In this document: in pieces, positions 1-64,000 of the stretch
How positions within the stretch are numbered: the stretch's first letter is position 1
Layout: each line of letters opens with the position of its first letter
Assembly: GCA_019359375.1 (NCBI GenBank)
Contig: JAHHHL010000001.1
Span: 1 to 64,000 of the forward strand
Reading direction: 5' to 3'
DNA length: 64,000 nt
Origin: Lyngbya sp. HA4199-MV5
GTDB lineage: Bacteria; Cyanobacteriota; Cyanobacteriia; Leptolyngbyales; Leptolyngbyaceae
Position numbers and translations under genes: made by a program
Notes under the pieces: generated by a model
Seen by the model: the letters and a program-made list of their open reading frames with translations, nothing else
Database searches by the model: none
Told to the model about the DNA's origin: nothing

Positions 1-150
1 ATTTCGCAACCCTAAAGTGGATAACAAGAAGTCTGCTTAATCGCTGATGGCGTTGTTCCTGCCATCTCACTCACTTCTTGCAAGGAGTTGAGCCGTTCCC
101 ACGTGCCGTTAGTCTAAACTCCAGTTATTAGGTTCTCCGGTTCTTCACTC

Positions 151-687
151 ATGTCAACTCCTTTTTCTCAACGTTGGGTTGCTCTACTGGCAGCGCCTTT
201 AGTTACGTTTAGCGCTGGTACACTTCATCGGGCACCAGCAACGGCTGCAAATGGACAAATCACATCGGCAACGGTGCAGGGTGAAGCAGTTGCCCAGCGA
301 TCGTCTGGTTTGATCACCCAGCGATCGTCCGGTTTGATCGCCCAGCGATCGTCTGGTTTGATCGCCCAGCGATCGCGGATTCAGCGAGTACGATTTGCTC
401 CTGGAGCTGACTCTGCCACCATCAAGGCGAGTGTCGTGAATGGCACACGAGACCTGTATCTCGTCGGCGCGCAGAAAGGACAGGTGATGAGCATTCGCAT
501 TGTCTCGCTGGAAGACAACGCCGTGTTTGATGTGGTGGCACCCCTCACTGGCGCAGGTAAACGGCAGACGCTGAAGCAAGAAGCGTTCACCTGGAGTAGC
601 ACCCTGTCTGCAACGGGGGATTACCAGATTGTGGTCGGTTCTACGCGAGGCAACGCCAGCTACCGTTTGCAAGTCACCATTCGGTAG
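151..687 (+). CDS. secreted protein with QRSSGLIA repeats and PPC-like domain
   Basis: A 178-residue protein with an N-terminal signal peptide (hydrophobic residues about 10-25, Ala-rich cleavage region near 30-33). Three tandem octapeptides of the type QRSSGLI(A/T) plus a partial fourth occupy residues 49-76. The remaining ~100 residues look like a small beta-sandwich: a run of short beta strands ending in a GDYQIVV..GNASYRLQV pattern that resembles pre-peptidase C-terminal (PPC)-like domains. It is probably exported to the periplasm or outside the cell. No catalytic residues are visible and the function is unknown. The ATG at 151 is chosen because it begins the signal peptide. The gene converges on the next one, with a hairpin between. 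Confidence 0.7.
   Translation: MSTPFSQRWVALLAAPLVTFSAGTLHRAPATAANGQITSATVQGEAVAQRSSGLITQRSSGLIAQRSSGLIAQRSRIQRVRFAPGADSATIKASVVNGTRDLYLVGAQKGQVMSIRIVSLEDNAVFDVVAPLTGAGKRQTLKQEAFTWSSTLSATGDYQIVVGSTRGNASYRLQVTIR
295..378 (+). repeat. 24-bp in-frame tandem repeat built on HIP1-like cores
   Basis: Three exact-length 24-bp units begin at 295, 319 and 343, with a partial fourth at 367. Each starts CAGCGATCG, which contains the HIP1 core, and encodes one QRSSGLI(A/T) octapeptide. The units differ by single bases only, so the expansion looks recent. Confidence 0.85.
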
Positions 688-696
688 ACAGCCTAA

Positions 697-728
697 AACC
701 TCCGATTTCTTGAAACAATCGGAGGTTT
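697..728. terminator. bidirectional hairpin between convergent genes
   Basis: A perfect 11-bp stem (AACCTCCGATT at 697-707 with its complement at 717-727) and a 9-base loop sit 10 bases after the stop of the secreted repeat protein. The flanking A and T bases are short, so terminator strength is uncertain. Its position between convergent genes supports termination of either one. Confidence 0.6.
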
Positions 729-813
729 GAAGTCCAGCTACAGCTTATCAGTCTGAAAGCCAGATGAGAAGCTCTTTTCACTTCTGGCTTCTGACTCCTG
801 AATTCTGCTGTAA

Positions 814-2397
814 CTATTTCGCGGTGCAAACGAGATTGAAGACGGTATTTTGAATCGTCGTCTTGAAATCAGGATCGCCGGGTGATGGGTTGGTCGTTAG
901 CCCTACTTTGACAGGGTTGTTGACGCGTCCCAGGCGGAAGAGGCTACCAATATCTCTGCGGAACAGCTCTTTTGCCGATAGCTGACCTGTCACGGTGTTT
1001 GGGTCGCCGTTGGTCAGGGTGGTTACTTCAAGATCGCGGAAGTCTTCAAAGTTGACAAAATTATTCCAAAGACTGGTTGCCGCCAGCGTGTCCCATAGGA
1101 ACAAGGTGTCAAAGACAAAGACACCAGGGGCTGGGCTGTTGGCAAATTGCAGGTTTTGGATAAATTGGGCTGGAGCAGTGGCACATTGAGAAGGATTGTT
1201 TCGCAGTCGATCGCCAAACCCTTGCAGTCTGGCTGAATCGGTCGCGTTGAGGGGCACGATCGTCACTGGAATCTTGGAGTTCAGCACTTTCGCTAACGCG
1301 ATCGCATCAATCCAAAAATTGAACTCAGCGTTGTTCAGTGAATTAAAAGCTTTCTTATGTTCCCCGGTTTGAATGTCCTGAAAGTTGGTGCCAGGGAAGG
1401 GCAAATGATGCATTCCAAAAATGTGTTCTCCAGCCTGAAAATAAATGTTGCCTGCTGTCCAGGTTGGGAACGGTTCATTTAACCGATAGTTGCCGTTGGC
1501 ATCAAAATTATCGGCTTTATTGGTATCCCATGCACCGCCCATAAAGCGCGTCGAAATGACTTTACTCAGGTCAGAAAGTTTGATCTTACGAGGGCAGCCA
1601 TATTCCTTTGGCTTGCGCTCAATTTTAGTGTAGGCTCTGGCTAAATTTGTCACCGGACCGACCGAGAGAATGGTCAAAGGGTTCTGATCGGTGTAAGCTT
1701 TACAGATCGATTCTGCGATAAAGTCAGAGGCTTTTTTGCGCGATCGAATGAGATTCAATTCTGGCAGGTTAAAGGTCGTCAGCGCCTTTTGTGCATTCGG
1801 CAAAACGTACTTCAAGGTTTCGTCGCGGAACGGTCGATTAAACTCATTCCAGCAGACAATATCGCGTTCAGAAAAGACAAATTCTTTGTGAAACAGGCAG
1901 GGTCCTAGCGCGGCTTTCCCTCCTACTGGCAACTGCACTTTGACTGGTGTTTTTCCTGTGCCAGGAACAGGCTTGCCAAACTCATCTGCTTCATTCGGCA
2001 CCGAAATTACTGCCGTGCGTTCGTCGCAGCCTGTGTAGATTTTGGCGCGATCGTATTGGGCGATTGAGAGAATTTTTTGCGTAATGCCGTCGATCGTTCC
2101 TTCTTCAGCACTAAAGCTTCCTAAGAGGGCTTGTTTCCGGTCTGGATACCCGTTGGAACCGTTGCAGTACGATTCTCCATTGGGTGCAGTTGTCACGCCA
2201 ATGAGCTTGACTGGTGGCGCTTCTCCTTGTGAAGCAAGGGCTAAAACTAGAACGGAATAATAGTCTTCAAACCCACCATCATGATCAAGAATCACGCGCA
2301 CAGGTTTAGCCGCGATCGCAGAGGGCAGACAAACAAGACTGGCGACTCCTGTTAAAATCAGACCCGCAAGTAGGGCTTTGAAAGTGGAACGAACCAT
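814..2397 (-). CDS. exported nucleoside hydrolase-like protein
   Basis: A 527-residue protein with a Sec signal peptide (first ~29 residues, ending SAIAA). The mature protein opens with an Asp cluster, VILDHDGGFEDYYS at about residues 34-47. This matches the N-terminal calcium-binding DxDxxxDD motif of inosine/uridine-preferring nucleoside hydrolases, which cleave the N-glycosidic bond of nucleosides. At over 500 residues it is much longer than the ~310-residue cytosolic enzymes and it is exported, so the substrate may differ. The frame is open to 2481, but the ATG at 2397 is preferred: it has a GAGGA ribosome site about 8 bases upstream and starts the signal peptide directly. Family assignment is fair, substrate unknown. 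Confidence 0.7.
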   Translation of the reverse strand: MVRSTFKALLAGLILTGVASLVCLPSAIAAKPVRVILDHDGGFEDYYSVLVLALASQGEAPPVKLIGVTTAPNGESYCNGSNGYPDRKQALLGSFSAEEGTIDGITQKILSIAQYDRAKIYTGCDERTAVISVPNEADEFGKPVPGTGKTPVKVQLPVGGKAALGPCLFHKEFVFSERDIVCWNEFNRPFRDETLKYVLPNAQKALTTFNLPELNLIRSRKKASDFIAESICKAYTDQNPLTILSVGPVTNLARAYTKIERKPKEYGCPRKIKLSDLSKVISTRFMGGAWDTNKADNFDANGNYRLNEPFPTWTAGNIYFQAGEHIFGMHHLPFPGTNFQDIQTGEHKKAFNSLNNAEFNFWIDAIALAKVLNSKIPVTIVPLNATDSARLQGFGDRLRNNPSQCATAPAQFIQNLQFANSPAPGVFVFDTLFLWDTLAATSLWNNFVNFEDFRDLEVTTLTNGDPNTVTGQLSAKELFRRDIGSLFRLGRVNNPVKVGLTTNPSPGDPDFKTTIQNTVFNLVCTAK

Positions 2398-2834
2398 AGA
2401 GATATCCTCACGCTTTTTAAGCGATGGCAATGAGTTGAACAATGAGTTCTCTGCCGGATATGCGTCTTCTTTTCTCAGCAAAGTCTAATCAAAAAAGCGC
2501 GCTGAATGCAGGTTGAATCCAACGACTTTTTCGTATCAGATCAGCAGTTGAGGGAAAATGCACCACCGCTACAGGATTGGGAAATTGGTGTTGCATTGTT
2601 CAAGCAGCCAACAATGTGGCTAAAGAAGAACAAGCGTTGACCAAACAATTCTGTGTGCTAGAGAGTATTCGTAGCATCATATTCGTAAGTGCCATGCAAT
2701 AAAGTTCAGGTGATAACAAATTCCCAACTTTAAAGAACTAAAATACTAAACCTAAGCTCTTTAAAGAAACGTTGAAGTAACCGTAATGGTGGTTGCGAAA
2801 ATCATTTTTTAATGCATCGCTTTGATTGCAAAGT
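2398..2834. other. spacer, no gene recognised
   Basis: This 437-base spacer lies upstream of the nucleoside hydrolase-like gene and downstream of the GspE-like gene; both are on the minus strand. I see no convincing reading frame, RNA structure or repeat. The part from about 2640 to 2830 is AT-rich and may hold promoter elements, but none is clear enough to name. Confidence 0.4.
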
Positions 2835-5039
2835 TTAGGAGTCGATCGCCAGTTTGCTGGCAGGTAAAACGCGACGGATTTCGGCGATCGTGGTGGTGCC
2901 TGTGGTCACTTTAGCGATCGCGGCTTTGCGGAACGAGTCGAATCCGGTCTCATTTAAGTAGGCAGTCAACTCGGATAGCGATCCCTCGTAGATGATTTGT
3001 CGCATCGTCGCATCCACATGGAGGAGTTCGATGATGGCTTCTCGCCCGGAGTAGCCAGAGTGGAAGCAGTGGGAGCAGCCACGCCCGTGTCTCCACGCCT
3101 GCGGGTTCGCCTCTGCCAAGCTGAGACCTAAAATCTGTAAGTCGCTTTCGGTTGGCGTATAGGGTTCGGCACAGTGAGGGCAAATGCGGCGCACTAACCG
3201 CTGGGCAACGACTCCCAGCAGGGCATCGCTGATTAAACCCGGATCGGGTCCCACATCGCGCAGTCGTGGAATGGCACCGATCGCATCATTCGTATGCAGA
3301 GTCGTTAAAACTAAATGACCTGTTAAAGCGGCTCTCACAGCCGTTTCAGCCGTTTCGCTATCACGAATTTCACCCACCATGATGATGTCGGGATCTTGTC
3401 GCAAAATTGCCCGCAGTCCCGCCGCGAAGGTCATGCCAGCGACTTCGTTGACTTGCGTTTGGGTAATGCTGGGCAGAATGTACTCTACCGGATCTTCCAC
3501 CGTGACGACGTTGACATGCTCGGTGGCGATCGCCTGCAAGCTGGTGTACAGCGTACTCGTTTTCCCGGAACCTGTTGGTCCTGTAAAAATAATCATCCCC
3601 TGCGGCTGCTGGAGCCAGCTTTTGTAAAGCGCCAACGCTTTTGCGGTAAAGCCCAGATCATCCATTGTGGAGAACGGATTTTGACGCGGCAGTAGGCGAA
3701 TGACAGCTTTTTCGCCACCAATGCAGGGCAGGGTACTCACCCGCAAATCCAGATCCAGGTTGGTGTTGGTCGCTGAGGCGTACTGTTCACTAATGCGAGC
3801 ATCCTGGGGTCGGCGGCTTTCTGAAATATCCATGTCTGCCATGACTTTGAGCGCGACGATCGTCCGACGGCTCACCTCTAACGGCAACCTGGTGACATCG
3901 CGCAAAATGCCATCAATGCGGTAGCGCACCCGCAAGCCTTCTGTCGTCGGTTCAAGGTGGATATCGCTGACCCGGTTGCGGACGGCGCTGGCAAGGATGG
4001 CTTTGATTTGGGCAATTTGGTTATTGGCTTGCGACAGGTCAAAGGCGGCTTCCCTGGTCAGGTTTTCTAGCTGAAGCGAGTCGTCGAGGGGCACGATCGC
4101 CTCAGTTGCTAATCCATCCGTCACGCGATCGTGCTGTTCCACATTGGCGATCGCTGGTTTGTGAGGCTGGCGTAGCGTTCGCTGACGATCTGGCTGCACA
4201 CGGACCTGGGCTTTGGCACGCGATCGACGGTCGATCGCCACTTTGAGCAACGGCACCTGAAGAAACAGCACCCAAAACAGATACAAGTATTTTTGATGCA
4301 GCAACTCCTGAAGCAATGCATCCAACGGGGACGTGGGACGAATGGCTGTCTGAGTTGATGGCTTTACACCCTCTACCGGAGGCGGTGCTGGGGAGGCTGG
4401 ACGCGATGGGCGCGGTTTGGGGATGAATCTGGGGCGATAAGCTTGACTGACCTCTTCAGGCAGCGAGGGTGGTGGCGGCAAAGACAGTGGGATTGATAGA
4501 GAGGGAAGCTTCGATAGGGAGGGAGGCTTCGGCTTGGCGGCAACTCTCCTGCGCGGTGCTAATTGACGGGGTGCAGGGGGACGGGGCACGGGCAAAACAT
4601 CGTCACTGGCAGGCGTTTGATCAGGCACAAGCTGTCCAGAGGGCACGGTCGGACGCTGCTTTGTAGAAGGCTTCGCACCAGGTGGTTGAGTCACTGGCGC
4701 AGTCGGCACAGGCAAGGGCGGTGAGACAGACGATCGCGGAGTCAGCGTGGTTACTGGCTCATCTTCATCGGAATCAACCGCAACGGGTGGGGACGACACT
4801 GAGCGCACAGTCGGTCTGACTGGAGATGTTGTCGTACCTGCTTGAGGCAGTTTTTTACCGCAGAATCGCGCTAAATCCTGAGTGCTCTGCCCTTCAATGC
4901 GTAGATAGCAGGTGGAATCGTAATCGCCTACGTCTTGCGCCGATACCTGAAGTTGTGCCAGGGTCTGAAGCACGATCGCAGGCAACACGATCGGTATTAC
5001 AGTACTGGTAAGCGTGACTAGCCGCAGAAATCGGAGCAT
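2835..5039 (-). CDS. membrane-anchored GspE/PilB-family ATPase with exported Pro-rich N-terminus
   Basis: A 734-residue protein. The last ~400 residues are a type II secretion/type IV pilus assembly ATPase: Walker A GPTGSGKTS near residue 488, Asp box and Walker B region after it (DPDIIMVGEIRD), and a C-terminal zinc-type CPHC...CSHC pair. The N-terminus is unusual. A signal peptide (about 1-35) is followed by a short two-Cys motif (CYLRIEGQ...LARFCG) and about 170 residues rich in Pro and Ser. A single hydrophobic segment near residue 250 (YLYLFWVLFLQV) is followed by Arg/Lys. This topology leaves the N-terminus outside and the ATPase in the cytoplasm. The N1E domain usual in PilB is not obvious. 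It could power a pilus- or pseudopilin-type secretion machine, perhaps with the hps pseudopilins in this window. Confidence 0.8.
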   Translation of the reverse strand: MLRFLRLVTLTSTVIPIVLPAIVLQTLAQLQVSAQDVGDYDSTCYLRIEGQSTQDLARFCGKKLPQAGTTTSPVRPTVRSVSSPPVAVDSDEDEPVTTLTPRSSVSPPLPVPTAPVTQPPGAKPSTKQRPTVPSGQLVPDQTPASDDVLPVPRPPAPRQLAPRRRVAAKPKPPSLSKLPSLSIPLSLPPPPSLPEEVSQAYRPRFIPKPRPSRPASPAPPPVEGVKPSTQTAIRPTSPLDALLQELLHQKYLYLFWVLFLQVPLLKVAIDRRSRAKAQVRVQPDRQRTLRQPHKPAIANVEQHDRVTDGLATEAIVPLDDSLQLENLTREAAFDLSQANNQIAQIKAILASAVRNRVSDIHLEPTTEGLRVRYRIDGILRDVTRLPLEVSRRTIVALKVMADMDISESRRPQDARISEQYASATNTNLDLDLRVSTLPCIGGEKAVIRLLPRQNPFSTMDDLGFTAKALALYKSWLQQPQGMIIFTGPTGSGKTSTLYTSLQAIATEHVNVVTVEDPVEYILPSITQTQVNEVAGMTFAAGLRAILRQDPDIIMVGEIRDSETAETAVRAALTGHLVLTTLHTNDAIGAIPRLRDVGPDPGLISDALLGVVAQRLVRRICPHCAEPYTPTESDLQILGLSLAEANPQAWRHGRGCSHCFHSGYSGREAIIELLHVDATMRQIIYEGSLSELTAYLNETGFDSFRKAAIAKVTTGTTTIAEIRRVLPASKLAIDS

Positions 5040-5115
5040 TGCACCAGGCGAGAGAAAGATTCAGGTGAAAGGTTGTAGCCGATCGCCATCACCAGCGAGT
5101 TGAAAGCCTCAGGCT

Positions 5116-5157
5116 TTTGGGCTAACAAGTTTGGGCTAACAAGTTTGGGCTAACAAG
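5116..5157. repeat. 14-bp tandem repeat, three units
   Basis: The unit TTTGGGCTAACAAG occurs three times head to tail with no mismatch (5116, 5130, 5144). It overlaps the 3' end of the weakly supported small frame at 5136-5510. Confidence 0.85.
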
Positions 5158-5510
5158 ATAGAGAATAGCAAACCGACATTAAAACCAAGTAATGCTGTGA
5201 ATTTTATCGATCCTGACTCAACTCTGTGAAGCGGGCGATCGCTCTCTACAGCCACATCATACAGGCACTGCAATCGGGTTGCTTCAGCAGTTGTCTGGCT
5301 CGTTCGACACGTTATTGCAACACGTATTGATAAGGGGGGTACGTCGATCGACTGCAACCCGATCGCCTCAATTTGAGGATCCCGCGTCCGAAAGGTAGGC
5401 AATAGTTCAAGCTGATCGGGATGCATGTCCAGTGTTTCGGTGGCAATCGTGTGCATAAACCCAGAGGCAAGCCGCATCTGCAAGTAGTGGTCATTGCCAT
5501 CTGGGGGCAT
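5136..5510 (-). CDS. possible small hypothetical protein
   Basis: A 124-residue frame of unknown function, with a hydrophobic C-terminal stretch (LLGFNVGLLFSILLA) that could be a membrane anchor. It has no clear ribosome site, no recognised domain, and its stop region lies in a 14-bp tandem repeat. It fills the space upstream of the GspE-like gene on the same strand. It may equally be non-coding; included with low confidence. Confidence 0.3.
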   Translation of the reverse strand: MPPDGNDHYLQMRLASGFMHTIATETLDMHPDQLELLPTFRTRDPQIEAIGLQSIDVPPLSIRVAITCRTSQTTAEATRLQCLYDVAVESDRPLHRVESGSIKFTALLGFNVGLLFSILLAQTC

Positions 5511-5701
5511 TCCAGTGAAGGGGGAGCGATCGACTTCATGATGCCAACCTCATGCGTCTCGCTTCGATTGTAGGCATGTGTAAGTTACTCTCGTCGAACA
5601 ACCTGAAAACTAACCGCAAGATTGTGATAGGGGCACAGGAATCAGATAGCCACGCGAGCGACGTTTTTCTACGCTGGAATTGTGATTAACCAGGAGCAAC
5701 C

Positions 5702-6334
5702 ATGTCGCGTTTATTGCACATTGATTCTAGTCCACGGGGCGACCGATCGCACTCGCGCAGACTCACTAAAGAATTCGTTGAGGCTTGGAAACACGCTCAT
5801 CCAACGGGTGTCGTTACCTATCGGGATGTGGGTCGCAATCCTGTTCCTCATGTTGATGAACCGTGGATTGCAGCGGCTTATACTCCACCAGAGCAGCGTA
5901 CCCCAGAACTTCAGGAGGCAATTCGCACCAGCGATCGACTGATTGACGAATTCCTAGCGGCGGATCTCTACGTTATCGGAGTTCCTATGTACAATTTCAA
6001 CGTTCCCAGTACGTTCAAGGCGTATATTGACCAAATCGTGCACGTCGGACGAACGTTTAACTTTGAGCCAGAAGATGCGGCAAATCCTTACAAACCACTT
6101 GTGTTGAGGAAGAAAATGTTGATTATCACGGCGCGTGGAGATTCTGGCTTTGGACCAGGCGAACGCAATGAGCTGATGAATCATCAAGATCCTCATCTAA
6201 GAACGGTCTTTGGCTTTGTTGGCATCACCGATATCACCTTTATTCATGTTGAAAACGATGAGTACGGTGGGCAAACATTAGCAGATTCGATCCTCGCTGC
6301 CCGCACCAAAATTACTCAATTGGTAGGAACGTAA
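5702..6334 (+). CDS. azoR: FMN-dependent NADH-azoreductase
   Basis: A 210-residue flavodoxin-fold protein of the AzoR family, which uses FMN and NADH to reduce quinones and azo compounds in the cytoplasm. The N-terminal phosphate-binding segment (IDSSPRGDRSHSRRLT, residues ~6-21) and the FMN-binding loop PMYNFNVPSTFKAYIDQI (~97-114) are well conserved, and length matches the family (about 200 residues). The ATG at 5702 has an AGGAG ribosome site six bases upstream. It stands alone; the downstream gene is over 300 bases away. The likely role is quinone detoxification. Confidence 0.9.
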   Translation: MSRLLHIDSSPRGDRSHSRRLTKEFVEAWKHAHPTGVVTYRDVGRNPVPHVDEPWIAAAYTPPEQRTPELQEAIRTSDRLIDEFLAADLYVIGVPMYNFNVPSTFKAYIDQIVHVGRTFNFEPEDAANPYKPLVLRKKMLIITARGDSGFGPGERNELMNHQDPHLRTVFGFVGITDITFIHVENDEYGGQTLADSILAARTKITQLVGT

Positions 6335-6452
6335 CAAGATGGAGCAACATCTGAATCATGTAGCAAAATTTTTAGCTTACTTGAGCTGTTGGTTGCGGTG
6401 ATACTCATCACCGTGATTGACTGACAAAACTCTCAAAACCCCGATGCTTGCG

Positions 6453-6505
6453 TAGGTTGGGTAAAGCCACTCCGGCATACCAGAAAAGCGCTAGCGTAAC
6501 CCAAC
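6453..6505. repeat. TAGGTTGGGT/AACCCAAC inverted repeat
   Basis: This is the only structured element seen in the 306-base spacer between azoR and the DUF1772 gene. It starts TAGGTTGGGT and ends GTAACCCAAC. The same inner motif occurs in the repeat at 48353-48485, so this may be a decayed fragment of that family. No gene is visible in the rest of the spacer. Confidence 0.5.
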
Positions 6506-6640
6506 AAGATCAAGGCTGGTGCCGGATTTCACGTTGTACTGCTACCCAGAAGCAAGCGACAACCCAGCCGACAAAAACGATTTGTCAGTCAACCAACATT
6601 CAGTGAGTTTAGTCGTTTGGCAGTCATCCACGGAGGCTTT

Positions 6641-7135
6641 ATGACCATTACTACCCACTCGCTTTTCGCCTTGAAGCTTCTTGCGGTATTGGGTTGCGGG
6701 CTAGCAGCAGGCGTTTTCTTTGCCTTTTCAACATTTGTGATGAATGCCCTTTCCCGTCTTCAACCAGCACAGGGCATTGCTGCTATGCAAGCCATCAACA
6801 TTACAGCGATTAATCCATTGTTTATGTTGATACTGTTTGGTACGGCTGCGCTGTGTCTGTTGCTAGCGGTCTCTTCTTTATTCAAATGGCAGCAACCCGG
6901 TGCAGTCTATCTGCTCGTGGGTAGCCTGCTCTATCTCATTGGCACAATGCTAGTGACGATCGCCTGCAACGTGCCCCTGAACGATGCTCTGGCAGCCGTC
7001 GAACCAACCAGTAGTGATGGTGCAACCCTATGGACTCGCTACCTTACAAACTGGACAACCTGGAACCATGTCCGGACGATCGCCGCACTTGCCGCTACTG
7101 CCGCTTTCACCCTTGCGCTCTGTGCGCGATCGTAG
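6641..7135 (+). CDS. DUF1772 family membrane protein
   Basis: A 164-residue integral membrane protein with about four hydrophobic segments (roughly residues 8-30, 50-72, 78-105, 138-160). The pattern GLAAGVFFAFSTFVMNALSR matches DUF1772, a family related to fungal anthrone oxygenases. No enzymatic function is established for bacterial members. The frame is open to a TTG at 6617, but the ATG at 6641 is preferred because a GGAGG ribosome site (6632-6636) precedes it at normal spacing. It is probably monocistronic. Confidence 0.7.
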   Translation: MTITTHSLFALKLLAVLGCGLAAGVFFAFSTFVMNALSRLQPAQGIAAMQAINITAINPLFMLILFGTAALCLLLAVSSLFKWQQPGAVYLLVGSLLYLIGTMLVTIACNVPLNDALAAVEPTSSDGATLWTRYLTNWTTWNHVRTIAALAATAAFTLALCARS

Positions 7136-7230
7136 CAACCTGTGTGGAGTTGCATTGCACAATGTTGTTTAGATACTTCTCCAAGAGGTTCTATATTTCA
7201 ATATTGGGCAAGACATAAGCGTCTCAGAAA

Positions 7231-7974
7231 TTAATTAATAATTTCTCCCTGGTTATTTGCCAATTTCTCACGCCATTTTTGGAGTTCTTCAGGTGTTTGT
7301 CTCCCCCAATCTGTCGCTTCGCCAACAATTTTTAATGGTGCTTGGGAGCGATATGAGCGTGTCGGGTTGCCCGGAAATTTTTTGTCTGTAACATTTGGGT
7401 CATTTTCAAACGTCCCTGTCGGTTCAACGATATAAACACGTTCACGTCCATCGCCTTTTGCTAATGCAGCAGCAAGTCCCGCTACATTAACAAGGGCTGT
7501 AAAATAAATGTGATTCATTTTGAGTTCAGCTTTGTAATTAGAGTTGCCCCCTGCTATCAGCAAATCACCAACCGACAAATCTGCCTTCGTTCCATGATAA
7601 AAAGAACCTTTGGCAGAAGGCTTGTCGTTCAATGAGGCTGCTAGTTCATAATTAGTTTTTGCCTTGTCAAAGTCGCTTAAGTCCTCATAGCACTTAGCAA
7701 TGTTTGCATAGAGAGAAGGAAAAGCACTCTTAACAGAGTCGTCATTTATGTTTAAGGCAAACTGCAAAGCTGCTTCAAGCCATCTTAGTCGATCAGAAAC
7801 ATTTTTTTGATGTCGAGCTACATAATAAGCTGAAATAAATTTTTCAAAGTCATATATCGCTTCGTTCCAGGCTTGAAGAAATAGCTCACTTGCTTCTTCG
7901 GGTTTGCCTTTGTCTTCCATACTCATACCTTGAAGACAACGTTTAACCACATTGTTGCTTGGGTTGAATTCCAT
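7231..7974 (-). CDS. TPR-domain fusion to rifampin ADP-ribosyltransferase (Arr)
   Basis: A 247-residue two-part protein. Residues ~1-118 are helical TPR-like repeats (EASELFLQAW, ALQFALNIN, ANIAKCYEDLSDFDKAK). Residues ~124-240 are a complete Arr domain, the enzyme that ADP-ribosylates rifamycins using NAD+. Diagnostic blocks are FYHGTKADL, YIVEPTG, DPN.TDKKFPGNPTRSYRS and a VGEATDW tail. The three residues described as key in mycobacterial Arr (His19, Tyr49, Asp84) map to His127, Tyr157 and Asp192, a constant offset of 108. Stand-alone Arr is ~140 residues, so the N-terminus is an addition. ATG 7974 has an AGGAG site about 11 bases upstream. The region is AT-rich and lacks HIP1, suggesting transfer. 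The natural target may not be an antibiotic. Confidence 0.85.
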   Translation of the reverse strand: MEFNPSNNVVKRCLQGMSMEDKGKPEEASELFLQAWNEAIYDFEKFISAYYVARHQKNVSDRLRWLEAALQFALNINDDSVKSAFPSLYANIAKCYEDLSDFDKAKTNYELAASLNDKPSAKGSFYHGTKADLSVGDLLIAGGNSNYKAELKMNHIYFTALVNVAGLAAALAKGDGRERVYIVEPTGTFENDPNVTDKKFPGNPTRSYRSQAPLKIVGEATDWGRQTPEELQKWREKLANNQGEIIN

Positions 7975-8370
7975 CGTTATTTTATCTCCTAATTATCGTA
8001 ATATCGCTGTATTCTAGGCAATTACTAGACAGAGTAGTAGGGTACTCTATCAACCTGGTAGGTGATAGAAGCTTGACGACCATTCATAAAGCCAACTGAG
8101 ATCCCTTGTTTCTACAAAAGCTCACTACTGCCCGTGTCACCTGCGCCTACAATACGTTGTGAAGTTGGTGAGTCGGAAATCCGAAGCCAGTTGCAGCAAT
8201 TTCGAGTCAGCTATCGCTTGCTTTCAAACACCTTTCCAGGTTTGGTCTTAGCTATAGATCAGATTTTTGCAGAGCGCAACCAACAGTAATATTAGTAGGA
8301 TTAGCAATACCCCCTTACTAACCTATTGACTGCGGTTAGCAAAGCAGCATTGTGGCTTGTTGCTAGGTGG
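7975..8370. other. spacer, no gene recognised
   Basis: This is a 396-base spacer between two minus-strand genes of the accessory patch. I see only short frames in conflicting phases and no clear hairpin, repeat or promoter. Confidence 0.4.
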
Positions 8371-9351
8371 TTATGGTACAAAATTCATTTGCCACTCGTT
8401 CCAGCCATCATCAGTTAATACGACTAACTCAACACCCTCGATAATCCTTTCAAGTCTTGCTTTAAGCTCGTCAGAATAAATAGAGTTGTCCCAATACCTG
8501 ATGCAACCGTTGCCGTCACCACTAAGACCAATCTCTGCGAAATAACGAGCAAGACTACGGTACTCCTCACTCTCCCAAGACAGTTTTTGAAATAAACGGG
8601 AGAAAAAGCTACCTACTGGGCTAAAGTAACCTTCTTGATTATGCTCAATGGTGTGCCCTAAATACACAGTTTGAGTCCAAAGTCCTCTCCCAGAGTTAAC
8701 TGACTCATGTTCCAAATTGAGACGTTGATTTGATACCAGAAAGGTGCTTATGAACGAACCCCAGGTTCCAAGATCAGCTACGCAAATTAAATCAATCATT
8801 TTTCTTGGATGATCAACCAACCTAGAATCATCTTCAATCAATTTGCTTTCAAGGTTTTTGATTGGTGTGGAGCTTTCTCCCTTCCAACAATGAGAATGTG
8901 CTAGAAGTCCATATATTATTGGAGAATTTTGTTCTTTGAATAGGGTGCTTTTTCTTAAATTAAACAACGATTTAATAGTAACACAGTTTTCTAAAGCTTC
9001 AGTAATGTGGGCACTCTTTAAAGTAACTTTGCATTCAAAAGCAGCAGCTATACCTGCTGCCAAATAGACTTTCTTGTTAAGTAGCTTCTTTGGGTAGCAT
9101 GGCTTTAATACAAGTACATCAACTTGAGGACTTGTCTTCCCTTCATGGTTGATAATCCTACCTTTCGTTACAACCTGATACGCTGGCGGAAGCCAATCTT
9201 TTAATAACTCTGCCCAATTTTCTTCTCCTTGATCTCCAGCCGTACCAGGATCTTCAGTAGCACGTTTTTGAATGCGCTCATACTCTAAAGCCATTTCCTT
9301 GCTAATTTGCGACATGAAATCGAAAAGATCGTGGCTTCTACTTTCTTCCAA
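8371..9351 (-). CDS. DUF6602 family protein with PD-(D/E)xK-like motif
   Basis: A 326-residue soluble protein. The N-terminal half matches the DUF6602 pattern: acidic residues (Glu43, Glu44), then PQVDVLVLKP (Asp78), then AAFECKVTL (Glu106, Lys108). The spacing Glu44 ... Asp78 ... Glu106-x-Lys108 looks like a PD-(D/E)xK nuclease-like core, as in restriction-type and other DNA-acting enzymes; this is inference. The C-terminal half is not recognised. Translation may start at TTG 9351, with a GGGAG site upstream, or at the in-frame ATG 12 codons later. It is AT-rich like the neighbouring TPR-Arr gene. A defence or mobile-element role is possible but unproven. Confidence 0.6.
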   Translation of the reverse strand: MEESRSHDLFDFMSQISKEMALEYERIQKRATEDPGTAGDQGEENWAELLKDWLPPAYQVVTKGRIINHEGKTSPQVDVLVLKPCYPKKLLNKKVYLAAGIAAAFECKVTLKSAHITEALENCVTIKSLFNLRKSTLFKEQNSPIIYGLLAHSHCWKGESSTPIKNLESKLIEDDSRLVDHPRKMIDLICVADLGTWGSFISTFLVSNQRLNLEHESVNSGRGLWTQTVYLGHTIEHNQEGYFSPVGSFFSRLFQKLSWESEEYRSLARYFAEIGLSGDGNGCIRYWDNSIYSDELKARLERIIEGVELVVLTDDGWNEWQMNFVP

Positions 9352-9535
9352 ACCTTTCAGCTCCCTTTATACCTCTATGAAAGGCTCGCCTTGGAGTTTC
9401 ACAGCTTGCGTATATCCTAGCTCGAGAAAACAGGCAGAGCAGATTTTCATTTCAGCCTCAACCCGATGCCTCCTCCCATAGCTTCGCGGACTCTACAACA
9501 ATCAAGAGTAGAGTGGGCATTGCCCCACCCAACTA

Positions 9536-9664
9536 CTAGGGGATGTCATTAATTACGATTCCACATTACTTGCAGCAAGGGTTCCAGCCCCTAGCTATGT
9601 GTTGAGGCGGGCGTGATCATGCTGATACCCCAAGGGTTTGGAGCTAATTGATGACGCGCCCTAA
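9536..9664 (+). mobile_element. MITE family 1, copy A
   Basis: A ~129-bp element starting CTAGGGGATGTCATTAATTA and ending GGAGCTAATTGATGACGCG CCCTA, with inverted termini. It is the only structure in the spacer 9352-9728, between DUF6602 and the ParE gene. It aligns over its full length with copies at 12081, 12885, 15054 and 33917. Confidence 0.8.
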
Positions 9665-9728
9665 CGTTTCGGCAGTCGGGGGCATTGGGGTTGTTGTACC
9701 GCTGCGTGTGTTTCTTTACCAGAACATT

Positions 9729-10028
9729 CTAATTAGACTCTTCAAAGAGGGATGGAAAATCACGGCGACCACTGACAACTCTCAGGATTTCAATACCGTC
9801 GTCCATCGTTCTGTAGAAAATGATGTAACCTTCCAAGGACAGCCCTCGGAGTTCGGGATGAATGGCTGTATGGCTTCTGCCACTGTTTGGGAAAGCCACA
9901 AGTTGTTGGCATTTACGATTGAAGGCACGAAAGAATCGTTCACCTGCTTCAAGGCTGTTTTCGACAAAGTAATCAGCAATTTCATCCAAGTCTTGGCTGG
10001 CAAGAATGTTGATGACGTAGCGACTCAT
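9729..10028 (-). CDS. ParE/RelE-family toxin
   Basis: A 99-residue toxin of the RelE/ParE superfamily. Features are the N-terminal ASQDLDEIADYFVENS helix pair, the FPNSGR block and the C-terminal IEILRVVSGRRDF strand. Members act on gyrase (ParE) or on ribosome-bound mRNA (RelE). The antitoxin type next to it favours ParE. Its start overlaps the antitoxin stop by four bases (ATGA), the classic translationally coupled arrangement, so toxin synthesis should follow that of the antitoxin. The module sits between a MITE copy and ycf46. Confidence 0.85.
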   Translation of the reverse strand: MSRYVINILASQDLDEIADYFVENSLEAGERFFRAFNRKCQQLVAFPNSGRSHTAIHPELRGLSLEGYIIFYRTMDDGIEILRVVSGRRDFPSLFEESN

Positions 10029-10285
10029 GCCTGATTTGCCTGCTGGAATCGCTCTAAAATACCATTGATGAATGTTTCTCCATCAAGCGGAGTCGTATGC
10101 TTAGAGGCTTCAATCGCCGTATCAATCTTTACCCGCACGTCTTCGACCCACTCCGCTTCAGAGCGATCGTACTCATCAAGCAATCGCAAAGCAATTTCTA
10201 AAATTTGTTCGGCAGAGCGATACTTACCAGCTTGAAGCTTGGTTTGAATAAAGCGTTCCTGGTCAGGAGTGAGACTGATGCTCAT
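10025..10285 (-). CDS. ParD-type antitoxin
   Basis: An 86-residue antitoxin with an N-terminal ribbon-helix-helix region (MSISLTPDQERFIQTKLQAG, then KYRSAEQILEIALRLLDE) and a charged C-terminal tail that would wrap the toxin. It is first in the two-gene operon and is expected to repress its own promoter, which should lie between 10286 and about 10340. The ATG at 10285 is preceded by an AGAGG ribosome site five bases away. The pair is a type II toxin-antitoxin module. Confidence 0.85.
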   Translation of the reverse strand: MSISLTPDQERFIQTKLQAGKYRSAEQILEIALRLLDEYDRSEAEWVEDVRVKIDTAIEASKHTTPLDGETFINGILERFQQANQA

Positions 10286-10497
10286 GTAAACCTCTTATCC
10301 AGACTACTCATTATTTTAAGCTGGACTCTCACCTGCCTGCTCCTATCAGTTCTACAGATGCTATGGTACTCAGATTTCGTTGATGTGATTCCTCGCCCCA
10401 TCATGATCGCCCCTCCTCATCCCCTCCCTCCCAATGCTGCCTTTGGGGAATAAGCGGGCACTCTAGCGTAGTTAGCGGTAGTCGTTTTGCTCTCGAC

Positions 10498-12084
10498 GTG
10501 AAGCCTATGTCATTGTCTCTTACGCCCCTTGCTGCCAGCATTCACGAACTGCAAACGTTGATCATGTCTTTTCATCCCGCGATCGTCATTGAGACGGTGG
10601 AGGAAGAGCGGGTGCAGACCTTGCTACAAGAGGCAACGCAGGACATGAAAATGCAGTTGCTGGAGTGGAGCATCACACAGGGCTTGGCACGATCGCACGG
10701 GGCAGTCAAAGACGTTAGCAGCGCCCCTGAAAACCGTTGGGTCGATGAGTGTGCCCCACCCAGCGCGCACAAGCCTGCTGCATTTGAGGATACGACTGAA
10801 CCATTGAAGGCGTTGAAGCACATGCAGGATATTGGCTTCAAAGCGGTGTTCTTGCTGAAGGATTTTGCGCGACACCTGGAAGATGCAGAAGTGGCGCGGC
10901 AGTTTCGAGACGTGGTGCAGTTGTTTGCCCAGAGCCGATCGGCGATCGTCCTCACAGGCAATGCCATCAAACTGCCTGCTGAAATTGCCCATGATGTTGT
11001 TTACTTTGACCTGAAGTTGCCCGGACGGGATGAGCTACAGCAGGTCGTTACTGATGCGATGCGATCGCTGCGAATGAAAAACCGCGTTGCGATCGAGCTT
11101 CAGGAGGCGGATGTCCCCACGCTGGTGCAGGCATTGAGCGGCATGACCTTAAAGCAGGCACGACAGGTGATTGCCTATGCTGCCCTGGAAGATGGCAAAC
11201 TCACCCTGCAAGATGTGGGGCGCATCCTCCAGCGCAAAGCCCAGGTCATTCGAGAGGGTGGCGTGCTGGAGTATTTCCCGACCAGCGATGCACCTGTGGA
11301 TCTGGGTGGGTTTAACGGACTCAAGCAATGGCTGGCGCAGGCGCGGGTGGGCTTCAGTCCCCAAGCGAAAGCGTTGAATCTGAAACCGCCCAAGGGCATT
11401 CTGATTGTGGGCATTCAGGGCTGCGGTAAGTCTCTGGCGGCAAAGGCGATCGCCCGTGCCTGGAAAATGCCCTTGCTCAAGCTCGACACCAGCCGCCTGT
11501 ATGATAAATATGTGGGCGAATCGGAGAAGAACTTTCGGCAGGCGATCGCGCTGGCGGAGTCAATGGCTCCCACGGTCTTGTGGATCGATGAAATTGAGAA
11601 AGCATTGGGTGGCAGTACGGGGAGTGATGCCGATGGCGGGCTGAGTCGGCGCTTGTTCGGCTCCTTCCTCACCTGGATGCAGGAAAAAACGCAGGAAATT
11701 TTTGTGGTGGCGACTGCCAACGATCTGTCCCAACTGCCGCCCGAACTGTTGCGAAAAGGACGCTTTGACGAACTGTTCTTTGTCGATTTGCCCAATGACC
11801 CGGAACGCACAACCATTTTGCAGATTCACTTGACGCGTCATCGGCAGGCACCCCAGCAGTTTGACATGCCAGCACTGGTGAAAGCGATCGACGGGTTTAG
11901 CGGTGCCGAAATTGAGCAAGCGGTCATCACAGCCCTCTATCGTGCCCTTTATCTGCAAAAGCCTTTGGACACAGCCATTCTGCTAGACACTATCAAGGCA
12001 ACGATTCCGCTTTCGGTGTCTCGCCGTGAAGCGTTGCAGACGCTGAGAGCGATCGCCCAGGAGCGGTTCGTCAATGTGCGCTAG
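10498..12084 (+). CDS. ycf46: Ycf46-like AAA+ ATPase
   Basis: A 528-residue protein with a degenerate N-terminal half and a C-terminal AAA+ module: Walker A GIQGCGKS near residue 305, Walker B TVLWIDEIEK near 360, sensor 1 VATANDLSQLP and the ELLRKGRFDE arginine-finger segment. The layout and length match Ycf46, encoded by cyanobacteria and some algal plastids; cyanobacterial mutants have been linked to inorganic carbon use. The start may be GTG 10498 or ATG 10507. The TAG stop lies inside the CTAG end of MITE copy B, so the native 3' end may have been set by that insertion. Confidence 0.85.
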   Translation: MKPMSLSLTPLAASIHELQTLIMSFHPAIVIETVEEERVQTLLQEATQDMKMQLLEWSITQGLARSHGAVKDVSSAPENRWVDECAPPSAHKPAAFEDTTEPLKALKHMQDIGFKAVFLLKDFARHLEDAEVARQFRDVVQLFAQSRSAIVLTGNAIKLPAEIAHDVVYFDLKLPGRDELQQVVTDAMRSLRMKNRVAIELQEADVPTLVQALSGMTLKQARQVIAYAALEDGKLTLQDVGRILQRKAQVIREGGVLEYFPTSDAPVDLGGFNGLKQWLAQARVGFSPQAKALNLKPPKGILIVGIQGCGKSLAAKAIARAWKMPLLKLDTSRLYDKYVGESEKNFRQAIALAESMAPTVLWIDEIEKALGGSTGSDADGGLSRRLFGSFLTWMQEKTQEIFVVATANDLSQLPPELLRKGRFDELFFVDLPNDPERTTILQIHLTRHRQAPQQFDMPALVKAIDGFSGAEIEQAVITALYRALYLQKPLDTAILLDTIKATIPLSVSRREALQTLRAIAQERFVNVR

Positions 12085-12211
12085 GGGCTGTCATCAGTTA
12101 AAACTACATACTCCTTGCAGCAAGGGGTTTAGCCCCTCGCCTGGTGTGTTAGGGCAGGCGCGCTCATGCTGATACCGAAGGTTTTGGAGCTAATTGATAG
12201 ACGCGCCCTGG
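12081..12211 (+). mobile_element. MITE family 1, copy B
   Basis: A ~130-bp element starting CTAGGGGCTGTCATCAGTTA and ending GGAGCTAATTGATAGACGCG CCCTG. It overlaps the ycf46 stop codon. The rest of the spacer to 12425 shows no gene. Copy C lies about 670 bases downstream in the opposite orientation. Confidence 0.85.
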
Positions 12212-12425
12212 TGGCAGTTCTTAACCGCCTGCCCACCGAAGTCGTGGCGCTGCACTTTGAAACAGGCTCAACTCAGGGTTATACTCGTTTCCATAGACCA
12301 CCGCTCTAGCGTGCCATTTGAACAGAACAGTTTGGAAGGTGTCACCAGGATGTTTGCCCCACTCTTGAAGGTCTAGGCAAGACGATATACGGTTGTTCTT
12401 AAACCCATGAAGGCAGAGATAGGGA

Positions 12426-12878
12426 ATGCTGTATCTGGCGCAGGTGCAAAAAAAGGGGCTTTTAGGTAAGTCGGGGCTACAGCTCTTAGCACGGCAAAAA
12501 TCTGAAAACGCGTGGGCAACCCTTGTCGAAGAGGAAACCATTCTTGCGACTGAAGCCAGTAACTTTAACGAAGGGGTGCTTGTTCTAGTTGAGTTGGGTC
12601 CCAGCCGTCAAGCATTGAGCGTCTATGATGCCAAGCCTTGGTTGTTAGACGTTGTGCAGAAATTCTTGGTGAATGGGATTACGCCTGAGTTTTTGCAGCA
12701 AGAAACCGAACGAGCCGAGCAATGGCGGCAGTCACTCACGTTACAAAGTCAGGAACTCGATCGCCGTGCCCTGGAGCTAGAAGCACGCAAAGAGCAAATT
12801 CAAGAAATGGAGGAAAAGCTCAAGCGCGAAAAAAAAGCACTGGATGCACATTCTTCGCAGAGCAATCCTACTAACTAA
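12426..12878 (+). CDS. conserved-type cyanobacterial protein with C-terminal coiled coil
   Basis: A 150-residue protein. Residues 1-85 form a compact globular part (MLYLAQVQKKGLLGKSGLQL start). Residues ~90-140 are strongly charged and helical with heptad character (QQETERAEQWRQSLTLQSQ, LEARKEQIQEMEEKLKREKK), predicting a coiled coil and self-association. No catalytic motif is visible, and the function is unknown. The ATG at 12426 follows an AGGGA. It is bracketed by two oppositely oriented MITE copies. Confidence 0.65.
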   Translation: MLYLAQVQKKGLLGKSGLQLLARQKSENAWATLVEEETILATEASNFNEGVLVLVELGPSRQALSVYDAKPWLLDVVQKFLVNGITPEFLQQETERAEQWRQSLTLQSQELDRRALELEARKEQIQEMEEKLKREKKALDAHSSQSNPTN

Positions 12879-12884
12879 GTCACC

Positions 12885-13015
12885 CTAGGGCGTGTCATCA
12901 ATTAGCTCCGAAACCTTGCAATATCAGCAGTGTCACGCCCGTCTCACCACACCAGGCTAGGGGCTGGAACCCTTACTGCAAGCCATGTGTAGTAGTAATT
13001 GATGACAGCCCCTAG
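12885..13015 (-). mobile_element. MITE family 1, copy C
   Basis: A ~131-bp element in reverse orientation relative to copies A, B, D and E. It starts CTAGGGCGTGTCATCAATTA and ends TAATTGATGACAGCCCCTAG, so the terminal inverted repeats are nearly perfect here. It begins six bases after the stop of the coiled-coil gene. Confidence 0.9.
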
Positions 13016-13122
13016 CAATGCACGTCCGTTGTGTGCCAGCTCGTATGCGCTTGGCATGCCTCTATTGTTAGAGTACACATATACTGCTATATTTTTGGAT
13101 CATTTGCGTGGAGGTAGGCGAG

Positions 13123-13497
13123 ATGAGCAACTATACGGGTGGTTGCCAATGCGGGTACATTCGCTATCGTTTAAGCGAAGAGCCTAGTTCGCCTCATTTT
13201 TGTCACTGTCGCATGTGTCAGCGTTCAGCAGGCGCACCCGTTGTCGCCTGGGCGCACTTTCCAGTTTCTTCATTGAAGTATGAAGGTTCAGAACCATCCC
13301 TGTATCGATCGTCAGAAAACACTCAGAGGGGTTTTTGCCCCAAATGTGGTAGCTCAATTTGTGTTGTGGACGATGGCGATGAGCTTCTTTGCATCACACT
13401 GGCAACGCTCGATCGCCCAGAAGCGGTAACGCCAGCCTACGATAGCCATTTAGAAAGTTCGCTTCCCTGGATGCATTGGCAAAGCCGAAATCGCTGA
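13123..13497 (+). CDS. GFA family (CENP-V/GFA) zinc-binding protein
   Basis: A 124-residue protein of the glutathione-dependent formaldehyde-activating (GFA)/CENP-V fold. Three cysteine clusters that bind zinc in this family are present: GCQCG (residues ~8-12), CHCRMCQ (~27-33) and FCPKCGSSI (~71-79). Most members have no proven enzymatic activity despite the name. The frame opens at GTG 13108, but the ATG at 13123 is preferred because a GGAGG ribosome site lies eight bases upstream. Confidence 0.8.
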   Translation: MSNYTGGCQCGYIRYRLSEEPSSPHFCHCRMCQRSAGAPVVAWAHFPVSSLKYEGSEPSLYRSSENTQRGFCPKCGSSICVVDDGDELLCITLATLDRPEAVTPAYDSHLESSLPWMHWQSRNR

Positions 13498-13559
13498 ACC
13501 CTTGACATGAAGCAAGGTGAGCAGGATGAGTTGCCGTAGCATCACGTATCACGTTGCCA

Positions 13560-14900
13560 TTACGCCTTCAAACCCGTCAGGCTAAACGCTCGCGCCTCGG
13601 TGATTTTGACGTGAACGAGGTTACCTTTTGTGGTGGCAATATCGCCCGGCAAGAAGGTGAGGCGGTTACTGCGGGTGCGCCCCATGACTTGAGTGGGATC
13701 TTTCGTATTCTGCGCCTCTACCAGGATTTCTTCGACCCGATCGCGGTACCGTTCCGATCGCTCCATTGCTTTGGTCGAAACTAGATGATTGAGCCGCTGG
13801 AGGCGATCGCGCTTCACATCTTCGCTGAGTTGGTTTTGCCACAGGGCAGCAGGCGTACTGGGTCGAGGCGAATAGGCAGCCGTGTTGACCAGATCAAAGC
13901 CGATGTCATCAACCAGTTGCAGCGTGTGTTCAAACTGGGCTTCGGTTTCGCCAGGAAAGCCGACGATCGCATCCGCACTGATGGAGGCATCGGGCATGTG
14001 ATGGCGAATGGTATCAATAATGCGGCGATACTTCTCATGGGTGTAGCCCCGCGCCATCGCTTTGAGCACGTCGTTGTCGCCCGATTGAAAGGGGATGTGG
14101 AAGTGTTCGCAGACTTTGGGCAACTCCGCACAGGCACGAATCAGACGATCGGTGAAGTAACGGGGATGACTGGTGGCAAACCGGATGCGATCGATCCCTG
14201 GGACATCATGAATGTAGTAAAGCAAATCGGTCAGCGTATGTTGATGGCGACCTTCGGGCGTGGAGCCAGGAAGATCACGACCATAGGCATCAATATTTTG
14301 CCCCAGCAGCGTAATTTCCTTGAAGCCCTGTTCTGCCAACGTTTCGATTTCCGCACGAATCGCCTCTGGGGTACGGGATTGCTCTACCCCACGCACATTC
14401 GGCACCACGCAATAGGTGCAGCGTTCGTTGCAGCCGTAAATCACGTTGACCCAAGCCGTCACCGTACTATCACGACGGGGCTTGGTAATGTCCTCCATGA
14501 TATGAAGCGGCTCAGTAGCTACGACCTGATTACCGCTAAACACGTCTTCCAGCAAATCCTGTAGGCGGTTGGCGTGCTGCGGTCCCATCACGAGATCTAG
14601 CTCTGGGACGCGGCGCAAAAGCTGTTCACCTTCTTGCTGCGCGACGCACCCCGCAACGATGAGGGTTAAATCAGGTTGGGTCTGCTTACGGATTGCCTGT
14701 CTACCCAGGTATGAATACACTTTCTGCTCGGCGTTGTCGCGGATGGTGCAAGTGTTGTAGAGAATAAGATCGGCATCGTCGGGTTGCTCTGACCATTCAA
14801 AGCCCATCGTTTCCAAGATGCCAGCCATGCGCTCGGAGTCGGCTTTGTTCATCTGGCAGCCGAACGTGGTGATGTGGTAGCGGCGGGAGGCAGCAGTCAT
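13560..14900 (-). CDS. miaB: tRNA-2-methylthio-N6-isopentenyladenosine synthase
   Basis: A 446-residue radical-SAM methylthiotransferase that adds a methylthio group to i6A37 in tRNAs reading UNN codons. The N-terminal cluster cysteines are Cys15 ([11 protein letters not shown]), Cys51 ([12 protein letters not shown]) and Cys85 (AGCVAQQEG). The radical-SAM cluster is C157-x3-C161-x2-C164. A C-terminal TRAM-type segment ([14 protein letters not shown]) follows, and length matches MiaB. It is monocistronic and convergent with the GFA gene. ATG 14900 begins directly at the conserved N-terminus ([20 protein letters not shown]). Confidence 0.95.
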
Positions 14901-15053
14901 GGAAGCTCATTAAAAGGGTCAGTCTTGGATCTTACCGCTTTTCCAATTTGCTGAGGTACACCTTACTCTCTTGACTCCTTGACTCCCTGCATGGATCCGC
15001 ACTTCACTTGATTGAAAATTGCTGTATAACATTCGACTACGGATTCCCTTTCA

Positions 15054-15185
15054 CTAGGGGCTGTCACCAATGACAACTACACATTACTTGCAGCAAGGAT
15101 TCTAGCCCCTAGCCTCGTGTGTTGGGGGCGGGCGCAATCATGCTGATACCGCAATGTTTTGGAGCTAATTGATGACACGCCATAG
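15054..15185 (+). mobile_element. MITE family 1, copy D
   Basis: A ~132-bp copy starting CTAGGGGCTGTCACCAATGA and ending CTAATTGATGACACGCCATAG. It lies in the spacer between miaB and the FHA gene (14901-15423). Nothing else gene-like is seen in that spacer. Confidence 0.85.
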
Positions 15186-15423
15186 GGTTTTGTTCGGCAA
15201 GACTGAGCCATCGTGCGGTGTAAGAAGCGTTTCTCGTGAGCCATCGTTTAGGGGAGGGTATCACAGACGTTACGATGGCAGGATATTTCTGTTAACGTTG
15301 TAACGAACTGCCTGATTGCTGCCTTGCATCGACTAAGCTAGCCTGAGAGGGGTGTAAACCTGCTTGAAAGGCTTCAGGTAGCGATTGTTAGCCCTTGAAC
15401 TCAACCACGTTACGCCTGGGTCA

Positions 15424-15846
15424 ATGCCTTCAGAACCGCATCAGAATCATCTCTTGATCATTCATGACGACAAAGGACAGCGTGAGTTTGTCCTGGATGG
15501 ACCTGTGTACTCAATCGGCAGAGACCCGAAATGCGACATCCGCCTCGTGTCTCAGTTTGTGTCACGCCGTCATGCAACGCTCGTACAGCTACTCAACGAC
15601 AACGGCTCTTACTACTACCGTATCGTAGACGGCAATCTCAAAGGCAAGTCCAGTGCCAATGGGTTATTGATTAATGGGCGCAAGCTTCAGGCGCACGATT
15701 TGCAAAACGAAGACGAGGTGGTCTTTGGTCCGCAAGTTCGTGCGAAGTATTACCTGCTGAAGCGCGAGGCTATTATGACGGTGCCGCCAGATGAATTTGA
15801 CATCACGTTGATCAGTCCTAACATGGTTGGCGACCCGGAAGATTAG
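15424..15846 (+). CDS. FHA domain protein
   Basis: A 140-residue protein that is essentially one forkhead-associated domain, which binds phosphothreonine peptides. The diagnostic residues are present: YSIGRDPKCDIRL (residues ~28-40), SRRHATL (~47-53) and SSANGLLINGRKL (~78-90). A short acidic tail follows. Such stand-alone FHA proteins act as adaptors in Ser/Thr kinase signalling; the partner kinase is not in this window. The frame is open to TTG 15385, but ATG 15424 is the better start, though its ribosome site is weak. Confidence 0.8.
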   Translation: MPSEPHQNHLLIIHDDKGQREFVLDGPVYSIGRDPKCDIRLVSQFVSRRHATLVQLLNDNGSYYYRIVDGNLKGKSSANGLLINGRKLQAHDLQNEDEVVFGPQVRAKYYLLKREAIMTVPPDEFDITLISPNMVGDPED

Positions 15847-15868
15847 CAGCTCAAGCCGATCGTGCTGG

Positions 15869-16013
15869 TTTAGGAGCGTCGATTAAATCATCCGTGTCGG
15901 TTGGAATTGAGCTTTGCGTAGCTTGCTTCTCGCAGAGTAACCCAACGCTCTGAAGATGCTGAGTTTCGTGTCTTAGCCTAATCTGCCCAGATGATTTAAA
16001 CCACGATCCTTAG
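15869..16013. mobile_element. MITE family 2, copy 1
   Basis: A ~145-bp element with inverted ends: TTTAGGAGCGTCGATTAAAT at 15869 and its near-complement ending CACGATCCTTAG at 16013. It contains inner GGTTGG/AACCCAAC segments. The right end is shared with the element at 48353-48485. Its right terminus overlaps the TAA stop of the broken methyltransferase. Confidence 0.65.
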
Positions 16014-16482
16014 ATTGGTTTGCGGGCAGAAAGGATGAGAAAAAGTGGAATACGCTTGCGTCGCTCATAGGTTGGCACATCCTGAAAGTGGTCGCGCCGG
16101 GGACAGGCTTCACGCAACTGCTCAACCTGAAACCCGATCGCTTGCAGCAGATGAAAGTAGCCCTCAATGGTGCGGTGGTATTTTCGCACGGTGCCACCCA
16201 GCCAGTTCGTCACGCGAACTCCGGTCGAGAAGCCGTTTCAGCCATCCGCTGTGATCCTTCCACACCCGTATAGCTTGCTGCTCCTTGTTGCAGAAATTCT
16301 TTCCCGATCGCCGCATCACCACAGCCAAGATCGAGAATGCGTTTATGCACAACTGGGGCAACAAGCTCTAGAATGACTGGCTTTTCCAGCGTCTCATTAG
16401 GTGTATCCGGACAATGGCGATGCTGCCTGTAGGTAGCAAACACCGCCTCATCATCGTAGAAGTTTGAACCTGATTGATCCAC
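16010..16482 (-). pseudogene. class I SAM methyltransferase remnant with internal deletion
   Basis: Two pieces of one methyltransferase lie in different frames. The 5' piece (16482 to about 16230) encodes the N-terminus and the SAM-binding motif ILDLGCGDAAIG. The 3' piece (to 16010) encodes the typical C-terminus (VTNWLGGTVRKYHRTIEGYF ... IPLFLILSARKP). Together they give ~155 residues where the family has about 240, so roughly 80 central residues are missing and the frame shifts near 16215-16235. The protein should be inactive. The stop lies at the edge of MITE family 2 copy 1. The target of the intact enzyme is unknown. Confidence 0.8.
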
Positions 16483-16553
16483 CTGGCATTCCCTCGTTGC
16501 CGCTTGATCGCTAACGAAGCGCTCCCTTCTGCCTCCTGCCCCCCAACAAGCGG

Positions 16554-17537
16554 TTACTCCAAGCCCAACTCCCGCTTTAGTAGCTCGATCGACTTGGTAA
16601 CGATGAAGTTCTCACAGCAGATAAGTTGGGGGGGACGAATGAGATCTTCCCTGGCAGCAGAAATCGCGGCTCTGACGGTTGCGCAGCTTGCCCGATCGCT
16701 AATAATCGTCTGGGCACTCCGCACGATCGCCCCCAATTTGTAGCCGTCGCCAACTTGAGCCGTCATCACCAGCAACTCATCGCCCCGCAAACTGTGAATG
16801 ATGACTTCCGCCACGCCCACGGTGCCAGAGCTGAGGCTCACCACCCCAATACAGGTACCTTTCGTCAACCGCTTGATGAGCTTGATTTCAGAATCAAAGT
16901 CATAAATATCAACGGGGATCACTCGCACCGACTTAGGAGCCGCGATCGCCTCTGCCTGGGCAATAAAATAGCGGCTTGTCACCACTGTCCCAGAGCGGGT
17001 CTGATCCAGAATTTGATCCAACTCTTCGATCGGCACCAACTGCACGGGAATATTCAGCGCCCGCTCCAGTTCCCGCACAATCACTTCCCCAGCCCCAATA
17101 TCGTGGGTCGGAGCCGTCACCAATACCTGAGCACTACAGCGCAGCCGCCAATCAATTTCGGCTAAGAACAGTTCTCTTGCCTGATTTAACGAGCAACCAT
17201 GCTTGAGCAGCTCATCCAGGCTGTTCTGCACTACCTTGTATGCCTCTGGGTGCTGATCCAGAATGGGCGATCGCACCTTGGCTACGTCCTCATGGGTTTG
17301 ATCCCGCACATAAATGCCAGAACCCGCCTGAGCATCCACCACACCCGCTTCTTCAAGCTGGCGATACACTTTACTGATCGTATTACGATGAAGTCCTGTT
17401 TGCATTGCCAACTGGCGCGTACTGGGCAGCCGATGCCCCGGTGGATACTGGCGAGAGGCGATCGCAAACAGAATCTGGTTATAAAGCTGTGTCGATGCTG
17501 GGATGTCACTCTCCGTCTGAATATGAAACTGAACCAT
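16554..17537 (-). CDS. plmA: GntR-family regulator PlmA
   Basis: A 327-residue regulator with an N-terminal GntR winged helix: YNQILFAIASRQYPPGHRLP (about residues 18-37), then STRQLAMQTGLHRNTISKVY, the recognition helix region. A long C-terminal domain includes SLNQARELFLAEIDWRLRCS and VVTSRYFIAQAEAIAAPKSV. Sequence and length match cyanobacterial PlmA, first described for plasmid maintenance in Anabaena and later shown to associate with the PII-PipX complex, so it links to nitrogen/carbon signalling. The ATG at 17537 is preferred over the longer frame (17576) because GGAGG lies eight bases upstream. Confidence 0.85.
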   Translation of the reverse strand: MVQFHIQTESDIPASTQLYNQILFAIASRQYPPGHRLPSTRQLAMQTGLHRNTISKVYRQLEEAGVVDAQAGSGIYVRDQTHEDVAKVRSPILDQHPEAYKVVQNSLDELLKHGCSLNQARELFLAEIDWRLRCSAQVLVTAPTHDIGAGEVIVRELERALNIPVQLVPIEELDQILDQTRSGTVVTSRYFIAQAEAIAAPKSVRVIPVDIYDFDSEIKLIKRLTKGTCIGVVSLSSGTVGVAEVIIHSLRGDELLVMTAQVGDGYKLGAIVRSAQTIISDRASCATVRAAISAAREDLIRPPQLICCENFIVTKSIELLKRELGLE

Positions 17538-17721
17538 GCAAGAGCCTCCACGCGCTCTAAATGAAGCGTTTAACAATGCAGCGCAGTCTCAGGGCACACA
17601 TCTTCTACTCCATCTTAGATGCAGCAACCCCGAACCAGCGTTGTTTTCAGTCCTGATCTAACTTGACAGTTTGCCGCCGTCAAAAATCCTTCACCAATCA
17701 GGGGCAACCTGCAACGTATCA

Positions 17722-17801
17722 AACTAGGAACTTCCCAGACTGGGAACTTGTCAGACTGGGGATTTGTCCAATGGGGGACTTGTCAGACTGGGAACACGAA
17801 G
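17722..17801. repeat. 16-bp degenerate tandem repeat, five units
   Basis: Five 16-base units of the type GACTGGGAACTTGTCA start at 17722, 17738, 17754, 17770 and 17786. The outer units are the most diverged. The repeat sits in the 471-base spacer between divergently transcribed plmA and the dienelactone hydrolase gene. No gene is credible there; a short frame over the repeat looks spurious. Confidence 0.8.
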
Positions 17802-18008
17802 TGACGATCTCACAACATCATTCATCGATGCTTGCGGGATTCAGGAATCTGTGGCAGTTTCTAGAGGGAAATTAACCTTTTGCATTATAGGCGGGCTTTA
17901 GATTGCGTCAACGCCTGCTGCATCAAGGAATATAGTCTTCGATGCCTGGTACGGCATAGGCGCGAGACAACCCAATTCATTTAGCAAAGCATTGAAACCA
18001 ACCGCATC

Positions 18009-18749
18009 ATGACAAACTCTGCTATTCACACAGCCAACGTTAAAGTCCCCAACGGTGATTTGCTTATCGATGCTTATCTGGCAGAACCAACGGGTAGCGG
18101 CACCTTTCCAGCCATCATTGTCGTGCAAGAGATCTGGGGCGTGAATGCCCACATCCGTGACATGACAGAACGGTTGGCGCAAGAAGGTTACGTGGCGATC
18201 GCACCCGCCATTTTCCAACGCAGCGCTCCAGGCTTTGAAGGCAACTACGATGCGGATACAACGGTTCTCGGACGCAAATACAAAGATGCCACCAAAGCCG
18301 ATGAGTTGCTGAGCGACATCCAAACCACGATCGCCTATCTCAGAACCTTGCCTGCGGTAAATGGTAATGCGATCGGCGCGATCGGCTTCTGCTTTGGTGG
18401 TCACGTCGTTTATCTGACAGCGACCTTACCGGATATCAAAGCCACTGCCTCCTTCTATGGCGCTGGTATTGCTACGATGACCCCTGGTGGCGGTGCATCC
18501 ACCCTCTCTCGCACGCCCGACATCAACGGCACCCTCTACGCCTTCTTTGGCACCACCGATCCCTTGATTCCTGCAGAGCAAATCGATCAGATCGAAGCCG
18601 CCCTTCAGGAACACCATATCGACCATCGCTTCTTTCGCTACCCTACCGGACACGGCTTCTTCTGCGACCAGCGCGCCGACTACAACCCCGAAGCCGCCGC
18701 TGATGCCTGGGAGAAGGTGAAAGAGTTGTTTGAGAAGTTGAAAGAGTGA
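18009..18749 (+). CDS. dienelactone hydrolase family protein
   Basis: A 246-residue alpha/beta hydrolase of the dienelactone hydrolase family. The nucleophile Cys sits in GFCFGGHVV (about residues 122-130), an Asp follows in FFGTTDPLIP (~178), and the catalytic His is in GHGFFCDQR (~215). Known members hydrolyse dienelactones or other small esters in the cytoplasm; the substrate here is unknown. Length is normal. The ATG at 18009 has no strong ribosome site, but the frame begins at the usual family start. It is transcribed divergently from plmA. Confidence 0.85.
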   Translation: MTNSAIHTANVKVPNGDLLIDAYLAEPTGSGTFPAIIVVQEIWGVNAHIRDMTERLAQEGYVAIAPAIFQRSAPGFEGNYDADTTVLGRKYKDATKADELLSDIQTTIAYLRTLPAVNGNAIGAIGFCFGGHVVYLTATLPDIKATASFYGAGIATMTPGGGASTLSRTPDINGTLYAFFGTTDPLIPAEQIDQIEAALQEHHIDHRFFRYPTGHGFFCDQRADYNPEAAADAWEKVKELFEKLKE

Positions 18750-18909
18750 GGGGTGAGGAGAGAGGGGCAGAAGGCAGGAGGCGGAGGGGAGTTGTTAGTT
18801 ATTAGTTGTTAGTTTTTGGTTGTTAGAAAGAGGCAGGAGGCAGAATCTTGCCCTTCACCTTTCCCCTTTACGCCAGGAGTCATATAGATAGGTCAAGATC
18901 TTTCACCTA
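18750..18909. repeat. low-complexity purine tract and TTGTTAG-type repeat
   Basis: A purine-rich run (gaggggtgaggagagagggg type) is followed by GTTGTTAGTTATTAGTTGTT and a pyrimidine-rich stretch. The same low-complexity modules recur at 34365-34619, 36885-37040 and 43010-43130. No gene is visible. Confidence 0.6.
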
Positions 18910-19182
18910 AACCTCGACCTTCCACGCTCCAAGCTCGACGTTCCGACTTCCAAGCTCGATGCTCCGACCTCTAAGCTCGACATTCCGAGTTCCAAGCTCA
19001 ATGCTTCGACCTCTAAGCTCGATGTTCCAAGTCCAAAGCTCGACGCTCCGACTTCCAAGCTCAATGCTCCGACCTCTAAGCTCGACCCTCCGAGTTTCAA
19101 GCTCGACGCTCCGAGTTCTAAGCTTAACCCTCCAAGTCCGAAGCTCAACCTTCCGAGTTCTAAGCTCAAACCCTCTAACCTC
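18910..19182. repeat. 21-bp minisatellite, 13 units
   Basis: Thirteen consecutive 21-base units, most beginning AAGCTCGA(C/T)GCTCCGA, start every 21 bases from 18910 (18931, 18952, and so on to 19162). Substitutions are frequent but I see no indel until the last unit, so the 7-codon phase is kept. Both strands are open: the minus strand reads a heptapeptide repeat like SSLEVGA, the plus strand one like SSMLRPL. Neither frame has a convincing ribosome site, so I treat it as non-coding. Confidence 0.85.
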
Positions 19183-19194
19183 TGACTCCTCGAT

Positions 19195-19236
19195 CCTCTC
19201 CCCTCTCTCCTCTCCCCTCTCTCCTCTCCCCTCTCT
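19195..19236. repeat. 14-bp pyrimidine tandem repeat
   Basis: Three perfect copies of CCTCTCCCCTCTCT lie directly after the 21-bp minisatellite and about 70 bases before the S1-protein start. Confidence 0.85.
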
Positions 19237-19306
19237 CCTTACTCAAAACTTCAAACTCCTCCCCCTGCGGACTATAGTAAGAAAGCCGACTACGATCGCG
19301 TGTTTC

Positions 19307-20206
19307 ATGGAAGCTAAATCAACTCGTCCAGCCAACGAGTCCTTTTCAATGGAGGACTTTGAGAAGGCGCTGGAGCAACATAACTACGAATTTCAGCCAG
19401 GGCAAATGATTGCGGGTAAAGCGGTCAATTATGAAATTGATGGCATTTACGTCGATATTGGTGCCAAGTCGCTTGCCTTTCTGCCCGCCAACGAAGCCAG
19501 TTTGAAAGGAGTGACCGACCCATCGGCGATCGTGCCCCTCAACGAAGAGCGCGAGTTTCTCATCATCCGCGAACAGGATGCCGATGGGCAGGTCACACTT
19601 TCGCTGAAGCAACTAGAAATTAAGCAAGCCTGGGATCGCTTAGCCGAAGCACAAGATAGTAACCAGAGCTATCAGGTGAGAGTAACAGGTGTCAACAAAG
19701 GTGGCGTAACGGTTGATGTACAGGGTTTGCGGGGCTTCATTCCGCGATCGCACCTCGTCGAACGTGAGGATCTGGACGCGCTCAAAGGCACCACCCTCAG
19801 CGCCAGCATCCTGGAGCTTGACCAATCCCGCGATAAGCTCGTACTGTCCAATCGACTCGCCACTCGCACCGCCAGCTTTAGTCAGCTCGAAATCGGGCAA
19901 TTAGTAGACGGCAAAGTTGCCAGCATTAAACCTTTCGGCGTGTTTGTCGAGTTTGGCGGCGCGACTGGGTTACTCCACATCAACCAGATCAGTAACAAGT
20001 ACGTCCAAGCCCTGGCAGACCTATTCCAGGTCGGGCAACCCCTCAAAGCCATCATTGCCGACCTCGACGAAGGCAGAGGCAGAATTTCCCTTTCTACTAA
20101 AGTGCTCGAAAACTTCCCTGGCGAAATGCTGGAAAAACCAGCCGATGTGATGGCAGAAGCCGAATCACGCCAGGAACGGGCGCGGAAGACCATTTTGGGA
20201 GAGTGA
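19307..20206 (+). CDS. 30S ribosomal protein S1-like RNA-binding protein
   Basis: A 299-residue protein with three S1 (OB-fold) RNA-binding domains, at about residues 30-100, 118-186 and 203-272. The third is the most canonical (GQLVDGKVASIKPFGVFVEF ... GLLHINQIS). Cyanobacteria carry two short S1 proteins; this looks like one of them, which bind mRNA leader regions during initiation. The frame runs open far upstream through the minisatellite to 18959, but the ATG at 19307 begins the conserved sequence (MEAKSTRPANESFSMEDFEK). No strong Shine-Dalgarno is present. The adjacent Tab2 gene also acts on RNA. Confidence 0.85.
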   Translation: MEAKSTRPANESFSMEDFEKALEQHNYEFQPGQMIAGKAVNYEIDGIYVDIGAKSLAFLPANEASLKGVTDPSAIVPLNEEREFLIIREQDADGQVTLSLKQLEIKQAWDRLAEAQDSNQSYQVRVTGVNKGGVTVDVQGLRGFIPRSHLVEREDLDALKGTTLSASILELDQSRDKLVLSNRLATRTASFSQLEIGQLVDGKVASIKPFGVFVEFGGATGLLHINQISNKYVQALADLFQVGQPLKAIIADLDEGRGRISLSTKVLENFPGEMLEKPADVMAEAESRQERARKTILGE

Positions 20207-20387
20207 AGGGAGGCAGAGGCAGCAGGGGGAGCGGAGAGAGCAGGGGGAGCAGAGAGAGGAAGGCTAAAAGCCTTAGGCTGGCTGTTGATTGCTGACTCCT
20301 CAATTACCTCAAAGCTTCCCCCGCCTCCCTTGCTTCCCTTACCTCCCCTACTCCCTCCCTCATCACCCCTCTCTCCTCTCTCCTCAC
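20207..20387. repeat. purine then pyrimidine low-complexity tract
   Basis: A run of GGGGAGC/GAGAG type (20210-20265) is followed by a CTCCC/TCTCTCC type run (20310-20385). They are near-complements and could pair as a long imperfect hairpin in the spacer between the S1 gene and the Tab2 gene. Confidence 0.55.
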
Positions 20388-21251
20388 ATGCCTACCGTCT
20401 GGGAACTCGATTTTTACTCTCGTCCGCTTCTGGATGAAAACAAGAAGAAGATGTGGGAAGTGCTGGTTTGCGAAAGCCCGTTAACGGTCGATCGCCAGCC
20501 AGAATCCCTGTTCCGCTATGCTGAATTTTGCTCTAGCGCGGAAGTCAACTCGGTGCGGTTGAGGGGAGTGATTGAAGCCGCGATCGCCCAGGCCCCCAGC
20601 CCACCAGACAAAATCCGCTTCTTTCGGCAGGCAATGAACAATATGATCACCAAAGCCTGCAATGAATTGGGCATTGACGCACAGTTAAGCCAACGGACGT
20701 TTGTACTTAACCAGTGGTTGCGGCAGCGGTTACATGAGGTTTATCCTGCGATGCCAGGATTTCAGCCCGGTACCAATCCCTCCGTGAGTTTTGCCAAAAC
20801 GCCCCCCCAGCCGCTACCCGATGCCTTGCTGGGCGAGAAATGGCAGTTTGTCACCTTGCCAGCCAGTGATTTAGCTGAGATGAATGAATGGTCGATCGAC
20901 TTTGGTGAAGCCTTTCCACTCGGCTTAGCAGGGCTTGCACCAGAGGCTCAGGTGCCGGGAGTGTTGATTTTTTCAGCGCGTGCGACTCCCCTTGCGGCGT
21001 GGATGTCAGGCTTAGAGGTCGCAGGGGTAAAGCTGGACAGCGACTATCCCACCCGCTTGCTGCTAGAGACAGGGCTGAACGATCGCTGGAATCTTGCCAG
21101 CCTTGCCAGTACCCAGGCACAAAAAGAAGCACAGACTTTTGAAGTCGCAAAGCAGCAGGCAAATGGGATGCACTTCCTCGCAGTGCAAGCCGATCCCAGC
21201 ACAGAAGCCTTTGCTGGATTTTGGTTATTACAGGCGGTCAACTTAGCGTAA
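20388..21251 (+). CDS. Tab2/Atab2 family RNA-binding protein
   Basis: A 287-residue protein beginning MPTVWELDFYSRPLLDENKK, the hallmark of the Tab2/Atab2 family (DUF1092). A conserved mid segment (VRLRGVIEAAIAQA ... AMNNMITKACNELG) and a C-terminal FAGFWLLQAVN follow. In algae and plants Tab2 binds the psaB mRNA leader and is needed to translate photosystem I subunits. Cyanobacterial members are presumed RNA-binding factors for photosystem biogenesis. The start is the ATG at 20388; the open frame upstream is low-complexity pyrimidine sequence. Confidence 0.85.
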   Translation: MPTVWELDFYSRPLLDENKKKMWEVLVCESPLTVDRQPESLFRYAEFCSSAEVNSVRLRGVIEAAIAQAPSPPDKIRFFRQAMNNMITKACNELGIDAQLSQRTFVLNQWLRQRLHEVYPAMPGFQPGTNPSVSFAKTPPQPLPDALLGEKWQFVTLPASDLAEMNEWSIDFGEAFPLGLAGLAPEAQVPGVLIFSARATPLAAWMSGLEVAGVKLDSDYPTRLLLETGLNDRWNLASLASTQAQKEAQTFEVAKQQANGMHFLAVQADPSTEAFAGFWLLQAVNLA

Positions 21252-21373
21252 AGTGATCCTTAGTGGTCGCATTCAGCCTGCACTCTGGCACCGCAACTAG
21301 CTAAACGCTAATCGCCAGGTGCTGCAAACTCCACCGCAACTCGCTCCTTGCTCTTCCTGTTCGCTCACACACT

Positions 21374-22699
21374 ATGGGTTCCGACGACTTGCAACACGAA
21401 ACCTCAGCAGAGCAACTGCTGGAATTAGCTGCCAAGTCAGGGGCAGAAGCGGCAGAAGTTCTGCAATCACGATCGCTGGCGTACCCCGTTTTTTTTGAGG
21501 CAAATCGGCTCAAGCAGTTAGAGAGCGCTCAGGCAGAAGGAACGGCGCTGCGGCTATGGCGCAATGGGTGCCCCGGTTTAGCCGTTGCCTACGGATCCGT
21601 TGAGCCACAAGCACTGGTCGATCGTGCCATTGCTCTTAGCCAGTTGAACGATCCAGAAACGATCGAGCTGTCGGGTGCTACTCGCATCCAGTATCCCAAC
21701 CTGGGTGAAGTTGTCCCTGTCGAGCAATTAGTCGCCTGGGGGCGAGAGGCGATCGCGCTCATCCGTGAAGCAAATTCTGACCTGATCTGCACCGCTGAAT
21801 GGGAATGCGAAGCCGAAACCACACGTCTGCTTAATTCCAACGGCTTAGATTGCGGCTACACCGATACAACGCTGAGTTGCTATCTTTCGGCAGAATGGGT
21901 GCGCGGCGATGATTTTCTCTGCATTTCAGATGGGCAAACGCAGCGGAGCAGCCTTGATCCAGTGGCCCTAGCACAACAAATTTTGCAGCGCTTGGAGTGG
22001 GCAAAGGGCAATACCCAATCGCCAACCGGACGAATGCCTATCTTATTCACCTCGAAAGCCGCTGATATGCTGTGGGGCACCGTACAGTCGGCACTTAGCG
22101 GTAAGCAGGTCATTGAAGGTGCGTCACCCTGGAGCGATCGCCTGAACGAACTCGTCACGTCTGAACAGTTAACCCTCTCGCAACAGCCAAATGTGGGGCC
22201 GTTTAGCTGCCCCTTTGACGACGAAGGCATCCCCACTCGCGCCATCACCTTTATCGATCGTGGCGTGCTGCAACTCTTTTACACCGATTTCACGACCGGA
22301 CGACTCCTCGGCAGCGGCACTACAGGCAATGGCTTTCGTCCTGGCTTGGGCAGCTACCCCACACCTGGTTTGTTCAACATTCTGATCGAGCCTGCCAGCA
22401 ATGCACCTCCAGGCAAATCCCTTCCAGATCTGATTGCCACCCTCGACGATGGACTCATCATTGACCAGATGTTGGGCGGCGGTGCCGGAATATCGGGTGA
22501 ATTTTCGATCAACGTTGACCTTGGCTACCGCGTCAAAAACGGCGAGGTCATCGGTCGCGTGAAAGATACGATGGTTTCCGGCAATGTCTACACGGCGCTG
22601 AAGCACTTGATTGCCCTCGGCGGTGACGCTGACTGGAACGGTGCCTGCTATACCCCGTCACTCATTGTCGATGGGCTTTCGGTGACTGGACGGAGCTAA
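21374..22699 (+). CDS. TldD/PmbA family protein
   Basis: A 441-residue protein of the TldD/PmbA (TldE) metallopeptidase family. In enterobacteria the TldD-TldE pair degrades or processes small peptides, including microcin precursors. The N-terminal half shows the family pattern AEAAEVLQSRSLAYPVFFEA, and the C-terminal half has glycine-rich blocks (GTTGNGFRPG, GGGAGISGEFSINVDLGYRV). I do not see a clear HExxxH zinc motif, which fits the non-catalytic PmbA/TldE partner rather than TldD. The ATG at 21374 is used. No partner tldD gene is in the window. Confidence 0.8.
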   Translation: MGSDDLQHETSAEQLLELAAKSGAEAAEVLQSRSLAYPVFFEANRLKQLESAQAEGTALRLWRNGCPGLAVAYGSVEPQALVDRAIALSQLNDPETIELSGATRIQYPNLGEVVPVEQLVAWGREAIALIREANSDLICTAEWECEAETTRLLNSNGLDCGYTDTTLSCYLSAEWVRGDDFLCISDGQTQRSSLDPVALAQQILQRLEWAKGNTQSPTGRMPILFTSKAADMLWGTVQSALSGKQVIEGASPWSDRLNELVTSEQLTLSQQPNVGPFSCPFDDEGIPTRAITFIDRGVLQLFYTDFTTGRLLGSGTTGNGFRPGLGSYPTPGLFNILIEPASNAPPGKSLPDLIATLDDGLIIDQMLGGGAGISGEFSINVDLGYRVKNGEVIGRVKDTMVSGNVYTALKHLIALGGDADWNGACYTPSLIVDGLSVTGRS

Positions 22700-22717
22700 G
22701 CTTTAAACTTTAGACAA

Positions 22718-22812
22718 GACTTACGCAAACCTTGGAGGTTTTGAACACGGATCGGGCATCGTGACTTACGTAACGGCTGAAACCTCTGAGGTTTTAGTCA
22801 AATGCGAAAGTC
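22718..22812. repeat. possible small MITE-like element with GACTT(A/T)CGCA ends
   Basis: The left end GACTTACGCA (22718-22727) and the right end, complementary to GACTTTCGCA (22803-22812), bound a 95-base segment. Each end is followed inward by an AAACCT..GAGGTTTT motif. Only one copy was seen in the window, so mobility is a guess. Confidence 0.35.
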
Positions 22813-22905
22813 CAATAAACTTTAAACTAGGAGCTACCGACAGCAGATGGGCAGGTGCTTTGATGCTCAATGGTCTCAAATTCAGTAGAAAGCATAGGAA
22901 TGGTT

Positions 22906-24696
22906 ATGAACGGTGTAGGCATGTACATTCAACGGTGGCGTTACTGGCTGTTAGCGATCGCCGCGATCGCCACCATCACTACCCTTTCTGCCTGCCAGCC
23001 TCAGAACCTGAAAAGTCAGGCGGCACGCATACCACAGCTTGTCATCAGCACCACTACAGACCCCAAAACCTTCAACTATGCCCTTAACAACTCTTCGCCA
23101 AATGTCTTTCCCTTTACCTTTGATGGCTTAGTGGATGAGCACGGCATCACGGCAGAAATTGTGCCAGCCCTGGCAGAGTCCTGGCAAATCTCAGAGGATA
23201 AAAAACACCTCACGTTTGCCCTGCGAGACGGCATGAAATGGTCAGATGGACAGCCACTCACAGCCGATGACGTACTCTTTACCTACAAAGACGTTTACCT
23301 GAATGAAGCCATTCCAACCGATGTGAGAGACGGGCTACGGATTGGTAGTAAGAAAATTCTGCCGGAGGTGAAGAAGCTGGACGATCGCCGGATTGAGTTC
23401 ATTCTGCCAGAGCCGTCATCGCCCTTTTTACGCACCCTGGTTGCCAAGATTCTACCCGCCCATCGCCTCCGCCAATCAGTCTTTACGAAAGGATCGGACG
23501 GCAACCCTCGCTTCCTGACGACTTGGGGCACTGATACCCCACCGAACGAAATCGTCACCAACGGTCCTTACACGCTTGAGAGCTACATCAACAGCCAGCG
23601 AGTGGTTTATCATCGCAATCCTTACTACTGGCGCAAAGGTGCTCAGGGCGAACCGCTGCCCTATATCGAGCGCATTATCTGGCAGGTCGTGGAAAACAGC
23701 GATGGGCGCATGTTGCGGTTCCGGTCTGGCGATTTGGACATCGCTGGCTTACGCCCCGAAGATTTCTCCCTGCTTAAGCGCGAAGAGCAGCGGGGAAAAT
23801 TTAACATTCTCAATGGGGGACCAACCTCCGGTACTACCTTCATTGCGTTTAACTTAAACCGCGCCATCAATAAAGACGGCAAACCGTTTGTTGACCCTAT
23901 CAAATCGGACTGGTTCAACACCAAAGCCTTTCGACAGGCAGTTGCCTACGCCCTCGATCGCCAGAGCATTATCAACAACCTGTATCGAGGCATTGGCGAA
24001 CTGCAAAACTCACCCGTTTCAGTGCAGAGTCCCTACTTCCTCTCACCGCAGCAAGGGCTGAAAGTCTACGAATACAATCCCAAGAAGGCAAAGGAACTGC
24101 TCACCAGTGCAGGCTTTAAGTACGATGCCAGGGGACAATTGTTTGACGCAAAGGGAAATCGTATCCGCTTCACGATGATTCTGCCTGCGGGTAGCCGCTC
24201 TGCACAGCAGTTCGCCGCGCAAATGCAGCAAGATCTGAAGGGCATCGGCATTCAGCTCGATCTAAACCCGGTTGACTTTAACGTAATGGTTGAAAATGTC
24301 GGTAATCGGAATTGGGAGTGTTACTTTATCAGCTACACAGGCGGCGTAGAACCCAACGATGGTGCCAATTACTGGGTCAGTTCTGGCACCTCGCACGACT
24401 TCAACCAGGGACCAAACGTGGGTGCGCCACCCATTAAAAACTGGGTCGTGTCTGATTGGGAGCAGGAAATCGATCGCCTCTTTGTCGCTGGAGCCAGAGA
24501 GTACGACGAGAACAAACGCAAACAGATCTACGCTGACTTTCAACGCATTGTGCAAGACCAACTCCCCGTCATTCATCTGGTCACGCCAACGGCCCTCTCC
24601 GCCATCCGCGATCGGGTCAAGGGCGTGCAGTTTTCCGGCTTAGATACCCGTGGCTCCCTCTGGAATGTCTACGAGCTTAAGGTGACGGACAATTAA
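22906..24696 (+). CDS. peptide/nickel-type ABC transporter substrate-binding lipoprotein
   Basis: A 596-residue family 5 solute-binding protein. A signal segment ends in the lipobox TLSAC (Cys about residue 33), so the protein is lipid-anchored facing the periplasm. Family blocks are present: PALAESWQISEDKKHLTFAL, the DGMKWSDGQPLTADDVLFTY signature, and LNPVDFNVMVENVGNRNWEC. Such proteins deliver oligopeptides or other large solutes to a two-permease ABC importer, but no permease is adjacent. The frame is open to 22870; the ATG at 22906 is preferred because AGGA precedes it by six bases. It converges on the pseudopilin gene with only 25 bases between. Confidence 0.85.
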   Translation: MNGVGMYIQRWRYWLLAIAAIATITTLSACQPQNLKSQAARIPQLVISTTTDPKTFNYALNNSSPNVFPFTFDGLVDEHGITAEIVPALAESWQISEDKKHLTFALRDGMKWSDGQPLTADDVLFTYKDVYLNEAIPTDVRDGLRIGSKKILPEVKKLDDRRIEFILPEPSSPFLRTLVAKILPAHRLRQSVFTKGSDGNPRFLTTWGTDTPPNEIVTNGPYTLESYINSQRVVYHRNPYYWRKGAQGEPLPYIERIIWQVVENSDGRMLRFRSGDLDIAGLRPEDFSLLKREEQRGKFNILNGGPTSGTTFIAFNLNRAINKDGKPFVDPIKSDWFNTKAFRQAVAYALDRQSIINNLYRGIGELQNSPVSVQSPYFLSPQQGLKVYEYNPKKAKELLTSAGFKYDARGQLFDAKGNRIRFTMILPAGSRSAQQFAAQMQQDLKGIGIQLDLNPVDFNVMVENVGNRNWECYFISYTGGVEPNDGANYWVSSGTSHDFNQGPNVGAPPIKNWVVSDWEQEIDRLFVAGAREYDENKRKQIYADFQRIVQDQLPVIHLVTPTALSAIRDRVKGVQFSGLDTRGSLWNVYELKVTDN

Positions 24697-24721
24697 AATC
24701 ATACTCGCTTAAAATCAATCC

Positions 24722-25318
24722 TCACTGGCAGCCTCTCCCTGTACCCGCGTTATATGCGCCCTCATCAGTGCGGATGGATGCCAAAAGCGTATCGATCACC
24801 ACACAGCGGTTCGTTGCTGTACCTGTTGTGTTGCCTCGTGACACGGTAATGAAAAAGGGTAAAGACTGGGCTGTTGGGACTGTTGGCACCTGAGCAATGG
24901 TGCCATTACTGTCGAAAACGAGTGCTCTATTGGCGGCACTAGACCCACCGATCGCCAGCTTCAGCGTGTTTGGGTTGACGTTTCCGTTACCTAGTAGCTC
25001 CCAGGTCGTAATGTTGGCGTTGTTTACTGGTAGAGCAGTGCCTGTTGTATACGGCGCAGTAGCCACTCTAGGCTTGCCATTCGTACTGGCATCAAACACT
25101 ACGATGCGGGGCGCGCGCGTGCGTCTGGCTTCACTCTGAGCGATACGGATTGTTTGAGCAATCTGTTCGCGACCAGCAGAAACCCGCTGGCGGCTCAAAA
25201 TGGTATCCCAGCCAGGAGCCGCGATCGCAAACAACACGCCAATCACAATAATGACCACCAGCATCTCAATGAGGGTAAAACCACTGATTGATCGTTTTGA
25301 GCGACTTCGCTGCTTCAT
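24722..25318 (-). CDS. GspH/FimT-type pseudopilin of the hps locus
   Basis: A 198-residue prepilin-like protein. The class III signal is SGFTLIEMLVVIIVIGVLFA: the G/F cleavage site is followed by Glu at +5 and a hydrophobic helix. It has the GspH/FimT pattern (GWDTILSRQR ... AQSEARRTRAPRIVVF). PilD-type peptidase would process it into a secretion pseudopilus. It is the last gene of the minus-strand hpsA-hpsB-hpsC series, 28 bases behind hpsC, the position where other cyanobacteria have hpsD. ATG 25318 has GGAGG nine bases upstream. Confidence 0.8.
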   Translation of the reverse strand: MKQRSRSKRSISGFTLIEMLVVIIVIGVLFAIAAPGWDTILSRQRVSAGREQIAQTIRIAQSEARRTRAPRIVVFDASTNGKPRVATAPYTTGTALPVNNANITTWELLGNGNVNPNTLKLAIGGSSAANRALVFDSNGTIAQVPTVPTAQSLPFFITVSRGNTTGTATNRCVVIDTLLASIRTDEGAYNAGTGRGCQ

Positions 25319-25346
25319 CGTCGTTCTCCTCCGGGTAGACAAACTG

Positions 25347-26462
25347 CTATTTAGGACTCTTATTGATAATGCCTCGCGTCAGCACCCGTGTTTGCAACGG
25401 AAACGCCTGACTTTCAATGGCTCCACTGGGCAGGTCAGTCCTCAATGGGAACCCTGGTCGCCCCTGCACATTGCCAGCCAGGAATAGCTGCACTTCCTGG
25501 TTCACACCCTGTTCTGTATCGACTGCGCCGTAGGTTTTCCCGCGAATGCACGCATAGAAGCTCCGAATGTTGGGGTTAGGGTTGAAAGGGGTAATATTGC
25601 TGTTTGCCGCACAAACAGGGGTAACAGCCAACAGCCCATCATCCACATAATCGACCAACACTGCCGAGTTTGAACCCAACGTACCATCGCCTGGACGACC
25701 GCCTGCGCTGGTTTGAGCATTTGCCACAACCGTACCGCCACCGGCATCAGTCGTTAATTGAAACGGCCACTGCTGGAAGCTAGAGTTGGGCGATGACAAC
25801 GGATCGACATAACCTGTGTTGGTTTGTGTTCCGCTGGTTGCACTGCTTGCAAACTGAGCTAACTGGTACCGCACTAACCGCGCTCTACCCGGCCAGATAT
25901 CGCTAGTGCTGGTGTCGTTAAAGAGGGTATACACCACCAGAGTATAGGTTCTGCCAGAGAGACAGGGCACACCTTGCACGGCGGCTGGCAAGGTGGCATC
26001 ATCCAAAGCACCCGAATTATTTGAACAGGCAGCAAGCAACCCTTGAGGCAGCGGATCGGCACGCCAAAAGGCAAGGACAGGGATTGGTGTATAAGCCGTA
26101 CTCGCGGTGCTCAGCCCAGGTGGAATGTAACTCAATAACCCAGGACACTCAGTCGTGTAGTTAGCAGCGGTAATCGTTGCCGTACCCTGAAGACACCTAC
26201 CGTCATACACGAAGACCGCTTCCCTCAGCTCTTGGCTGATGTAGTTCATAGCAGCCTGCATGTCTCGCTGGGTTTCACTGCGAGCCGAATCACGCTGGTT
26301 CACGTCCACCAACTGCACCACCAGCGCCAGCAGCGTCACCGTAATGATACCGCCGATGAACATTGCGACGAGCAGCTCAATCAGGGTAAAGCCAGCCTGT
26401 TGCCGCTTTCTGTAGGCAGCCCAGAACCGTTTCAAACGTGCGATAACGTGTGGTCTAGCCAT
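25347..26462 (-). CDS. hpsC: hormogonium polysaccharide secretion pseudopilin HpsC
   Basis: A 371-residue pseudopilin. The N-terminus has a basic leader and the prepilin motif QAGFTLIELLVAMFIGGIIT, with Glu at +5. The mature part has the ELREAVFVYDGRCL segment and a long disulfide-capable C-terminal domain with several Cys (CLQG, ECPG, ACSNN, PCLSG). Known HpsC proteins are needed in Nostoc for polysaccharide export in motile filaments. ATG 26462 is chosen (GGTGA about six bases upstream), though GTG 26471 is possible. It sits tightly between hpsB and the GspH-type gene, so co-transcription is likely. Confidence 0.85.
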   Translation of the reverse strand: MARPHVIARLKRFWAAYRKRQQAGFTLIELLVAMFIGGIITVTLLALVVQLVDVNQRDSARSETQRDMQAAMNYISQELREAVFVYDGRCLQGTATITAANYTTECPGLLSYIPPGLSTASTAYTPIPVLAFWRADPLPQGLLAACSNNSGALDDATLPAAVQGVPCLSGRTYTLVVYTLFNDTSTSDIWPGRARLVRYQLAQFASSATSGTQTNTGYVDPLSSPNSSFQQWPFQLTTDAGGGTVVANAQTSAGGRPGDGTLGSNSAVLVDYVDDGLLAVTPVCAANSNITPFNPNPNIRSFYACIRGKTYGAVDTEQGVNQEVQLFLAGNVQGRPGFPLRTDLPSGAIESQAFPLQTRVLTRGIINKSPK

Positions 26463-26498
26463 GATATTCACCGTTTAGCAGAGGATGGAGCCTGAACA

Positions 26499-27335
26499 TT
26501 AATACGGGCAGTTAGCAGTGGTGTTGCCACCGTTCTGGATACAAAGCTGACCAAGCGATCGGCTGGAATCGTTACGAGCCATCTTAGAGTAGAGAACTGC
26601 CATCGGTCGCCGCTTACCGCCCGCAATATCCAGCGGTCCCGTTCCCATCCGCAGTGATGCCTTCGTGGTATCAAGCGGTAGAAATGGCTGTGGTGGTGGA
26701 TAGTAGGCATAGACCCGGACTCCCATCTCAAACGAGAACGGCACGCTAGTGGCTGTAAGGGCAGGGGGCGTGGGAGCATACCCAGGTGTCCGAAAGACTT
26801 GCATCACATACTCTGGTTTACAATCACCATCTACATCAACCCGAATGAGGTCAGTTACTGCAACCGGAGTCGCACCAGGATAGTTACCGCAAGGTGCCCC
26901 AGTTGGTGTCCCGTCGACAGTACCGGAGGAGTAGAGCAAGCCACCCGTTGGGCTACCCGTCGCTGCGCCAAAGGAGCTGATGTTGTTCGTGCCGTTGATC
27001 GTTCCGGTGGTTCCTGGCAGATCATTCACTACGTAGGAACCTCGTTCGACCAGGAGGCGCACCCGATCGACCTCCCCCTGCGCCACCTGGTTTGCTTTCT
27101 CAACCTTGCGCGACTGAATCCGACTGGCGGTAGCAAGCATAATCGGCGGCGTGATGGCAACCACTGTTAACGCAATGATGACGATCGCCACCAAACATTC
27201 GATAATGGTCAGCCCTTGCTCTGATGGTGTTGATCGACGACCTTGTAGGCAGCGACGGCTAGCGAGACCTAACGCGATCGCAGGGCGCAAAGCTTGCCTG
27301 CTAATCCCACTTGAATGGGTTGAACGAACGTGCAT
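26499..27335 (-). CDS. hpsB: hormogonium polysaccharide secretion pseudopilin HpsB
   Basis: A 278-residue pseudopilin. After a long basic leader (~40 residues) comes a prepilin motif, EQGLTIIECLVAIVIIALTV, with Gly at the cleavage site, Glu at +5 and a 20-residue hydrophobic helix, followed by RVEKANQ-type helix residues. The soluble domain contains paired Cys (APCG, DCKPEY). It matches HpsB of the hormogonium polysaccharide system by sequence and order (33 bases after hpsA). ATG 27335 has a GGAG site nine bases upstream. The product is expected to be an inner-membrane or periplasmic pseudopilus subunit. Confidence 0.85.
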   Translation of the reverse strand: MHVRSTHSSGISRQALRPAIALGLASRRCLQGRRSTPSEQGLTIIECLVAIVIIALTVVAITPPIMLATASRIQSRKVEKANQVAQGEVDRVRLLVERGSYVVNDLPGTTGTINGTNNISSFGAATGSPTGGLLYSSGTVDGTPTGAPCGNYPGATPVAVTDLIRVDVDGDCKPEYVMQVFRTPGYAPTPPALTATSVPFSFEMGVRVYAYYPPPQPFLPLDTTKASLRMGTGPLDIAGGKRRPMAVLYSKMARNDSSRSLGQLCIQNGGNTTANCPY

Positions 27336-27368
27336 GTCAGGATGCTCCAGAACGGGTAGACGGCAGGA

Positions 27369-30300
27369 TTAAGATGGGCACTTAGCATCAGGGAACAGCG
27401 AGTTCGGCAGGGCGATACACAGGTTCCGAATGTACGGATCGTTAGCAGCAGGTTCTTGATAGAACTCGTTGCGATCTTTCGTTGCCGTCACAAAGCGTGC
27501 CGCTGCTGGTCCTGCAGGAGACTTCTGCAACGCGACATCATACCCCCAGAGACGAGCAGGCGGGCTGTAGTACGAAATCCGCTCATTGCCTGCGGTTGGC
27601 GTACCACCGGGTTCCCAGACCTGTTGATCAAACGGACCTGTAGCATAATTGCTGAAGCTGAGCTGCAAGAAAGAGCCAGCAAACCAGAGACGATCCCAGT
27701 TTTCCAGGAAGCGCGGGAAGTTGTGCAGCCCCCCGTAAGACTGACCGTTACGAGAGGGGATCAAGCCGCTGACCACAATGGTGTTGACGCGGGTGTTCTC
27801 CGCCGCCTGTCGAGTCCGATCTGTACTCGCAATATTGTAGTAAGCACCATTCACAGGAGCGCTGATATAAGGAATGGGCATCAGCGGCTTGCCACTCAAG
27901 GGGGACGAGCCAGCCGTAACAGCAGGCAAGATCAGAATGTTTGGAGTCCGTGCCGTGGTTTGCACTTGAAGCGGTAGCCCCTCTCCATTCCGCGATACTT
28001 TGATCGGCGTGAAGATGTCGTAGGGGTTTTCCCGTAGCCAGCCCCAGTTACCGCCCGTATTACCTGGAAGGTCAACGCTCGGACGATTTTGGTTGAGGAA
28101 GCTGGTAATACCACCGTTTGTACAACCTCGTCCATAGAGGGGGCTGGTATTTACGGTGGTCGTGGTGTAGACGCTGGCACCCCCACTGTTACCCGTACTC
28201 GCTCGATAGGGAAAGTAGCCCGTCGGGAAGTTAAACCCGGAATCGGTTCTCGTGCGTCCTTCGTAGGTTGTGGTGCCCAGGGTTGCACCGCTACTACCCG
28301 TTGTCATGAACGTATCAAGGGCACTGCCATCACAGAAGGTATCGGAGATGATGGAAATTGCATCTGCCAGCAGTTCAGACGGTCGCCAGCGATCGCCATC
28401 GCGATCGGCAAAGTTATCTTCGCGGGACTGCCGACTGTAAAAATCGGTTTCGTTGTAGTTTCCGTTTGGCAGTTGCTCCTTGAACTCTTCTAACCGAGGT
28501 GCAGTACCGTCATCTTCGCCGCCTGACTGATGGAGATTAAAGTTCCCCATAATGTAAAGCGGGTTGTCGGTAAAGAAGGAGAGTCCACGAATGTTGTCTT
28601 GAGCAGGCACGCCCGTATCGGAGTGGCGTTTAAGCTGAGAGCCGTTGCGGAGACGGAAGCCATAGGGGCGACGATCGGGATCAGGCACCCCGTCCACCTG
28701 CTTGACCGAAACGGATGCAGCGGCAACAGCAGGGTCAACTGGCGCAGTGGGGTTGGTAGCATTGGTGGAGGTACCAGAAGCAGGACGGTTGATCGCATCT
28801 TCGCGCACCGCGTCTTCACGGAAGGCGTAGACAATGCCACTGATTGGCAACCAGACCTCATTGGAAGCACCACCCGACAACGTTGCAGTGGCGCTAACTT
28901 TGGTGCGGCGCAACATACCCAGATCAATGTCTGTCACTCTTGCGGGTAGCCATTCTCGCCCGTTGAACAGTGCCCGATCGAGGAACGGAATCACCGCCGT
29001 TATCCCGGTCACTGCGGTCCCATTGGGTGCCGTAATCCGGTTGGGTGGCGTATTTTGCACGGGCGGGTTGGCTGGCAAAGTTGTAATGGGCAACTGCCAG
29101 GTATTATTGCCTGTGATGGAGAAGGGGTTAGTAAAGCCTGTGGACGGAAGTTTGCGAGGTTTGAGTGCCAGTCTTGCCACAGACAAGTCAGCCAGAGGGT
29201 TACCAAACGTCTTGTACTGATACGTCAGTTGTTTGGTTGGATCCTTCAGATCCTTGAAACTAATCGATTGATCTCCAGTAGTGATGTCGTTGATGTCTTT
29301 CACGACATAACCGGAGTCTTGTCCACGAGCGATGATCGCTGGCGTGAGAGTATCGACAGGCTTGTAGGTGACTGATGCGTTTGCCGTATTGATGTATGGG
29401 TCAGTAATGTAAGGTTCTGCCCAGGGCTGTAATGCAGCCGGGAGGGTATTGCTGGCAGTGGCAGCAGGGGGGGCAGCAGGATAGGCAACTAGCGGATAGG
29501 TAAGTTGCCCTGTTGGCTGGCGATGATCGACATCATCCTCCCAGTTTGCAGCAGTCACGCCCCTACTATCCTTGCTATTAGCGGTGCCAACGCCATCCGG
29601 GGCGACGGCGGATGGCGGCGTAGTTGGTGTAATGCCACCTGTATCTTCAACCGCACCCAGATGACTGTGCTCCACCTCTGGGAAGAGATAGTACAACGAG
29701 GGCCATTTCGGTGCGACTGCGGCAGCTAAATACGGATAGCCGTTGTCATTGAGAATGGTTCCAGAAGGGGTAGCCGTATAGGGGAAGGCTGGGTCGTTGA
29801 GCCTTGTCTGTGCGCCCGCAGCCTTAGTGGCAAACGCCGAGGTTAGGCTGACGCTAAGCGACGACTCGCGTGGTGTGTCCTGGGAATAGATAGAGGTTGG
29901 ACCCGTACCGCCGATCTTGGGAATGAAGCTCAGTAGCGCACCTGGCGAATTCGGAGTGACAAAAGTTCCAGCCGTATTCCCTGCTTCAAGACCATTGCGC
30001 GCTGGGAAGCTGACATCTCCAGGGTAGTCGCGCACAGCACCCGGGGGAATCACGGTGCCACAGAGTCTGGATAGTGCCAGCCGCGAAATCGAAACGGTTG
30101 GATCGGCTTCAAAAAAGGATGGCGCGCCTGGAGTGGCATTTACAGGCTGAGCAAGCGCTTTGACACCTTGAGCGCCCGTTTGCTTCCCGATCGTGTCATT
30201 AATAGCAAACACATTTGGATCGCACGCCGATGACCACAGGTTCGTCTTGCCCTGGATTTGGGCGACATAGGGGTTGTAGTTCCAGGTGTTGGCAGCGGGG

Positions 30301-33300
30301 GACGGGCGGAACCCAAAGGTACGATCGCGCCGTAGCTGAAAATAGGTAAAGATCAGTTCAGCAAGGCGATAGCGAGGATCGTTGTTTGAGTTGATGCTGG
30401 GGTTAGAAGCCGCGATATATTCTCGCAGCTTACCGAGGTATGCTTCTGCGGGCACACGATCGTAGTCGCGCGCATCGTAGCCTGCGGCATTGAAGGTGCC
30501 GTTCGGGTCGTAGTTATAGGTTCCCAGGCGACCCCTCGGCAGGACTTCAAAGTTGTTTGAAGATTCATTGACCGACCCGTCCATCAGTTTATACAGGTCG
30601 CCAACCAGCGTGGTCATAATGGGCGACCCCTGACCAGGACGAACAATATCGTTTTTGAAGTTGGTGGGGTCAAACCGCTGCACGCGATCGACGTTGTATG
30701 CCAACATGCCAAGCGTACAAGAGGCGGTGTGGAGATAGGTTTTGTCCGCGATGCTGAGACCGTCGTAACCCACCGCGTTCAATCGTACCAAGGTGCGTCG
30801 CAGGTTCGAGAAGTTCCCCCACATGGAGAACTCAGGGTCGGGATGAATCTGCCCTGCCTCCTGAGTGGGCGGAAAAGCTCCTGTCTGGGTATCGCTAATG
30901 TGATCACCTGCAAACTGTGCCAGGTTTTGCAGCGCAATGCGAAGGGGGCTATTAGCGTTCCCAATATCGGCTATGAAGGTTGCTTTGTCGCCGCCAGGGG
31001 CATCAAACTCCCACCCATCTGTACCACGACCGTTGAAGAAATCAGTCAGGAGCGCAGTGTCGGTCGTGCTTGGGGCAGGATTATTTGCAGGATTAGCCGC
31101 TGCTGTACTATCGACAAAGACTGAGGGCACAAAGTTGAGCGATTGCTGAAGTGTCAGTGGAGAGCCAGGATGCACCACACTTGCCATACACGCAACGGGG
31201 TAATCTTTGCCTGCTACGTTTTCGGCTGTATCAAAGTGATAGACCGCCGTACTCTGCACCGCTGACAGGTTGTCGCGCAACGCTCGACGTTGACGTGCTT
31301 CGTGAGTAATGGTAGCTGAGTGAGGCGGATAGAGCGGATCGCCTTCATCGTCGCTAATGTCTGGGTCGATCGCATTAGGGTCTGTTGAGCTAACAAACGC
31401 GTTGGACGCATTGCGGGCGCGCAACTGGCGATAGTCGTTGTCGCCGATCGTGTAAGCCGTGTTGGTGCCTGCGGGCAGAGTTGGCGCAGGTGCAGCCGTT
31501 TGCAGGTAGGTCTGTTCCTCTGCGTCGTTCGTTACGCGAGTCGGTCGATCTTGTGGCGTAACCCAGCCAAACGGATTACCCAACTCTAGCCGCTGCCCTA
31601 CGAGGATACGTAACCCCTGGAAGCGGGCACGTCGTTCCCAGTAACCATCCAGACCCAGGTTGGGCGTGTCACCAGGTTTCGCGTTCGGATCGTTCTGCGC
31701 GGTTAGAGCCGGGTCAGCATTAATCGGAATCGTCGCAGGTGTCGTCGAAACGTTATCGGTTGCGGCAATCAAGTCACCAATCTTCTTGCTGCTGGGAATC
31801 TGCACCTGATCGCTGTACTTCTGCTTGGGACCATAGCGATCGTCTGCACGATAGGTATCGTCCACATAGGGTGCAGTTTCTGTGCGGTTAAAGATCCGCT
31901 TTTTCAACGTGCTGGTGTCGTAAGCCGTCCGACGAATGCTGCGGTTATTAGTGGCAGCTCTGGAGGTATAGCCGTTGTCTGTTTGAATCTTCAGCGGATC
32001 GATCGAGAGGTCAAAGGGCGTGCTGGCGTTAACCGAGTCAGAGTTCTGATCTAACGTTTGTCTGCTGGCTGCTGCGTTGAAGTTTTGGTTCCAGATGTAA
32101 ACCAGGCTGCTACCGCCGTAGCTGTTGGCACCCACTAACCCGCTGACTACCTGCCCCTGGAAATCTTGCCCGTTGTTTGCGGTAGGGGTGACATCTGTAA
32201 CGGTAATTTCAGAGGAAGACTCGTACCACAGACAGGAGTAAGGAGAGCTAATGAGGTACGCGCTGAAGCTACCGTTGCCAACGATCAGGTTGCCTTCTGT
32301 GTGCATCGCACCATTCCACTGGAATGGTGGACCGGGGAAGATCTCCAGGTCGTTGCGGAACCAGGCTCCCCATTTATTCCCCCGGTTTAATACCCGGTCT
32401 TGCTGAAACTCCAGCGTGGCGAAGTTGGTCGCGCCACCTTGTGCTGCGCTATCCGGCAATACGAATGCATCCACCTGAAAGTTGCGGCGGAGGGTCGCGG
32501 TATTACTGGTGTCTTGATACCAGCCACTTTCCACGCTAGACCCACCACTAGACGCACCCCGACACCCTGCGGCACTGGGGGAGTTGCTCAGTGGTCCTGT
32601 GCGGGCGTATGGAACGGGCGATCGCGGGTCGGCACCTGCAATCCCTCTTGCTTTGTCAGAATCATTCAGGGCAACCAATCGCTGCCAACCCTGAGTCACA
32701 TTAGTTCCTGTACCTGAGTTAGCAGGAATCGTCAGGGCGATCGAGTAGACGATCGTGGCATCCTGAGTACCATCGCCATCGGTATCTGCTCGAAAGCTCC
32801 AGGCATTGTCGGGTGTACCATCCCCATTGCTGTCGAGCCGTCCCGTCGTCGCCTCATCGGGCAGCGTATAGGGGTCTCTACCACCGAGCAGCAGTTGTCC
32901 TGCCTTTTGCCCGTTGATGGTGGTAGTGCCATCGTTGAGCAGCATTGATGCCAGAAAGTCTGATGACGGTACGCCACCAGGGAAGCGATTATCTTTCGTG
33001 GAATCGAAGAGAAACTCGATTTTGGCGCGGGCACGATCGATCGCAGGAGTCGCCGCGTTGTAGATGACACGGTTCTGCGTTTCAGCGATCGTGCGCGTGC
33101 TGGTGTTGAAGGCGCGATAGCTCAGGGCACCTGCTGTCAAAGACACCACCAGAATCAGCAGCACAGTCGTTGGCAAGACAAAACCCGCTGCGGGTCGCGT
33201 TCTGCGATTGGCGATCAGGGCAGCTCGCAATAGCCATGCAACGAGTGCGCGACTCATAGTTCGAGAGAGACGGGCAATTTGCCTGAAAAGAGTTTGGACA

Positions 33301-33326
33301 GCCCTGGCTAATTTACGGTCTGACAT
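27369..33326 (-). CDS. hpsA: hormogonium polysaccharide biosynthesis protein HpsA
   Basis: A giant 1985-residue protein. The N-terminus carries basic residues and then AAGFVLPTTVLLILVVSLTA, which looks like a prepilin/PilX-type signal, so the long remainder would be exported. The body is rich in Thr, Asn, Asp, Pro and Gly with calcium-binding-like acid repeats (DSNGDGTPDN, DTDGDGTQDA near residue 160-180) and few Cys. This matches HpsA, the surface-associated protein encoded first in the Nostoc hps cluster and needed for slime and filament motility. ATG 33326 has AGGAAG upstream. It heads the hpsA-hpsB-hpsC-pseudopilin operon; the hps glycosyltransferases are not adjacent. Confidence 0.9.
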   Translation of the reverse strand: MSDRKLARAVQTLFRQIARLSRTMSRALVAWLLRAALIANRRTRPAAGFVLPTTVLLILVVSLTAGALSYRAFNTSTRTIAETQNRVIYNAATPAIDRARAKIEFLFDSTKDNRFPGGVPSSDFLASMLLNDGTTTINGQKAGQLLLGGRDPYTLPDEATTGRLDSNGDGTPDNAWSFRADTDGDGTQDATIVYSIALTIPANSGTGTNVTQGWQRLVALNDSDKARGIAGADPRSPVPYARTGPLSNSPSAAGCRGASSGGSSVESGWYQDTSNTATLRRNFQVDAFVLPDSAAQGGATNFATLEFQQDRVLNRGNKWGAWFRNDLEIFPGPPFQWNGAMHTEGNLIVGNGSFSAYLISSPYSCLWYESSSEITVTDVTPTANNGQDFQGQVVSGLVGANSYGGSSLVYIWNQNFNAAASRQTLDQNSDSVNASTPFDLSIDPLKIQTDNGYTSRAATNNRSIRRTAYDTSTLKKRIFNRTETAPYVDDTYRADDRYGPKQKYSDQVQIPSSKKIGDLIAATDNVSTTPATIPINADPALTAQNDPNAKPGDTPNLGLDGYWERRARFQGLRILVGQRLELGNPFGWVTPQDRPTRVTNDAEEQTYLQTAAPAPTLPAGTNTAYTIGDNDYRQLRARNASNAFVSSTDPNAIDPDISDDEGDPLYPPHSATITHEARQRRALRDNLSAVQSTAVYHFDTAENVAGKDYPVACMASVVHPGSPLTLQQSLNFVPSVFVDSTAAANPANNPAPSTTDTALLTDFFNGRGTDGWEFDAPGGDKATFIADIGNANSPLRIALQNLAQFAGDHISDTQTGAFPPTQEAGQIHPDPEFSMWGNFSNLRRTLVRLNAVGYDGLSIADKTYLHTASCTLGMLAYNVDRVQRFDPTNFKNDIVRPGQGSPIMTTLVGDLYKLMDGSVNESSNNFEVLPRGRLGTYNYDPNGTFNAAGYDARDYDRVPAEAYLGKLREYIAASNPSINSNNDPRYRLAELIFTYFQLRRDRTFGFRPSPAANTWNYNPYVAQIQGKTNLWSSACDPNVFAINDTIGKQTGAQGVKALAQPVNATPGAPSFFEADPTVSISRLALSRLCGTVIPPGAVRDYPGDVSFPARNGLEAGNTAGTFVTPNSPGALLSFIPKIGGTGPTSIYSQDTPRESSLSVSLTSAFATKAAGAQTRLNDPAFPYTATPSGTILNDNGYPYLAAAVAPKWPSLYYLFPEVEHSHLGAVEDTGGITPTTPPSAVAPDGVGTANSKDSRGVTAANWEDDVDHRQPTGQLTYPLVAYPAAPPAATASNTLPAALQPWAEPYITDPYINTANASVTYKPVDTLTPAIIARGQDSGYVVKDINDITTGDQSISFKDLKDPTKQLTYQYKTFGNPLADLSVARLALKPRKLPSTGFTNPFSITGNNTWQLPITTLPANPPVQNTPPNRITAPNGTAVTGITAVIPFLDRALFNGREWLPARVTDIDLGMLRRTKVSATATLSGGASNEVWLPISGIVYAFREDAVREDAINRPASGTSTNATNPTAPVDPAVAAASVSVKQVDGVPDPDRRPYGFRLRNGSQLKRHSDTGVPAQDNIRGLSFFTDNPLYIMGNFNLHQSGGEDDGTAPRLEEFKEQLPNGNYNETDFYSRQSREDNFADRDGDRWRPSELLADAISIISDTFCDGSALDTFMTTGSSGATLGTTTYEGRTRTDSGFNFPTGYFPYRASTGNSGGASVYTTTTVNTSPLYGRGCTNGGITSFLNQNRPSVDLPGNTGGNWGWLRENPYDIFTPIKVSRNGEGLPLQVQTTARTPNILILPAVTAGSSPLSGKPLMPIPYISAPVNGAYYNIASTDRTRQAAENTRVNTIVVSGLIPSRNGQSYGGLHNFPRFLENWDRLWFAGSFLQLSFSNYATGPFDQQVWEPGGTPTAGNERISYYSPPARLWGYDVALQKSPAGPAAARFVTATKDRNEFYQEPAANDPYIRNLCIALPNSLFPDAKCPS

Positions 33327-33831
33327 GATAGCTGCTTCCTGCGACGACGGCGAGAGATTCGTAGACTGACTTCACAACGTAATCAAATGGGCACTACAGA
33401 AGGCAGAGGGAGGAGGCTCTGCAACGGTACAACGCGATAGCTGTGTTCGTTAAACGCTTACTATAAGTTCTGATTGTTCTGATGTAGATGCTCACTGTGC
33501 TAACAGTTCAACAGCCTGTAATCAACCGGGAAGCCACGAGTCCAAACACGACGAAAAGCAGTCACGAATCAGCAAATTAACGGAGAGGTGGAAGGTGAGC
33601 GGTGCCTGAAACCCTTAACTCTGCAAGCTTCCTGTAAGCCACAGTAGAGGATACTGTCTTGCAGAATGTGTTTTGCAGGTTGCCACTTTATGAAAACTTT
33701 ACTGATTCAGGATAGAGAGATGCACCAATAGTACCCGCCTGTTCGCTGGAAGCGATCGTCCACTGCCAACATTTTTAGCATCTTGTGCTGAACGCCAAAT
33801 TCCTTCTTAAAAATATTTTCTAAAAGCAACA
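33327..33831. other. long leader/promoter region of hpsA, no gene recognised
   Basis: About 500 bases upstream of hpsA carry no gene. The length suggests a complex promoter or a long 5' leader. I cannot assign a sigma-factor box with confidence. Confidence 0.4.
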
Positions 33832-33859
33832 ATCGGGCAACCAAGAAAGGTTACCCGAT
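33832..33859 (-). terminator. hairpin, probable rpmB terminator
   Basis: An 11-base stem (ATCGGGCAACC with GGTTACCCGAT, one mismatch) has a 6-base loop. Read on the minus strand it is followed by TTGTTGCTTTT, a moderate U-rich tail. It lies about 200 bases past the rpmB stop, with a MITE copy between. Confidence 0.55.
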
Positions 33860-33916
33860 GTTCTCATGACGTGTTCTTTATGAACAGCATTCATTGTGAG
33901 TAGCCTGCCAGCAACT

Positions 33917-34046
33917 CTAGGGGCTGTCATCAATTACTCTACACATTGCTTTCAGCAAGGGTTCCAGCCCCTAGCCTGGTGTGTTGGGACGGGCGTGACA
34001 CTGCTGATATTGCAAGGTTTTGGAGCTAATTGATGACACGCCCTAG
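33917..34046 (+). mobile_element. MITE family 1, copy E
   Basis: A 130-bp copy with full CTAG ends: it starts CTAGGGGCTGTCATCAATTA and ends TAATTGATGACACGCCCTAG. It is the best-preserved copy together with copy C. It sits 10 bases downstream of the rpmB stop codon, ahead of the hairpin at 33832-33859. Confidence 0.9.
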
Positions 34047-34056
34047 AAATGGTTCT

Positions 34057-34293
34057 CTAGAAATGATTTAGATTGATGCCTGCTTCTTTGGCAAACACAG
34101 CAAGACTCTTATGCTCAAGGGTTTTGATCGCTTTTGTAGAAAGCCGTAGTTTTACCCAGCGGTTGCCTTCAGCCCACCAAACACGCTTCCACTGCAAGTT
34201 GACTTCTTGCAGCTTTTTGGTGCGACGGTGGGAGTGAGAAACCGCGTAGGCGTTGTTTGCCTTCTTCCCGGTAAGTTGACATTGACGAGCCAT
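34057..34293 (-). CDS. rpmB: 50S ribosomal protein L28
   Basis: A 78-residue protein matching bacterial L28 over its whole length: [20 protein letters not shown], then [20 protein letters not shown] and a C-terminal [19 protein letters not shown]. It is a structural protein of the large ribosomal subunit. It lacks the CxxC zinc pair seen in some L28 proteins, as expected for the zinc-independent form. ATG 34293 has CGGAG six bases upstream. It is monocistronic, with a MITE immediately downstream. Confidence 0.95.
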
Positions 34294-34364
34294 AGCAATC
34301 TCCGAAGGTGTACGCCTGTAAAATTAGTCAGCACTCTATTGTATATGTCTACTTGCCTGGGGGC

Positions 34365-34619
34365 AATGGGTGAGGAGTGAGGGGGGAAGAGTTAAGAGTT
34401 TTGAATTCAGCAGTCAGCAGTCAGCTTTCAGTTTCGAGCCTTCAGTCATGCCGTGCTTATACGCTGGTGCCTATTTCACTGATCACTGACGACTATTAAC
34501 CCCTTTTAGCCTTCATCTTTCTCCCCTCTAACAAACTAACAACCAACAACTTCTTCTGCCTTCCTTACTCCCTACCTTCATCCCTCCTCCCGCTCACCTC
34601 ACTCCTCACCCCTTACCTC
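34365..34619. repeat. low-complexity purine/pyrimidine spacer
   Basis: The spacer between htpG and rpmB holds a GGGTGAGGAGTGAGGGGGGA-type run, a CAGCAGTCAGCAGTCAGC segment and long CTCCC-type pyrimidine runs ending just at the htpG stop. It belongs to the same low-complexity class as 18750-18909, 20207-20387 and 36885-37040. No gene is seen. Confidence 0.6.
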
Positions 34620-36767
34620 TTACACTGCGGCGCGATCGGTGAGTTGGGTGAGTACGGCGTTCGATCGCTCAACGAAGGCTTGCATCCCTTCGGCATCGAA
34701 GCCTTTTTGCGCCATAAGTGCCAAATCGTAGACGTGATGGCAGATCATGTTTGCTAATTCTGCCGAGGGTGATTGCCCTTCGCTTTGAATGATGGCACCC
34801 TGGCTGAGGCTGATGAGATTTTGGATGAGTGGATGCGAGGTGTTGACCAGAAGGGTGTGCTCTTCGGGAAACTGCACGGCTTGCTGTTGCATGAGTGCGG
34901 TCATTTCTTGCATCCGCCGGAGATGTTCGGGCAAAAGCACCATTGCTGGGGGTACACCCTTTGCGTCGCTGGCTTTGAGCGCTTCGGTACGAATGGTGAG
35001 CTTGGGTTTGTTGAGCGCTTTTTGGAACAGTTCTTTGATGCGATCGCTCTTCGTTTGATTCGTCGTTGGGTCAACGATATCGGCTGGCTTGTCTTTGTCG
35101 ATGAGGGTGTCATCCAGATCGGCATCCACCCGCGAGAATTTCACATCGGAATGTTCGCGCTCCAGGAAGCTAACAAAGTGGCTATCGATGAACGAGTCCA
35201 TAAACAGGACTTCCAACCCTTGCTGCTTGTGCAGTTCGACATAGGTCGTTTGCGCCACTTCATCGGTGCAGTAGAAGACGCGATTGGGGTGATGCTCTTT
35301 GTTGCGCTCCAGATATTCTTTGAGCGTGGTGTAGGGAGGTGAGGAGGGGGGGGAAGCAGGGGAAGCGGAGGAAGCAGGGGAGGCGGGGGGAGAAGAGGAT
35401 ACATCTTGCCATGCGTCGCCTTCTGCCGATTGAACCTCAATTTTTGGTGATTCGTTCTCCTCACTCTTCTCCCCTCTCTCCTCACCCAACTTCGCGGTTG
35501 TGCGGTAGATGAGGATGTCCTCGACCTGTTTCTTAAACTTGTCGTCGTTGATGGAGCCGAACTTGACGAAGGTGCCGAGGTCTTGCCAGCAGCGGATGTA
35601 TTCGTCACGGTTATCGCGGTAAAGTTCTTTGAGCCGATCGCCCACTTTTTTCGCAATGTAATCGGCGATGCGACGCACGGTGCGATCGTTCTGCAAGAAG
35701 CTGCGGGAGACGTTGAGCGGAATGTCTACACTGTCGATGACCCCACGCAGAGGCAGCAGAAACTTGGGAATCACTTCTTCGCAGTTGTCGCTGACGAACA
35801 CCTGATTACAGAAGAGTTTGATCTGTCCCTTGGTGGTGTCAACGTCGGGCTTGAGCTTGGGGAAGTAGAGAATGCCGTTGACCACAAACGGATAGTCGGT
35901 GTTGAGATGGACCCACAGCAGCGGCTCTTCCTGGAAGGGATAGAGGTAGCGGTAGAACTCCAGGTAATCTTCTGAGGTGAGAGAACTGGGCGATTCTTTC
36001 CAGGGAGCCTTTTGACGGTTGATCTGCTCTGGGGCTTTAACTTCGAGCGCTTTTGGTTCGATTGGGGGTTCAGCTAGAGCTTCAGCCGCTGGTTCGGTCA
36101 CAGATTCTGTAGGAGGAGCTTCCGCTACCGCTTCGATGACCTCTAGCTTGATGGGGACGGGTAGAAAGTCGCAGTAGGTTTTGATCAACTGCCGGATGCG
36201 ATACGGCTCCAGATATTCTTGCTCTTCGTCCTGAAGGAGAAGCGTTACAGTGGTGCCGCGATCGCGTCGAGTCGTTGACGCACTCAGTTCAAATTCGGTA
36301 GAACCATCACATGACCAATGCACTGGCTCAGCGTCGGCTTTGTAGGAAAGGGTATCAAGCTCAACCCGTTGCGCGACCATAAAGGACGAGTAGAAGCCCA
36401 ACCCAAAGTGACCGATGATTTGCTGATCGCCAGCGGCTTTATACTTTTCGACAAATTCTTCCGCACTGGAGAACGCCACCTGATTAATGTATTGCTTTAC
36501 TTCGTCCGCCGTCATGCCAATGCCCGTATCGGACACAGCCAGGGTTTTCTGTGCTTTGTCGATCGTAATTACAATTTCAGGTTCGCCCAACTCTCCCGCT
36601 AATTCGCCCGAATAGGACACCATTTTGAGCTTTTGGATCGCATCGACGGCGTTAGAGACAAGCTCCCTCAGAAAAATCTCGTGGTCTGAGTAGAGCCATT
36701 TCTTGATGATGGGGAAAATATTCTCAGTATGAATACTGATGTTGCCCTTTTCGAGAACGGTCGTCAT
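34620..36767 (-). CDS. htpG: molecular chaperone HtpG (Hsp90) with low-complexity insertions
   Basis: A 715-residue Hsp90, against about 620-660 for typical bacterial HtpG. The N-terminal GHKL ATPase is intact: the ELVSNAVDAI box, then DTGIGM and GHFGLGFYSSFMVA. Middle and C-terminal domains are recognisable (RGVIDSVDIPLNVSRSFLQN; LLVNTSHPLIQNL). Two extra low-complexity stretches are present. One is Pro/Glu/Ala-rich near residues 215-245. The other is a Ser/Pro/Ala-rich stretch near 455-478, whose DNA (35340-35395) resembles the intergenic purine tracts. Both fall in surface linkers, so the chaperone is probably functional. It acts in heat and oxidative stress and with phycobiliprotein assembly in cyanobacteria. 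Confidence 0.95.
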   Translation of the reverse strand: MTTVLEKGNISIHTENIFPIIKKWLYSDHEIFLRELVSNAVDAIQKLKMVSYSGELAGELGEPEIVITIDKAQKTLAVSDTGIGMTADEVKQYINQVAFSSAEEFVEKYKAAGDQQIIGHFGLGFYSSFMVAQRVELDTLSYKADAEPVHWSCDGSTEFELSASTTRRDRGTTVTLLLQDEEQEYLEPYRIRQLIKTYCDFLPVPIKLEVIEAVAEAPPTESVTEPAAEALAEPPIEPKALEVKAPEQINRQKAPWKESPSSLTSEDYLEFYRYLYPFQEEPLLWVHLNTDYPFVVNGILYFPKLKPDVDTTKGQIKLFCNQVFVSDNCEEVIPKFLLPLRGVIDSVDIPLNVSRSFLQNDRTVRRIADYIAKKVGDRLKELYRDNRDEYIRCWQDLGTFVKFGSINDDKFKKQVEDILIYRTTAKLGEERGEKSEENESPKIEVQSAEGDAWQDVSSSPPASPASSASPASPPSSPPYTTLKEYLERNKEHHPNRVFYCTDEVAQTTYVELHKQQGLEVLFMDSFIDSHFVSFLEREHSDVKFSRVDADLDDTLIDKDKPADIVDPTTNQTKSDRIKELFQKALNKPKLTIRTEALKASDAKGVPPAMVLLPEHLRRMQEMTALMQQQAVQFPEEHTLLVNTSHPLIQNLISLSQGAIIQSEGQSPSAELANMICHHVYDLALMAQKGFDAEGMQAFVERSNAVLTQLTDRAAV

Positions 36768-36884
36768 AGGGGATACTCCAAGATCTCAGCAGGTTGATGA
36801 CAGAAAGAATGAAACGATCGTGACTTAGCTGCTTTCGATTGTACTGAGAGGTTTGCCTGACTTGCAGATGCGGATTTCCCTACC

Positions 36885-37040
36885 TGAGGATAAAGGCTAA
36901 AGGCTGAAGGCTAAAGGCTGAAAGTTTTGAGCTAAACCAGTTGTTGGTTGTTAGTTGTTAGTGCATGAGCCGTTCCTGACTCCTTCTAAAAACTAAAAAC
37001 TAAAAACCAACAACTCTCCTTGCCTTCTGCCTCCTGCCTT
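36885..37040. repeat. AAGGCT and TTGTTAG/AAAAACT low-complexity repeats
   Basis: The spacer between tsaD and htpG shows AAAGGCTGAAGGCTAAAGGC repeats (36890-36925), then TTGTTGGTTGTTAGTTGTTA and AAAACTAAAAACTAAAAACC. A pyrimidine-rich run ends at the tsaD stop. The TTGTTGG and AAAACC parts are near-complementary and could form a hairpin serving as terminator. Confidence 0.6.
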
Positions 37041-38087
37041 CTACATGTGGATATAAAGCTGCATGACATCGGCGATCGCCATGCGAGATTGGGCACCGAG
37101 GGTCAAGGGTGAGGTGTGTCCACGGTTGAGGTGATCGGCGGCGGCGCAGGCAATCATGGCAGCGTTGTCGGTGCAGAACTGGAGCGGGGGAAAAAGGACG
37201 CGCAGATTGTATGGCTGAGCCGCTGCTTGTAAGTGCTGTCGTAAGCCGCTGTTAGCTGCTACGCCGCCACCGACGGCGATCGTAGTCAGTCCATAATCAA
37301 GGGCGCAGGCGATCGCCCGTTTAGTTAATGCTTTAGCAACGGTGGCTTGAAAGCTTGCGGCGATGTCGTTGATCGGGAGCGTTTCTGTTTCCTGTTCCAG
37401 CTTTTGGGTCAGGCGCAGGACGGCTGTTTTGAGGCCGCTGAAGCTGGAGTCGTAGCGGTGAAAGCCTCCGTTTGTCAGCGATACCTGTCCTTCAGGTAAA
37501 GAAAACGCTTTGGGGTTGCCTTGTTGAGCGAGGCGATCGATGACAGGACCACCGGGATAGCCCAGATGCATCAACCGCGCCACTTTATCAAACGCTTCCC
37601 CAACGGCATCATCGCGGGTTTGCCCCAGCGTTTCGTAGTAGCCACAGTCTTTGACATAGATCAGGCTGGTATGACCACCGGAGACGAGCAAACAGAGAAA
37701 CGGAGGCTGTAAATCTGTCGCGGTTAAATAAGAGGCGTAGATGTGCCCCTCAAGGTGATGGACACCAATCAACGGTTTCTGGTGCAACAGTGCAAGGGTT
37801 TTGGCAGTAGTTAAACCGACGAGCAACGCACCCACCAGACCGGGAGCACAGGTGGCGGCAATGCCATCGATAGCATTCCAATCGAGGGCGGCTTCCTGAA
37901 GCGCCTGGGCGATCGCAGCATTCACAATTTCCACATGCTGACGGGATGCCACTTCGGGCACAATCCCACCATAGGGCTGATGAGCCGCAATCTGAGATGA
38001 AACAACGCTACTTAAAACTTCACGATCGTTGACGATCGCCACCGCTGTTTCGTCACAACTTGTTTCAATCGCCAAAACCGTCACCAT
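37041..38087 (-). CDS. tsaD: tRNA N6-threonylcarbamoyladenosine synthase subunit TsaD
   Basis: A 348-residue ASKHA-fold protein that transfers threonylcarbamoyl to A37 of ANN-decoding tRNAs with TsaB and TsaE. Family marks are [19 protein letters not shown] at the start, the metal-binding HHLEGH (about residue 112), LVSGGHTSL, and [11 protein letters not shown] near 270. Length matches. The frame is open to 38168, but the ATG at 38087 is the universal family start, with AAGG nine bases upstream. It is divergent from psaF. Confidence 0.95.
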
Positions 38088-38301
38088 TTGCTGGTACCTT
38101 TTTGAAGGTATGAACTTGAAGGTATGAACTGCCTCTTGTAGCTTAGACTGCATCAGGGGTCGCTTCAAACGGCACGATGCTATCTCTTTTTAGTAAACCG
38201 ACCGTTGCAAGACCTCTAACCTGTTTGACCAGGCGGTTTGTGCGAAAAGATTTGTCTTTTGTTTTGTGCGTTTTGTAAATTTAAAGAAGGGAAACAATTC
38301 C

Positions 38302-38787
38302 ATGCAACGGTTGTTTGCTCTAGTACTCGTCGTAATGCTCTGGTTCGGGTTTGTCTCCATCCCAACCGCTCAGGCTTCTAACCTAACACCTTGTAAAGAT
38401 TCTGCCGCGTTTGCCCAGCGAGCGAAAGATTCAATTAGTGCTACCGCAAAGCAGCGGTTTGATTTTTACGCGAATTCTGGTGTGCTGTGTGGTGAGGAAG
38501 GACTGCCTCATCTGGTGGTTGATCCAACAGCCGCCCATGCAGGCGAATTTGCGATTCCAAGTATCCTTTTCCTCTATATCGCTGGCTGGATTGGTTGGGT
38601 CGGTCGTGCTTATCTTCAGGCAATTAAGAAAGGCTCATCTCCTGAACAGGATGAAATCATCATCAATGTTCCTCTGGCGCTTAAGTATGCCCTCTCTGGG
38701 TTTGCTTGGCCCCTGGCAGCAATCAAAGAGTTTACGACGGGTGAACTGACCGCGAAAGATGACGAAATCCCCGTTTCCGTTCGCTAG
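38302..38787 (+). CDS. psaF: photosystem I reaction centre subunit III (PsaF)
   Basis: A 161-residue thylakoid protein. A signal peptide ([20 protein letters not shown] ... AQA) is followed by the lumenal domain ([40 protein letters not shown], with its conserved Cys pair) and one or two membrane helices ([20 protein letters not shown]). PsaF lies beside the plastocyanin/cytochrome c6 docking side of photosystem I. ATG 38302 is preceded by AAGGGA. psaJ follows after about 290 bases and psaL after that. Confidence 0.95.
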
Positions 38788-39080
38788 TTTGTTTCACTGC
38801 TTGGACGTTGCACTTGGACGTTGAATCGGTGCAAGCGCATCTTAAGTGCCTTTCCCAAAAGAAGTTACCTGACATAGTGCGGACTTCCTGCCCGCGTTGC
38901 AAGTGAGACGCTTGCACTACGGCATCCATTGGGTAGATTCTTTAAGAGAAATTACCTTAGTACGGCACGATCGCGTGCTACAAAGCAAGTGCCGCATCTA
39001 TTGAGCAGATTACTTGCAATGTCCAAGCTGACACGATCGTAAATTGAGAGTTGAGTTTTCAGTTTTCAGGAGAACACGTT

Positions 39081-39209
39081 ATGCAATATTTCCTCAAGTA
39101 TCTTTCGACCGCTCCTGTGATTCTCACCGCCTGGATGGTGCTCACAGCCGGTATCCTCATTGAGTTCAATCGCTTCTTTCCAGACTTACTGTTCCACCCA
39201 ATGCCGTAA
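39081..39209 (+). CDS. psaJ: photosystem I subunit IX (PsaJ)
   Basis: A 42-residue single-helix protein beginning [20 protein letters not shown] and ending [11 protein letters not shown], the full-length PsaJ pattern. It sits beside PsaF in photosystem I and binds chlorophyll. An AGGAG ribosome site lies about nine bases before ATG 39081. It is short and easily missed. A strong terminator follows about 75 bases later, closing the psaF-psaJ unit. Confidence 0.95.
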
Positions 39210-39283
39210 CTCATCTGCCTTCAATCATCTGGTTGAGCGATCTCTGGTTGGGCGATCGTGTATCGATCGAAGTCCATGTTGAT

Positions 39284-39329
39284 AAAAGCGAAGGGCAAGA
39301 TCATCATCGATCTCGCCCTTCGCTTTTTA
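39284..39329. terminator. strong intrinsic terminator after psaJ
   Basis: A long near-perfect stem (AAAAGCGAAGGGC... with ...GCCCTTCGCTTTTT) has a small loop around 39302-39308, with A-run and T-run flanks, so it works in both directions. It separates psaJ from psaL, implying that psaL is transcribed separately or by readthrough. Confidence 0.9.
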
Positions 39330-39482
39330 GTTGACCCGTAGCCCACGCCTCTCAGCGTTAATGCATTCAGCAAAACATACGGGAGCGATGCTTCGGTCTA
39401 AGATTTGAGATGACAGGATTTAAGTGAGCAACGTTTGCTTTGGTAGAATCGTTGCGATCGTGCTAGGGGAGTAAAAAGACGG

Positions 39483-40001
39483 ATGACAAACCTTAAGCCA
39501 AGCCAGCGGGCTGCATCGAGCGTGACCCAAAGCACTGTTCTACCAGCCTTAGCGCCAAAATTTGTTGATGCCGTTGGCGATCCGCAAGAAGGAAATTTGG
39601 CAACCCCCATTAATAGTTCTAAGCTTACACGCTGGTTTATTAATCAACTCCCTGCCTATCGTCCAGGAGTATCTCCTTTTCAACGCGGGCTGCAAATTGG
39701 GCTTTCGCATGGGTTTTGGCTCTTAGGTCCCTTTGTCGCGTTGGGACCTTTACGAGACACAGGTTTAGCGCTTTTTGCAGGGCTACTCTCGACCATCGGC
39801 GTTGTCGTGATTGCCGTACTATCGATCGCGCTTTATGCCGAAAGTTCGCCTCCGCCCCCGATTGCCACTTTAACGACTCCCCAGCCGCCTCAAGATCTGG
39901 GCACACCGCAAGGCTGGCAAGAGCTTGCCCGTGGTTTTTTGTTCGGCGGTCTCAGTGGTGCCGTTTTTGCAGCCGTCTTACTCCTCATCTATGGGGTATA
40001 G
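39483..40001 (+). CDS. psaL: photosystem I reaction centre subunit XI (PsaL)
   Basis: A 172-residue PsaL, the subunit at the centre of photosystem I oligomers. Family marks are GNLATPINSSKLTRWFINQL (~38-57), PAYRPGVSPFQRGLQIGLSH (~57-76, with the chlorophyll-ligand His76) and LGPLRDTGLALFAGLLSTIG (~87-106). The C-terminal helix follows. Two features stand out: an N-terminal extension of about 25 residues, and a proline-rich loop between the second and third helices (SSPPPPIATLTTPQPPQDLG, residues 121-140). It lies downstream of psaF-psaJ rather than beside psaI. ATG 39483 is used; no strong ribosome site is visible. Confidence 0.9.
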   Translation: MTNLKPSQRAASSVTQSTVLPALAPKFVDAVGDPQEGNLATPINSSKLTRWFINQLPAYRPGVSPFQRGLQIGLSHGFWLLGPFVALGPLRDTGLALFAGLLSTIGVVVIAVLSIALYAESSPPPPIATLTTPQPPQDLGTPQGWQELARGFLFGGLSGAVFAAVLLLIYGV

Positions 40002-40050
40002 GGCAGTGGGGTGTAAGGCAGTTCTGCGGCTGCTTTAAGGCTCATTTCAA

Positions 40051-40608
40051 CTAACAAGCGGCAGTCGCAAACAGGGTTTCCTCAATCCGGTCGAGCGCCT
40101 TGGCAAAGTCATCGTTAACGATACAAGTATCAAATTCATTCGCCGCCTCAATTTCTGATCGGGCACTCTGAAGGCGGCGGACGATCGCGTCTTCGCTATC
40201 CTGCGCTCGACTCCGAATGCGGTATTCCAACTCCAATAAAGAGGGCGGCAGGATAAAGATTTGCAGTGCATCGGGGAACGTTTTGCGAATTTGGCGTGCT
40301 CCCTGAAGCTCGATTTCTAAAATGACTCGTCTGCCACAGCGAATTTGTTCTTCAACTGCATAGCGAGGGGTGCCATAAAAGTTACCAGCAAATTCTGCCC
40401 ATTCCAGTAGTTCGCCATTGGCAACCATGCGCTCAAAGACATTGCGGGTGACGAAGTAATAGTTTTTGCCGTCAATTTCTCCAGGGCGGGGCGATCGCGT
40501 CGTCACCGATACGGAAAGGTACAGGTCTGGATGACGCTGAATGAGCGATCGGAGAAGCGTCCCCTTGCCGACTCCACTTGGTCCTGTCAAGACAATCAAT
40601 GCGCCCAT
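40051..40608 (-). CDS. gmk: guanylate kinase
   Basis: A 185-residue kinase converting GMP to GDP with ATP. The P-loop [13 protein letters not shown] is at residues 6-18. The GMP-binding block ([20 protein letters not shown], ~33-52) and the lid region ([17 protein letters not shown]) are intact, and length is typical. It follows remA on the same strand after about 260 bases, an association also seen in Firmicutes. It converges on psaL. Confidence 0.95.
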
Positions 40609-40868
40609 AGCCCCTTCTTACTCTCAGTGAGAATGATAGTCAGTAACAATAACGACATTAACAGCAATGTTAATAATTCTTTATCTTCCTCTTCATCTTC
40701 AACCACAAGATCCCATTCTGGCAACCTATCCGTAAAGCTCAAGCATCGCTGTAAAGCTTAGATAGTTGCGAGGCAGTCAGTCGAGCGCTGAAAGGCTGGA
40801 AACGCCTTGAGGCAGATACCGAACGAAGCACCCTATGCGCGATCGATTGCTACGCCTACACTGGTTAC

Positions 40869-41129
40869 CTACTCGCTATGAGCGTCTTTACTGACAATAA
40901 ATCGATTGGCGACCGTTTCTGGTTGAATGGCTGACAGAATAACATGCCCAGAGTCTGTGATGATCACGGCGCGTGTCCGACGACCATAGGTAGCATCGAT
41001 CAATTGCTTGCTGTCTCGTGCGTCACTGATGATACGCTTGATGGGGGCAGATTCTGGGCTGACGATGGCAATGACCCTGCTCGCAGAGACGATATTGCCA
41101 AACCCGATATTGATGAGCTTGATGTCCAT
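40869..41129 (-). CDS. remA: RemA family (DUF370) regulator
   Basis: An 86-residue protein matching RemA/DUF370: [20 protein letters not shown], then [20 protein letters not shown] and [19 protein letters not shown]. In Bacillus RemA is a DNA-binding activator of biofilm matrix and osmoprotection genes and forms ring-like oligomers. The cyanobacterial role is not established. It is followed by gmk on the same strand, as in Firmicutes, which supports orthology. ATG 41129 is used. Confidence 0.9.
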
Positions 41130-41283
41130 AAGGACTGAAGACAGGGGTAGGAGGGCAACTGAATCGCAGCCTAGTCTTCTATCCTAGTTCACAAAAAAAG
41201 TGCGTCACCAGGTTAAATTGCTGAAAATTGACTGGCTGACGTGCCTTTCGCCCCCCGCTTTTTCTCACACCCCCCTCACGACC

Positions 41284-43032
41284 TTGCAACCTGTTGATTT
41301 TACTGTCCTCACCGCGATCGGTGCAGAACTGCGAGCCGAATGGTTGCCCGCCCGCTTAGAGCAGGTTTATCAGCGCGATCGCCATACCGTGTACTTGGGG
41401 TTACGCACCTTCCAAAAGCGTGCCTGGTTGCTGCTTTCCTGGCATCCGCAGGCAGCACGGTTGTGTGTTGGCGATGCTCCACCCCGCACTCCCGACACCT
41501 TTACCTTTAGCCAGCAGTTAAAGCACCAGTTAGGCAACCTGGCGCTGGTGTCGATCGTCCCGATCGCGCCGTGGGAACGTGTCCTGGATCTTCAATTTGC
41601 CCAACGTCCAGGAGAGCCAGCGCTGTGGCATCTCTATGTGGAAATTATGGGGAAGTACAGCAATGTGGTGCTGGCAAATCAGGAGAATCAGATTGTGACT
41701 GCCGCCCATCAGGTCAGCATGCAACAATCGAGCGTGCGCCCCATTCAGACGGGAGAGACTTATGAACTGCCACCCCCCTTGACCGATCCAGCACCAACGT
41801 TGGCAGAACCTTTCGATCGCTGGCAGGAGCGCGTCAGCCTTGTACCCGGACCATTACGACGCACACTGCAAAAAAACTATCGCGGATTGAGTTCGGCGTT
41901 GACTCTCTCGCTGATTCACGCCGCAGACCTCAACCCTGATCAAGCCACCACCAGTCTCAGTGCAGCCGACTGGCAACGGTTGTTTCAACGCTGGCAAGAA
42001 TGGCTGCAAGCACTCACAACGGAGACCTTTCACCCTGGATGGACAGCTGATGGCTATACCGTACTGGGGTGGGGCATGACGCAAGCGGTCGATCGTGTGC
42101 AAACGGTCATCGATCGCTATTACACCAGCCAGCTCGAACAGCAGGCATTTGTACAGCTTCGCCACCAACTCACGCAAAAGCTCCGTACCGTGCTGGACAA
42201 GCTGCGCGTGAAAGCCAGGGTTTTTCAAACGCGGTTGGCACAGTCGGATGGAGCCGATCGCTACCGTGAGCAAGCCGATTTGCTGATGGCGAACCTGCAC
42301 CACTGGCAAAATGGGATATCAGCCATCACGCTGCCCGATTTTGCGACCGAGCAGCCCGTCACGATCCCCCTTAATCCCGAAAAAAATGCGGTACAAAATG
42401 CCCAGGCATTTTACAAGCAGCACCAAAAATTGAAGCGTGCCCGCAACGCGATCGCGCCACTGCTGGCAGAGGTCAACGCCGAAATTCACTACTTAGAGCA
42501 AGTCGAAGCGGCGATCGCGGAACTAGAGACCTATCAAACGGCTGAAGACCTCAACACTCTGGATGAAATTCGGGATGAGCTGATTCAGCAGCAGTATTTG
42601 AACGATCCAGAGTATCGCAATGCCAATCTGACCCCCACCGATTCCCAAAGCCATCCCCATCGCTACACTACACCTGGCGGACTGGAAGTGCTGGTAGGAC
42701 GAAACAATCGCCAAAACGATCAGCTCACCTTTCGCACGGCGGGAGACTACGATCTCTGGTTTCATACCCAGGAAATTCCCGGTAGTCACGTTTTGCTGCG
42801 CTTAAAGCCGGGAATGGTGCCAGATGCGATCGACCTGCAATGTGCCGCCAACCTGGCAGCCTATTACAGCCGCGCACGTCAAAGTGAGCAGGTGTCTGTC
42901 ATCTACACCGAGCCGAAGCATGTTTATAAACCCAAAGGCGCGAAACCCGGAATGACCGTTTATAAGCACGAGCGTACGTTATGGGCGCAGCCACGATTGG
43001 GGGAGGAGTGGGTGAGGGGTGAGTTGAAGTAG
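41284..43032 (+). CDS. rqcH: NFACT/Rqc2-type ribosome quality-control protein
   Basis: A ~582-residue NFACT protein. The N-terminal NFACT-N domain (QPVDFTVLTAIGAELRAEWL ... VYLGLR) is followed by helix-hairpin-helix and coiled-coil regions (HQKLKRARNAI ... EIHYLEQVEAAIAELE). The C-terminal NFACT-R domain (TPGGLEVLVGRNNRQNDQLT; DLWFHTQEIPGSHVLL) completes the order. Bacterial RqcH binds obstructed 50S subunits and directs alanine tailing of stalled peptides. The frame is open from 41200, but homology suggests initiation at TTG 41284 (LQPVDFT). No clear ribosome site is visible, so the exact start is uncertain. Confidence 0.85.
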   Translation: MQPVDFTVLTAIGAELRAEWLPARLEQVYQRDRHTVYLGLRTFQKRAWLLLSWHPQAARLCVGDAPPRTPDTFTFSQQLKHQLGNLALVSIVPIAPWERVLDLQFAQRPGEPALWHLYVEIMGKYSNVVLANQENQIVTAAHQVSMQQSSVRPIQTGETYELPPPLTDPAPTLAEPFDRWQERVSLVPGPLRRTLQKNYRGLSSALTLSLIHAADLNPDQATTSLSAADWQRLFQRWQEWLQALTTETFHPGWTADGYTVLGWGMTQAVDRVQTVIDRYYTSQLEQQAFVQLRHQLTQKLRTVLDKLRVKARVFQTRLAQSDGADRYREQADLLMANLHHWQNGISAITLPDFATEQPVTIPLNPEKNAVQNAQAFYKQHQKLKRARNAIAPLLAEVNAEIHYLEQVEAAIAELETYQTAEDLNTLDEIRDELIQQQYLNDPEYRNANLTPTDSQSHPHRYTTPGGLEVLVGRNNRQNDQLTFRTAGDYDLWFHTQEIPGSHVLLRLKPGMVPDAIDLQCAANLAAYYSRARQSEQVSVIYTEPKHVYKPKGAKPGMTVYKHERTLWAQPRLGEEWVRGELK

Positions 43033-43135
43033 TTGTTGGTTGTTAGTTGTTGGTTGTTAGTGTATGAGCCTTGCTTAAATCCTTCTAAAAACCAAAAACC
43101 AAAAACTTCTTGTGCTCCCTGCCCATGCGGAAATA
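43033..43135. repeat. TTGTTGGTTGTTAG / AAAAACC low-complexity repeat
   Basis: Immediately after the rqcH stop, a GTTGTTGGTTGTTAGTTGTT run is followed 40 bases later by AAAAACCAAAAACCAAAAAC. The two parts are near-complementary and may form a terminator-like hairpin. The same pair occurs at 36940-37010. Confidence 0.6.
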
Positions 43136-43224
43136 AAAGCTAGTCTTATCGATCACACCCTCCCTTATAAGAAAGGTTTAAAGTCAGCAAACGTGAATTT
43201 TTATGAAAAAATGATTGTGTATCT

Positions 43225-43233
43225 TGCTACAAT
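43225..43233 (+). promoter_or_regulatory. extended -10 promoter element
   Basis: The sequence TGCTACAAT combines a TG-N extension with a TACAAT -10 box. It lies seven bases before the start of the structured RNA candidate. No good -35 box is seen at 17 bp, as is common with extended -10 promoters. Confidence 0.5.
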
Positions 43234-43239
43234 AAAGCC

Positions 43240-43362
43240 GAAACGAGGGAATACTAAAAATTAGTAACCCGCTGTACGTTTGGGAACGCACAGCTCGTTT
43301 CCTCCAATTTGAGAGAGCAACGTCTTTAATTGACTGACCAGCCTTTGCGCTGGTCTTTTTTT
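43240..43362 (+). ncRNA. candidate structured small RNA or leader with intrinsic terminator
   Basis: No reading frame covers this stretch, but the sequence folds cleanly by eye. A closing helix GAAACGAG (43240-43247) pairs with CTCGTTTC (43294-43301). It encloses two hairpins: ACTAA/TTAGT (43253-43265) and CTGT-CGTT/AACG-ACAG (43272-43293, loop TGGG). This makes a three-way junction. A terminator follows: GACCAGC/GCTGGTC plus seven T (43336-43362). It could be an independent ~123-nt small RNA or a transcription-attenuating leader of the glycosyltransferase gene 110 bases downstream. I cannot assign an RNA family. Confidence 0.65.
43336..43362 (+). terminator. intrinsic terminator of the RNA candidate
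   Basis: A seven-base-pair GC-rich stem (GACCAGC with GCTGGTC) has a six-base loop followed by seven T. Confidence 0.85.
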
Positions 43363-43471
43363 ATGCCGGACTGCTCAGCCCGTCTCGTTGCTAATGACGA
43401 TCGCCACCGTAGTCTATAGTTGCACCAGGACAATAGAGTTCACATCCCTTAGAGAGTGCAGGTAGGCGGTT

Positions 43472-44620
43472 GTGGCATTGAAGTACGCGCTGGTGCATGA
43501 ATGGTTAACACCGCAAGCGACAGGTGGTTCCGAATTGGTGGTGCAGGAGATTCTCAAGGGTGTGGATGCGGATGTCTATGCGTTAATTGACTTTGAATCG
43601 ACGAATCCTGAGAGCTATTTATTCAAGCGCACGATCGGCACCACGTTTTTGCAGCACTTTCCCCTTGCCCGGAATGGCGTGCAGAAGTATTTACCGTTTT
43701 TGCCCCTGGCGATCGAACAGCTTGACCTACGGGATTACGATGTCATCCTTTCGTCTTCTCACGCTGTCGCTAAAGGCGTTCTTACGGGATCGAATCAATT
43801 GCATGTCTGTTACTGTCACGCCCCGATGCGCTATGCGTGGGATATGACTTTTGACTATTTACGCAGCAGCAACGCTGGTCGAGGGATACCGGGATGGCTC
43901 ACTCGCTACTTGTTGCATCGCTTACGTCAATGGGACGTGTTATCAGCTAATCGGGTCGATTACTTCATTGCCAACTCTCACCACACGGCTCGGCGGATCT
44001 GGCGTTGCTATCGTCGTCCAGCCGAGGTGATCTATCCCCCTGTAGATACAGAGCGGTTTCGCTTTCAGCCGCAGAAGCAGGATTTTTATGTGACGGTTTC
44101 GCGTCTGGTCAGCTACAAAAAAATCTCGGTGATTGTCAACGCGTTTAACAAGTTGGGCTATCCGCTTGTGGTCATTGGTGAAGGACCTGAACTCAAGCAA
44201 ATGCAACAGCTTGCCCGATCGAATGTGCAGGTGTTGGGCTGGCAGTCAGACGACGTTGTGGAACAGTATGTGGCGCAGGCAAAAGCGTTTGTTTATGCGG
44301 CATTTGAGGATTTTGGCATTGCTCCAGTAGAGGCTCAAGCCTGTGGTACGCCCGTCATTGCGTATGGGCTGGGGGGAACTTTGGAGACGGTGCGGGATGT
44401 CAGGGAATATGGTGAGGCTGGGACGGGGTTGCTATTTGGTGAACAGAGCGAAGCTGCGATCGTGGATGCGGTTCAAACGTTTGAAACGTATCAAAAAACA
44501 CTAAATCCAGCGGTGGTACGATCGCACGCGCTTTCCTTTAGTCCTGGTGTCTTTCAAGAGCGGTATCAACGCTTTCTGGAGAGCTGTTACAAAGAATTTC
44601 AGGAACGCATCTCTCCCTGA
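43472..44620 (+). CDS. GT4-family glycosyltransferase
   Basis: A 382-residue GT-B glycosyltransferase. The N-terminal half has the nucleotide-independent acceptor domain (YALVHEWLTPQATGGSELVV). The C-terminal half has the GT4 donor motif (FVYAAFEDFGIAPVEAQACG, Glu-x7-Glu) and LVVIGEGPEL. It would add a sugar to a growing polysaccharide or lipid-linked acceptor on the cytoplasmic face. The start is GTG 43472, with AGGTAGG about nine bases upstream. The downstream sugar transferase suggests an exopolysaccharide role, possibly linked to the hps system. Confidence 0.85.
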   Translation: MALKYALVHEWLTPQATGGSELVVQEILKGVDADVYALIDFESTNPESYLFKRTIGTTFLQHFPLARNGVQKYLPFLPLAIEQLDLRDYDVILSSSHAVAKGVLTGSNQLHVCYCHAPMRYAWDMTFDYLRSSNAGRGIPGWLTRYLLHRLRQWDVLSANRVDYFIANSHHTARRIWRCYRRPAEVIYPPVDTERFRFQPQKQDFYVTVSRLVSYKKISVIVNAFNKLGYPLVVIGEGPELKQMQQLARSNVQVLGWQSDDVVEQYVAQAKAFVYAAFEDFGIAPVEAQACGTPVIAYGLGGTLETVRDVREYGEAGTGLLFGEQSEAAIVDAVQTFETYQKTLNPAVVRSHALSFSPGVFQERYQRFLESCYKEFQERISP

Positions 44621-44845
44621 AGCAAGAGGGCAAGCGGTAAGAGACAAAATAAGGCGAAATGCTTGCGTAGTGGGCTTTTTCTACTTTTTTAAGTTTCTAT
44701 TGATGCTGCTCTAGCTGATGCAATGCGATTGTACTGATTCTGCGATCGTGCCAATTTTTCAACTGAATTGGTGCCAAAAACGATGTAGATAGGGTGAGTG
44801 GCTTTATGATAATGGGTGTGTGGTGTGGATGTGTGAAGGAGTAAA

Positions 44846-45550
44846 ATGACTGCCGAAAGCCAATTAATCTCTGGCAAGACTATTCGTGCATTCTTAAAAC
44901 GGGGTTTTGTACCCCTGTTTGAGCATGCCCTGGATGGAGCGTTTGCTAAACGGCTGTTTGATGTTGCATTTTCCCTGACAATTCTGATTGTGTTTGCCCC
45001 GGTTTACCTGCTGCTGATTGGTTTGATTGCGCTTAGCTCGCGTGGTCCCATCTTTTATGTCCAGGAGCGCGTTGGTAGGAACTATAAACCTTTTGGCTGT
45101 ATCAAATTCAGAACGATGGTGCGAAATGCCGATGAGGTACTGATGGAAATGATGGAGACCTCCCCAGGTTTACGTCAGGAGTTCAAGAGCAACTTTAAAC
45201 TGCGACGCGACCCACGCATTACCCGTATTGGTCGCTTTTTGCGGATTACCAGCTTGGACGAATTTCCGCAGTTTTTGAACGTGCTGAAGGGCGATATGAG
45301 TGTGGTCGGTCCACGTCCAGTGGTGACGGAAGAGTTGGAACGCTATGGCAATGCTGCCGATCGCGTGTTTAGCATTCGTCCGGGGATCACAGGACTATGG
45401 CAAGTCTCAGGACGGAACGATATTCCGTATCCCAGGCGAGTCCAGATCGATGTCTACTACGTCAATTTCCGCAGCTTTTTGATGGATCTGTGGATCGTCT
45501 CCAAAACAATCGGTGTCATCCTTTTTCCAAAAGATAATGGAGCCTACTGA
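44846..45550 (+). CDS. polysaccharide-initiating sugar transferase
   Basis: A 234-residue monotopic phosphoglycosyltransferase of the WcaJ/EpsL type, which transfers a sugar phosphate to undecaprenyl phosphate. One membrane helix ([20 protein letters not shown], ~42-61) precedes the catalytic core: [25 protein letters not shown], then [20 protein letters not shown] with the Asp-Glu pair, and a C-terminal [10 protein letters not shown]. It lacks the long N-terminal domain of WbaP-type proteins. ATG 44846 has GGAG close upstream. It lies behind a GT4 gene on the same strand after 225 bases, so both may serve one exopolysaccharide. Confidence 0.9.
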
Positions 45551-45693
45551 TCACTGAGAGTTTGATCACTGAGAGCCTGAAGCTATTTCTAAGGCGTTGG
45601 TGCTGAGCGGGTTAAGCTTGTGACCGTTACCAACCGCATGACGGTCAAACCTGGAGCAGAGGCAACCACAGAGATCATAACGAACGCTGTCTA

Positions 45694-48345
45694 ATGCCGT
45701 TTCCCACTGCCCCGAAATCGATCGCGCTGTTGCTGACTCCCAAACGGTTAGCCATTCTTGAGGCGATTCTGATTGGTCTGGTCGCGGCACTAGCAGCCGT
45801 GCTTTTGAAGCAAAGCATCCATTGGTTAGGCGGTTGGCGGCTAAAGGAAGCGCTCATACTGCCGATTTGGCTGCTGATACCAACCCTTGGTTTAGTCGGC
45901 GGTCTTTTGGTCGGGTTTCTGGTGAATCGCACGGCACCAGAAGCATTTGGGAGTGGCGTACCGCAAGTGAAGGCGGCGCTGGCTTACCTGCCGATTCCGC
46001 TGAATTTGCGGGTGGCAGTCGTTAAGTTAGTCAGTACAACCCTGGCTCTGGGTTCTGGGTTTGCGCTGGGTCGTGAGGGACCTACCATTCAAATTGGGGC
46101 AGCGTTGGCGGCTCAACTAAGCCGCTGGTTGCCTGCGTCACCTGAACACCAGCGTCAACTGATCGCAGCCGGAGCCGCAGCAGGGTTAGCAGCTAGTTTT
46201 GATGCGCCGATCGCAGGCGTAATGTTTGTTATCGAGGAATTACTCCAGGATTTCTCTAACTTAACCCTGGGAACTGCCATTCTTGCCTCGTTTATTGGCG
46301 GAGTCACCTCGCGCGTTTTATCAGGACCAAACCTCCATCTGGGGGTAAACCCGCTGAACTACCACACCAGCTTTTCGCTGCTAGAAATTCCTTTTTTTCT
46401 GGTGCTGGGGTTGCTCACAGGGGTTTTGTCCACAGGCTTTAATCACGGCATTCTGCAAAGCATTCGCTGGAGCCGCCGCAACCTGCGAATGAGTCCCATG
46501 TGGCGGATTGGGCTGGCAGGTCTGGTGACGGGAACGACGATCGCCTTTCTACCTGTGCCCTTTCGAGATAGCTATTCGCTGGAGGTCTTTCTCACCAGTG
46601 GGCAGGCAGATTGGCGCATGGCGACGTTTGCCTTTGTGGTGCAATTTGGCTTAACCATGATCGCCTGTGGGGTAGAAGTGCCAGGAGGCTTGTTTGTGCC
46701 CAGCCTGATTTTGGGTGCCTCGTTGGGGCAACTGGTGGGTTTAGCCAATCACGCCCTGCTGGGGGGTGATCCTGTTCTTTATGCCCTGGCAGGGATGGGT
46801 GCTTTTTTAGGAGCATCCGCCAGAGTCCCCATTACGGCGATCGTGATTGTCTTTGAAATTACGACAGACTTCAACCTGGTGCTGCCGTTGATGATCAGTG
46901 CAGTGACGGCGTATTTGATTGCAGAGAGGCTGTTCCCAGAATCGATCTACACGCACCTGCTAGAGCTGAAGGGCATTCACATTGAGCCAGACGTAGTACA
47001 GGATGGACTCTGGGCAAGGTTGACGGCGGCTGATGTGATGCAGCAAAAGGTCGAAACCCTGAGTAGCCAGATGAGTTTGGATGAGGTCAGGCAGGCATTT
47101 GCACGATCGCACCATCGCGGCTTTCCCGTCGTAGATGAGAGTCGTTTGGTCGGCATTGTCACCTTGACCGACCTGGACAAAGTGACGCAGCGACAGCTTC
47201 CAGGCACGGCTGCACTGGAAGACATTATGACTCCCCAGCCCATTACGGTTAGCCCACCGGATACACTGAGCCATGTGCTTTATCTCCTGTCGCGCTATAA
47301 ACTGTCTCGCCTGCCAGTCACCGACCATCGTAAGCTCGTTGGCATCATTACCCGCAGCGACATTTTACGGGTAGAATCCGATCAGCTCCGGGGGGGCGAT
47401 CGGCTGGGCTCACGAGTGGAACCGTCCTATGTCGTTTACCAGACGCGATCGCCTGCGGCGGGACGGGGGCGCATACTCTTGCCGCTCAGCAATCCTCAAA
47501 CGGCAGCCCGGATGCTCAAACTCGCCTTTGCGATCGCGCAGGAACGCCACTACGAAGTGGAATGTTTGCAGGTGATCCCCGTACCGCGTCACAGTTCGCC
47601 AGCCGAAGTGTCGGTAAACACCACCCTGAGCCGTCGCCTGTTAAAACAAGCCGTCAGGCAAGGCATGGCAAACCGCGTTCTGGTGCATACGCAAATTCGA
47701 GCGGCTCAAAGCATTGACCAGGCAATTTTAGAAACCATTGCCGATCGCCACATTGACCTGCTGCTGATGGGCTGGAAAGGCAAGACCTCCACACCTGGTC
47801 GCATTTTTGGCGATGTGGTGGATACGATGATTCGGCAGGCAAGCTGTGACGTTGTGCTCGTCAAACTCACGGAAACCCATACCACTACTCCAGCGCAGGG
47901 CTCTGCGACTGAGCAACCCGGTGAAGACAGACAACACGCTGACCTAAATCGCTGGCTGTTGCCACTGGCGGGTGGTCCCAATTCGCAACATGCACTGAAG
48001 CTGCTACCAGCCTTGGTGACGCTCAGTCCAAAGCCTGAAATTCGCCTTTGTCAAGTCTTTCCAGCCTCCGAGCTTTCCCCTCGGCAGGATTTGTTGGAGG
48101 AAGACGCTCGCTTCCTGCGGCAGCGACTGCAAACGAATGTGATCACCCTACCAGTCTGTGCCAACTCCGTCTCGGATGCCGTGGTTGATATGGCTCAGAA
48201 GGATCAGTGCGATGTCATTGTGCTAGGTGCCAGCCGAGAAGGCATGCTGCAACAGGCAATTCAGGGCAATATTCCTGAAACCATTGCTCGCGGTTGCGAC
48301 TGCACGGTGATCCTGGTCAGAAAGGCAATCGTCAGCGGCACCTAA
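45694..48345 (+). CDS. ClC chloride channel/transporter with CBS pair and two Usp domains
   Basis: An 883-residue multidomain membrane protein. Residues ~15-430 are a ClC core with the filter motifs GSGVPQVKAAL and GREGPTIQIGAAL (gating Glu) and the helix N region GVEVPGGLFVPSLILGA. Two CBS domains follow (~445-560), which bind adenine nucleotides and regulate gating. Two universal-stress-protein domains make up the rest (~590-730 and ~750-880), the second ending CTVILVRK. The protein is in the cell or thylakoid membrane with regulatory domains in the cytoplasm. ATG 45694 is used; no strong ribosome site is visible. The stop abuts MITE family 2 copy 2. Confidence 0.9.
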   Translation: MPFPTAPKSIALLLTPKRLAILEAILIGLVAALAAVLLKQSIHWLGGWRLKEALILPIWLLIPTLGLVGGLLVGFLVNRTAPEAFGSGVPQVKAALAYLPIPLNLRVAVVKLVSTTLALGSGFALGREGPTIQIGAALAAQLSRWLPASPEHQRQLIAAGAAAGLAASFDAPIAGVMFVIEELLQDFSNLTLGTAILASFIGGVTSRVLSGPNLHLGVNPLNYHTSFSLLEIPFFLVLGLLTGVLSTGFNHGILQSIRWSRRNLRMSPMWRIGLAGLVTGTTIAFLPVPFRDSYSLEVFLTSGQADWRMATFAFVVQFGLTMIACGVEVPGGLFVPSLILGASLGQLVGLANHALLGGDPVLYALAGMGAFLGASARVPITAIVIVFEITTDFNLVLPLMISAVTAYLIAERLFPESIYTHLLELKGIHIEPDVVQDGLWARLTAADVMQQKVETLSSQMSLDEVRQAFARSHHRGFPVVDESRLVGIVTLTDLDKVTQRQLPGTAALEDIMTPQPITVSPPDTLSHVLYLLSRYKLSRLPVTDHRKLVGIITRSDILRVESDQLRGGDRLGSRVEPSYVVYQTRSPAAGRGRILLPLSNPQTAARMLKLAFAIAQERHYEVECLQVIPVPRHSSPAEVSVNTTLSRRLLKQAVRQGMANRVLVHTQIRAAQSIDQAILETIADRHIDLLLMGWKGKTSTPGRIFGDVVDTMIRQASCDVVLVKLTETHTTTPAQGSATEQPGEDRQHADLNRWLLPLAGGPNSQHALKLLPALVTLSPKPEIRLCQVFPASELSPRQDLLEEDARFLRQRLQTNVITLPVCANSVSDAVVDMAQKDQCDVIVLGASREGMLQQAIQGNIPETIARGCDCTVILVRKAIVSGT

Positions 48346-48352
48346 GTATATC

Positions 48353-48485
48353 TTTAGGAATGAGAATTAAATAAGATCGACTTTTTAGTAGGTTGGGTTG
48401 AGGTACGAAACCCGACATCGCCGGAGCGTTGGGTTTCGCCAAGCTCAACCCAACCTACACAGATTATTTAATCCACGATCCTTAG
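48353..48485. mobile_element. MITE family 2, copy 2
   Basis: A ~133-bp element. The left end TTTAGGAATGAGAATTAAAT and the right end ATTTAATCCACGATCCTTAG form inverted repeats. Inside is a second palindrome starting TAGGTTGGGTTGAG and ending CTCAACCCAACCTA. The right end matches 15994-16013, and the inner motif matches 6453-6505. Confidence 0.75.
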
Positions 48486-48600
48486 AAAGAGCCGATGAGC
48501 CGTAAGGTCAGCAGTCAGCGTAGAGACTGATTGCGATCGCCCAGCCATCAAACGCGCGCCCATCAGCTTCCACCCGTTGCCTTCGATCAGCTGCGAATCA

Positions 48601-48990
48601 TTACATCCAAAGCGCTTTAAGCCCTTTTGTTGGTGTAGGCTCGGCTGAAGCAGGAGAGTCCAGCCCACAAGGCGGAGTGCAATTAAAACTAGATTCTGCG
48701 ATGGCTCGATCGTCCACTGCCTGGGCGATCGTCAACTCAGGACAACGAGCGGCGGCTGAAGCATCTGCCCGTTCAGACTCCTGCATAGCAACAAGGGTCT
48801 TTTGCTGCCAAACCATAATATCCTCAAAGGTTTCCCACGCTGGAGAGAAGGGGGGGATCGCCAGACTACAAGCCGTCCAGTTACCCTGAACGGCTACGTT
48901 AAGCTGCTGACAATGCCCTCCACGTCGTCCTTCCGGCTCATAGTAACGACAGCGCCGACAAACGGACGTTTGAGCATGAGAGGTTTTCAT
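48601..48990 (-). CDS. small Cys-motif protein
   Basis: A 129-residue protein whose N-terminal third is the informative part: VCRRCRYYEPEGRRGGHCQQLNV with CRRC and a later Cys, then WTACSLAIPPFSP with a fourth Cys (residues ~11-48). This spacing could bind zinc or an iron-sulphur cluster. The C-terminal two thirds look disordered (Ala, Pro, Ser, Glu). The function is unknown, and it is monocistronic. ATG 48990 is used. Confidence 0.6.
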   Translation of the reverse strand: MKTSHAQTSVCRRCRYYEPEGRRGGHCQQLNVAVQGNWTACSLAIPPFSPAWETFEDIMVWQQKTLVAMQESERADASAAARCPELTIAQAVDDRAIAESSFNCTPPCGLDSPASAEPTPTKGLKALWM

Positions 48991-49481
48991 AAAAAGAGAG
49001 ATTTGAAAGCGGTATTAACCTCATTCTGATGTCAGCCATTTCCTTAAATTTGCGCGATAAAACTCCAAGGAGTTGATGCGGTGCCGATCTAAGGGATCGG
49101 TGCCGCAAACAGGCTTTTAGATTGTCTTCATTTTTATGAAATCAAGAGCAACATCTTTAGCAGTGGCTTTGCACCAAACGCTTCATAGAAGGTCTGCTTT
49201 AGTCGCAAAAAACACAGGGATCAAGCCAATTCGCTTTCAGAGTTTTACTCTAAGCAGCAGGTTGCTTGACCAGCATTGACCCGAAAAAGCGTTGAGCAAT
49301 CATCGTACATTTGGGAAATTCATCGCCCTTGTCATTGAACAGAACCTGTTTTAACCTGTCGCTCTGAGCGCAGCCATCGTTCAAGTGCCGCCGTTGTCAA
49401 CGTCACCGTCCCTAACATCTCTGGGTGATGCATCGATTCAACAAGCGTCAGCAGGATTGCGATGAGGGTGAGTGCTGACTC
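48991..49481. other. spacer, no gene recognised
   Basis: A 491-base spacer between the Cys-motif gene and the DUF721 gene. I see only the short imperfect inverted pair CCGATCTAAGGGATCGG near 49084 and no credible gene or repeat. Confidence 0.4.
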
Positions 49482-50039
49482 CTACCATTGTTTCGCAGCG
49501 CAAAGAGAACACATTGCCCAACGTTGTAGTTCACCAGGAGGCGATGGACACTGACACCGAGGACAGCAGGGCATGTTTTCTGCCCGCGATCGCATCAGGG
49601 CACGCCAATGCTGAAAAGCGAGTAAGGGATCAGTAAGCGCCTCTGAGCGCTGCGTACCAACCGATCGAACCTTACTGGACAGGCGGCTAGGATGCTGCTG
49701 CCAGACTTGTGTTTGCAGATCGGCGTTGACCGTCGATCGAGGCGATTCTTGCCATTGAGCGCTGGAAAACCGAATATCAACTAAAGACGACGCAAGAATC
49801 GCATTCAGCTTGGTCAAAATGCGCTGACGCTCAAACACTAAATTTTGAGACCAGGCAGAGCTTGACGTTGCCACTCGCAGCACATCGTTATAGATCGAGA
49901 GGGGTCGTGTTTGCACTGCCACAACAGGACCAACCGCTTCAACCCAAGCGCGGAGCAGCCGCTGAGACTGATGTTGACCGTGCCTGCGGTAGCGATCGTC
50001 CAACTGACCCAGCACATGATCGATAGACTTAAAAGACAT
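49482..50039 (-). CDS. DUF721 (DciA-like) protein
   Basis: A 185-residue protein with a DUF721 N-terminal domain (SIDHVLGQLDDRYRRH; RLLRAWVEAVGPVVA ... DVLRVATSSSAWSQNLVFER). DUF721 includes DciA, the ancestral loader of the replicative helicase DnaB in bacteria without DnaC/DnaI. Here a C-terminal extension carries CCPRCQCP...CSLC, a likely zinc ribbon. This suggests a DciA role in replication, but that is inference from the family. ATG 50039 is used. Confidence 0.75.
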   Translation of the reverse strand: MSFKSIDHVLGQLDDRYRRHGQHQSQRLLRAWVEAVGPVVAVQTRPLSIYNDVLRVATSSSAWSQNLVFERQRILTKLNAILASSLVDIRFSSAQWQESPRSTVNADLQTQVWQQHPSRLSSKVRSVGTQRSEALTDPLLAFQHWRALMRSRAENMPCCPRCQCPSPPGELQRWAMCSLCAAKQW

Positions 50040-50353
50040 AGCGTCAATAAAACCATGAAAGGGGTGCAGGAGCGCGTAAAAAAGTGTATAACGTTAGCTC
50101 AGCATCTAGTTCAAAAAGCAGTCGATCGATAATACTGGACGGCAAAGCCTCTACTACAAAAGCATCTACTACTATTTATTTAGAGGTATTAGAGGCAATT
50201 TAGCCTGAAATGTCGCGGTTCGCGTCGTTCATAACGAGGATCCAGGACAAATGGCAGGGTTGCCCAACGTAACATCAATCTATCGAGTTCGCGATCGCAG
50301 GCGGATTCGCTTTACACACCAGGTTTAGTCAGCGTCTTCGTAGGAGGTGCGTT
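50040..50353. other. spacer, no gene recognised
   Basis: A 314-base region between divergent genes, AT-rich around 50080-50210. It probably holds both promoters. No repeat family or RNA is recognised. Confidence 0.4.
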
Positions 50354-51667
50354 ATGCGTCAAAGTTCCAGAGTCGAACCATCGAACCCATCATCTCCAGC
50401 GGTTGGGCTGCATCCACTGTTGAGTCAGGCTTTGGCGAATTTAGACATGCAGCTAGAAGAGGAGTTGGTGCGCTACAGGCGGCAGCGAGCTGGCATCCAA
50501 CGCTCCACGCCGCAGTCTGGTCGCAAACAGTCGCCACATCCGCTTGATTTAATTGCCGTGGCAGCGATGGGCACCCAAAATGGCATAGCAGCACAGTCCG
50601 AACCCGCACTAGAAGCACGGTTGGCTGGGGTTGCGAACCCCCCGATCGCCCCGGATACTACCTATAAACCCATCCCTGCCTTTACCGCTCAGGCACAACC
50701 GCTAGAAGCCCCGATCGCCGTGAGAACAGGTGACTATCCGCTGGTTCATCATCCCAATCCTACGAATCCACCAGCACAAGCCGCGGATGACGTACATGCC
50801 CTCACTCAAGCAAACGCCCCCAACCTGGATGATTATCTAGAATCGTCTGAAGAGTTGCTCCGCAGCCTTGCCGACGAGCAAGCCGAAGTGCAAGCAGAGC
50901 GAAGCTTCATGCAAAGCCTACTCACACCGTTAGGGCTGGGCACTATGCTGCTACTGCTGCTTTCTAGCGCCATGTTTGGCTATGTCATTATGAACCCGTC
51001 TAGCCTGAGCTGGCTAGCCATGCAAAAGCGCTCTGGCACCGATTCGTTAGGGCAGAATGCAGGTACAACCGCCGTAGCACCTCCTCAACCAGATCTCGCA
51101 AAGCGGGAACTGCCGGAACTGAGTTTAAACAATTTGGGCACCGTGAATGTTGGTCCCGGTTCCACCACTCTACCCACCCCAAAGCAACCGACCGCTACTC
51201 CTGGCAGTAAGCCAGCGATCGCAACCGCTAAACCCCTGACCACGGCTCAGCCCAGCACGGGGCAACCCAGCCGTGAAGCGGCTTCTCCAGCCCAGGCACC
51301 CATCCCAGCCGTGTCGTCTAACTACAGCAAGCCTGCACCTGTGCAACCTGCCAGACCACCGCAAGCCGCCCTGCCCCAGTTGGCTCCTGCCACACCTGTG
51401 CTCCCCAACCGTCCAGCCGCGACGACCAGCACGACGGCAAGCAATGGCGACTCCGGCTCCTACCAATACAAAGTTGGCATTCCCTTTGAAAACGACCAGA
51501 CACTCGAAAATGCCCGTAAGGTAGTACCTGATGCCTTTGTACGCACCTTACCCGATGGTCGAACGATCGTCCAGGTCGGTGCCGGTCGCAGCGAGTCTGA
51601 AGTGAAGGAAAGTATGCAAGGACTCCGCGATCGGGGACTCTCTTCCACCGAAGTCTATAAACGGTAG
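50354..51667 (+). CDS. membrane protein with Pro-rich linker and SPOR-like C-terminus
   Basis: A 437-residue protein. A cytoplasmic N-terminal region (~1-190) leads to one membrane helix (LGLGTMLLLLLSSAMFGYVI, ~195-214). A long Pro/Ala/Thr-rich periplasmic linker follows (~230-365), and the last 70 residues (YQYKVGIPFENDQTLENARK ... IVQVGAGRSESEVKESMQGL) look like a SPOR domain, which binds denuded peptidoglycan at division or remodelling sites. The architecture matches FtsN-like envelope proteins, but there is no direct evidence for the role. ATG 50354 has GGAGG eight bases upstream. vipp1 follows on the same strand after about 140 bases. Confidence 0.7.
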   Translation: MRQSSRVEPSNPSSPAVGLHPLLSQALANLDMQLEEELVRYRRQRAGIQRSTPQSGRKQSPHPLDLIAVAAMGTQNGIAAQSEPALEARLAGVANPPIAPDTTYKPIPAFTAQAQPLEAPIAVRTGDYPLVHHPNPTNPPAQAADDVHALTQANAPNLDDYLESSEELLRSLADEQAEVQAERSFMQSLLTPLGLGTMLLLLLSSAMFGYVIMNPSSLSWLAMQKRSGTDSLGQNAGTTAVAPPQPDLAKRELPELSLNNLGTVNVGPGSTTLPTPKQPTATPGSKPAIATAKPLTTAQPSTGQPSREAASPAQAPIPAVSSNYSKPAPVQPARPPQAALPQLAPATPVLPNRPAATTSTTASNGDSGSYQYKVGIPFENDQTLENARKVVPDAFVRTLPDGRTIVQVGAGRSESEVKESMQGLRDRGLSSTEVYKR

Positions 51668-51806
51668 GACGTAGGAACCAAAAAGGTACGGTAGGATTGA
51701 GGGAAGTTTTCAGTTCAAGGCAACGGAGTTTGAGGCTTGAGCCGAGCTGTAACTCTTGAACCTCAACGTTAATGAACTTTACCTTCACCTATCACCGGAG
51801 AGCATC

Positions 51807-52559
51807 ATGGGACTTTTCGATCGAATCATGCGGGTGATTCGCGCCAACCTGAATAGCTTGGTGAGTGGTGCTGAAGATCCAGAGAAAATTCTGGAACAGG
51901 CGGTGATGGACATGCAGGAGGAGTTAATCCAACTGCGGCAGGCAGTCGCTCAGGCGATCGCCACCCAAAAGCGTACCGAACGCCAATGTTCTCAGGCACA
52001 AACCACCGCCGATGAATGGTATCGTCGAGCGCAACTGGCACTTCAAAAAGGCGACGAAGCACTGGCACGCGAAGCTTTAACGCGCCGCAAATCCTATCAG
52101 GATACGGCAGAGGCAATGCGATCGCAGATTGAGCAGCAGTCCACCATCGTGACCCAGCTCCGGCAGAACATGATGAAACTGGAAAGCAAAATCTCCGAAG
52201 CCAAAACCAAGAAAGATTTGTACATTGCCAGAGCACGATCGGCAAAAGCGTCTCAGCAGATTAACGACATGATGGGGCGCGTGGGCACCGGAAGCGCGAT
52301 CGCCGCCTTTGAGCGTATGGAAGAAAAAGTGTTGCAGCTCGAAGCCCAATCCGAAGCGGTTGCAGAACTGGGTACAGACGACCTGGAGAAGCGCATCGCT
52401 GCCCTGGGTGAAGCCGATGAAGTTGAAGCCGAACTCGCCGCCTTGAGAAACCAGATGACCGGGAGCGCTTCAACCGCCCAACTGCCATCCAGCCCCGCAC
52501 CCACTAGCGAAGCCGATCAAGAACTCGAAAAACTACGTCAGCAAATCCGGGAGCCTTAG
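51807..52559 (+). CDS. vipp1: PspA/IM30 family protein Vipp1
   Basis: A 250-residue ESCRT-III-like membrane remodelling protein. It starts MGLFDRIMRVIRANLNSLVS, an amphipathic membrane-binding helix, then long helical coiled-coil segments (DPEKILEQAVMDMQEELIQL; RRKSYQDTAEAMRSQIEQQS). A C-terminal tail after residue 220 (QELEKLRQQIREP) matches the Vipp1-type extension absent from PspA. Vipp1 supports thylakoid membrane biogenesis and repair. The frame is open to 51756, but ATG 51807 has CGGAG upstream and is the family start. Confidence 0.9.
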   Translation: MGLFDRIMRVIRANLNSLVSGAEDPEKILEQAVMDMQEELIQLRQAVAQAIATQKRTERQCSQAQTTADEWYRRAQLALQKGDEALAREALTRRKSYQDTAEAMRSQIEQQSTIVTQLRQNMMKLESKISEAKTKKDLYIARARSAKASQQINDMMGRVGTGSAIAAFERMEEKVLQLEAQSEAVAELGTDDLEKRIAALGEADEVEAELAALRNQMTGSASTAQLPSSPAPTSEADQELEKLRQQIREP

Positions 52560-52702
52560 GTTTAGCGGTGTTTCGCTGATTTAACGCTTGGACTCCGGGT
52601 TTATTTGGTCAACACCAGATTGCATGAACACCTGAGCGATCGTGTGTGAACGCGGGGAGTTCTGGGCACCTTAAGATCCAGAGTCGCGCTGGAGAGAAGG
52701 GA

Positions 52703-53647
52703 ATGCATATGGTAGCAGTAAGTACAAAGTATCGGTTGGTAACAAGAAGTGATTTTGATGGGCTGGTCTGTGCCGTTCTATTAAAGGAACTGGACATCAT
52801 TGATGACATCAAGTTTGTCCATCCTAAAGATATGCAAGACGGCAAGATTGAGATTACCGATCGCGACATCACAACCAATTTGCCCTATGTCGAAACGGCG
52901 CACTTAGTCTTTGACCATCACTCCAGCGAAACGATCCGCAATCAAAGCCCCAAACAAAACTACATCATCGACCCCAATGCTCCTTCTGCTGCCAGGGTTG
53001 TTTATGACCATTTCGGTGGACAGCAGCGGTTTCCACAGATTTCGCCGATGATGATGCAGGCTGTAGATAAAGCAGACTCAGCCCAATTTTCAGCCGAAGA
53101 AATTCTCAATCCCACTGGTTGGACGTTGCTAAATTTTTTGATGGATGCCAGGACGGGCTTAGGGCGCTTCAAGGAATTTCGCGTCTCAAACTACACGTTG
53201 ATGATGCAGTTGATTGAAAGCTGTAAAACGCAGTCGATCGACCACATTCTTGCCTTACCCGATGTCAAAGAACGGGTTGATTTGTATTTTGAGCACGAGT
53301 CACGCTTCAAAGCGCAAATTCAAGCCTGCGCCACCGTTTACAACAATCTCGTCGTCCTTGATCTGCGAAACGAAGATGTGATCTACGCTGGCAATCGGTT
53401 TATGGTCTACGCCCTCTTTCCGCAATGCAATATTTCCGTTCACCTCATGTGGGGGCGACAGCAACAAAACACCGTTTTTGCGACCGGAAAATCCATTTTC
53501 AACCGTACCTCCAATACGAATATCGGCGAACTGATGCTGAAGTATGGCGGCGGTGGACACGAAAATGCAGGCACCTGTCAGGTAGACAACAACCAGGCAG
53601 AAGACACCCTCAAAGCGCTCGTTGCCCAAATCACGGCTGACGGTTAA
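52703..53647 (+). CDS. DHH-family phosphoesterase
   Basis: A 314-residue DHH-superfamily phosphoesterase. The metal-binding motifs are visible: VTRSDFDGLVCAVLLKEL (residues ~12-29) and the DHH signature HLVFDHHSS (~68-76). The DHHA1 substrate-binding motif GGGGHENAGTC lies near 288-298. Relatives include exopolyphosphatases, RecJ and nanoRNases; the exact substrate is unclear. ATG 52703 is chosen with GGAG/AAGGGA just upstream. It is downstream of vipp1 after about 140 bases but probably a separate unit. Confidence 0.8.
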   Translation: MHMVAVSTKYRLVTRSDFDGLVCAVLLKELDIIDDIKFVHPKDMQDGKIEITDRDITTNLPYVETAHLVFDHHSSETIRNQSPKQNYIIDPNAPSAARVVYDHFGGQQRFPQISPMMMQAVDKADSAQFSAEEILNPTGWTLLNFLMDARTGLGRFKEFRVSNYTLMMQLIESCKTQSIDHILALPDVKERVDLYFEHESRFKAQIQACATVYNNLVVLDLRNEDVIYAGNRFMVYALFPQCNISVHLMWGRQQQNTVFATGKSIFNRTSNTNIGELMLKYGGGGHENAGTCQVDNNQAEDTLKALVAQITADG

Positions 53648-53740
53648 CCAGCTACAACCGTGTGCCACTGAACGAGAGACATCTTTAAACAAGAGGCATC
53701 AGCTCAGAAGCACTTTCACGACTTCTACCTTCTGCCCTCA

Positions 53741-55024
53741 TTAACTCCTCAACGTGGGCACGTCATTTGCGATCGCCGACTCCTTGACTACCGCTTCGGC
53801 ATGGGGCAGATCGGCGTGCGTGATCGCGTCTGGTGCATGAGTCGCCACTTCATCCCCAGTGATCGGCGGGCTAGCTGGAGGTGTATGCGATCGTGCTGCA
53901 ATAGCGCCCCTCGACGATCGCACAGCAACGAGAATATCCTTGAGAACGACAGCAGTAGGTACAGCGACAATTACGCCCAACAGCCCACCCACACGGGCAC
54001 CCGTCAGAATAGACACAAAGATCCAGACAGGATTGAGTCCTGTAACGCTGCCTAGAACGCGAGGCGCAACCAGGTTTTCTAGAATCTGCTGCACAATCAA
54101 TGAGGCGGCGAGTACCTTAACCCCCAAACCAATGTCTCGCAGGGCGACCAGCAATGTAACAAGCGCAATGCCCACTGAACCGCCAAAGGGCACCAGCGCC
54201 ATCGTGCCGATCGTTAGCCCAAACAGCAAGCCAAAGGGCACCGCTAACCACAAGAAGATGAGGGTCAAAATCGACCCCATGCACGTCGAGAGAATGAACT
54301 GGCTCAAAAAGTAGTTTTGAAAGCTCAGTCGCAGCGTTTCCGAAAACGGCTTTTGGACTTTAATCGGTAGCCAACCCACCAGGCTATCCCACAGCAAATC
54401 GCCATTTTGAAGCAGGTAGAATGTGAGCACCAGCGTCAGCAGCACATCTAACAGACTGGTGACGGTAAAGACGGCAACGCTTAACGCCTGCGCCGCAATG
54501 AGTTGCAGTTGGCTTTTAAGGCGATCGTTCACCTGCTCAGCCAGCAAGCTCAAATCGAGCGGTAGATTCGTTCCTTCAAGCTGTTGATTCAACAAAATGA
54601 GCTGCCGTTGACCAGAATCGAACCATTCTGGTAGCCGAGCGACCAACTGACGAGCTTGATCCAGCGCACTCGGCAGCAGCGTAATGCCACCCGCCAGAAG
54701 GATTGACAGTGCCAACAGGAAAACCACGATCGCTGCTCGTCCTCGTGGCACCCCCTGCCGCTGCATCACGCTGACGGGATAGTTCAAGAGAAAGGCGATC
54801 AGCGATGCGGCAACCAAAATGACGATCAGGGAGTGGAAGTAATCTGCGATCGCCGAAACCGCCCAGCCATTGAGCACCAAAAGCGGAGCCGCCAGCATAA
54901 TCAGCAGCGCTTTTGCAGCGGGAGACAGCGTTTCCCACCAGAGCCGCAAGCGCCCTTTATGCACATCATGAGCTTCAGTTTGATGTTCCGGAGTTTGGTG
55001 TTCCAGAGTTTGGTGTTCCAACAT
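53741..55024 (-). CDS. AI-2E family transporter
   Basis: A 427-residue membrane protein of the AI-2E (TqsA/PerM/YdiK) family with about eight helices. Family marks are DYFHSLIVILVAASLIAFLL near the start, a soluble helical loop, and LILPxx-type motifs replaced here by LTIGMALVPFGGSVGIALV, with VAPRVLGSVTGLNPVWIFVS towards the end. Members export autoinducer-2, exchange Na+/H+ or transport other solutes, so the substrate is open. The N-terminus has a short tandem peptide, EHQTLEHQTPEHQ, coded by a 15-bp repeat. ATG 55024 is used (GTG 55030 possible). It is followed by yajQ upstream on the same strand. Confidence 0.8.
   Translation of the reverse strand: MLEHQTLEHQTPEHQTEAHDVHKGRLRLWWETLSPAAKALLIMLAAPLLVLNGWAVSAIADYFHSLIVILVAASLIAFLLNYPVSVMQRQGVPRGRAAIVVFLLALSILLAGGITLLPSALDQARQLVARLPEWFDSGQRQLILLNQQLEGTNLPLDLSLLAEQVNDRLKSQLQLIAAQALSVAVFTVTSLLDVLLTLVLTFYLLQNGDLLWDSLVGWLPIKVQKPFSETLRLSFQNYFLSQFILSTCMGSILTLIFLWLAVPFGLLFGLTIGTMALVPFGGSVGIALVTLLVALRDIGLGVKVLAASLIVQQILENLVAPRVLGSVTGLNPVWIFVSILTGARVGGLLGVIVAVPTAVVLKDILVAVRSSRGAIAARSHTPPASPPITGDEVATHAPDAITHADLPHAEAVVKESAIANDVPTLRS
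54979..55023. repeat. 15-bp in-frame tandem repeat
   Basis: Three 15-base units of the type TTTGGTGTTCCAGAG (54979, 54994, 55009) encode the (L/P)EHQT peptide repeat at the very start of the AI-2E family protein. Confidence 0.8.
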
Positions 55025-55078
55025 GGGCACCCGTTGTCTTTTACCCTATACCCTATACCCTACACCCCACTGACACCC

Positions 55079-55570
55079 CTACCGATAGTTAGTAAATTGC
55101 AGTGCGACAGGCAGTTCTTCTTGCTTCAACCGTTGCATCACCGCTTGCAAATCATCTTTTGATTTCGCGCTGACTCTCACCGCATCGCCCTGGATCGATC
55201 CCTGCACTTTGTTGAACTCGTCGCGGATCAGCTTGGTAATTTTTTTGGCGATCTCCTGGCTGATGCCTTTGCGTAACGTAATTTCTTGCCGTACCCGGTT
55301 GCCACTCGACGCTTCAATCTTGCCGTAGTCAAAAATCTTCAGCGACAGGTTGCGCTTTGCCGCTTTCATTTGCAGCAGGGTATGAATAGCATCTAGGGTA
55401 AATTCGCTGTCGGTGTGGATGGTAATGGTGGTTTCGCCCAACTCCACGGTCGTTTTGGTATCTTTAAGGTCGTAGCGACTCTGGATCTCACGCGTGGTTT
55501 GATCGATCGCATTGACGAGTTCCTGCCGATCGAACTCACTCACGACATCAAACGAAAAGGATGCAGCCAT
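55079..55570 (-). CDS. yajQ: YajQ family nucleotide-binding protein
   Basis: A 163-residue protein of the YajQ/DUF520 family with two ferredoxin-like halves. It starts [20 protein letters not shown], with family blocks [32 protein letters not shown] and [20 protein letters not shown]. Some members bind cyclic di-GMP or tRNA; activity varies. ATG 55570 is used. It is upstream of the AI-2E family gene on the same strand with a ~50-base gap, so the two may be co-transcribed. Confidence 0.9.
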
Positions 55571-55819
55571 AGGAGTAGACTTTGTGTAATTCAGAAGGGC
55601 TTTGCTTGCTGCCTGGACTCCTTAGTCTATAACCTACCGTCAATTGTCTCAAGCCCACCACGATCGCCTCCGCACCTACAACAGACGTGTCCCCATCTTC
55701 TCAACCGCCGCCTCGCCGAAAAAAACTGCCAAGCTCTATAACGGTGGGTAAGACGTGCGGCAGTCTTCGTTGGTAGTTACGTTGCCGTTTGCACCCTACT
55801 GTGGTGGCAGCAGCAGCGC

Positions 55820-56644
55820 TTGATCTTTTGGCCGTCACCGACGCTTGAACATACACCTGGTCTTTACAACCTCAGCTATCAAGACGTTTGGTTACCAGTC
55901 ACCGCTAAAAGTGGTCGCATAGAGCGAATGCATGGCTGGTGGATTCCAGCAGAGCAACCAACGGCTCCCGTACTCCTGTACTTTCACCACAATGCCATCA
56001 ACATTGGAGCCAACGTTAGTCAGGCTCACAAATTTCAGCAGTTGGGCTATGCCGTCCTCTTAATCGACTATCGCGGTTTCGGGCGAAGTGAAGGCAGTTT
56101 TCCAACAGAGCCGCAACTGTATGAAGACGCTCAAGCTGCCTGGGTTTACTTAACGCGCGATCGCCAGGTGCCAGCGAAGCAAATTGTGATTTACGGTCAT
56201 TCAGTCGGAGGAGCCGTTGCCATTGATCTGGCGACCAAACACCCAGAGGCGGCAGCGCTCATTGTGCAAAGTTCCTTCACCAGTTTGCGCGACATGACAA
56301 AGCGTTTTGGTTTGTTTTGGGTGTTGCCAATAGACCTGATTTTACGTCAGCACTTTGACTCGTTGCAGAAAATTAAGTCTCTGAGAATGCCACTTCTAGT
56401 CATTCACGGCACGGCTGATCCACAGATTCCGGTAGCGATGGGTCAAACCTTGTATCAAGCGGCTCCTGAACCCAAGCAAATCTTGATCATTCCTCAAGCT
56501 GGACACGATAACAACATGTCTACCCAATCCTATCAGGTGGTCAGGCAGTTTGTAGAGACGTTGCGGGGCACAGCTACCAGCCAACGATCAGTCGCACGAT
56601 CGCGCCCGTCGCATCTCTCTTCCAAAGGCGTGATGTCGCGTTGA
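55820..56644 (+). CDS. alpha/beta hydrolase, 5' end uncertain
   Basis: The reported 274-residue frame holds a full serine hydrolase domain: DYRGFGRSEGSFPTE, the nucleophile elbow GHSVGGA (about residue 133), the Asp in VIHGTADPQIP and the His in AGHDNN. It fits the membrane-associated BEM46/ABHD13 type. The TTG start at 55820 is doubtful. The same frame stays open upstream to about 55739 and there encodes a hydrophobic helix (VFVGSYVAVCTLLWW) typical of the family N-terminus, but without a usual start codon. A GTG-initiated basic stretch from 55687 in another frame would supply the missing start if a frameshift lies near 55740-55775. The substrate is unknown. Confidence 0.7.
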   Translation: MIFWPSPTLEHTPGLYNLSYQDVWLPVTAKSGRIERMHGWWIPAEQPTAPVLLYFHHNAINIGANVSQAHKFQQLGYAVLLIDYRGFGRSEGSFPTEPQLYEDAQAAWVYLTRDRQVPAKQIVIYGHSVGGAVAIDLATKHPEAAALIVQSSFTSLRDMTKRFGLFWVLPIDLILRQHFDSLQKIKSLRMPLLVIHGTADPQIPVAMGQTLYQAAPEPKQILIIPQAGHDNNMSTQSYQVVRQFVETLRGTATSQRSVARSRPSHLSSKGVMSR

Positions 56645-56789
56645 GCGGCTCCTGTTACAGTTCATGTAGCGTAGCAAGCCTCCAATACACAAAAATGTGA
56701 CAGATGTAAAGCATTTACGCTTCGTTTGTCCCGTCTCATTGGTTTGAACGCTAAGCTAGAAACACAAAGCGCTGACAGGAGTACCAGTC

Positions 56790-57125
56790 ATGTTTAAGGC
56801 GATCGCGGCTCTCGGCACGGTGATGATTCTGACCAGCGCAGCCTTCCCTACAGTTGCTCAAACAAAGCCAATGGGTTCCGCTGCTTCTCTGGATGGCTTG
56901 CAAGAACGATCAGTGGCAAGACCTTCATCAGATGCACCCATCTCTTCATCCCCACAAAGCAGCACCGATGTTCCTGCGGGTAGCCAGAGAGGGCTTCAGC
57001 TAGACAAAAAGGTGCAGCTAATCTTTAGCCCAGAACGGGGTACCAGTCAGGTTGGCGTTTACCCGACCGATGATCCATCGTCGGGTAACAAAGTGCAAGT
57101 GCTTTACCAACTCAACCAGCAATAA
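56790..57125 (+). CDS. small secreted protein
   Basis: A 111-residue protein with a signal peptide (MFKAIAALGTVMILTSAAFP ... AQT, ~1-25) and a Ser/Pro/Asp-rich mature part. A short conserved-looking end (LDKKVQLIFSPERGTSQVGV) follows. No domain or catalytic residues are recognised. It starts at ATG 56790 with GACAGGAG upstream. It is probably periplasmic or cell-surface; function unknown. Confidence 0.6.
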   Translation: MFKAIAALGTVMILTSAAFPTVAQTKPMGSAASLDGLQERSVARPSSDAPISSSPQSSTDVPAGSQRGLQLDKKVQLIFSPERGTSQVGVYPTDDPSSGNKVQVLYQLNQQ

Positions 57126-57249
57126 ATGCCAAAGGGCTTGGATATAAATTAGCTGTAAGCAAGGCGTTAAAAATGCGCTGTATCTGCGGTCATTCTATGC
57201 AGACGCAGCGCGTTATGGGTTGGAGAATATGGTGAAGCAACCGCTTTCT

Positions 57250-57795
57250 CTACTTCAGCTTTTGCTTGATGAAGGTGAGGATTTGCGTCATCTGTCGCTT
57301 CAGTCCGTCAATTTCAGCCTGCATTTTGACGATCTTCTCGTTCAACGCCTGTACATCATCGGTGGGAGTCGCTGCTGTACTGACGGCTGATGGAGTAGAG
57401 GCAACCATTGCAGGGCGGCGCTTGGACTTTGCCATTGCAGTTTTGATGGCATCAATGAGTTCTTTCTGGTCAAACGGCTTCTGGACAAACTCAAAATACT
57501 CAAACGGCTCTTGAAGCTTTTCGGTCACTTCTTCTTTGCGACCAGACATGAGTACAAGCGGAATGGCTTGTAAGTCTTGCTGAAGCTGAATCTGCTGATA
57601 TACCTCCCACCCGCTTAGTCGAGGCAGCAAGAAATCTAGCATGATCAGGTTGGGACGTTCCTGGCGAATTAAGTTAAGCCCTTGAACGCCATCTTTTGCC
57701 TCCAGGACTTCAAAGTTACCCTTTGGCAACATGTCCCGAACCATATTACGGATGACGTTGCTGTCATCAATGACCAGGATCTTGTGACTTGCCAC
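57250..57795 (-). CDS. response regulator with C-terminal coiled coil
   Basis: A 181-residue protein. Residues 1-125 are a CheY-like receiver: acidic pocket ILVIDDSN (~5-12), phosphoacceptor Asp in LIMLDFLLPR (~54), LVLMSGR and the KPFD lysine (~107). A linker and a short coiled coil (LNEKIVKMQAEIDGLKRQMT, ~150-170) complete it; there is no DNA-binding domain. Such regulators act by protein contact, as in cyanobacterial phototaxis and pilus control. ATG 57795 is used. No histidine kinase is next to it. Confidence 0.85.
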   Translation of the reverse strand: MASHKILVIDDSNVIRNMVRDMLPKGNFEVLEAKDGVQGLNLIRQERPNLIMLDFLLPRLSGWEVYQQIQLQQDLQAIPLVLMSGRKEEVTEKLQEPFEYFEFVQKPFDQKELIDAIKTAMAKSKRRPAMVASTPSAVSTAATPTDDVQALNEKIVKMQAEIDGLKRQMTQILTFIKQKLK

Positions 57796-58150
57796 AACTG
57801 AACTCCTCTGGTAGAGACTGCAAGGTTAGCGAGTAAGGTGAAAGCCCGTATTGCGACACGGCTCAATCTCGCTGACAGGATCAAACTCTAATCTAAAGCT
57901 CCATTGAATTAACTCAAGTGAATTAACTAGCAATGGAGACTTAGATAGTAACAACTAAACGACGAACTGTACCGAGATTAGACGGTAATCCTGCCGCAGC
58001 ACAACCTAGTTTAGCCTCAACAGGACAGAATTGCGCCCGTTGAAGGATTGCTCGATCGCAAACGGTCAGCCAAGCTTCTCTGAATCCTTGAGATGAATCC
58101 TTTAGAATTTGAGAAAGCGATGCTGTGTTCATCGTAGTGTGCCCAACTTT
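57796..58150. other. divergent promoter region with an inverted repeat
   Basis: This 355-base region separates the response regulator gene from divergent lipA. Its one notable element is CTCCATTG (57899-57906) with the exact complement CAATGGAG (57931-57938), enclosing two GAATTAACT copies. It could be an operator or hairpin. No gene is supported. Confidence 0.4.
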
Positions 58151-59080
58151 ATGTCGGCTGAAACAACCTCTTTTGCTTCCATCTCATCTCGTCGCGCCTC
58201 AATAGGTGAAGGGCTTCCAGAATGGCTCAAACGTCCGGTCGGCAAAGCCAGTGAGCTTTCAACAGTACAGCGGATTATCAAGCAGCGTCAAATCCATACG
58301 ATTTGTGAGGAGGGACGTTGCCCAAACCGGGGAGAGTGCTATGCCCAGCAAACAGCAACCTTCTTACTGATGGGACCAACCTGTACGCGATCGTGCGGCT
58401 TTTGCCAGGTGGATAAAGGACACGCACCCATGCCCCTCGACCCAGAAGAACCGCAAAAAGTGGCAGAGTCAGTCAATTTGTTGGGCTTGCGCTATGTGGT
58501 GCTCACATCCGTCACCCGCGATGACTTACCGGACCAGGGCGCAGGCTGGTTTGCCCAAACGATCGCCGCCATTCGCCAGCGCAATCCTCAGTCCCAAATC
58601 GAAGTGCTGACTCCCGATTTTTGGGGTGGACGAGCGGGAGGTGAACCAGATGACTTGCAGAAGGCTCGTGTGGCAACCGTTGTAGAGGCACACCCCGCTT
58701 GCTATAACCACAACCTGGAAACGGTGCAGCGGCTTCAAGATCCCGTTCGACGCGGCGCAAAGTATGGGCGATCGCTGCGGGTGCTGGAGTTGGTCAAAAC
58801 CCTGAATCCTGCTATTCCTACCAAATCAGGACTAATGCTGGGGCTGGGTGAAACCGAAGCAGAGGTACTGGAGACGCTGGCAGACTTGCGATCGGCGGGG
58901 TGCGATCGACTTACGTTGGGACAATACATGCGCCCGTCGTTGGAGCATTTGCCTGTAGAGAAGTATTGGACACCCGCTGAGTTCGATCGCCTGGGAGAGT
59001 TAGCGCGTGTGATGGGGTTTGCCCATGTGCGATCGGGACCACTGGTGCGCAGCTCATATCATGCAGGAGAAATCGACTGA
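58151..59080 (+). CDS. lipA: lipoyl synthase
   Basis: A 309-residue radical-SAM enzyme that inserts two sulphur atoms into protein-bound octanoyl chains. The auxiliary cluster motif [12 protein letters not shown] and the radical-SAM motif CTRSCGFC are intact, and the C-terminal RSSYHA arginine-serine segment is present. Length is typical. The frame opens at 58109, but ATG 58151 is the normal start (MSAETTSF). Cyanobacteria often carry two LipA paralogues; no lipB is adjacent here. Confidence 0.95.
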
Positions 59081-59257
59081 TGTTGAAGCGTTATGAAAAC
59101 CTGGGGCTGAAATCTGTCCCCTAACCGTTCCGTTTTCTCTCTTTTGGTACTGCTGTCTAATTTCTCTCAGACGTTAAGATTCATCCAGTGGCATTACCAA
59201 TGTCTGACATTCTTTGGTATTTCTTAAACAGTTAGTTGATCTCTAAGGAGTCTTTTT

Positions 59258-59398
59258 ATGACTGCACGGACCAAGACAGCGCCTCCTGTCACCAAAACAG
59301 GAAGCCCTCCCTATCCCTTCCGCACCTTTTGGGCGCTGCTGCTACTAGGAGTCAATCTCCTGGTGGCTGCGATTTATGCAGGATATTTGAATATTTAG
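59258..59398 (+). CDS. small single-helix membrane protein
   Basis: A 46-residue protein. A hydrophilic N-terminus (TARTKTAPPVTKTGSPPYPF) precedes one membrane helix (WALLLLGVNLLVAAIYAGYL). AAGGAG lies seven bases before ATG 59258, which strongly supports translation. It resembles the short cyanobacterial proteins annotated as photosystem II-associated (Psb35-like), but I am not certain of that. It stands alone between lipA and the livH-type gene. Confidence 0.7.
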   Translation: MTARTKTAPPVTKTGSPPYPFRTFWALLLLGVNLLVAAIYAGYLNI

Positions 59399-59545
59399 CT
59401 GCGGCTTCCCTTGTGGTCTGCTCTGAGCTGTTTGTGACCGTAAGTTGGGGCTTTAAGATTAAGCGGCTGTGTAAGCGGCTTTGCCCTGGCTACGGTCACA
59501 TTTAACTGACGCATTGCAGGCTGCAAGCCAGGCTCGATCGCGCGT

Positions 59546-60412
59546 TCAAAGCGTGCCCCTAAAGATACCCTGAGGGCGAAAGAGCAAGACCAGTAGCATA
59601 ATGACCAGCGCTACACCGAGTTTGTATTCAGTCGGCAACCAGTAGGTGCTAACTTCTTGAGCAATTCCAATGACGATCGCACCCGCGATCGCGCCGTAGG
59701 GGTTGCCAATGCCGCCCAGAATAACTGCTGCAAACAACGGCAAAATGAGAAACCAGCCCATGTTAGGGCGCACCGCTTCGACCAAGCCCAACATGCTGCC
59801 ACTGAGTGCCGTTAAGCCACCTGCAATGATCCACGTCCAGATGACGACACGATCGACGTTGATGCCCGTAACACGAGCTAGATCAATATCGTCCGCAACG
59901 GCTCGCATCGCTTTGCCAATGCGAGTATTTTGCAAAAGATAGTGGAGTGCGACGATCGCCAGAACCGCCAGAACCGTCACAACTACATCGTAGTAGGCAA
60001 TCCGCAACCCCAGGATGGGTAGGGCTTCTGAAACAGGTAGGTTATAGCTCTGGTTGCCGCCGCCCCACACCAGAATGATGCCATTCCGCAAAAAGAGTGC
60101 CAGCCCGATCGAAATAATCACCAGCGTTGTGGAACTGGCTCGTCGTGCGCGCATAGGTGACCAGATGAGCTTTTCACTCACCAGCACAGCTATCACAGTC
60201 ATGACCGCTCCAAGCAGCATGGCTAGCCAAATGTTGAGTCCAGCCGTGTTTGCCACCAGCGTCAGGTAGGCACCCAGAGTCATAAAATCGCCGTGGGCAA
60301 AGTTAGACAGGCGTAGAATGCCGTAGGTCAGGGTCAGACCGATCGCGGCGAGGGCGATGATGCTGCCGACCGCCAAACCATTGACGAGCAATTGAGCGAA
60401 TTGAGGATCCAT
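59546..60412 (-). CDS. livH: branched-chain/neutral amino acid ABC transporter permease (LivH/NatD type)
   Basis: A 288-residue inner-membrane permease with about eight helices. It carries the LivH signature: LVNGLAVGSIIALAAIGLTL (~9-28), RLSNFAHGDFMTLGAYLTLV and GRAMRAVADD-like GKAMRAVADDIDLARVTGIN (the ATPase-contact loop, ~166-185). The end LVLLFRPQGIFRG is conserved. In cyanobacteria this subunit is NatD of the N-I neutral amino acid importer. No other subunit gene is adjacent, as is usual for the scattered nat genes. ATG 60412 is used. Confidence 0.9.
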   Translation of the reverse strand: MDPQFAQLLVNGLAVGSIIALAAIGLTLTYGILRLSNFAHGDFMTLGAYLTLVANTAGLNIWLAMLLGAVMTVIAVLVSEKLIWSPMRARRASSTTLVIISIGLALFLRNGIILVWGGGNQSYNLPVSEALPILGLRIAYYDVVVTVLAVLAIVALHYLLQNTRIGKAMRAVADDIDLARVTGINVDRVVIWTWIIAGGLTALSGSMLGLVEAVRPNMGWFLILPLFAAVILGGIGNPYGAIAGAIVIGIAQEVSTYWLPTEYKLGVALVIMLLVLLFRPQGIFRGTL

Positions 60413-60642
60413 CAGAATCTGTTGAGGCGATCGCTTTTGATTGTGCAGGATGGCAGCGACATTTGGGAAGCGAACGTCTCCATAATTTCTGCTTTCTCTG
60501 ACCTGGAAGGCGGAGCTGGCGATCGCAGGGACGTTACATGTAATGTCTCTACAGCAAGCGTGAACAACATTTCTAGAACACCACCCTTCTGGCTTCTGAC
60601 CCGCTCGTCCAACCGCGCTGCCGTGAGCGTTTCATAACGCCG

Positions 60643-61458
60643 CTACTTTTTCTTCTTCTTGCCCTTCTGCACTTTGGGCTGAGCCGTTTTACCAAAGCCT
60701 TGCGGTTTAGGTGGGGGCAGCGCATCAAGTTTTTCGATAATTTGCCGTATTTCATCCAGTCCGGGCGGCATTTTTGGCTTCAGGTCTTCAGGGGCAAAGT
60801 CCGACTCTTGCTTGAGACCCAGTTCGATCTGGATGGATGCCCAGGTGCCCACCATAAATTCGTCAACGTTTTCGGTCTCAAACGCCTGTTCGATCAGGGG
60901 TGCCGCTTCAACTGCCTTGAGGTCGAGCAAGTCGCTAATCAAAATTGTGTTGAGGTCAGTATCGTTTTCAGCGAAGGATTCTAGCTGCTGGAGCATCGGT
61001 GCAACGCACGCATCTCGGCTTTCTGGGTGCGATCGGGCAATCTCTAGCAGACTATCAACCGATATATTGCGCGCCCAGGTTTGATGGGAAGCATTGGTCA
61101 GATAGTCTGCCAGCACGGGAATCGCGGCTGGTCCCAGCATGGCATACACTTTGGGCATTTCTTCGGTCACCCAATCGTGATCATCCTCTTCAAAAAGCTG
61201 GGTCAGTGGGGCGATCGCGGCTTCGGCATGGAGTTGTCCCAGCGCTCGCCACGCGTGAATCGGTGCCCAGATCTCTAGATCATCGCTCTCGATCTCCCAG
61301 AGGGTGCGATCGGTTGCCATGCGAATAAGTTCTGGCACATCATCTGTTGTAAGACCAAGCGTTTCAGGATAGTTATGCCAATCGCGTAAATCCATTTCAT
61401 GACAATCGCCGTAGGTCAAAAGCTTTGCCACCGGATCGCGGTAAGTGTCAAGACTCAT
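60643..61458 (-). CDS. DUF1186 HEAT-repeat protein
   Basis: A 271-residue protein built of short helical repeats (IHAWRALGQLHAEAAIAPLT; LFEEDDHDWVTEEMPKVYAM; LGPAAIPVLADYLTNASHQT), consistent with DUF1186 and a HEAT-like scaffold. The C-terminus is very basic (GKTAQPKVQKGKKKKK), which could bind nucleic acid or acidic partners. No catalytic residues are seen. It is probably a cytoplasmic protein-interaction module. ATG 61458 is used, monocistronic. Confidence 0.75.
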   Translation of the reverse strand: MSLDTYRDPVAKLLTYGDCHEMDLRDWHNYPETLGLTTDDVPELIRMATDRTLWEIESDDLEIWAPIHAWRALGQLHAEAAIAPLTQLFEEDDHDWVTEEMPKVYAMLGPAAIPVLADYLTNASHQTWARNISVDSLLEIARSHPESRDACVAPMLQQLESFAENDTDLNTILISDLLDLKAVEAAPLIEQAFETENVDEFMVGTWASIQIELGLKQESDFAPEDLKPKMPPGLDEIRQIIEKLDALPPPKPQGFGKTAQPKVQKGKKKKK

Positions 61459-61943
61459 AAATCATTCGCCTGCGTTCATGACCGATTCACTAACATTTTA
61501 GACCTGCAATGTTCTAGCTTTGCAGCTATTATTCTCTTCCAGTAATACTTGTGACTTAACAGGTCAAATTTATCAGAACATGCATCGCTCAAAGGCTTTG
61601 AGAGAATGTCTGAAAGGTACGAGCAGCAGCAGATTAAAAGCAGATTGCTCACGGCTTAAAGCCAAAAACTGCTATCTGCGATTCCGGCTTTTTAACCGTT
61701 GTCAACTGGTTTGACGCTTTTCAGACACTCTTTTTAAAGCACTCTCCAAAGTGATGAGCCATCACGATCGAAGAGACATAGAGCTGAAGGCTTTTGTACC
61801 TCCACCTCTATGCCTTTTGCTCGTAGGATCGACTATGCTTATAGCAACCCTTAATCACTTGGTCACGTCATTTGCGTTATCAAGGGCAATACGTGATTCC
61901 TCAAGCGCGCTTATTGAACTGGTTGCTCGTATTTACCCTCACC
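61459..61943. other. spacer with possible inverted-repeat element
   Basis: Within this 485-base spacer, AGAGAATGTCTGAAA (61601-61615) and a near-complement TTTTCAGACACTCTTT (61719-61734) bound about 135 bases. The AGAGTGTCTGAAAA type end resembles insertion-sequence termini, so this may be a decayed MITE. No transposase gene is present. Nothing else is recognised. Confidence 0.35.
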
Positions 61944-62549
61944 TTACCAGAGTGCGCGCACACCGTTATCGGAGGGTTGTTGTTGTGAAGTATCACCCGT
62001 CGTACCAGCACCTGAATTTGTGTCAGATTGCGTTCTCGGTTGAGGAGATGTTTGAGACCCGCCTTGAGGCGCTGTTCGATTTTGGCGTGTAGTCGAGCCG
62101 TTCGGTTGATTTTGCTCAACTTGCTGAATTGAGTCACCACCTGTGGTTGCGCCGGGCTGGTTAGCTCCAGACGGATCGTTACTGCCGTTGGGTGAAGAAG
62201 GAGTGCCTCTCTGCGTTCCTTGATCTCGACCTTCAACCCGATTGATGGGGTCTGGGTTTGAGGTTGGGTCAGCGTTATCAGCACCAGTACCAGCAGGCTG
62301 CCCCGTTGGATTGTTTCGTTGCGTGTTTGAGTCGCTACTGGGCACCCGATTTAAGTTCTCTCCGCCATTGGTGGTGCCAGCATCTCTACCGCCCGGATTG
62401 GTAGGTTTCACCGTTGAAGGTACGTCTGGGCTTGTATTTGCTGGAGATTGCTGTGAGAATCCAGGAAGGCTAATCAAAACGCTCAAGCCAGTGACACTCA
62501 AAACGCCAGTTGCTTTAAAGAGTAGAGTTCTAACGCTGTTTCTGTTCAT
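61944..62549 (-). CDS. secreted low-complexity protein
   Basis: A 201-residue protein with a signal peptide (MNRNSVRTLLFKATGVLSVT ... GFSQQ). The mature chain is dominated by Asn, Gly, Pro, Ser, Thr, Gln and Asp, with no Cys. It is probably disordered and exported, perhaps surface-exposed; function unknown. The frame opens at 62591, but ATG 62549 is chosen because AAGGAG precedes it by eight bases. Confidence 0.65.
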   Translation of the reverse strand: MNRNSVRTLLFKATGVLSVTGLSVLISLPGFSQQSPANTSPDVPSTVKPTNPGGRDAGTTNGGENLNRVPSSDSNTQRNNPTGQPAGTGADNADPTSNPDPINRVEGRDQGTQRGTPSSPNGSNDPSGANQPGATTGGDSIQQVEQNQPNGSTTRQNRTAPQGGSQTSPQPRTQSDTNSGAGTTGDTSQQQPSDNGVRALW

Positions 62550-62869
62550 TTTTTCTCCTTTTGAGCCTGATCTAAGACGATTGATCGACAACTTCTAAAC
62601 AACTAAAACCATGATTACTGTGTGCATTGATGGTGTTCCTTGATACAGGCAACCCGGAGTACACCTTCAATACAAGCGAGCAATGATTGTTTCTTACTTG
62701 CTAAAGTTCTTACTTGCTAAAGGTTAGAAGTCCTTCCGCAGTGATTTCTCTGTCTTAGGGATAAGCCCTTACTGTGCCGATCGAGGTAAAAGGAGAATCA
62801 AAAACTCTGAGCAACAATCTTGAGGCTTTGGAGACGATCGATCACCTGACCAAAGAGATAAATCAAGGA

Positions 62870-63253
62870 TTACTGAAGTCGCCATGCGGCGATCGCCACG
62901 CAACCCCATCCCAACAGAAAGGCTGCGCCGCCAAGCGGTGTAATGGCACCCAACCATTTGATACCTGTGAGGCTGAGTGCATAGAGACTGCCAGAAAAAA
63001 TGGCAATGCCAGCGATAAAGGCATAGCCTGCGACACTCAATGTTGGCGGCACATTCTCGGCTCGACTTAAAAGCACTGCCACCAAAAACAGAGCCAGCGC
63101 GTGATACATTTGATAGCGTGCAGCCGTTTCAAAGATTTCCAGGGCACGATCGGTCAAACGCTCTTTTAGCGCATGGGAGGCAAACGCTCCTGCGGCAACG
63201 GCAAGCCCTGCAAGAATGGCGGCGACAGTGAGAAAGACACGAGTTAGTAGCAT
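62870..63253 (-). CDS. DUF423 family membrane protein
   Basis: A 127-residue membrane protein of the DUF423 (YgdD-like) family with four helices. It has the family blocks AAGAFASHALKERL (~20-33), ARYQMYHALALFLVAVLL and GSLYALSLTGIKWLGAITPL GGAAFLLGW. The function is unknown. ATG 63253 is used. It is on the same strand as the gene to its right, about 60 bases away. Confidence 0.85.
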   Translation of the reverse strand: MLLTRVFLTVAAILAGLAVAAGAFASHALKERLTDRALEIFETAARYQMYHALALFLVAVLLSRAENVPPTLSVAGYAFIAGIAIFSGSLYALSLTGIKWLGAITPLGGAAFLLGWGCVAIAAWRLQ

Positions 63254-63313
63254 CTCAAACCTTGAAACAGAATACAGGAGTCAGAAATAGGGACAGTCTA
63301 TAGACCGTCTCTA

Positions 63314-64000
63314 CTAATTTTCGATCACCATGACCACGGCACCGATCGCCTCTAGTTTTTGTTTGCACTGTCGAACCGTTGCTTCGCTTACACCCGTTTG
63401 CAGCGTCGTAGGAGCGGCTTCCACCAGATCTTTGGCTTCCTTTAACCCCAGACCGGTCAGTTCGCGCACGGCTTTAATTGCAGCAATTTTGTGAACGCCT
63501 GGTACGGCTTCTAAAATGACATCAAAGCTGCCCTGGGGAGAAAGTGGCAAACTGGCTGCTAGTCTCTGCTGAGGCAAGATCACTCTCGATTGCGTGTTGC
63601 TGATGCTGACTATGGCGCCGATCGCTTCCAGTTGGTCTTTGCACTGTTGGGCGATCGCCTCGCTCACACTTGTTGTCAGCGGAGTCGGCACAGCTTCCAC
63701 CAAATCCTTCACATCCTTGTATCCCAGTCCGGTCAGTTCGCGTACTACCCTCATTGCCGCAATTTTGTGTACATCGGGTAAGGCTTCTAAAATCACATCA
63801 AAATTACCGTAAGCGGCGATCGGCTGACCAGGAATCACTCGCTTCGTCTTCGGTTGCGGATTGCTACGGCTTTCAGGAATCGTTCCCCCCAAATTGAAGC
63901 GGTAGAACATGTTGCCTTCCTCATCCACATCAAAGTTGGCACTGAACTCTCTGGCTCGTTCATCCAGGTATGCCTTTGCCAATTCGCCTGTGAGTCCGGT
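63314..64000 (-). CDS. protein with two ribosomal L7/L12 C-terminal-like domains (5' end outside window)
   Basis: The visible part codes for ~228 residues and the frame stays open to the window edge ([14 protein letters not shown]...). The TTG at 63982 could start it, but the residues upstream fit the same N-terminal domain, so I treat it as 5'-partial. Two tandem domains (about 75-145 and 155-222 counted from the TTG) each match the L7/L12 C-terminal fold: [20 protein letters not shown]...[18 protein letters not shown], and [20 protein letters not shown]...[18 protein letters not shown]. There is no L7/L12 N-terminal dimerisation domain. In ribosomal L7/L12 this fold recruits translation factors; the role here is unknown. 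Confidence 0.75.

Follow-up and report, generated by a model that had tools for sequence, protein, structure and literature searches.

The window, which is the whole 64,000-nucleotide stretch of DNA analysed here, carries three photosystem I (PSI) genes consecutively on its forward strand. psaF (38,302–38,787; Pfam PSI_PsaF PF02507, 185 bits) and psaJ (39,081–39,209; PF01701, 80.7 bits) are each the only copy in the genome, a second psaJ match (E 0.8) lying below the cut-off. They are followed by psaL (39,483–40,001; PF02605, 176.2 bits where the cut-off is 25), which encodes a 172-residue protein, hereafter copy A, with a proline-rich loop, a short C-terminus and a Gln at residue 71. No psaI adjoins psaL, and the sole psaI match of the genome is on a different contig. 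Li and colleagues, in 2014 and 2019, reportedly linked the order psaF-psaJ-psaL without adjoining psaI to non-trimeric PSI, and copy A follows this rule for a tetramer-type PsaL.

The neighbourhood is flanked upstream by tsaD (37,041–38,168) and downstream by gmk (40,051–40,608), both on the reverse strand and both named by eye from their translations. A tsaD homologue occupies the same place in relatives and in heterocystous cyanobacteria, and the order tsaD-psaF-psaJ-psaL-gmk is common to the copy A locus and to heterocystous and Chroococcidiopsis-like loci. Elsewhere in the window, positions 34,620–36,767 encode an HtpG-like protein (named by eye) with a low-complexity Ser-Pro-Ala stretch.

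The 273 bp gap between psaJ and psaL contains a terminator-like hairpin with a T run on the forward strand (39,284–39,328), recognised by its folding energy relative to shuffled sequences. The interval 39,270–39,345 has a minimum free energy of −31.8 kcal/mol (z −7.6), a value that none of 200 shuffles equals. In all five genus members examined, the best 46-nt hairpin of this gap reaches −28.6 to −38.6 kcal/mol; at five loci outside the genus the corresponding range is −10.0 to −22.9 kcal/mol. The hairpin differs in sequence between genus members, and a clear T run is visible in the window and one relative (G036) only. A consensus scan of the locus for terminators and promoters did not have this hairpin among its hits, and returned one promoter-like site where 1.5 are expected by chance; Rfam gave no match within the window. 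Since the strong hairpin splits psaJ from psaL, the linkage of psaFJ to psaL appears positional and a single psaFJL operon is unlikely, with the caveat that the consensus scan missed the hairpin and that relatives other than G036 lack the clear T run.

Four PsaL domains and one PSI core

The window corresponds to contig C55 of a 6.91 Mb genome in 95 contigs, rated 100% complete. Genome-wide, PsaL matches number four, namely copy A in the window, copy B on C21, copy C on C90 and copy D on C4. Copy B follows hisS (named by eye) and has no psaI beside it. Copy D is a PsaL fused to an IsiA/CP43-like domain, and its neighbours are a stand-alone isiA and a flavodoxin-like gene (the latter named by eye). 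psaA and psaB, like psaI, occur once each, so the genome holds no far-red PSI set. One PsaA/PsaB core and one PsaI would leave the four PsaL domains competing for a single position on each monomer.

The single PsaI scores 64.5 bits against that of 9l0a, 63.9 against T. elongatus, 56.3 against Synechocystis, 42.3 against TS-821 and 36.5 against Anabaena. The PsaIs of 6VPV, a trimer (40.3 bits), and of 6KIF (35.5 bits) score about as poorly as the tetramer PsaIs, which makes PsaI affinity weak evidence on oligomeric state. Like the T. elongatus PsaI, this one has no counterpart of the N-terminal Asp with which R153 pairs in Synechocystis.

Class of each PsaL copy

In phmmer searches of the PDB, copy A matched the PsaL of TS-821 (190 bits), Anabaena (167), 6VPV (152.7) and 6KIF (151.2), and reached only 102.1 and 103.4 bits with T. 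elongatus 1JB0 and Synechocystis 4L6V. Among the named references copy B scored best with T. elongatus (243.5 bits with 1JB0, up to 246.6 bits), Synechocystis giving 235.9 bits. Copy C matched TS-821 (241.6 bits) and Anabaena (211.2 bits), and copy D matched Anabaena IsiA2 (664.3 bits). Of the NCBIfam equivalog models, NF001926 is passed by copy B (274.9 against a cut-off of 231), while copy A (best score 166.7) and copy C (223.6) fall short of a cut-off of 322.

The loop of copy A comprises residues 121–140 (39,843–39,902, forward strand), of which seven of the 20 are Pro (binomial probability 3e-5 at an assumed 5% Pro), and it aligns without gaps with the PsaL loop of TS-821 and Anabaena. 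An AlphaFold model built with 48 sequences (mean pLDDT 84.1) has helices at 65–87, 96–120 and 142–170, placing the loop between the second and third. The earlier note had described this insertion, as well as the row of psaF, psaJ and psaL on one strand with no neighbouring psaI, and both descriptions hold under profile matching and modelling. A Foldseek search with the model put five Anabaena tetramer chains at the top, with the C. aponinum trimer in sixth place and TS-821 in ninth; with a trimer placed above TS-821, the fold search does not separate oligomeric states. The strict multiproline motif as given in PMC8827656, NPPXP followed by PNPP, is replaced in copy A by SPPPP and PQPP, but the Anabaena reference also lacks NPPXP and the strict motif is therefore a weak test.

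Diagnostic residues separate the copies further. All four of the trimer residues cited in PMC8827656 (Q122, D149, R153 and N157) are present in copy B in seven of seven genus rows, and none of them in the window's copy A or in copy C. At the tetramer positions R61, N140 and S144 (Kato 2019, PMC6821847) the window's copy A has Q, Q and R, and none of the three residues occurs in copy A of any of the six genomes that have it; copy C retains two (R61 and N140, with T for S144), and L132, the psaFJ-linked PsaL of another Leptolyngbyaceae metagenome-assembled genome (MAG), has all three. The DPRN motif of the N-terminal L11–P15 segment is absent from copy A; copy B also has it, which means that it is not tetramer-specific. 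The tail after the Q122 column of copy A is 26 residues long in five of six genomes, G039 being the exception with 33; it measures 36–37 in copy B, and 32 in 46 of 80 psaFJ-linked rows. For the PsaL of Cyanophora, PMC8967866 takes the shorter termini at both the N and the C end as a reason against an Anabaena-type tetramer.

Copy A also stands apart in the first helix, where the column of residue 71 holds Glu in 189 of 203 rows and Gln in 13, all of the latter being copy A rows or duplicates; every copy A row has the Gln, and the one other row is a contig-edge fragment. We take this Glu to be a chlorophyll ligand. The first helix of PsaL is described as coordinating two chlorophylls (PMC6328476).

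Host, distribution and origin of copy A

The source organism is a Stenomitos-like member of the Leptolyngbyaceae and groups with Stenomitos and Tildeniella in Leptolyngbyales, the order in which PMC10694217 places Stenomitos frigidus, instead of near the heterocyst-forming/Chroococcidiopsis clade that the earlier note had proposed. Its genus mates are Stenomitos rutilans, Stenomitos frigidus, Tildeniella nuda, Leptolyngbya FACHB-321, Leptolyngbya ES-bin-22 and an Oscillatoriales MAG. Copy A is present in six of these seven genomes, source included, and was not found in G037, a 94% complete draft of 600 contigs. psaF and psaJ lie upstream of it in five of the six; in G039 the contig ends there. 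By best hit, a trimer-type and a C-type PsaL occur in all seven.

The search across the family covered 42 genomes, of which 40 gave a PsaL match and 14 gave at least three, some of these matches being fragments; G005 and G040, rated 95 and 99% complete, gave no PsaL match. By best-hit labels, a trimer-type PsaL occurs together with a Pro-rich or psaFJ-linked one in 24 of the 40 PsaL-bearing family genomes, and 19 of these 24 have no far-red PsaL. A sample of the phylum yielded PsaL matches in 189 of 386 genomes and at least three in five of the 189, the source genome having the most. In genus g72, G211 and G364, both of about 3 Mb, each show three PsaL matches. Three nearly complete genomes of 2.8–3.1 Mb (G181, G217 and G301) have weak PsaL matches only (E 1e-13 to 2e-8), which may be what is left in a lineage that is losing photosynthesis; their congener G177, at 4.8 Mb, has a normal match.

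A careful tree was built from 59 of 169 rows. Copy B falls with the trimer references T. elongatus and Synechocystis (100/100). All six copy A rows form one clade (100/100) on a stem of 0.78 within the Pro-rich part of the tree, adjoining L132 (95/75), and copy C falls apart from them, in a clade of 23 rows (89/84). A fast tree placed copy A near copy C, and the careful tree placed it close to L132 and to the group of syntenic psaFJL loci; we lean towards the careful tree. AU tests rejected neither a single clade of A and C (p 0.074) nor a grouping of A with other short psaFJ-linked PsaLs (L085, L091 and L092; p 0.114), although the latter is absent from the tree, and the history of copy A is accordingly unsettled. 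We rejected copy A as a far-red (FaRLiP) PsaL2, there being no second psaA/psaB set and copy A lying outside the far-red PsaL clade.

Tree position, best PDB matches and shared synteny uphold the likeness to tetramer formers that the earlier note had drawn from gene order and loop, though it does not extend to the strict NPPXP/PNPP motif. Two further arrangements were observed at psaFJL loci. L085, L091 and L092, from family genera g3 and g13, are shortened, long-branched PsaLs behind psaF-psaJ in genomes that have separate trimer-type copies besides. In the Chroococcidiopsidaceae MAG YX2bin18 (L189, 3206–4531), two tandem psaL genes lie between psaJ and gmk, a possible intermediate for the relocation of a duplicate.

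Selection and codon usage

Five genus members gave a core dN/dS of 0.047–0.117 for copy A (mean 0.082), 0.018–0.087 for copy B (mean 0.049) and 0.024–0.075 for copy C (mean 0.054); with silent sites close to saturation, these values are rough. The core of copy A is 136 residues long in all five genomes, with no change of length. At the level of coding sequence this shows purifying selection on copy A, which must do something, although its role is not told thereby.

Codon adaptation was scored against psaA, psaB and two antenna genes of the PSII family. Copy A has the lowest value of the 43 open reading frames in the window (0.571), compared with 0.710 for copy B, 0.668 for copy C and 0.699 for psaF. 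Copy B exceeds copy A in five of five genomes; the order of the other pairs changes in two relatives, with A at 0.664 above C at 0.647 in G035, and C at 0.647 above B at 0.618 in G038. Short genes make the index a weak proxy, and the relatives were scored with the weights of the source genome.

The 120 nt upstream of the gene have a mean identity among the five genus members of 0.76 for copy B, 0.60 for copy C and 0.41 for copy A; the segment upstream of copy B (L002/L007), at 76%, is a candidate regulatory region in its own right. HLR1 high-light boxes reached best scores of 9–13 out of 16 across the three copies, nothing distinctive. Judged by codon bias and upstream conservation, copy B looks like the main PsaL of the source genome and copy A like a conserved, lesser-used one.

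Interpretation

We observe which genes are present, their sequence features and phylogeny, the selection on them, the hairpin and the codon bias; from these we infer expression levels, competition between PsaLs and oligomeric outcomes. We consider it probable that copy A is a divergent, probably weakly expressed paralog residing at a tetramer-type locus, that the default is trimers built with copy B, and that the four PsaLs compete on one core. With a trimer-type PsaL as the best adapted and a sole PsaI that most resembles trimer forms, mainly trimers would be expected. As copies A and C are both Pro-rich, non-trimers in some condition are possible.

Within this reading the other copies would act conditionally. 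Copy C could give dimers or tetramers, and copy D should give an IsiA-capped monomer under iron limitation. In Anabaena, IsiA2 is reported to replace PsaL and block oligomerisation, and competition between PsaL and IsiA2 is proposed there (PMC9938196). Copy A, which has neither the tetramer residues nor the greater part of the lumenal tail, would be expected to occupy the PsaL site without bridging neighbours, favouring monomers or weak dimers; this is the least certain step.

More tentatively, and on balance unlikely, Stenomitos-type cyanobacteria, which have no far-red acclimation genes, could set the oligomeric state of PSI by exchanging PsaL domains on a single core: B for trimers, C for dimers or tetramers, D, in the source genome, for the IsiA-capped monomer, and A, as a dedicated non-bridging form with a short tail, for free monomers with changed chlorophyll binding. 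Were such swapping to operate, copy A would be a monomer-making isoform that evolved at the old psaFJL locus within cyanobacteria, perhaps repeatedly (compare the shortened, divergent psaFJ-linked PsaLs of genera g3 and g13).

The earlier note had predicted, from gene order and loop, that the organism assembles PSI tetramers or dimers through the psaFJ-linked Pro-rich PsaL, which we now consider improbable. Copy A does share the gene order of Anabaena and TS-821 and belongs to the Pro-rich class, its top PDB sequence and fold matches are tetramer PsaLs, and copy C, with R61 and N140, could serve too. However, the absence of R61, N140 and S144 and the short tail of copy A tell against such a role, a complete trimer-type PsaL is encoded, the sole PsaI best matches trimer PsaIs, and codon bias and upstream conservation favour copy B. 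Nor is the loop sufficient for tetramers, since Pro-rich CR-V motifs are reported from the Prochlorococcus/Synechococcus group, in which three strains are known to be trimeric (PMC8760143), and the C. aponinum PSI trimer is described with an enlarged PsaL stromal loop (PMC8428864). The earlier note had also named two observations that would count against tetramers. The first, a canonical psaI-psaL locus elsewhere, is realised only in part, as the trimer-type copy B exists but not beside psaI; the second, clustering with trimer formers, is not seen for copy A, which falls in the Pro-rich part of the tree.

We give little credence to the view that copy A is a functionless, decaying relic at the old locus, with copy B doing everything. 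Its long stem, shortened tail, lowest codon adaptation and poorly conserved upstream region would fit decay, as would its not being found in one of the seven genus genomes, the 94% complete draft. Against this, copy A is intact in five species despite nearly saturated silent sites, with dN/dS of at most 0.117, a constant 136-residue core, and both the Pro-rich loop and the Gln retained. Finally, a switch of PsaLs by light quality with the trimer-type form as the far-red isoform, as suggested by Chroococcidiopsis thermalis, for which far-red PsaL2 is reported with trimers and PsaL1 with non-trimers (PMC8827656), is highly implausible here, given that the genome has one PsaA and one PsaB only and hence no far-red PSI set, and that copy B lies outside the family's far-red PsaL clade.

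Under the preferred reading, in which a diverged paralog sits in the diagnostic place and a trimer-type PsaL lies elsewhere, the rule based on gene order and loop can mislead. Strains with one core and several PsaLs would also be natural systems in which to test whether PsaL alone sets the oligomer.

Comparison with known systems

That a cyanobacterium may carry multiple PsaLs, in two or three groups, is already in print (PMC8760143). Judged mostly at the level of search results, we recognised no published description of a short-tailed psaFJ-linked PsaL or of Stenomitos PSI, and we file copy A as a new PsaL variant with an unproven tetramer prediction.

The tetramer PsaLs of TS-821 (7QCO) and Anabaena 7120 (6JEO, 6TCL) resemble copy A in the Pro-rich loop and in neighbourhood, as seen in L100 and L180, close relatives of the two. 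They differ from it in that copy A lacks R61, N140, S144 and DPRN, has a shorter tail after the third helix and carries Gln for the first-helix Glu. The trimer PsaLs of T. elongatus (1JB0) and Synechocystis (4L6V) are of the kind of copy B and only distantly like copy A. The trimer PsaL of C. aponinum (6VPV) is described with a long displaced C-terminus (PMC8428864), which copy A is missing, and the PsaL of the Synechococcus PSI-IsiA complex (6KIF) is the one matched by copy A at 151.2 bits. The IsiA-PsaL fusions Anabaena IsiA2 (7Y3F) and Leptolyngbya IsiA4 have their counterpart in copy D rather than in the window gene.
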